A DNA stretch of 21,131 nucleotides from a virus. Of this stretch, positions 1-21,131 are shown piece by piece. The stretch spans positions 1-21,131 of IMG/VR virus record IMGVR_UViG_3300015371_000217; one strand, given 5' to 3'. The stretch's first letter is position 1, and each line of letters opens with the position of its first letter. The translations under genes and the position numbers were made by a program. Under the pieces are notes generated by a model. It was not told the origin of the DNA and did no database searches. It saw nothing but the letters and a program-made list of their open reading frames with translations.

Positions 1-2
1 CC

Positions 3-59
3 TCAGCGGCGGGTTCTTCCGGGGAATTCAAACGGGCGTTTGAAAAATCATGGGTCTGA
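3..59 (+). other. Possible 3' end of an upstream gene
   Basis: The third frame is open from the window edge to a TGA at 57-59 and reads SAAGSSGEFKRAFEKSWV, which looks like an ordinary charged protein C-terminus. The other two forward frames are also open for a short way (to stops at about 41-43 and 115-117), so the short length gives little support. No function can be assigned. If it is real, the 18-nt dyad at 27-44 lies inside its coding end. Confidence 0.25.
27..44. repeat. 18-nt perfect dyad upstream of the terminase genes
   Basis: The sequence TTCAAACGGGCGTTTGAA has two perfect 8-bp arms around a GG centre and is followed by AAAA. The 2-nt centre makes it a poor RNA hairpin, but it is a good size for a dimeric protein's DNA site, such as an operator or a terminase/cos-region binding site. 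It lies about 64 bp before the first gene of the packaging module. The protein that would bind it is not identified. The ribbon-helix-helix-like product encoded next door is a reasonable candidate. Confidence 0.4.
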
Positions 60-107
60 TTTACCTTCTGTTCGTTATGGGGACAGGTTTTGTTCGGGGT
101 GGGCTCG

Positions 108-350
108 ATGCTGCTAATGGCTGAGGTGACGGCGGAAATGGGTGCTGAGCTGAAGAAATCGGCTCATGCTCAGGGCATTCCGATTGCGGAGGAGATTGGG
201 CGCAGATTGGAGCGGTTGGAGAGGCTTGAGAGTGGGGATAGCGGCGGTCAGATGCGGGTTGACGATACGATGTTGCGGGCTATCGACAGGATAACCTCTG
301 CCGATGTTTACGACATAATCGAGAAGGCACAGCGAAGACATGGGCGCTAG
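108..350 (+). CDS. Small ribbon-helix-helix-like (Arc-type) protein
   Basis: A protein of about 80 residues. After a short N-terminal stretch (EVTAEM) comes an amphipathic segment, ELKKSAHAQGIPIAEEIGRR, resembling the helix-turn-helix half of Arc/MetJ ribbon-helix-helix proteins, in which a strand is followed by 'L...A...G.S..EEI.RRLE'. The rest is polar and probably helical. These proteins dimerise and bind operators, and some small-terminase partners share this layout. The start is uncertain: ATG 108 has a purine-rich GGGGTGGG just upstream, TTG 90 would add six residues, and ATG 117 would remove three. The 3' end overlaps the small terminase start by 11 bases, so the two are probably translated together. 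It could regulate the late operon or bind DNA in packaging; both roles are inferred. Confidence 0.6.
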   Translation: MLLMAEVTAEMGAELKKSAHAQGIPIAEEIGRRLERLERLESGDSGGQMRVDDTMLRAIDRITSADVYDIIEKAQRRHGR

Positions 351-765
351 AGGACCTAAGGCAGCGGTAGCTCATGGCCTAACCGTTATTGGTAACGGCG
401 GGGTTGAGACGGTCAGGCGGCACGACCCGCCGGCTGAGCTAACTGATGAGATGGCCGAGGAGTGGCGACGGATTGTCAGTCATCTTCCGGCGGACTTCTT
501 TCGGGTCGAAGCTTTGCCTATGCTGGCACAGTATTGCACTCATATCGTCCGGGCCCGGAGGCTTCGTTCGCTTCTTTCGCGTATGGAGCGGGAGGGTGGT
601 TTCGACCCTTTAGCGTATGGTCGGCTGTTGGATGCTGAGGAGAAGCAAAGCCGCTCGATTTCGAGCTTGGCTACTCGCATGAGGCTTTCGCCGAAGAGTA
701 CCTATGACAGAGAAAAGAAAAAGGGCCCGGTCTTCCAAGGCGAAGACGGCCCTCTCTGGGCGTGA
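340..765 (+). CDS. terS: Terminase small subunit (P27-like family)
   Basis: A 141-residue protein with the hallmarks of P27-type small terminases. It has a basic N-terminus MGARGPK, the segment PPAELTDEMAEEWRRIVSHL at about residues 30-49, a helical core, and a C-terminal SSLATRMRLSPKSTYDR segment resembling the family's conserved 'lGlsP.aR' ending. Small terminases assemble into rings that recognise the cos or pac site and feed genomic DNA to the large subunit. It overlaps the upstream gene by 11 bases and the large subunit by 62 bases, the normal arrangement for packaging genes. The family assignment rests on pattern recognition of these motifs. Confidence 0.85.
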   Translation: MGARGPKAAVAHGLTVIGNGGVETVRRHDPPAELTDEMAEEWRRIVSHLPADFFRVEALPMLAQYCTHIVRARRLRSLLSRMEREGGFDPLAYGRLLDAEEKQSRSISSLATRMRLSPKSTYDREKKKGPVFQGEDGPLWA

Positions 766-2281
766 CTTCTGCGGCGATGACATCATCGGATGGATACAGG
801 ACCATTGCCGAATTCCTGACGGCGCTGGAGTCGGCAGTCCGGTCAAGCTGCGGGATTGGCAGTGCGATGAGATCCGCAAGATATACGACAATCCGGCTGG
901 GACTAGACGTGCTCTCATATCCTTTGGCCGGAAGAATGCTAAAACTACATTGGCAGCATTCCTGCTTCTTGCTCACCTGGTTGGAAAACCATCGAGGCCC
1001 AATTCACAGCTCGTTAGTGCGGCGCAGTCAAAAGAGCAGGCAGGCGTCATATTCGCATTGGCGGCCAAGATCGTCCGAATGTCGGAGAAGCTGAGCAAGG
1101 CGATAACGATTAGGGACCATACTAAGGAGCTGTATTGCCCGGCTCGGGGTACGCTGTATCGGGCCTTGAGTGCGGATGCCAAGACGGCTTACGGGCTGAG
1201 CCCTAGCTTTATAGTCCATGATGAATTGGGACAGGTGAAGGGGCCTAGGTCTGAGCTTTATGAGGCTCTGGAGACGGCGGTAGGGGCTCATGCCAATCCG
1301 TTGTCGATAGTCATCTCCACGCAGGCTCCTACTGATGGGGACCTGTTATCGGTTCTGATAGACGATGCCATCGCAGGCCACGACCCAAGGACCGTGGTGA
1401 GCTTGTATTCGGCTCCGGATGATCTGGACCCGTTTTCGGAAGAGGCTATCAGGGCGGCTAATCCGGCGTTTGGAGACTTCCTGAACGCTAACGAGGTTCG
1501 GGCTCAGGCGGCAGACGCCAAGCGGATGCCTAGCCGGCAGAATGAATATGAGAACCTGATTCTCAATCGGAGGGTCGAGAAGCGGGCTCCGTTCATCTCA
1601 CGGGCTTTGTGGAATGAGTGCGCCAAGACGGTGGCGGAATACGGTCCGGAGCTACCGCTATATGGCGGGCTGGATCTGTCGGAGGTGAACGATCTGACGG
1701 CTCTGGTTCTGGTAGGCCAGATAGATGGCATCTGGCACGTTAAGCCGACGTTCTGGTTGCCTGAGGAAGGGCTGTACGAGCGGGCGAGAAAGGACAGGGT
1801 TCCCTATGATGAGTGGCATCGTTCGGGCTATCTGGCCACAGTCCCGGGAGCTTCAGTTTCCTACGAATATGTGGCCGAGTGGCTACACGGTCTCTTCGAA
1901 CGGCATAACATCGTCAAGCTGGCGTTTGACCGGTGGAACTGGCGCCACCTTCGTCCCTGGTTGGAACGTGTTGGCTTTACCGAAGAGCAGCTCGAGGAGC
2001 GGTTCGTTGAGTTCGGACAGGGCTTCCAGTCCATGTCGCCTGCCATGAGGGATTTAGAGGGTGAGATTCTTAACGGCAAGCTTGCGCATGGCGATCATCC
2101 TGTTCTTAAAATGTGCGCTTCTAACGCTGTTGTTCAGTCTGACCCTGCTGGAAATCGGAAACTATCTAAGGCGAAGTCTACAGGCCGGATTGACGGAATG
2201 GTTGCGCTTACGATGGCGATGGGCGTCGCCCCGTTGAAGGACGAGCCCATTGATGTTTCAACCATGTTAAGCTTCGCCTAG
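704..2281 (+). CDS. terL: Terminase large subunit
   Basis: A 525-residue packaging ATPase-nuclease of normal length. The N-terminal ATPase domain has a Walker A-type GRKNAKT (residues 75-81), the Walker B run FIVHDE (169-174) and a coupling motif ISTQAP (204-209). The C-terminal RNase H-like nuclease has candidate metal-binding aspartates in GGLDLSEVND (D324), LAFDRW (D409) and GRIDGMVAL (D498). It pumps DNA into the prohead through the portal and cuts concatemers. An A-rich GAAGAG upstream of ATG 704 is a plausible ribosome site. The last 74 bases overlap, antisense, the end of the leftward HTH gene. The portal does not follow it directly, unlike in most relatives. Confidence 0.95.
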   Translation: MTEKRKRARSSKAKTALSGRDFCGDDIIGWIQDHCRIPDGAGVGSPVKLRDWQCDEIRKIYDNPAGTRRALISFGRKNAKTTLAAFLLLAHLVGKPSRPNSQLVSAAQSKEQAGVIFALAAKIVRMSEKLSKAITIRDHTKELYCPARGTLYRALSADAKTAYGLSPSFIVHDELGQVKGPRSELYEALETAVGAHANPLSIVISTQAPTDGDLLSVLIDDAIAGHDPRTVVSLYSAPDDLDPFSEEAIRAANPAFGDFLNANEVRAQAADAKRMPSRQNEYENLILNRRVEKRAPFISRALWNECAKTVAEYGPELPLYGGLDLSEVNDLTALVLVGQIDGIWHVKPTFWLPEEGLYERARKDRVPYDEWHRSGYLATVPGASVSYEYVAEWLHGLFERHNIVKLAFDRWNWRHLRPWLERVGFTEEQLEERFVEFGQGFQSMSPAMRDLEGEILNGKLAHGDHPVLKMCASNAVVQSDPAGNRKLSKAKSTGRIDGMVALTMAMGVAPLKDEPIDVSTMLSFA

Positions 2282-2501
2282 AGCGGAACTCTCGGTCATC
2301 GGAAATCCAAGCGACCACTTCGCTAATTGGCGGAAGGCCAAAGGCGATAGCGGCGCAGGCTAGGCCTATATGGAGCGGAATTTGATGCTCTCCGGTCTCA
2401 TAGGCATGATAGCCATTGCGGGAGATTCCTAGGGCGGCTGCGGCTTCAGTTTTATTAAAGCCGAGCCGTTTGCGCCAAGCGAGGAGGGAAGAGGAGGTCA
2501 T
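2208..2501 (-). CDS. XRE-type helix-turn-helix protein, leftward
   Basis: A 97-residue protein whose first 55-60 residues form a compact Cro/C1-type DNA-binding domain: LLAWRKRLGFNKTEAAAALG, then ISRNGYHAYETGE, with the usual recognition-helix spacing. The following segment (IGLACAAIAFGLPPI) fits the last domain helix. The C-terminal third is basic and unrecognised. It is the last gene of a leftward cassette. Its ATG (2501-2499) overlaps the TGA of the 55-aa gene (2500-2498), so it is probably translated by coupling. Its 3' end runs 74 bases into terL antisense. It most likely binds DNA as a regulator of the cassette or of phage genes; the target is unknown. Its separation from any repressor region argues against it being the main immunity repressor. 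Confidence 0.8.
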   Translation of the reverse strand: MTSSSLLAWRKRLGFNKTEAAAALGISRNGYHAYETGEHQIPLHIGLACAAIAFGLPPISEVVAWISDDREFRSRRSLTWLKHQWARPSTGRRPSPS

Positions 2502-2665
2502 AGTCGGCTCACCGCTATATTGATCCAGCTTGGGTGATCTTCCGGCAAATCCTCTAGGCCATCTAGGAGCAGCATCGATTCTAAAGCTTCGGCAAGTGCT
2601 CGCTTGTCGGGCTTGGCGTCATCATCGAATGTGAACTCCACGGTTATTTCAACGGTTTGTGTCAC
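2498..2665 (-). CDS. Small acidic protein, 55 aa (leftward cassette)
   Basis: A 55-codon leftward frame starting at GTG 2665, with a strong GGAGGG ribosome site 7 bases upstream. It encodes VTQTVEITVEFTFDDDAKPD, then a helical and acidic stretch ending in WINIAVSRL. The alternating hydrophobic N-terminus suggests a beta strand and the middle an amphipathic helix. No family is recognised. The start lies inside the end of the 73-aa gene (17-base overlap) and the stop overlaps the ATG of the HTH gene (ATGA). The ribosome site plus these two junctions are the main evidence that it is real. Its function is unknown; an accessory or partner of the HTH protein is possible but is inference. Confidence 0.7.
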   Translation of the reverse strand: MTQTVEITVEFTFDDDAKPDKRALAEALESMLLLDGLEDLPEDHPSWINIAVSRL

Positions 2666-2870
2666 AGCGCAACCCTCCGAAGTTCTTCACCCTCTTTCCA
2701 GGTCGAAGAGTCCGAAGGGTATCGTCTTCGCTTAGCTCCTCGACTAGGTGGCTGAATCCGCTCATTGCGGATTCGTGCTCTGCGTACCTTTCGGCCTGCC
2801 AGCGTCTTATGAAGGTTGCGACTTCTAGAAACTGGCCTTTGCCAAGGTGTTTGGCTACGAGGTATTTCAT
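2649..2870 (-). CDS. Hypothetical 73-aa protein (leftward cassette)
   Basis: The frame is open much further upstream, but the start with support is ATG 2870, preceded by CGGAGAGAAG, a good ribosome site. The resulting 73 residues begin MKYLVAKHLGKGQFLEVATF and continue with a charged helical segment (RRWQAERYAEHESAM) and a basic C-terminus. There are no cysteine clusters, signal peptide or membrane span. It overlaps the next leftward gene by 17 bases, so the two are probably expressed together. No family is recognised and no function is proposed. The longer frame upstream to 3152 overlaps the HNH gene and has composition unlike a protein, so it was not used. Confidence 0.6.
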   Translation of the reverse strand: MKYLVAKHLGKGQFLEVATFIRRWQAERYAEHESAMSGFSHLVEELSEDDTLRTLRPGKRVKNFGGLRCDTNR

Positions 2871-2896
2871 CTTCTCTCTCCGTTCTAAGGTTAGGG

Positions 2897-2912
2897 AGGG
2901 GCTTACGCCCCT
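2897..2912. repeat. Short inverted repeat at the end of the 41-aa frame
   Basis: AGGGGC-TTAC-GCCCCT forms a 6-bp perfect GC-rich stem with a 4-nt loop. It covers the stop codon of the 41-aa leftward frame. There is no T-run on either side, so it is not a convincing intrinsic terminator. It could protect or pause the leftward transcript. Alternatively it could be incidental. Confidence 0.3.
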
Positions 2913-3028
2913 GCCTCTGTTACGCAGTGGACCTCCATCACGAAGCTTCCTAGGTCCCAAGCATGGGAGGGGCCGAGGGCCTCCACTGTGATTGCTACGG
3001 GCTTCCCTTCCTTCTTGCTGAGCCCCAT
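2903..3028 (-). CDS. Small hypothetical protein, 41 aa (leftward cassette)
   Basis: A short leftward frame from ATG 3028 to TAA 2905-2903 encoding MGLSKKEGKPVAITVEALGP, then a sequence with SFVMEVHCVTEAGA at the end. An ACAAGG lies immediately upstream, though close to the ATG (about 2 bases). The protein looks like two or three beta strands with a basic start. It precedes the 73-aa gene by 32 bases in the same direction and would be the first gene of the cassette. At this length the evidence is only composition, the ribosome site and position, so it could be a chance frame. No function is proposed. Confidence 0.45.
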   Translation of the reverse strand: MGLSKKEGKPVAITVEALGPSHAWDLGSFVMEVHCVTEAGA

Positions 3029-3083
3029 TACCTTGTAAGTTTTTTAGACCATCTGCTTTCTCCGTTTCTGATGTAGCCAATAT

Positions 3084-3497
3084 GCCCATTAATGCGCAGG
3101 AAGTCAAGGGAAAAGCGCAAAAGAATGCAAAAATCTGATTTTTCCTGCTCATACTGTGGAGGTGTGGCGGAAACGCAACACGCGGACCACTTCATTCCCA
3201 AGCGCTTAGGCGGGGATGATTCAGAGGAGAATCTGTTTCCGGCTTGCCGCAGCTGTAATTCAAGCAAGGGCGGGAGGTCGTTTGCGGACGCCAGACACTT
3301 TCTCGTCCTGAGAAAGATAGGCTGGCCAAAGTTCACAAAGGCCCAGATCGAATGGATGCGGGAGCGTGATTTCGATCTGTCCGAATACGACGAATGCAAG
3401 CTTCATTTTGAGGAGCACGGGAAGCCAGCGTTCCCAGTCCGGCGAAAGACACAAGCTCAAATTCCGCCTTACGAGGTAAGGCGAGGCATTAATGGGC
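3084..3497. repeat. 12-nt inverted repeat bracketing the HNH gene (3084-3095 and 3486-3497)
   Basis: GCCCATTAATGC at 3084-3095 is the exact reverse complement of GCATTAATGGGC at 3486-3497. Both contain the palindrome CATTAATG, an AT-rich word in a GC-rich region. The left copy lies over the HNH start codon in the divergent gap, and the right copy lies inside the 3' part of the HNH gene. They could be two operator-like sites or remnants of an insertion event. With a palindromic core, chance is also possible. Confidence 0.3.
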
Positions 3498-3565
3498 GGT
3501 TCGAACGCCTTCCTGCCTCCGTCGCCTTACCAGCGTCCGCCTTTTTCCAAGGCGTCAGACTCTAG
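3092..3565 (+). CDS. HNH endonuclease
   Basis: A 157-residue protein. It has a zinc-binding CSYC pair (C19, C22), then QHADHFIPKRLGG with the catalytic DH (D32-H33), the central Asn in EENLF (N47), and a second zinc pair with the last motif residues in CRSCNSSKGGR (C52, C55, N56, K59). This is a complete HNH beta-beta-alpha-metal site. HNH proteins next to terminase genes often assist cos cleavage or packaging, as in HK97 gp74; others are homing nucleases. ATG 3092 lacks a clear ribosome site, and ATG 3125 (11 residues shorter) keeps all motifs and is an alternative. It starts opposite the leftward cassette across a 63-bp gap and ends 11 bases before the capsid gene. A packaging role is inferred from position. 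Confidence 0.88.
   Translation: MRRKSREKRKRMQKSDFSCSYCGGVAETQHADHFIPKRLGGDDSEENLFPACRSCNSSKGGRSFADARHFLVLRKIGWPKFTKAQIEWMRERDFDLSEYDECKLHFEEHGKPAFPVRRKTQAQIPPYEVRRGINGRFERLPASVALPASAFFQGVRL
3465..3530. repeat. Three copies of the octamer CGCCTTAC/GTAAGGCG
   Basis: CGCCTTAC at 3465-3472 and GTAAGGCG at 3476-3483 form a perfect 8-bp stem with a 3-nt GAG centre. A third copy, CGCCTTAC, occurs at 3523-3530. A further CGCCTT/AAGGCG stem (3538-3543 and 3549-3554) follows at the end of the HNH gene. All lie in the roughly 100 bp before the protease-capsid gene. They may structure the mRNA or form binding sites ahead of the most highly expressed gene. No T-run follows, so they are not classical terminators. 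Confidence 0.35.
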
Positions 3566-3576
3566 GGAATAACTCT

Positions 3577-5550
3577 ATGACAGTTCTACATAAAGTCACG
3601 GTAGCCAAGGCTACCGGGGATGACCCGCTTTCGTTCGTCCTATCCGATGACACCAAGGATCGGATGGGCGATGTTATCGACCCGAGCGGTTGGGTCCTTG
3701 ATAACTTCAAGCGGAACCCGGTTGCCCTGTTCAATCACAACAGCTCCTTCCCTATCGGCACCTGGGAGAACGTGCGGAAGGCCGGCGGCAAGCTCGTTGG
3801 CAATCTGAAGCTAGCTGCTAAGGGCACATCAGACCGCATCGATGAGATTCGAAGCCTCGTAGAGCAGGGTGTTCTGCGGGCTGTCTCTGTCGGCTTCCTG
3901 CCGGTCTTGTCCAAGGCAATGGACGATGGCGGGACCCGCTACGTAAAAACAGAGCTTATAGAGACTTCCCTAGTCAGCATCCCGGCAAACCCGGCAGCTA
4001 TTCAGCTGGCCAAGTCTCTCAACGTTTCCGACGCCACGATGGACCTTGTCTTCGGCGAGTCTGCCAAGCGGGACCGGGTCAACAAGGGCGCGGATAAACC
4101 CGGCGAGTCCGCCATTCCGATGAAACTTCATAAGGGCGAGCAAATCCTCAGCCCGAGGCAGAAATCTCCAATGAAAACCATCTCCAAACAAATCGAAGAG
4201 CGACAGGCTTTGCTTGTCTCCCTTCAAGACCAGCTTGCCGCTAAGGTGGCGGAGTTGGACGGCTCGGACGAGCCCGACATTGTCTCGCTTGCCATTGACG
4301 AACTCAACGGCCAGATCGAGAGCAACCAAAAGACCTTGAGCCAGCTTCAGCGGGCGGAACAGTCGCTTGCCAATTCGGCTCCGCAAATCGTGGCCCGTGA
4401 AGCGACTGCCATTGAGGCGGCTCCTCGGCGTCCCTGGGCTGCGCCCAAGAAAGAAATCAAGCCTATCGACCACCTGTTCCGTTCGGCTGTGGTTGCTGGC
4501 GTTGCCAAGGCCCAAGGCCGCGACCCGATTGCGGTTCTCAAGGAACGCTATGGCGAGGACATCCAGACCAAGGCGGTTCTTGACATCGTGACCCGTGCGG
4601 CTTCGGCCCCGGCTCTGACGACAACGACCGGCTGGGCGGCGGAACTCGTTCAGACTGCGTTCCTGGACATGATTGACAGCCTGCTGCCGGCGTCCGTCTA
4701 TCCCGGTCTTTCTAGCCGGGGGCCAAAGTTCACCTTTGGTCGCAATGGTATCGTCAGCATTCCCGCCCGCACGACCTCAACCACGGTTGCTGGCTCGTTC
4801 GTTGCCCAGGGTGCCCCGATTCCGGTTCGGCAGGGCGCCTTCACCGCGACCACGTTGACCGTGAAAAAGATGGGCGTCATCACCTCGTTCAGCCGTGAAA
4901 TGGCTGAGCACTCCACCCCGGCCATCGAGGCAGTTCTTCGCCAAGCCATCATTGAGGATACCAGCGTCGCCATTGACACTGTGCTTCTCGATGCCACGGC
5001 TGCGAGCGCAACTCGCCCGGCGGGCCTCAAGAACGGCGTCTCTGGCCTAACGGCGACGGCGGGCGGCGGTCTTGCTGCTCTCGTGGGCGACGTTAAGCAG
5101 CTGGCTGGCGCTCTTATCGCCGGCAGTAACGGCCATCTGCGTGACCCTGTCTGGATCATGAACCCGATTCAGGTTCTGAGCATTCAGTTTCAGACCAATG
5201 CGAATGGGCAGTTCATCTTCCAGGACGAAATCGCTCAGGGTCGGTTCCGTGGCTATCCGCTCTACCAGTCCACGACCGTTCCTTCTGGGACCGTGTTCTT
5301 GATTGATGCGGCGGACTTCTTCTCGGCCACGGGCGACACTCCGGTGTTCAATGCTTCGGACACCGCAACTCTGCACATGGAAGACACCACGCCGCTTGCT
5401 ATCGGCACGGCTGGCTCTCCTAACACTGTGGCGGCTCCGGTTCGCTCTCTCTACCAGACGGACAGCCTTGCTATTCGTATGACCTGGGACCTGAATTGGG
5501 CCATGCGGCGCACGGGCGTCATTGCCTGGACTTCCTCGGTTACTTGGTAA
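3577..5550 (+). CDS. Prohead protease-major capsid protein fusion (HK97 type)
   Basis: A 657-residue fusion. Residues 1 to about 150 match the U35/S78 prohead protease, with candidate catalytic His54 in ALFNHNSSFPIGTW, Ser104 in LRAVSVGF, and the conserved ETSLVSIPANP (129-139). After a basic linker, residues from about 199 (MKTISKQIEERQALL) to 265 are a coiled coil like the HK97 delta (scaffold) domain. The remainder is an HK97-fold capsid protein ending with SLYQTDSLAIRMTWDLNWAM. The protease should cleave itself and the delta domain away during maturation. The start has AGGGA eight bases upstream. Met199 (ATG 4171), with GAGG 12 bases upstream, could give a protease-free capsid protein by internal initiation. 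These genes are usually separate. Confidence 0.92.
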   Translation: MTVLHKVTVAKATGDDPLSFVLSDDTKDRMGDVIDPSGWVLDNFKRNPVALFNHNSSFPIGTWENVRKAGGKLVGNLKLAAKGTSDRIDEIRSLVEQGVLRAVSVGFLPVLSKAMDDGGTRYVKTELIETSLVSIPANPAAIQLAKSLNVSDATMDLVFGESAKRDRVNKGADKPGESAIPMKLHKGEQILSPRQKSPMKTISKQIEERQALLVSLQDQLAAKVAELDGSDEPDIVSLAIDELNGQIESNQKTLSQLQRAEQSLANSAPQIVAREATAIEAAPRRPWAAPKKEIKPIDHLFRSAVVAGVAKAQGRDPIAVLKERYGEDIQTKAVLDIVTRAASAPALTTTTGWAAELVQTAFLDMIDSLLPASVYPGLSSRGPKFTFGRNGIVSIPARTTSTTVAGSFVAQGAPIPVRQGAFTATTLTVKKMGVITSFSREMAEHSTPAIEAVLRQAIIEDTSVAIDTVLLDATAASATRPAGLKNGVSGLTATAGGGLAALVGDVKQLAGALIAGSNGHLRDPVWIMNPIQVLSIQFQTNANGQFIFQDEIAQGRFRGYPLYQSTTVPSGTVFLIDAADFFSATGDTPVFNASDTATLHMEDTTPLAIGTAGSPNTVAAPVRSLYQTDSLAIRMTWDLNWAMRRTGVIAWTSSVTW

Positions 5551-5557
5551 GCTTAAT

Positions 5558-5581
5558 GCGGGCGGCAATCGTGCCGCTCGC
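5558..5581 (+). terminator. Hairpin after the capsid gene (weak terminator or attenuator)
   Basis: GCGGGCGGCA and TGCCGCTCGC pair over 10 positions (one G-U) around a 4-nt ATCG loop, 7 bases after the capsid stop codon. The tail TTCTCTC is pyrimidine-rich but not a clean T-run. A partial terminator or mRNA-stabilising stem here would raise capsid expression relative to the downstream portal. Strength cannot be judged from sequence alone. Confidence 0.5.
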
Positions 5582-5605
5582 TTCTCTCGCAATAGGAGGC
5601 CTAAA

Positions 5606-5959
5606 TTGGCCGAAGACAAGAATGCTCCGCAGCGTCAAGAGCTGCCGGTGAATAAGGGTGCCCCCGGGGTTGCACAGCCTCGTGCCCCTGAGCAGGACCA
5701 AAAGGCAGCTGCCGATGCTCACAAGGCTCGGAAAGCCCAATACGATGCGGAGAAGAAGGCGGTAGCCTCTTATCCGCAACAGAGTGGTGACGAAGGCGGG
5801 AAGCCTACGCCCACTCAGGCTGAGAACGACGAAATTAGGGCAGGCCTACGTCATCCCGACGATAAAGAGGACGACGGGTCCGGCCCCGACTACATCCATC
5901 AGCGGGTTGTTCGGCGTGTTGACGCTGACGATCCCAAAGGCAAATACGAGACGCGATAG
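5606..5959 (+). CDS. Hypothetical charged, probably disordered virion-module protein
   Basis: A 117-residue protein between capsid and portal. The start is chosen at TTG 5606 because a perfect AGGAGG lies 6 bases upstream; the frame extends 28 codons further up but would overlap the capsid end. The sequence is rich in Glu, Asp, Lys, Gln, Ala and Pro. It has an Ala/Lys-rich helical stretch (KAAADAHKARKAQYDAEKKA) and an acidic C-terminal part (DDKEDDGSGPDYIH). There are no hydrophobic core segments, so it is probably disordered. The position and composition would suit a minor scaffold or packaging accessory, but no family is recognised. Confidence 0.7.
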   Translation: MAEDKNAPQRQELPVNKGAPGVAQPRAPEQDQKAAADAHKARKAQYDAEKKAVASYPQQSGDEGGKPTPTQAENDEIRAGLRHPDDKEDDGSGPDYIHQRVVRRVDADDPKGKYETR

Positions 5960-5977
5960 GCTACGGTTCCCGTTCCC

Positions 5978-7399
5978 GTGAGTCTTCTCTCTCGTATGCT
6001 CTCCCCTTTCAGGTCTAAGGGCCTGGAAGGGGAGTATCGCCCCGGTCCATACTATCTGCCCTACGAAGGCGGATGGCTGTCTGCTGAGGCGGGCCAGTAT
6101 TTGAATTGGTGGCAGATGGGCTACAACGTGACGAGTGGTGGCGCTAGCGCCATGCTCGAAGCTTGTGTCTCCCGCTACGCCCAGACGGTCTCAATGTGTC
6201 CCGGAGACCATTGGCGCTCCAAGGACAATGGCGGGCGAGAAAGGGTCACTAATTCTGACCTTTCACGGATTATTCGGGCGCCAAACGATTACGAGACGTT
6301 CTCGGACTTCCTGCTCAATCTTGTTCGCGGTCTGTATATCGACGGCAATGCTTACGCTCTGGCGCTTCGCAATAACCGCTTTGAGGTAGATAGCCTCCAC
6401 TTGATGCATCCGACCATGAGCCATCCTCAGGTCTATAGCGGGGAGATATTCTATAGCCTTGGCGGGAACGAGCTAATCAGCCAGAGGCTAACCGGGGCCT
6501 CCAATAATCAGTTGACGGTTCCGGCTCGTGACGTTCTGCATATTCGGCTGCATCGCACTCATTCGAATAGCCTTAAGGGCGAGTCGCCCATCAAGCACGC
6601 TGTGGCGATGGACCTTGCGACTAGCCAAGCAATGACAGCCCACAATCTGGCTTTCTATACAAATCAGAGCAAGCCATCGTTTATTATGACGACCGATGAG
6701 AAGCTGACGGCAGACCAGATCAGGCAGGTCCATGAGGCTTGGAATACCCAGACTCGGGGAGCAAATCAGGGCAAGACTGTTTTCACTAGCGCGGGGTTCA
6801 AGCCGGTTCCGATTTCCGTGAACGCCCAAGATAGCCAGATGGCCGAGATGCTGCGTATGTCCGACGAGCGGATTGCGCTGGCCTATGGCGTGCCGCTCCA
6901 GGTTCTCGGGCTCTCCGGCAAGTCCAGCGGAAGTGGCGCCGGCGGCGCTACCGCTCAGTATATGCAGGAATGGGTCAACGGCGGCCTAGGCTTTGCCCTC
7001 AATCAGGTGGAGGAAGGCTTCGGTCGATTCTTCGGTCTTGATGGCCAGCCCACCGAATACATGGAATTATCTACCGATGTGCTTCTGCGGTCGAGCCTGA
7101 AGGATCGGGTTGCGGCCTACAAGGAAGCGGTCAGCGGTTCTATAATGTCTCCCGATGAGGCTAGGGCGGCTTTCGAATTGCCTAAGACGCCAGAGGGCTC
7201 GGAGCCTCGTGCCCAGCAGCAGCTGGTCCCATTGAGCGCAGCAGGCAAGATGCCTGAGGCCCCTCCATCACCTCAAGCGCCCCCGGCTCAGCCGCAGTTG
7301 CCGGCTCCATCGGACGCTAAAAAGGAATTTGACTTTGACACAGCCGCCCTCCGAAGCCGATTCCGCAGCGCTCAGAATGCCATCGGCACAGCCGCTTGA
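5978..7399 (+). CDS. Portal protein (HK97 family)
   Basis: A 473-residue portal. Recognisable features are the N-terminal EACVSRYAQTVSMCPGDHW, the YIDGNAYALALRN segment, ARDVLHIRLHRTHSNSLKGE, and the conserved region around residue 290 (MLRMSDERIALAYGVPLQVLGLSG) matching the portal wing/stem pattern. The tail is proline-rich (about residues 425-450). Twelve copies would form the DNA channel at the capsid vertex and dock terminase and the connector. The GTG at 5978 has no clear ribosome site, and ATG 5996 (six codons later) is an alternative. It lies after the capsid gene, whereas in most HK97-like phages the portal comes between terminase and protease. Its 3' end overlaps the collagen-like gene. 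Confidence 0.93.
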   Translation: MSLLSRMLSPFRSKGLEGEYRPGPYYLPYEGGWLSAEAGQYLNWWQMGYNVTSGGASAMLEACVSRYAQTVSMCPGDHWRSKDNGGRERVTNSDLSRIIRAPNDYETFSDFLLNLVRGLYIDGNAYALALRNNRFEVDSLHLMHPTMSHPQVYSGEIFYSLGGNELISQRLTGASNNQLTVPARDVLHIRLHRTHSNSLKGESPIKHAVAMDLATSQAMTAHNLAFYTNQSKPSFIMTTDEKLTADQIRQVHEAWNTQTRGANQGKTVFTSAGFKPVPISVNAQDSQMAEMLRMSDERIALAYGVPLQVLGLSGKSSGSGAGGATAQYMQEWVNGGLGFALNQVEEGFGRFFGLDGQPTEYMELSTDVLLRSSLKDRVAAYKEAVSGSIMSPDEARAAFELPKTPEGSEPRAQQQLVPLSAAGKMPEAPPSPQAPPAQPQLPAPSDAKKEFDFDTAALRSRFRSAQNAIGTAA

Positions 7400-8261
7400 T
7401 ATTCTTGCTGACGAGCTCGGAGCGGCTGCTGGGCGGATTGAACGGGAGATAAGGCTTCAGTTCGAGGCGCTAGAGGCTCGGGTTGATGCTCGGCTTGCCT
7501 CGATTGCCTTGGCCGCTGTGGAAGCGGAGAACGAGAGGCAGAGGAAGTTCGAATCTCGCCTTGCGGAGCTTAAAGACGGCAAGGACGGGCGGGACGGCAT
7601 TGATGGCAAAGACGCTGACGTTGAGCCATTGCTTGAAGCGGTGATGGAACAAGGGCGCCACTTATCTGACGTTCTTACTCGTAAGGTTGACGAAAGGCTG
7701 TCTGTGGTCCGCGATGGCAAGGACGGAGAGCCGGGCCCGGCGGGGGAACCAGGGCCCCCCGGCAAAGACGGATTGATGCCTATAGCCCGGGAATGGATGG
7801 CGGGCGTCCATCAGGCAGGCGCCGTGGTCGTTCGCAATGGCTCGACCTATCAGGCTATTCGCGAGACTGATGACGAGCCTCCGGCAAGCGATTGGATTCC
7901 GCTAGCGGTGAGGGGTGACAAGGGCTTCGGCTTTACCCTTCGGGGGACATGGAAAGCGGAAGAGACCTATTCACTAAATGACGTGGTGGTGGTCGACCGT
8001 GGCTCGTTCGGAGCTCTGCGGGACAATCCTGGACCCTGCCCGGGCGAAGGCTGGCAGCTGCTAGCCGGGGCCGGCGGGCGCGGCAAGGAAGGGCCTCCGG
8101 GGCCGCGAGGCGAGAAGGGAATGGATGGCAAGTCTCTGGCAATCGTTAAGCTCGAAGCTGACCCGGATTCGATGCTGCTGCGTATCGTTGACGGGTCTGG
8201 CAAGGTTCACGACCTAGACCTTGAGCCTATCGCCCAGCAGATTCTTGAGGCGGCACGATGA
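7335..8261 (+). CDS. Collagen-like protein with two chitin-binding-like modules
   Basis: About 308 residues. An N-terminal alpha-helical coiled coil leads into a short Gly-X-Y block (DGKDGRDGIDGKD). A second helical stretch precedes a longer block (GKDGEPGPAGEPGPPGKDG). Next come two similar modules with the CBM5/12-like pattern 'W....Y..GD.V...G..Y.A......P....W': one ends in GSTYQAIRETDDEPPASDW, the other starts GTWKAEETYSLNDVVVV. A third Gly-X-Y block (GKEGPPGPRGEKGMDG) and a beta-rich C-terminus close it. Collagen-like blocks trimerise. TTG 7335 is preferred because AAGGA lies 8 bases upstream; TTG 7329 and ATG 7377 are alternatives. Between portal and connector genes, it may be a head or neck fibre that binds surface polysaccharide. 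Confidence 0.75.
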   Translation: MTQPPSEADSAALRMPSAQPLDILADELGAAAGRIEREIRLQFEALEARVDARLASIALAAVEAENERQRKFESRLAELKDGKDGRDGIDGKDADVEPLLEAVMEQGRHLSDVLTRKVDERLSVVRDGKDGEPGPAGEPGPPGKDGLMPIAREWMAGVHQAGAVVVRNGSTYQAIRETDDEPPASDWIPLAVRGDKGFGFTLRGTWKAEETYSLNDVVVVDRGSFGALRDNPGPCPGEGWQLLAGAGGRGKEGPPGPRGEKGMDGKSLAIVKLEADPDSMLLRIVDGSGKVHDLDLEPIAQQILEAAR

Positions 8262-8833
8262 GAACGGTTTTGCGTCTCGTCACGCCAGCAACGGAGCGTG
8301 CGGTAGGCCTGAACGAGGCCAGAAGGCACCTTAGTCTGGACGACGATATGTCATCGGACGACCTTGTAAACCTGTATCTGGAGGCGGCAGAGCAATCCTT
8401 GGCCTATGTCGGAAGGGCTCTTAAGCCTGCCACCTATGCTCTGGACGTTTACGGCTATCCTCATCCCGTTATTGAAATCCCGATGCCTCCGCTGCGGGCT
8501 GTTACGCTTGTGCAGGCTTCGAGCGGGGCAACGGGTTCACTTGCGACGGTAGACCCGGCTAACTACTCGCTTGAGACAGAGGTAACGGGACGGAGCCGGC
8601 TTCGCATGGCTCCTGGCTATATTTGGCCCTATTTCGCCTCCGGCTATGTTACCGCCTCCGTCACCTTCACGGCGGGCTATGACACGGTTCCGTCTGCGCT
8701 ACGGGCGGCCATTCTCTTGATTGCGGGAAGCTTGTTTGAGAACCGCTCTGAGTCTTCGCCCGTTCCTATGACCAAGCTGCCGTTTGGAGTCGATGGGCTG
8801 GTCTCTCCCTATAGAGACGTTTCGCTGATGTGA
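8258..8833 (+). CDS. Head-tail connector (phiE125 gp8 / HK97 gp6-like)
   Basis: A 191-residue protein with the pattern of the phiE125 gp8 adaptor family. It starts with a strand, then LNEARRHLSLDDDMSSDD and a helix LVNLYLEAAEQSLAYVGRAL. A central strand region (YALDVYGYPHPVIEIPMPPL, LVQASSGATGS) follows, and it ends with PSALRAAILLIAGSLFENRS. These proteins form the ring under the portal that begins the head-tail interface. The ATG overlaps the previous stop as ATGA, so it is translationally coupled. The family call rests on motif order and position after the portal region. Confidence 0.87.
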   Translation: MRTVLRLVTPATERAVGLNEARRHLSLDDDMSSDDLVNLYLEAAEQSLAYVGRALKPATYALDVYGYPHPVIEIPMPPLRAVTLVQASSGATGSLATVDPANYSLETEVTGRSRLRMAPGYIWPYFASGYVTASVTFTAGYDTVPSALRAAILLIAGSLFENRSESSPVPMTKLPFGVDGLVSPYRDVSLM

Positions 8834-8840
8834 GGATGAA

Positions 8841-9059
8841 ATGGCCAAGCGATACAGGTTTGAGAAAGACTATACCCATCTGGTTCGTGACCCAAAAAGC
8901 GGAGTCCTTACTGGTCATGTTCACTACCCTGCTGGCCACGAGGGCCTGCTGAAGGATGAGCACGTGGAGGGCGCTGACGCTGCTCAAGCCGGTTCCGTGA
9001 CTGAAGAGGATGGCAATGGCGATAAATCTTCAAGCCGGAAATCTAAGGCATCGGATTAG
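8841..9059 (+). CDS. Hypothetical small hydrophilic protein
   Basis: A 72-residue protein, MAKRYRFEKDYTHLVRDPKS followed by GVLTGHVHYPAGHEGLLKDE and a polar, Ser/Lys/Asp-rich tail. GAGGA lies 4 bases before the ATG. The first half could be a small beta structure; the second half is probably disordered. Comparable small proteins with a 'HYPAG...G' stretch occur in this slot in siphovirus head modules, but no function is known to me. Its 3' end overlaps the head-closure gene by 44 bases. Confidence 0.7.
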   Translation: MAKRYRFEKDYTHLVRDPKSGVLTGHVHYPAGHEGLLKDEHVEGADAAQAGSVTEEDGNGDKSSSRKSKASD

Positions 9060-9381
9060 GTTTGAGCGGCAGGGCGTTCCAATTCCTGATGGGGCTGGGA
9101 ATGTCACCAAGGTTTGGGAAAGCTTCTGCCAACGGCGGGCTCAGATAAGGGGCGTTCCTGTCACGAATGCTTCTGCCGAGACCATCATCCAGGGGCGGCT
9201 AACCGGAACCGCCTTTATGACCATCACGGTCCGCTACGATGGTCAGACGAAGACGCTGGCGGCTGACGACCGGGCGGTAAGTATCGAAGACGGGACAGTG
9301 TACAACATTCGGTCAGCCTTAGACTTAGACGGGGACCGGAGATGGATAACCATTGACGCCCAGAAAGGCGTTGCAACGTAA
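9016..9381 (+). CDS. Head closure / head-tail adaptor protein
   Basis: A 121-residue protein of the SPP1 gp16-like family (phage head-tail joining). The signature is visible: NLRHRIRFERQGVPIPDGAG, then VWESFCQRRAQIRG, ASAETIIQGRLTGTAFMTIT and the final strand region YNIRSALDLDGDRRWITIDA. It closes the connector channel after packaging and receives the tail. ATG 9016 is preferred over ATG 9010 because AGAGG sits 6 bases upstream of 9016 but only one base upstream of 9010. It overlaps the preceding gene by 44 bases. Confidence 0.88.
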   Translation: MAINLQAGNLRHRIRFERQGVPIPDGAGNVTKVWESFCQRRAQIRGVPVTNASAETIIQGRLTGTAFMTITVRYDGQTKTLAADDRAVSIEDGTVYNIRSALDLDGDRRWITIDAQKGVAT

Positions 9382-9392
9382 GGAATCTCTAA

Positions 9393-9806
9393 ATGGTAGA
9401 CCTAACAATTACAGCGGCCAGTGTGCTTCCTGGTTCTAGTGCTGTGGTAGACCGCAGCGGCACCTTCGGTGAAACCGTTACGGCAGGGCAGGCGGTCTAT
9501 AAGTCTTCCACGACCCACAAATGGCTCAAGGCTGACAGCAATTCGGTCACTCCGGAGGCTCGGCAAGCTATCGGGATTGCTTTGAACGGCGGGGCTGTCG
9601 ACCAGCCTGGGGCGGTCCTTACTCGGGGTGATGTTACAATTGGGGCCACCCTGACGGCTGGAACGGCATACTACCTGAGCGACACTCCGGGGGGCATCTG
9701 TCCGTTAGCCGACGTTGGCGCTGGCGAGTATGTCTGCGAGATTGGCTTGGCCAAATCCACTTCGGTTCTGGCTGTCGACATTCAATTCCCGAACGTCAGC
9801 CTCTAA
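9393..9806 (+). CDS. Beta-rich virion protein, possible capsid decoration or fibre protein
   Basis: A 137-residue protein, mostly Ala, Gly, Thr, Ser and Val, with repeated strand-turn patterns: ASVLPGSSAVVDRSGTFGET, then AGQAVYKSSTTHKWLKADSN, and GATLTAGTAYYLSDTPGGIC. The 'G.tLtaGtaYYLsdtpGgi.pladv..geyv..iG.a.s...l.v' style recurs in small phage head or fibre proteins. AAGGA is 7 bases before the ATG. It lies among head-completion genes and its stop overlaps the next start as TAATG. A structural role is likely; capsid decoration versus tail attachment is undecided. Confidence 0.6.
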   Translation: MVDLTITAASVLPGSSAVVDRSGTFGETVTAGQAVYKSSTTHKWLKADSNSVTPEARQAIGIALNGGAVDQPGAVLTRGDVTIGATLTAGTAYYLSDTPGGICPLADVGAGEYVCEIGLAKSTSVLAVDIQFPNVSL

Positions 9807-10192
9807 TGGCCAGCACGATACAGAACCGGGCTCGGCTTTATCAGAAGCTTCAGAAGCTGGCCGGCGACGCTGTCGTGCAATACGTTGACGATGCGGTCCG
9901 GGGTGCTGCTGATGAGATAGTCGGGCGAATGCAGTTCAATGTCCCAAAGAGAACCGGGACGCTGGCAGACTCAATCCATTATTACCGTGTAGCTCTGATG
10001 CGCTATCGCATCTTTGCCGGCGGCAAGGAGACCAGGAAGGACGGCTATAACTACGCTCTGGCTGTTGAGTTCGGGACTCACAAGATGGGCGCGGAACCTT
10101 TCTTCTTCCCGACCTATCGGTCAGCAAAAGCCAAGGCCCGAAATCAAATCAAGGCAGCGGCACGCAAGGGGATTCAGTCAGTAGCTAAATGA
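9806..10192 (+). CDS. HK97 gp10-like neck/tail completion protein
   Basis: A 128-residue basic protein with the HK97 gp10 signature: a helical N-terminus, then RMQFNVPKRTGTLADSIHYY, a strand with RYRIFAGGK, then NYALAVEFGTHKMGAEPFFF and a C-terminal basic helix. These proteins act at the head-tail junction or terminate the tail tube. The ATG overlaps the previous stop by one base, and it is followed by the DUF3168 protein, the usual pair. Confidence 0.9.
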   Translation: MASTIQNRARLYQKLQKLAGDAVVQYVDDAVRGAADEIVGRMQFNVPKRTGTLADSIHYYRVALMRYRIFAGGKETRKDGYNYALAVEFGTHKMGAEPFFFPTYRSAKAKARNQIKAAARKGIQSVAK

Positions 10193-10602
10193 GCGAACCC
10201 TCATTAGCCCTACAGCGGGGCATTTACTCTGCTCTTGCATCTGCGTCAGCGGTAAACGGTCTCATCAGCAATCGCGTCTATGACCGCGTCACATCGGATG
10301 CGCCCTTCCCCTATGTCCGAATCGGAATAGACCAGACAGTAGCTGAGGACCAAGACTGCGTAGAAGAATGCGTTGAGGTTTTCGCCCAGGTTGATGTTTT
10401 CTCACGCTCTCAGGGCAAGGTCGAGGCGAAGAATATCGCGGGGGCAATCGTTCGGGCTCTTAACGCCGGCACCATCAGCATCGAACCGGAATACACTCTA
10501 CAGGACTTCCGCCACGCAGATACGCGATTCTTAGATGACCCAGACGGCTTATCGACTCATGCCGTTCTAAGCTTCCGCGCCTTAATCGAATCATCGGGTT
10601 AA
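10189..10602 (+). CDS. Tail completion protein (DUF3168-like)
   Basis: A 137-residue protein with the DUF3168 pattern: LALQRGIYSALASASAVNGL at the N-terminus, VYDRVTSDAPFPYVRIGIDQ, a central strand region VEVFAQVDVFSRSQGKVEAK, a helix, and the ending HAVLSFRALIE. Members, including the SPP1 gp17/lambda U group, cap the head-proximal end of the tail. It overlaps the gp10-like gene by 4 bases (ATGA) and precedes the tail tube gene by 13 bases. Confidence 0.88.
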   Translation: MSEPSLALQRGIYSALASASAVNGLISNRVYDRVTSDAPFPYVRIGIDQTVAEDQDCVEECVEVFAQVDVFSRSQGKVEAKNIAGAIVRALNAGTISIEPEYTLQDFRHADTRFLDDPDGLSTHAVLSFRALIESSG

Positions 10603-10615
10603 CGGAGAATAATCA

Positions 10616-11056
10616 ATGGCACTCGCTACAACGGTTCCCTTCAAAAACTTCAAGGTGTTCCTCGGCAACGGGGCTACTCCTGAGGTTTTCACTTCGCCTT
10701 GCGGTCTGACCTCGGCGGGGCTGACCCTTAGCAAGGACACCAATTCCACGGTAGTTCCTGACTGCACGGACCCTGATGCGGCTGCTTGGGTAGAACGGGA
10801 TGTGGTTTCGCTTAGCGCAGCCATTTCGGGTTCTGGCGTTCTGGCGACGGAAAGCCTTGCGACCTGGGAAGCGGCTTTCGTCAGCACGAGCCCGGTTAAT
10901 GTTCGCATCCAAGTGGATGTTCCTACCGTGGGCGGCTACTGGACGGGTGCATTTCATCTTACCCGCTTTGACCCTGCCGGCACTCGTGGCAATCGGGTTG
11001 GCGTGACCATCGCAATGGAAAGCGATGGGAACGTGACTTGGGTTGCTGTGCCGTAA
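10616..11056 (+). CDS. Major tail (tube) protein
   Basis: A 146-residue protein preceded by GGAGA 7 bases upstream. Its pattern is that of small tail-tube proteins: an N-terminal FKNFKVFLGNG strand, TLSKDTNSTVVPDCTDPDA, WVERDVVSLSAAISGSGVLA, WEAAFVSTSPVNVRIQVDVP and the ending VGVTIAMESDGNVTW. Hexameric rings stack around the tape measure to form the tail shaft. The following chaperone genes and the tape measure support this. The stop overlaps the next ATG (TAATG). Confidence 0.88.
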   Translation: MALATTVPFKNFKVFLGNGATPEVFTSPCGLTSAGLTLSKDTNSTVVPDCTDPDAAAWVERDVVSLSAAISGSGVLATESLATWEAAFVSTSPVNVRIQVDVPTVGGYWTGAFHLTRFDPAGTRGNRVGVTIAMESDGNVTWVAVP

Positions 11057-11493
11057 TGTCCCGCGATGCCAAGGTCAGTCTCGAATGGGCTGATGGTGAA
11101 TATGATTTCAAGCTCGGCATCGGAGAGCTTCGGGAGCTTCAAGAGAAGACCCGAAGGGTAAGGAACACCAAGGGCGAATGGGAATACGTTAGCCCAATGA
11201 AATTGTTTTACCGGCTGTCCAATGATGAATGGCTGATTGATGATGTGCGGGAGCCTATTCGGATTGGCCTAATCGGGGGCGGCATGAATCCGATAGAGGC
11301 GGCAAGGCTCGTCAAGCGATATGTGGATGAGGTTCCGGATTGGACCCTGAACTGTACGGTAGCGGCCAATGTGGTTGCGGCGGCTGTTATTGGTGTGGAG
11401 ATTGAACCCTTGGGAAAACGGCAGGGAGCGAAGAACAAGACGGAGCCGATGAGCGACTCTTCTTCGCTCCATTCTACGCCAATGCAGCAGTAA
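11056..11493 (+). CDS. Tail assembly chaperone, short form (GTA gp10/TAC_11-like; lambda G analogue)
   Basis: 145 residues with the GTA gp10-type pattern: VSLEWADGEYDFKLGIGELR, then ELQEKT, followed by an IRIGLIGGGMNPIEAARLVK helix region and YVDEVPDWTLNCTVAANVVA. These proteins bind the tape measure during tail assembly and are not in the virion. The frame extends upstream to TTG 11038, but ATG 11056 overlaps the tube gene's stop and is the natural start. At codons 119-121 the ribosome meets GGGAAAA, a -1 slippery site. Ribosomes that do not slip add 24 more polar residues and stop at 11493. Confidence 0.88.
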   Translation: MSRDAKVSLEWADGEYDFKLGIGELRELQEKTRRVRNTKGEWEYVSPMKLFYRLSNDEWLIDDVREPIRIGLIGGGMNPIEAARLVKRYVDEVPDWTLNCTVAANVVAAAVIGVEIEPLGKRQGAKNKTEPMSDSSSLHSTPMQQ

Positions 11494-11663
11494 TGCAGAT
11501 GCCTCCGTCTGAGATGCTTCGCCTGTCGCTCTGGGAATTTGCCGCGATGGTGCATGGCTGGAACAAAGCAAACGCCCCGGCAGACAAGCCAGAGCCATTG
11601 GACGAAGAGACTGAAGAAGAACTCTTCGAGTTCATCAACGAGAAGCCTATTTGGGTGAACTGA
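11406..11663 (+). CDS. Tail chaperone T-like extension made by -1 frameshift (GT product)
   Basis: The -1 frame is open from just after a TGA at 11403-11405 to the TGA at 11661-11663. After slippage at 11412-11418, translation resumes at 11418 and adds 81 residues, giving a GT fusion of 202 residues (11056-11418 joined with 11418-11663). The extension reads as real protein from the first shifted codons: DERLFFAPFYANAAVMQMPP, then SEMLRLSLWEFAAMVHGWNK and an acidic end. Separate initiation at ATG 11493 would give only 56 residues and would miss the conserved-looking part upstream. In lambda and many siphoviruses the same position encodes gpGT, needed for tape measure loading. The tape measure ATG overlaps its stop. 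Confidence 0.82.
   Translation, partial: TLGKTAGSEEQDGADERLFFAPFYANAAVMQMPPSEMLRLSLWEFAAMVHGWNKANAPADKPEPLDEETEEELFEFINEKPIWVN
11412..11470 (+). promoter_or_regulatory. Programmed -1 ribosomal frameshift element
   Basis: The heptamer G GGA AAA (11412-11418) is in the correct phase of the short chaperone frame. It is followed by a 6-nt spacer (CGGCAG). A perfect 11-bp stem comes next, GGAGCGAAGAA (11425-11435) pairing with TTCTTCGCTCC (11460-11470), around a 24-nt loop. Slippery site, spacer length and stem match the textbook form of bacterial -1 frameshift signals. The lambda G-T site is the related GGGAAAG. The -1 frame downstream is open through 11663. Confidence 0.85.
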
Positions 11664-13609
11664 TGGCACAAGACCTAGAGCAGCTATCCGTTTCCCTTGG
11701 GGCGAAAATTGATGACTTCAAGAAGGGGATGCAGGAGGCTGTTCGAGAGTTCGATACAGACGCCAATCAGATTGAACGGAGGAATCAGCAGCTAACCGAG
11801 AATATGTCTCGGCAGATGCAGAGCACCGCGACTTCTGCTAGGTTCTTGGCCGGTGTTCTTAGGACAGCTTTTTCGGTCTATGCCATCCAGCAATTTACAT
11901 CAGCTGTTCTTGATGCGAACAAGTATGTAGCAGAGCTTGCCAGAACCTCAGACATTGCGAGAGTCTCTACGGAGAGATTGCAACAAATCCAATTTGCAGC
12001 GAAGAGACTGGGCGGCGCTGACCCGAATGATGTTAGCAAGGCTGCTCGCGATCTATCGCAACAAGCCTACAAGGAGGCTCGTGAGGGCGAAGGGGAACTT
12101 ACCAAGTTCCTTGAAGCTAATAACATGAAGCTGACGGACAGGAACGGGAAGGCTAAGGACTTTAACCAGCTGATGGTAATGGCGGCGACGTTGCTGCAAA
12201 GGGCCTCAACCGAAGCGCAAGCGATTGATATAGGCAGACTATTTCATCTTAGCGATGAGATGGTCAAGGCGCTGGAAAAGGGACCGGGCGCATTCAATAG
12301 AATGCAAAACGGAGCCAAGGAAGCCGGGGCGGTTATAAGCCAAGACATTATAGACAAGGCCAAGGTCTTTGACGAGGCGTGGAACAATTCTTGGAGCAAG
12401 TTTCCGACTTACGCTAAGGCTGCTGCCGTTCAAGCCTTGGCTGCTCTTGAACCTTTAGGCACTTGGTTAGAAGCAGTGTTTTCTAAGCTCCCCGGCTTTG
12501 GCATGAAGGTTGGCCAAGCGATTGGGGCATTTAATAGTGATGAGCGTCAGGCTGAGCTAAGAGCAAGGAAGGCCCTCACGGCTGGTCTGCTCCAATATGA
12601 GCGGGATAATTCGCCCATTCGTGGCGTCTCTGGAACTGAACAATACGGTCCTAACCTTCCTTCGATAAACGATCCTAAGAGGGGTGGCGGAGGGGCGAAG
12701 ACTGACGATCTAGAGCGTGCCGAGAAGGCCATGAGGCGGCAAACTGTTGCTCTAGATGCTCAGGCGGCAGCCTTGGGTAAGGCCGGAACGGAAGCAGCGT
12801 TCTTTGAGGCGCAGACTAAGCTTCTGGAAACGGCTCAGCTGGCTGGAATTGAGCCAACCAAAGAGCAGAGAAAGCAGATAGACGAGATTGCTGCGTCCTA
12901 TGCCAAGGCCGCAGAGCATCTAAAGGAAATGAAGCTAGAGACGGACTTGGCTTTTGAGCGGTCTCAGGTATTCCGCACTTCGGATGAGCAGTCAATTGCA
13001 TCCCGGACCCGTGGGCTTGATCCTGATGCAGCCGAACGTGTCGCCAAGAGTATGAGGGAGATTCAGAACCTTACCGAAGGCAAGGAAATGGCGGGCTCTT
13101 TCGTTAAGGGTCTCGTCCACGACCTTGAGAGCGGTGTTAAGGCCGGTCAGGCTCTAGAGAACCAGCTTAAGCGTATAGCCGAGAAGCTGGCAGATAAGGC
13201 AATTGATAGCCTGATTTCTACGGCATTCGGCGGGCTGTTTGGCAGCGGAGCAGGGGGTGGCGGTCTTCTGAGTACTGTATTCCATAGCCAAGGCGGCTGG
13301 GCTGGGCAGGGGCCGAAGTCTCTTGTGCCTGTATCGGCTTTTGCCGGGGCTAGGCAGTTTGCGACGGGGGGCGGGATTCCTGCCATCCTACATGCTGGCG
13401 AGATAGTCCTAAACAAGGCCCAGCAGGCTAACGTGGCGAGGGGCCTGACTACCAATAACCAAGGACCGATAAACCTAACGCACGCTCCTGTAATAAACGG
13501 GACGGGCCTATCGGCTGAACAGGTCTATGCGGTCATTCAGCGGAGCCAGAAAGACTTCTCTCGGCAGATAGGTCCTATCTTTCAAAACTGGCAGATGCGG
13601 CACGGCTGA
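11663..13609 (+). CDS. Tail tape measure protein
   Basis: 648 residues from ATG 11663, which overlaps the TGA of the chaperone extension (TGATG) with GGGTGA just upstream. A TTG at 11651 in frame is less likely. The protein is long, helical and Gln/Ala/Lys-rich. It has hydrophobic stretches near residues 60-85 (ARFLAGVLRTAFSVYAIQQF) and near the C-terminus (SLISTAFGGLFGSG), a Gly-rich linker, and the common tape measure ending ATGGGIPAILHAGEIVLNKA. It sets tail length and helps DNA pass the membrane. At about 1.5 angstrom per residue it predicts a tail near 100 nm. Position after the chaperones is diagnostic. Confidence 0.92.
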   Translation: MAQDLEQLSVSLGAKIDDFKKGMQEAVREFDTDANQIERRNQQLTENMSRQMQSTATSARFLAGVLRTAFSVYAIQQFTSAVLDANKYVAELARTSDIARVSTERLQQIQFAAKRLGGADPNDVSKAARDLSQQAYKEAREGEGELTKFLEANNMKLTDRNGKAKDFNQLMVMAATLLQRASTEAQAIDIGRLFHLSDEMVKALEKGPGAFNRMQNGAKEAGAVISQDIIDKAKVFDEAWNNSWSKFPTYAKAAAVQALAALEPLGTWLEAVFSKLPGFGMKVGQAIGAFNSDERQAELRARKALTAGLLQYERDNSPIRGVSGTEQYGPNLPSINDPKRGGGGAKTDDLERAEKAMRRQTVALDAQAAALGKAGTEAAFFEAQTKLLETAQLAGIEPTKEQRKQIDEIAASYAKAAEHLKEMKLETDLAFERSQVFRTSDEQSIASRTRGLDPDAAERVAKSMREIQNLTEGKEMAGSFVKGLVHDLESGVKAGQALENQLKRIAEKLADKAIDSLISTAFGGLFGSGAGGGGLLSTVFHSQGGWAGQGPKSLVPVSAFAGARQFATGGGIPAILHAGEIVLNKAQQANVARGLTTNNQGPINLTHAPVINGTGLSAEQVYAVIQRSQKDFSRQIGPIFQNWQMRHG

Positions 13610-14187
13610 TGGGCTTCTTTCCTTCTGCTCGGGCTCTGGACCTAAAGGGCAACCTAGTCCGCTGTGACCTCTTGGTGATGTTTGACTTTGTCTCCGGGGC
13701 CATACGGCTCTGGCAGGGTCACGGAACCCTCCACACGCTAGATGGAAACGATTGGCGAGGCATCGGAGAGCTCGGCCAGATAGGCGACTTAGAGAGCACG
13801 CTGGCGGGCGATGCGCCTCAGGCAACCTTCACCCTATCCGGGGTGAATCCGGCCATTCTGGCAGAGGCCATGAATACCTCTGAGGAGGTTTATGGCCGAG
13901 ACGTTAACGTCTATATTCAGTTCTTCGACGCTGCCTTCCAGCCACTTGATAACCCCTATGTCTGCTGGGCAGGAATGATGGATGTGATGCACGTCAAGCA
14001 CAACGTCGATACCTGTACGATTGAGCTAACAGCGGAGAGCCTGTTCTTTCGGAGAGCCTTGGCGCCGCTTGGAACGCTATCAGACAGAGACCAGCAAAGG
14101 TTCTATCCGGGCGACACGGGCTTGCAAGTTATGCCTACGATGGTTGCGAAGTCGGTTCTATGGCCGGTCATCGGCATCCAGCCGTAG
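13609..14187 (+). CDS. Tail tip protein (conserved siphovirus family, unnamed)
   Basis: 192 residues with a recurring alphaproteobacterial-phage pattern: VRCDLLVMFDFVSGAIRLWQ, GHGTLHTLDGNDWRGIGELG, QIGDLESTL...APQATFTLSG, YGRDVNVYIQFFD, an acidic strand segment, and ESLFFRRALAPLGTLSDRDQ followed by FYPGDTGLQ. It is beta-rich with no signal peptide. The position directly after the tape measure and before a NlpC/P60-like gene and a J-like hub is where distal-tail and hub-assembly proteins (lambda M/L analogues) lie. A role in tail-tip assembly is inferred from this context. The ATG overlaps the tape measure stop by one base. Confidence 0.78.
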   Translation: MGFFPSARALDLKGNLVRCDLLVMFDFVSGAIRLWQGHGTLHTLDGNDWRGIGELGQIGDLESTLAGDAPQATFTLSGVNPAILAEAMNTSEEVYGRDVNVYIQFFDAAFQPLDNPYVCWAGMMDVMHVKHNVDTCTIELTAESLFFRRALAPLGTLSDRDQQRFYPGDTGLQVMPTMVAKSVLWPVIGIQP

Positions 14188-14573
14188 CGGACGATCTACA
14201 GAACTTCATTAAGAGCGGAGCGGCCCTGCCTTTTGATTGGGTAAGCTGTAACTGTGGCTTTTGGGTTTGCGATTGGATAAGAGCCAAGACGGGCCTGGAC
14301 CCGGTTCTGAAGCATCGGGGCAAGTTCACGAGCTCGATGGGCTTCCAGCGGTTCATAGTAGAGTGCGGCGGGGCCGAGGCCTTCTCTCGGTCTGTGGCAA
14401 CTCGGGCTGGATTGAAAGAAACGGAAGACCCTAGCCGGGGCGATGTGGGGCTAGTGGTAACTGGCTCGGGAGCTACGATGGCAATTTGCATGGGGCAAGG
14501 CAGATGGGCTGCCAAGAGCCAAGACGGAGTCTGCATAGCCAGCTTTCCGCTGATTACCGCTTGGCGGGTCTAA
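14160..14573 (+). CDS. DUF6950-like tail protein (NlpC/P60-like fold)
   Basis: 137 residues resembling the DUF6950 family: ALPFDWVSCNCGFWVCDWIR, a helix with KTGLDPVLKHRGKF, then SSMGFQRFIVECGG, a DPSRGDVGLVV segment, ATMAICMGQGRWAAKSQDGV and a C-terminal strand. Cys32 (in CNCGFW) aligns with the NlpC/P60 catalytic cysteine position, but the usual catalytic His after the GDVG-type strand is not evident (ATMAIC). The peptidase may therefore be inactive, or use another residue. Lambda K occupies the same slot. The 5' end overlaps the previous gene by 28 bases, and the stop is directly followed by the next ATG. Confidence 0.8.
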   Translation: MAGHRHPAVADDLQNFIKSGAALPFDWVSCNCGFWVCDWIRAKTGLDPVLKHRGKFTSSMGFQRFIVECGGAEAFSRSVATRAGLKETEDPSRGDVGLVVTGSGATMAICMGQGRWAAKSQDGVCIASFPLITAWRV

Positions 14574-16151
14574 ATGCCTGTTGCGATTGCGGCGGCTATT
14601 GCTGCGCTTATACCGGCAACGGGCGCCACCCTATTCACGATTGGAACCGGAGCGGCAGCTACCGCAATCACCACGGCTGGAATACTTGGGACCGGCATAG
14701 CTGCGGCCCTTTCTGTCGGGGCTTCGTTCGCTCTCAATAAGCTAACGGCCAAGAAGCCCCAGAGACCTGACCCGCAGATAAACCAGCTTACGGTCAAGCA
14801 GGCTACTCCATATCGTTCCCGCATCTATGGAAGGGTCAAGACCGGCGGGGCGGTGTTCTTTGAGGTAGCGGCCCCGGCTGAGCACGCAAACCTTGTTATC
14901 GCTCAGGTCATCTGCGAAGGGCCGATTGATGCGATTGAGCAGTATTGGCTAAACGATACGTTTAGCACCAGCACTGGAGGGGCTAACGTAGCGTTGCCTT
15001 GGGGCGGCTTGATTGCCCACGAATCAAGGCTCGGGACAGATACACAGACAGCTGGGGCGCTCTTTGCTGCGTATGGTTTCGGCGGCCAACTGAAGGGTTT
15101 GGCATGGACCGGGATGACCTGCGTTCAGCCGCCAATCCCGGTGAAGCAGTTTCAATTCTACTACCCGAACGGATTGCCGGCGATTCGGACGGTTGTCCGG
15201 GGCTGCCTGCTCTACGATCCTCGGGATGGCGTAACGAGATGGACCCGAAACCCGGCTCTGATAGCCTTGGACTACCTGACGGCAAAGAAGACGGATGCGT
15301 CTGGCACTGATGTTCCGAGAGGTATGGGGATTCCGCTGTCTCGGATTAACTTGGATTCCTTCAAGGCCTTCGCTGATATGTGTGCGGGAACGGTTGCGAC
15401 CAAATACCAATTCGATAGCTCGGGGAATGTGTCAGTAGGCTCGGGGACTGAGCCTCGTTATATCTGCGATGGCCAATACTACATGGACCAAGCGCCTACT
15501 GAGGTTCTAAATCGCATTCTTGAGACATGCGACGGGCATCTGTATACTCTAGCGGACGGTTCGATTGGAATTCGGGGTGGCATCTGGCAAGCCCCGACAG
15601 TCACCATCACAAATGATATGATCATTTCGGCTGACTTCACGCAGGGCAATGAAAAATACACGGTAGTAAATGAGCTAAAGATACAGATCACCAGCCCATG
15701 GTTGGACTATCAGGTTGTGGAGGGCTCTCCATATTCGGACGATGCTAATCATGATATAAACGGGGTGCTCGCTCAGGACTTCACGGTCCCGTGGGTCCAA
15801 TCCTATTCGCAGGCTCGGCGGCTTGCCAAGATAACGATGGCAAAGCGGAATCCGCGATGGCGGTTCAATTCGCTGGTCTGTACCCTTGGGGCTTTGGATG
15901 CCTTGGGGCAGCAGTTCATTCACGTTACCTACTCTCCTGGGGGCGTGGAATTGATTGATGAGGATTTCTTAGTCTTGAACTTCAAACTGATAGCCGGGGG
16001 CGATAGAATGCTATGCGAGCTTCAGCTGGCTTCGATTTCATCTGATGCTTATGATTGGGACGCGGCAACGGAAGACGTTGCCCCTCCAACGTCTGGCGGC
16101 ATCGTGGAAGGACCGGGGCCGGCTGGTGGCGGTCCTGCTGGGAATAGCTAA
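14574..16151 (+). CDS. Tail tip hub / host-specificity protein (lambda J-like)
   Basis: 525 residues. Residues 1-55 are strongly hydrophobic and Ala/Gly-rich (IAALIPATGATLFTIGTGAA, ALSVGASFAL), like the N-terminal membrane-interacting part of many J-type hubs. Then QLTVKQATPYRSRIYGRVKT, VIAQVICEGPIDAIEQYWLN, GLAWTGMTCVQ and RNPALIALDYLT follow the lambda J and GTA hub pattern. A second half with ADMCAGTVATKYQF and ILETCDGHLYTLADGSIGIR matches fibronectin-preceding hub domains. It is shorter than lambda J and has no visible Fn3 array, ending in a Gly/Pro-rich tail. It would form the tip and carry receptor-binding proteins encoded downstream. Confidence 0.87.
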   Translation: MPVAIAAAIAALIPATGATLFTIGTGAAATAITTAGILGTGIAAALSVGASFALNKLTAKKPQRPDPQINQLTVKQATPYRSRIYGRVKTGGAVFFEVAAPAEHANLVIAQVICEGPIDAIEQYWLNDTFSTSTGGANVALPWGGLIAHESRLGTDTQTAGALFAAYGFGGQLKGLAWTGMTCVQPPIPVKQFQFYYPNGLPAIRTVVRGCLLYDPRDGVTRWTRNPALIALDYLTAKKTDASGTDVPRGMGIPLSRINLDSFKAFADMCAGTVATKYQFDSSGNVSVGSGTEPRYICDGQYYMDQAPTEVLNRILETCDGHLYTLADGSIGIRGGIWQAPTVTITNDMIISADFTQGNEKYTVVNELKIQITSPWLDYQVVEGSPYSDDANHDINGVLAQDFTVPWVQSYSQARRLAKITMAKRNPRWRFNSLVCTLGALDALGQQFIHVTYSPGGVELIDEDFLVLNFKLIAGGDRMLCELQLASISSDAYDWDAATEDVAPPTSGGIVEGPGPAGGGPAGNS

Positions 16152-16834
16152 TGGCTCTTGTATGGAACACCACGACGCTACCGATTCAACATGTGATGTT
16201 CGCACGCAAGAACCTGTCGCGTTCTGGTGGGCTAACGATTAGCGGGGTTGAGCAGGTGGTCCAATCGTCAACGGACTTTTGGGAAGCGACCATTGGCTTG
16301 AAGATACATAGGCCAGCCCAGCGGCTAGCCTATCGGGCCTTGATGGCTCAGAGCTATGGGCGGGCGACTGAATGGGTTATCCCGGCTTGTGACCCGTTCG
16401 GGATTCCGGCTGGGACTTCTTCGCTCCCGGACTTCTCTTTCGACAGCAGCTTTGACGACAGCTTCGCAGGAGATGATGGCTCTCCACCTTTCATCCCATC
16501 TGGCATTGGTGGCATAACCGATGCGGATGCGGACAAGGGCGACAGAACGCTAGATTTCGAGATGGTAGAGTTCGAGCAGGTCCCACTTCCTGGTCATTAC
16601 TTCTCCATAGGGGATAGGCTCTACGTTATCGGAACGGTTTCCAATCTGGCTGCGCATCACTATCGCATCACGTTTGCGCCTGGGCTTCGGGCTGATGCTC
16701 CCGCTCTAACTGCGCTTGAGTTCTCTAATCCTCGCTGCCTGATGAGATTGGCCCAAGACAGTAGCGGCCAGATGAATCTGGACAGCCTCCGCTTTGCGGA
16801 CATCACACTCAGCTTTGTAGAGGTTCCCGCTTGA
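16151..16834 (+). CDS. Tail tip-associated protein, function unknown
   Basis: 227 residues, MALVWNTTTLPIQHVMFARK at the start, then beta-rich sequence with RPAQRLAYRALMAQSYGRAT and EWVIPACDPFGIPAGTSSLP. A Ser/Asp/Phe run (FSFDSSFDDSF) and a SLRFADITLSFVEVPA ending follow. No membrane segment or catalytic motif is seen. It starts at TAATG after the hub gene and overlaps the fibre gene by 4 bases. Position between the hub and the esterase fibre suggests a tip adaptor that attaches receptor-binding proteins, but that is inference. Confidence 0.65.
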   Translation: MALVWNTTTLPIQHVMFARKNLSRSGGLTISGVEQVVQSSTDFWEATIGLKIHRPAQRLAYRALMAQSYGRATEWVIPACDPFGIPAGTSSLPDFSFDSSFDDSFAGDDGSPPFIPSGIGGITDADADKGDRTLDFEMVEFEQVPLPGHYFSIGDRLYVIGTVSNLAAHHYRITFAPGLRADAPALTALEFSNPRCLMRLAQDSSGQMNLDSLRFADITLSFVEVPA

Positions 16835-18267
16835 CCACCCTTGACGACATCACAGCAGACGTTAACTCGAAGATAACGACCCAGACGACGCACGATAATA
16901 CTGCGCTACGGGTGCGGACTGCGCTCATCAATCTTGCTTCGCAAATCCTTGACGATGTCGCGGCTCAGAATACGACTATCACAACGGGAATTGCTACAGC
17001 CACCACGGCAGCCAATACGGCAAAGACCACGGCGGCTTTAGAGGCTCGGGCGGCTGCGCCTGCCTTTGACCTCCTGGGTTCGATGGCCTTCCGGCCCGGC
17101 CAGGGCGCCTTCGGACTTCAGAACATTAGGCCTCTGGCCCCAGGTGGTGTGGAGGATGCTCAGCTTAACGGAAGCACGGGCAATCCTGGGTCTGCCGGCA
17201 GTGTTGTGGGCTGGATGGTCTCACCCTTTATCGCGGTCATTCCGGGGTCAACGCTGACGGTGAAATATCGGCCAACGTCCGGGCTGGCCTCCGGGTCTAA
17301 TCAGCCATTCCTGTTCTATGATGCGAGTAGGGCGTTCCTGGTAAGTGAGACGGGCGGTTATCCATCTGGGACATGGACTGATGGGCAGACGATTACGGTC
17401 CCTTCGACAGCCTACTTTATCCGGACGCATGTAGACTACCACAGCGCTGACCGGCTGATGCTGTGGCCGTCAACGGTTCCGACATATCTGACGCACCCAT
17501 GGCAGACGATGGCTTCGGCCGTCTCCATGCATCGGCCTTGGACTGGTAGAACATGGATGTTCTGTGGCGACAGCATGGGGGCCAGCCGAACCGGGAACAG
17601 CTGGGTCTCCGATGTGGCCAAGTATCATGGCTGCAAGCAAATCAGGAACCAGGCAATGGATGGCGGGACGACCGTCACCATGATGCAAAAATACAATCGC
17701 CCGACAGACTACAGCCGGGTGAACTTGGTGGCCGGCGATTTCACGAATGTCCATGCCGTGATTACCCAGGTGGGCGTAAACGATCAATCCGTTTCAACAC
17801 CTATCGGAACGATAAGCGACGCCACAACGGCTTCCACATTCTTCGGTCAATATAAGAAGTTCATCGAATTTGTGCTTACCAGCAATTCTTACCTGAAGCT
17901 TATTCTCGGCACTCCGACAGGCAACAACTTCACGACATCCAGCCGTGACGCAATCCTTCCTTATCGGCAAGCGGTCCGGGATATGTGCGACCTATATTGC
18001 TTGAGCTGCTGGGACGTTGCGAAGATTTCGCAGCTATCGCCATTCACGCAAGCTGCATATACGGCTGATGGATTGCATCCTGACTATTCCAATGAGCGAT
18101 GGACGGACGGCAATCCAGCGCACCAAGCTGTTGCTCGGCAGTACGGCTCTAAGATCATGTTCGGCTCTACTCTAGCCGCTCACATGCATAACGTCTTCCC
18201 TGCGGATTGGACCGGTGATCCGTGGATCGGCGAAAGCGACAACACGTATAACCCGGAACAAATCTAA
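16831..18267 (+). CDS. Tail fibre with SGNH/GDSL hydrolase (esterase) domain
   Basis: 478 residues from a TTG that overlaps the previous stop. Residues 1 to about 77 are Thr/Ala-rich and helical (VRTALINLASQILDDVAAQN), probably a trimeric attachment coil. Residues 80-235 are beta-rich. The catalytic domain from about 240 has the SGNH blocks: FCGDSMGAS (Ser248), NQAMDGGT (Gly278), GVNDQ (Asn317) and DGLHPDY (Asp413, His416). Such domains remove acetyl or acyl groups from capsular polysaccharide or lipopolysaccharide, so the protein probably acts as a tail spike or fibre enzyme during adsorption. The substrate is unknown. Confidence 0.85.
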   Translation: MTTLDDITADVNSKITTQTTHDNTALRVRTALINLASQILDDVAAQNTTITTGIATATTAANTAKTTAALEARAAAPAFDLLGSMAFRPGQGAFGLQNIRPLAPGGVEDAQLNGSTGNPGSAGSVVGWMVSPFIAVIPGSTLTVKYRPTSGLASGSNQPFLFYDASRAFLVSETGGYPSGTWTDGQTITVPSTAYFIRTHVDYHSADRLMLWPSTVPTYLTHPWQTMASAVSMHRPWTGRTWMFCGDSMGASRTGNSWVSDVAKYHGCKQIRNQAMDGGTTVTMMQKYNRPTDYSRVNLVAGDFTNVHAVITQVGVNDQSVSTPIGTISDATTASTFFGQYKKFIEFVLTSNSYLKLILGTPTGNNFTTSSRDAILPYRQAVRDMCDLYCLSCWDVAKISQLSPFTQAAYTADGLHPDYSNERWTDGNPAHQAVARQYGSKIMFGSTLAAHMHNVFPADWTGDPWIGESDNTYNPEQI

Positions 18268-18293
18268 CCATCTAAACCCAGGAGACCATACAG

Positions 18294-18698
18294 ATGGCAA
18301 TTCAACTTTCTACCGCAGTCCGGAACGCGATGCTCGATGCAATCGAGACGACCGTCGGCACGTCTGCCAAGATTCGCATTTTGACAGGTACTCAGCCCGC
18401 TACTTGCGCCACGGCTGAATCCGGAACCCTTCTGGTTCAGTTCTCGCTTGCCTCTGACTGGGCGGCTGCGGCTTCATCTGGTTCCAAGGCATTCTCGGCC
18501 ATTACAGGCACGGCAGCGACCGGAACCGGAACCGCTGGCTATTATCGTTTGGTCGATTCCGCCGGCACGACCTGCCACGAACAAGGAACTATTACCGCAA
18601 CCGGTGGTGGCGGTGATATGACGATAGATAATACAAGTATAGCGTCAGGCCAGACGGTTAACATCACGGGCTGGACCTGGACTGAGCCGGGAGCATAA
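18294..18698 (+). CDS. Conserved small tail/fibre-region protein
   Basis: 134 residues: a short helix (VRNAMLDAIETTVGTSAKIR), then Ala/Gly/Thr/Ser-rich beta sequence (SLASDWAAAASSGSKAFSAI), and TCHEQGTITATGGGGDMTID followed by NTSIASGQTVNITGWTWT. This family of roughly 130-residue proteins recurs next to tail fibre genes in many phages and is annotated as hypothetical. AGGAGA lies upstream of the ATG. A structural role, possibly as a fibre cap or accessory, is inferred. Confidence 0.65.
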   Translation: MAIQLSTAVRNAMLDAIETTVGTSAKIRILTGTQPATCATAESGTLLVQFSLASDWAAAASSGSKAFSAITGTAATGTGTAGYYRLVDSAGTTCHEQGTITATGGGGDMTIDNTSIASGQTVNITGWTWTEPGA

Positions 18699-18701
18699 TA
18701 G

Positions 18702-19028
18702 GTGGCTGAATACTCAGATTGGGAAATCCATACCGATACTAAAGCTCAGATGGATGCGGGGGCACGTGCCCTTGGCTTCACACAAGGTGACGGATTCCTC
18801 AATGGAGTCCGATACACCATCTACATCTATGGGACGAAGTATGTCTGGGATGGCACCTACGTTCCCGCACCAATCGGGGGCACCATGCGCAACATGGTTG
18901 CTCAGCCTGGATCGTATGCCATCCTTCGATGGTTTAGCCCGACACCATTCCCGCCAGTGGGAATGAATGTTCCTAATTATGTAACCATCGTTCCCCTGCC
19001 CGCTGATAGTCCGCACGTTTTCTCCTAA
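18702..19028 (+). CDS. Hypothetical protein in the fibre region
   Basis: 108 residues from GTG 18702, 3 bases after the preceding stop. It begins MAEYSDWEIHTDTKAQMDAG, continues with aromatic, beta-like sequence (GVRYTIYIYGTKYVWDGTYV) and a Pro-rich C-terminus (FSPTPFPPVGMNVP). No catalytic motif or membrane span is seen. ATG 18750 is an alternative start but would remove the first 16 residues. It is probably a small virion or fibre-assembly protein; no family is recognised. Confidence 0.55.
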   Translation: MAEYSDWEIHTDTKAQMDAGARALGFTQGDGFLNGVRYTIYIYGTKYVWDGTYVPAPIGGTMRNMVAQPGSYAILRWFSPTPFPPVGMNVPNYVTIVPLPADSPHVFS

Positions 19029-19044
19029 CCTTCAAGGAGCCATA

Positions 19045-19500
19045 ATGGCTTTACACTCAGCAGACTTCTCGATTGCCGGAGTTAACACGGCGGGGACGGT
19101 ACTTCTAAATCTGAAGGCTTCTTCGACTGTCCCAATTACGCTTGTGGAGTTTGGCGTCTACTATGCCGTTCTCTCATCTACGGCTTACGATGTGGGCCTA
19201 GTCAGGATGAACGCTGTCGGGACAGGTACGATTACCAGCACGGCGGGCGCCCCACATGTTACGGGTGCCACGTCAACGGCAGTCCTTGAGACGGCGTGGG
19301 CGACGACTAAGCCAACGGTTACAGGCTCAAGATTCCGTAGAGCGGTTATGCCGTTGACTCTTGGGGCCGGCTACACATGGCCGTTTCCTCTTGGTGAGGG
19401 ACCGCTAGCCCCTGTCTCGGGTGGCATCTGCTTCTACGGAATAGGTGCGAGCGGAGCCACTACGGGGACGCTTGCTGGCTATGTGACTTGGGACGAGTAG
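19045..19500 (+). CDS. Hypothetical beta-rich fibre-region protein
   Basis: 151 residues preceded by AAGGAG 9 bases upstream. The sequence is almost entirely strand-like with Gly/Thr/Ala turns: SADFSIAGVNTAGTVLLNLK, then VPITLVEFGVYYAVLSSTAY. It continues with ATTKPTVTGSRFRRAVMPLT and ends GTLAGYVTWDE. It looks like a jelly-roll or beta-sandwich structural protein. It sits just before the large carbohydrate-binding-like gene. Fibre decoration or receptor-binding accessory are possible roles; no family is recognised. Confidence 0.6.
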   Translation: MALHSADFSIAGVNTAGTVLLNLKASSTVPITLVEFGVYYAVLSSTAYDVGLVRMNAVGTGTITSTAGAPHVTGATSTAVLETAWATTKPTVTGSRFRRAVMPLTLGAGYTWPFPLGEGPLAPVSGGICFYGIGASGATTGTLAGYVTWDE

Positions 19501-19506
19501 CGGCCA

Positions 19507-21131
19507 ATGGCCCAGTTCGGTTCCCGTGGCTCAAGCGTAGGTCCAAACAGCTTTGTAGCTGCGCCTCAGTGGCAACAGGTCTGGCAACCTAACAACGCCA
19601 CACTGCCTCCGAATTATGGGCGGATTCGAGAGCCAGTCACTGTTCCGCAAGTCTCATTCTTGGCGGACTGGGTCAGCACGACCACCCTACCTTCTCAGAT
19701 AAGCTTCTCTAGGGCTTCGGCTCGCTATTGCGTCAACTCGTCTGGGACTCTGGCGTCTGTAGCATCTAACAGCCCTCGCTTTGATTATGATCCGGTAAGC
19801 CTCGCCCTTCGTGGCATGCTTATTGAGGGTCAGCGGACTAACTCGGCTACAAGTTCGGACGACCTATCAGCCAGCTGGAGCATTAGCACTCCAACGATGG
19901 CTTTCTCGTCCGGGGTCACCGGGCCGAACGGGTCGGCAAGCCAAAAGGTTCTTGAGGTTCCAGCAGGCGGAACTAATTCTCCCCGCTGGTTCCAAGGAAT
20001 GTCTAGCGTCCCACACGTTGCGTCGGGCTATTACAAAGAAGTCTCGGGGAGCCAGAAGCGCTACGTTATCATTGCGGCAGGAGCCGGCAAGCGGGCCTGC
20101 TTCGATGTTGGGGCAGGAACTGTAACCGCGCAAGACTCAGGCGCCAATGCCACGATAACTCCAGCCGGTAATGGCTTTTACAGGTGCTCGGCCTACAACT
20201 CTGCGGGCATCGATTTCGCTGTCTATTCCCTTTCTAACAACGATTCTACTGGTGGGTTCGGTGCCGACACATACGGTCGAATTGACTATACGCTGGACGC
20301 ATCCTCCGGTATGCACATTTACGGGCAGCAAGTCGAAGTCAATACGACCGGCTTGCCTAGTTCTTACATTCCTACTACCGCCTTTGCTACGGTAACCGTT
20401 AGCGCCGATCTGCTTAGCAGCACGGACGCTGGATTGCTTGGCTATAAGGGCTGGGTAATTGAGTCGGAAGGCGAGGCCTCCGGATTTGCGGAGACACTGC
20501 TCGGCATCAATACGGCGATTGGTCTTGGCTATAATTCAAGTGATCAAGCGACCACGGCAGACGGCGGGGCGCAATCAACAGTACAGGCGAAGCTTCCCGG
20601 GGGGCATAATCGCGGCGCTCTAGCTTGGGATACAACGCCTCGGGTTAGTATTGCCTTGAATGGTAGCCAGCCCACTACGGCGGCGAATACTCCTGCCACG
20701 CCCACGGCGCTCTACTTCGGCAATACCAATAACGGGGCGAGTGGCTTTCTTAACGGCCACATTAGGTACATCGCGGGGCTATCTACCCTAGTCAACTCAG
20801 ATATGGCGGCTATCAGCCTTGCCGATGCTCCTCTTGTTACAGCTCCGCTGTCTGCGCTTAATGCCGTTTACGCCAACACCCTCGGGGCGCTAACTCAAAC
20901 CCTTACGGGCACAGTTCTAGATCAGGCTGCGGTAGCTCAGACCTTAGGGGCTCTTGGTCAAACGGCAACCGACACTGTGACGGTCTCGGCTGTTGTGGCT
21001 CAAACCCTCGGGGCGCTAACTCAGGTTGCTACCGATACGGTTCTGGCTCAGGCCACTACCACCCAGGCACTCGGGGCGCTCGGGCAGGCTGCTGCGGCTG
21101 CGGCTGTGGACAGCGCTGTTGCGGCTGAGAC
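19507..21131 (+). CDS. Large fibre protein with carbohydrate-binding-like domain (partial, runs off the window)
   Basis: The frame opens at ATG 19507 and stays open to the window end, giving at least 541 residues. Residues 95 to about 297 (LALRGMLIEGQRTNSATSSD, ASWSISTPTMAFSSGVTGPN, ASGYYKEVSGSQKRYVIIAA, GMHIYGQQVEVNTTGLPSSY) follow the 'lRG.LIE..RTN...s....W...' pattern of carbohydrate-binding jelly-roll modules common in phage spike and tail proteins. A second beta-rich domain (about 300-450, with ALYFGNTNNGASGFLNGHIR) resembles a LamG/concanavalin-type fold. From residue 456 the protein consists of 21-residue repeats. It probably recognises host polysaccharide. Its 3' end and full length cannot be seen. 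Confidence 0.8.
   Translation, partial: MAQFGSRGSSVGPNSFVAAPQWQQVWQPNNATLPPNYGRIREPVTVPQVSFLADWVSTTTLPSQISFSRASARYCVNSSGTLASVASNSPRFDYDPVSLALRGMLIEGQRTNSATSSDDLSASWSISTPTMAFSSGVTGPNGSASQKVLEVPAGGTNSPRWFQGMSSVPHVASGYYKEVSGSQKRYVIIAAGAGKRACFDVGAGTVTAQDSGANATITPAGNGFYRCSAYNSAGIDFAVYSLSNNDSTGGFGADTYGRIDYTLDASSGMHIYGQQVEVNTTGLPSSYIPTTAFATVTVSADLLSSTDAGLLGYKGWVIESEGEASGFAETLLGINTAIGLGYNSSDQATTADGGAQSTVQAKLPGGHNRGALAWDTTPRVSIALNGSQPTTAANTPATPTALYFGNTNNGASGFLNGHIRYIAGLSTLVNSDMAAISLADAPLVTAPLSALNAVYANTLGALTQTLTGTVLDQAAVAQTLGALGQTATDTVTVSAVVAQTLGALTQVATDTVLAQATTTQALGALGQAAAAAAVDSAVAAE
20872..21123 (+). repeat. Four tandem 63-nt (21-residue) coding repeats at the window edge
   Basis: Units start at 20872, 20935, 20998 and 21061. 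Their protein consensus is A-Q-T-L-G-A-L-x-Q-x-x-T-D-T-V-x-x-Q-A-x-x. The core reads NTLGALTQ, QTLGALGQ, QTLGALTQ and QALGALGQ in the four units. The DNA has diverged (ctcggggcgcta, ttaggggctctt), so selection has kept the protein pattern. Twenty-one residues equal three heptads, consistent with a coiled-coil or stacked-helix stalk. The array may continue past 21131. Confidence 0.85.

Follow-up and report, generated by a model that had tools for sequence, protein, structure and literature searches.

Gene Order at the Tail Locus

The material analyzed comprised positions 1–21,131 of IMG/VR virus record IMGVR_UViG_3300015371_000217, and this whole stretch of 21,131 nucleotides is referred to below as the window. 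Siphovirus late genes are recognizable across it (terminase, portal, tail completion, tail tube, a PF11836 gene, and a gene of tape measure size), and a DNA-level search of phage records returned none close or near-identical to the window. On reading the sequence, the 657-aa ORF at 3577–5550 resembles a prohead protease fused to a major capsid protein. Between the terminase and capsid genes, inside the late operon, small opposite-strand genes and an HNH-like endonuclease ORF were noticed by eye (2208–2665, minus strand; 3092–3565, plus strand); one of the small genes resembles an XRE-type HTH regulator. A 310-aa ORF with collagen-like repeats (DGEPGPAGEPGPPGKDG) occupies 7329–8261 and overlaps the end of the portal gene.

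All of the tail features described below lie on the plus strand. The major tail tube gene (10616–11056) matches PF06199 Phage_tail_2 (Pfam E 6.5e-18). It is followed by a gene of 145 codons (11056–11493; ATG at 11056, TAA at 11491–11493) that we call the gp10-like short form, a tail assembly chaperone, and then by the tape measure gene (11663–13609), which was assigned by position and length and had no Pfam match above the cut-off. The short form thus sits between the tail tube and tape measure genes, and it overlaps an ORF in the −1 frame whose stop codon in turn overlaps the tape measure start as TGATG. Such start/stop overlaps recur in the operon, at the 11056 and 11663 junctions. Inside the tape measure gene, at 12702–12763, there is a 15-nt inverted repeat (87%) with a spacing of 32 nt.

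The overlap of the short form with the −1 ORF contains every element of a −1 frameshift cassette. The heptamer G GGA AAA (11412–11418) lies in the slippery phase, with GGA at 11413–11415 and AAA at 11416–11418 as zero-frame codons. After a spacer of 6 nt (11419–11424) comes a perfect 11-bp stem with a 24-nt loop, its 5′ arm GGAGCGAAGAA at 11425–11435 and its 3′ arm TTCTTCGCTCC at 11460–11470; the 3′ arm also codes for conserved residues (FFAP) of the −1 frame. Only two inverted repeats of at least 11 nt with arms within 60 nt occur in the 21 kb window, and this is one of them. An internal Shine–Dalgarno-like GGAG (11397–11400) lies 11 nt 5′ of the heptamer and is a possible stimulator. The −1 frame extension (11419–11663) encodes 81 residues after the shift and ends with TGA at 11661–11663, and the predicted fusion is a 202-aa protein joined at K121–T122. 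The first-pass annotation had described the same in-phase heptamer, spacer, stem, open −1 frame, and 202-residue product; direct reading of the sequence, an inverted-repeat scan, and our own count agree with it on each. The minimum-energy fold includes the 11-bp stem, and the cassette has a folding rank of 0.01 among local 60-nt windows, but the folding energy of the whole cassette region is only mildly unusual relative to shuffled sequences (z = −1.5).

Identity of the Two Protein Parts

The short form matches PF11836 Phage_TAC_11 (GTA-gp10) with a Pfam E-value of 5.5e-16 and 58.9 bits, against a curated cut-off of 27.8, and it also matches PHROG 8985 (E 4.7e-35). Its AlphaFold model (pLDDT 92) is mainly helical with a single beta hairpin. 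A role as the major tail tube protein is not supported: the helical model is not a beta-sandwich, no tube protein was matched in the PDB, and the tube gene itself precedes the short form. Note that the PF11836 and PHROG 8985 texts and several GenBank phage entries name the gp10-type chaperone a “tail tube protein”.

The extension (P0002) matches PHROG 18467, to which no function is assigned. The AlphaFold model of P0002 (pLDDT 86.7) contains helices at residues 19–27, 32–35, 40–54, and 65–76. P0002 gave no match above the curated cut-off to PF09550 Phage_TAC_6 (GTA g10.1), and weak matches to this family were found in three of 58 extensions from relatives (best E 0.011); the extension may be a remote homolog of PF09550. 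Fold searches turned up no solved relative of either half, nothing credible was matched in the PDB or among viral folds, and a sequence search of solved structures was likewise negative.

Frame Geometry in Relatives

Single-sequence searches of viral contigs with P0001 and P0002 gave no matches, and an alignment query was needed. Alignment searches of viral contigs and bacterial genomes produced 160 loci, most of the named ones from Hyphomicrobiales, which were added to 10 phage records carrying the short form. With a profile of the extension, the second part was found in 164 of these 170 PF11836 loci: 163 have it in the −1 frame and one as an in-frame fusion. Because the relatives were fetched via one conserved peptide motif, the sample is biased, and these and later counts are of sequences and not of independent events. 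None of the 170 loci had the extension in the +1 frame or as a separate gene in frame 0. The extension starts at a near-constant distance from the gp10 start, whereas the zero-frame stop varies from ~320 to 576 nt; this is the geometry of a fusion and not of two genes. In Rhizobium phage RHph_X2_26 (L003:1198–1770), short form and extension constitute one ORF of 190 aa, and the slippery site has been lost.

The remaining phage records that were read place the second part in the −1 frame, where annotators either call a small protein of its own or call nothing. The extension had been described as hidden, which is accurate for annotations that miss it, but elsewhere it is recorded as a separate hypothetical protein. 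Similarly, the pairing of a gp10-type short form with a −1 extension stands, but it is family-wide and not peculiar to the window.

Conservation of the Slippery Site

The 153 distinct loci divide into 84 with a canonical heptamer, 65 (~43%) with G GGG GAG, GAA, or GAC at the same place, and four with neither. The canonical class is dominated by GGGAAAA (58) and AAAAAAA (16), with few of any other kind. The site is under selection for its phase: within the overlap, 58 copies of GGGAAAA are in the slippery phase and one is in another phase, and the 43 kb of remaining gene sequence has none in the slippery phase. GGGGGAR was likewise found 85 times in phase and twice out of phase. The codons concerned are disfavored elsewhere in these genes, GGA making up 66 of 951 glycine codons (7%), AAA 56 of 266 lysine codons (21%), and GGG 101 of 661 glycine codons; since GGGAAAA is phased in spite of this bias against GGA and AAA, its phasing goes beyond chance. 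Conservation of the heptamer in relatives had been set as a test of the frameshift, and the site is indeed kept, or else G GGG GAR or A AAA AAA stands in its position.

Two loci narrow the site of the shift further. In L165 and L098, a shift is possible within only 13 and 16 nt, respectively, and the slippery site, G GGG GAG directly before the gp10 stop, lies inside these intervals. Four canonical heptamers right at the start of the domain (L006, L132, L152, and L164) were set aside as probable chance occurrences; the first three of these loci also carry GGGGGAR upstream in the overlap.

These patterns bear on the idea that the fusion arises by transcriptional slippage instead of ribosomal frameshifting. 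Runs of at least seven A residues do occur at the same place in some relatives (the 16 AAAAAAA loci), but the window has only four A residues, the family is dominated by GGGAAAA and GGGGGAG and not by long homopolymers, and the stem is placed at ribosomal spacing, so that we regard slippage of the polymerase as highly improbable.

The Stem and the Upstream Element

The stem covaries within the family. Among 52 representatives, arms from the same genome pair better than arms taken from different genomes (z 9.4, 0/5000), and the corresponding value for control regions farther downstream in the canonical class is about 0. A single pairing register peaks, with 0.67 of positions paired versus 0.33–0.54 at other registers, and compensatory exchanges between G-C, C-G, and A-U occur at positions +7 to +10. 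The strongest stems of the family mostly begin 5–6 nt after the heptamer. Of 80 representatives, 28 form at least seven of the eight pairs in this register; the others have alternative stems or none. The covariation that had been looked for in relatives is thus present, as compensatory changes in one register, but in only part of the family.

An 11-bp perfect inverted repeat could also be read as a transcription terminator or as some other RNA element with no relation to decoding. However, its loop is 24 nt long, no T run follows, no terminator-like match was found on the plus strand, no Rfam family scored above threshold, and the spacing between stem and heptamer is fixed across relatives; there is thus scarcely any likelihood that the stem serves such a role.

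Shine–Dalgarno-like motifs that end 4–14 nt ahead of the site were seen in 43/84 and 47/65 loci, compared with 12–13% of control positions, an enrichment due in part to a Glu-rich protein motif in this region. The GAG codon is also preferred within the region of that motif. The upstream GGAG probably stimulates frameshifting.

Interpretation of the Cassette

We conclude, with a probability of roughly 0.93, that a −1 programmed frameshift joins the PF11836 short form to its C-terminal extension. The reading rests on genomic sequence and is supported by the frame layout of the family, the phasing of the heptamer, the covariation of the stem, and the scarcity of start codons described below. Most ribosomes would read to the stop at 11493 and yield the 145-aa short chaperone. 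A minority would slip back one base at G GGA AAA (11412–11418), where tRNA-Gly and tRNA-Lys could re-pair on GGG AAA; the stem located 6 nt past the heptamer would promote the slip, and the upstream GGAG probably would too. Slipped ribosomes would continue to 11663 and make the 202-aa fusion, which carries a C-terminal helical domain that the short form lacks. If the proteins work as gpG and gpGT do in lambda, the 145-aa product would coat the tape measure protein, and its longer version would bring in tail tube subunits. Our analysis shows the sequence anatomy, the −1 layout across the family, selection on the heptamer, and a covarying stem; that ribosomes shift here, how efficiently, and what the two products do is inferred, and a function like that of lambda G/GT is suggested by position and architecture.

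The principal competing view holds the −1 ORF to be a small gene in its own right, translated by termination–reinitiation from the ATG at 11493–11495, with heptamer and stem incidental. The ATG does overlap the gp10 stop as TAATG (11491–11495), an overlap that the first-pass annotation had left unmentioned, much as the coupled start does at the tail tube/short form junction (10616/11056) of the same operon; TAATG/TGATG-type overlaps are found in 12 canonical-heptamer and two GGGGGA loci, true gene transfer agent (GTA) clusters often have ATGA-coupled starts, and annotators of several phages have called a separate gene. However, this is the sole candidate start in the window, and it falls inside the conserved domain, which begins upstream; the resulting 56-aa product would lack helix 1 (P0002 residues 19–27). 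Residues LFFAPFYANAAV, which align with the fused relative, hold this predicted helix (pLDDT about 97), which ends just before the Met at 11493. No Shine–Dalgarno sequence is visible before 11493, and the strict phasing of the heptamer and the in-frame fusion in RHph_X2_26 also argue against a separate gene. The first-pass annotation had named, as one possible refutation, a start codon in relatives that turns the −1 ORF into a gene of its own, but no ATG, GTG, or TTG lies between the −1 opening and the domain in 127 of 153 relatives. An independent gene is accordingly improbable, but the 56-aa protein may also be made as a minor second product alongside the frameshift fusion.

Gene Transfer Agents

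The GTA set consisted of 72 PF09550 loci (L171–L246), mostly from Hyphomicrobiales; the first were obtained via the genomes of earlier loci, and the rest came from the order of Brucella. In 63 of the 72, g10.1 (PF09550) is read in the −1 frame relative to g10. A heptamer without a nearby start codon was found at 28 junctions and a coupled start without a heptamer at 22, and this alternation is significant when kinship is ignored (Fisher 4e-6); clustering at 60% identity gave 50 representatives. In about half of the loci the heptamer is strictly phased and no start codon accompanies it; its sequence is C CCT TTN or, immediately ahead of the stop, A AAC CCT or G GGA AAG. The other loci mostly have an ATGA-type coupled start. 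The last 45 nt hold AAACCCT (13), GGGAAAG (8), and CCCTTTN (12/13) in slippery phase, all nearly absent elsewhere, with a PFPW motif that is conserved in the −1 frame accounting for some of the CCCTTTC cases.

These junctions suggest frameshifting in gene transfer agents. As phased heptamers alternate with ATGA starts, a recoding signal of viral type seems to be kept up by hosts in their own genomes, and we lean toward the broader view that −1 frameshifting is a family-wide, possibly ancestral route to the second tail chaperone in PF11836, many domesticated Hyphomicrobiales GTAs included. GTA g10 and g10.1 resemble the genes of the window in that the short form belongs to the same family and the second protein is encoded downstream in the −1 frame; they differ in that they have been published as separate genes and in that many of the GTA copies lack a heptamer and start the second gene by ATGA coupling. 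Papers treating g10 and g10.1/g10.5 as separate mention no frameshift there (PMC11409702, PMC9765227, PMC7296036), and in the one GTA paper found to describe a frameshift, the shift is +1 and affects a Wolbachia hydrolase (PMC10299305). No report of a g10/g10.1 frameshift was found in the open-access literature. The −1 junction of GTA g10/g10.1 may be newer than the phage finding. If GTAs keep or lose recoding as suggested, it becomes testable whether g10 and g10.1 are simply two genes, as published.

Comparison with Known Systems

These results allow a widespread family of alphaproteobacterial phages to be reannotated: its second chaperone domain appears in records as small hypothetical genes or not at all, and the first part is labeled a tail tube protein. 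Rhizobium phage 16-3 p015/p016, RHph_TM3_3_14B EVB67_080/081, and Mesorhizobium phage vB_MseS-P1 gp41/gp42 are homologous gene pairs in a like arrangement; each is annotated as two proteins, and each has GGGGGAR at the junction. The natural series of GGGAAAA, GGGGGAR, A7, and in-frame fusion offers a test of the requirements of bacterial −1 sites.

GGGGGAA (“fivetwo”) is known from annotated tail chaperones of actinobacteriophages (PMC10885494) and has been proposed for corynephage phi16, together with an internal Shine–Dalgarno (GAGG) and a downstream structure (PMC5506516). These sites are of a non-XXXYYYZ class, as are ~43% of those in the present family, but their hosts are different, and the window itself has the classical GGGAAAA.

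The cassette is of the lambda G/GT type and thus of a kind already known, and no report of a −1 frameshift in the GTA-gp10-type (PF11836) family was found in the literature searched. In lambda, a −1 programmed frameshift between G and T produces the tail assembly chaperones gpG and gpGT (PMC5009743). The gene order is alike (tail tube, short chaperone, −1 extension, tape measure), and so are the predicted short and extended products. In frameshifts of this type, an RNA structure 5–9 nt downstream is a common but not obligatory stimulator, and the stem of the window has this spacing. The first-pass annotation called the extension T-like; a −1 domain does stand in the place of T, but it has no detectable homology to lambda T. 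The proteins here differ from lambda G/T in being of the PF11836 type, with no homology to G or T detected, and the site differs in having a long downstream stem and a Shine–Dalgarno-like element.
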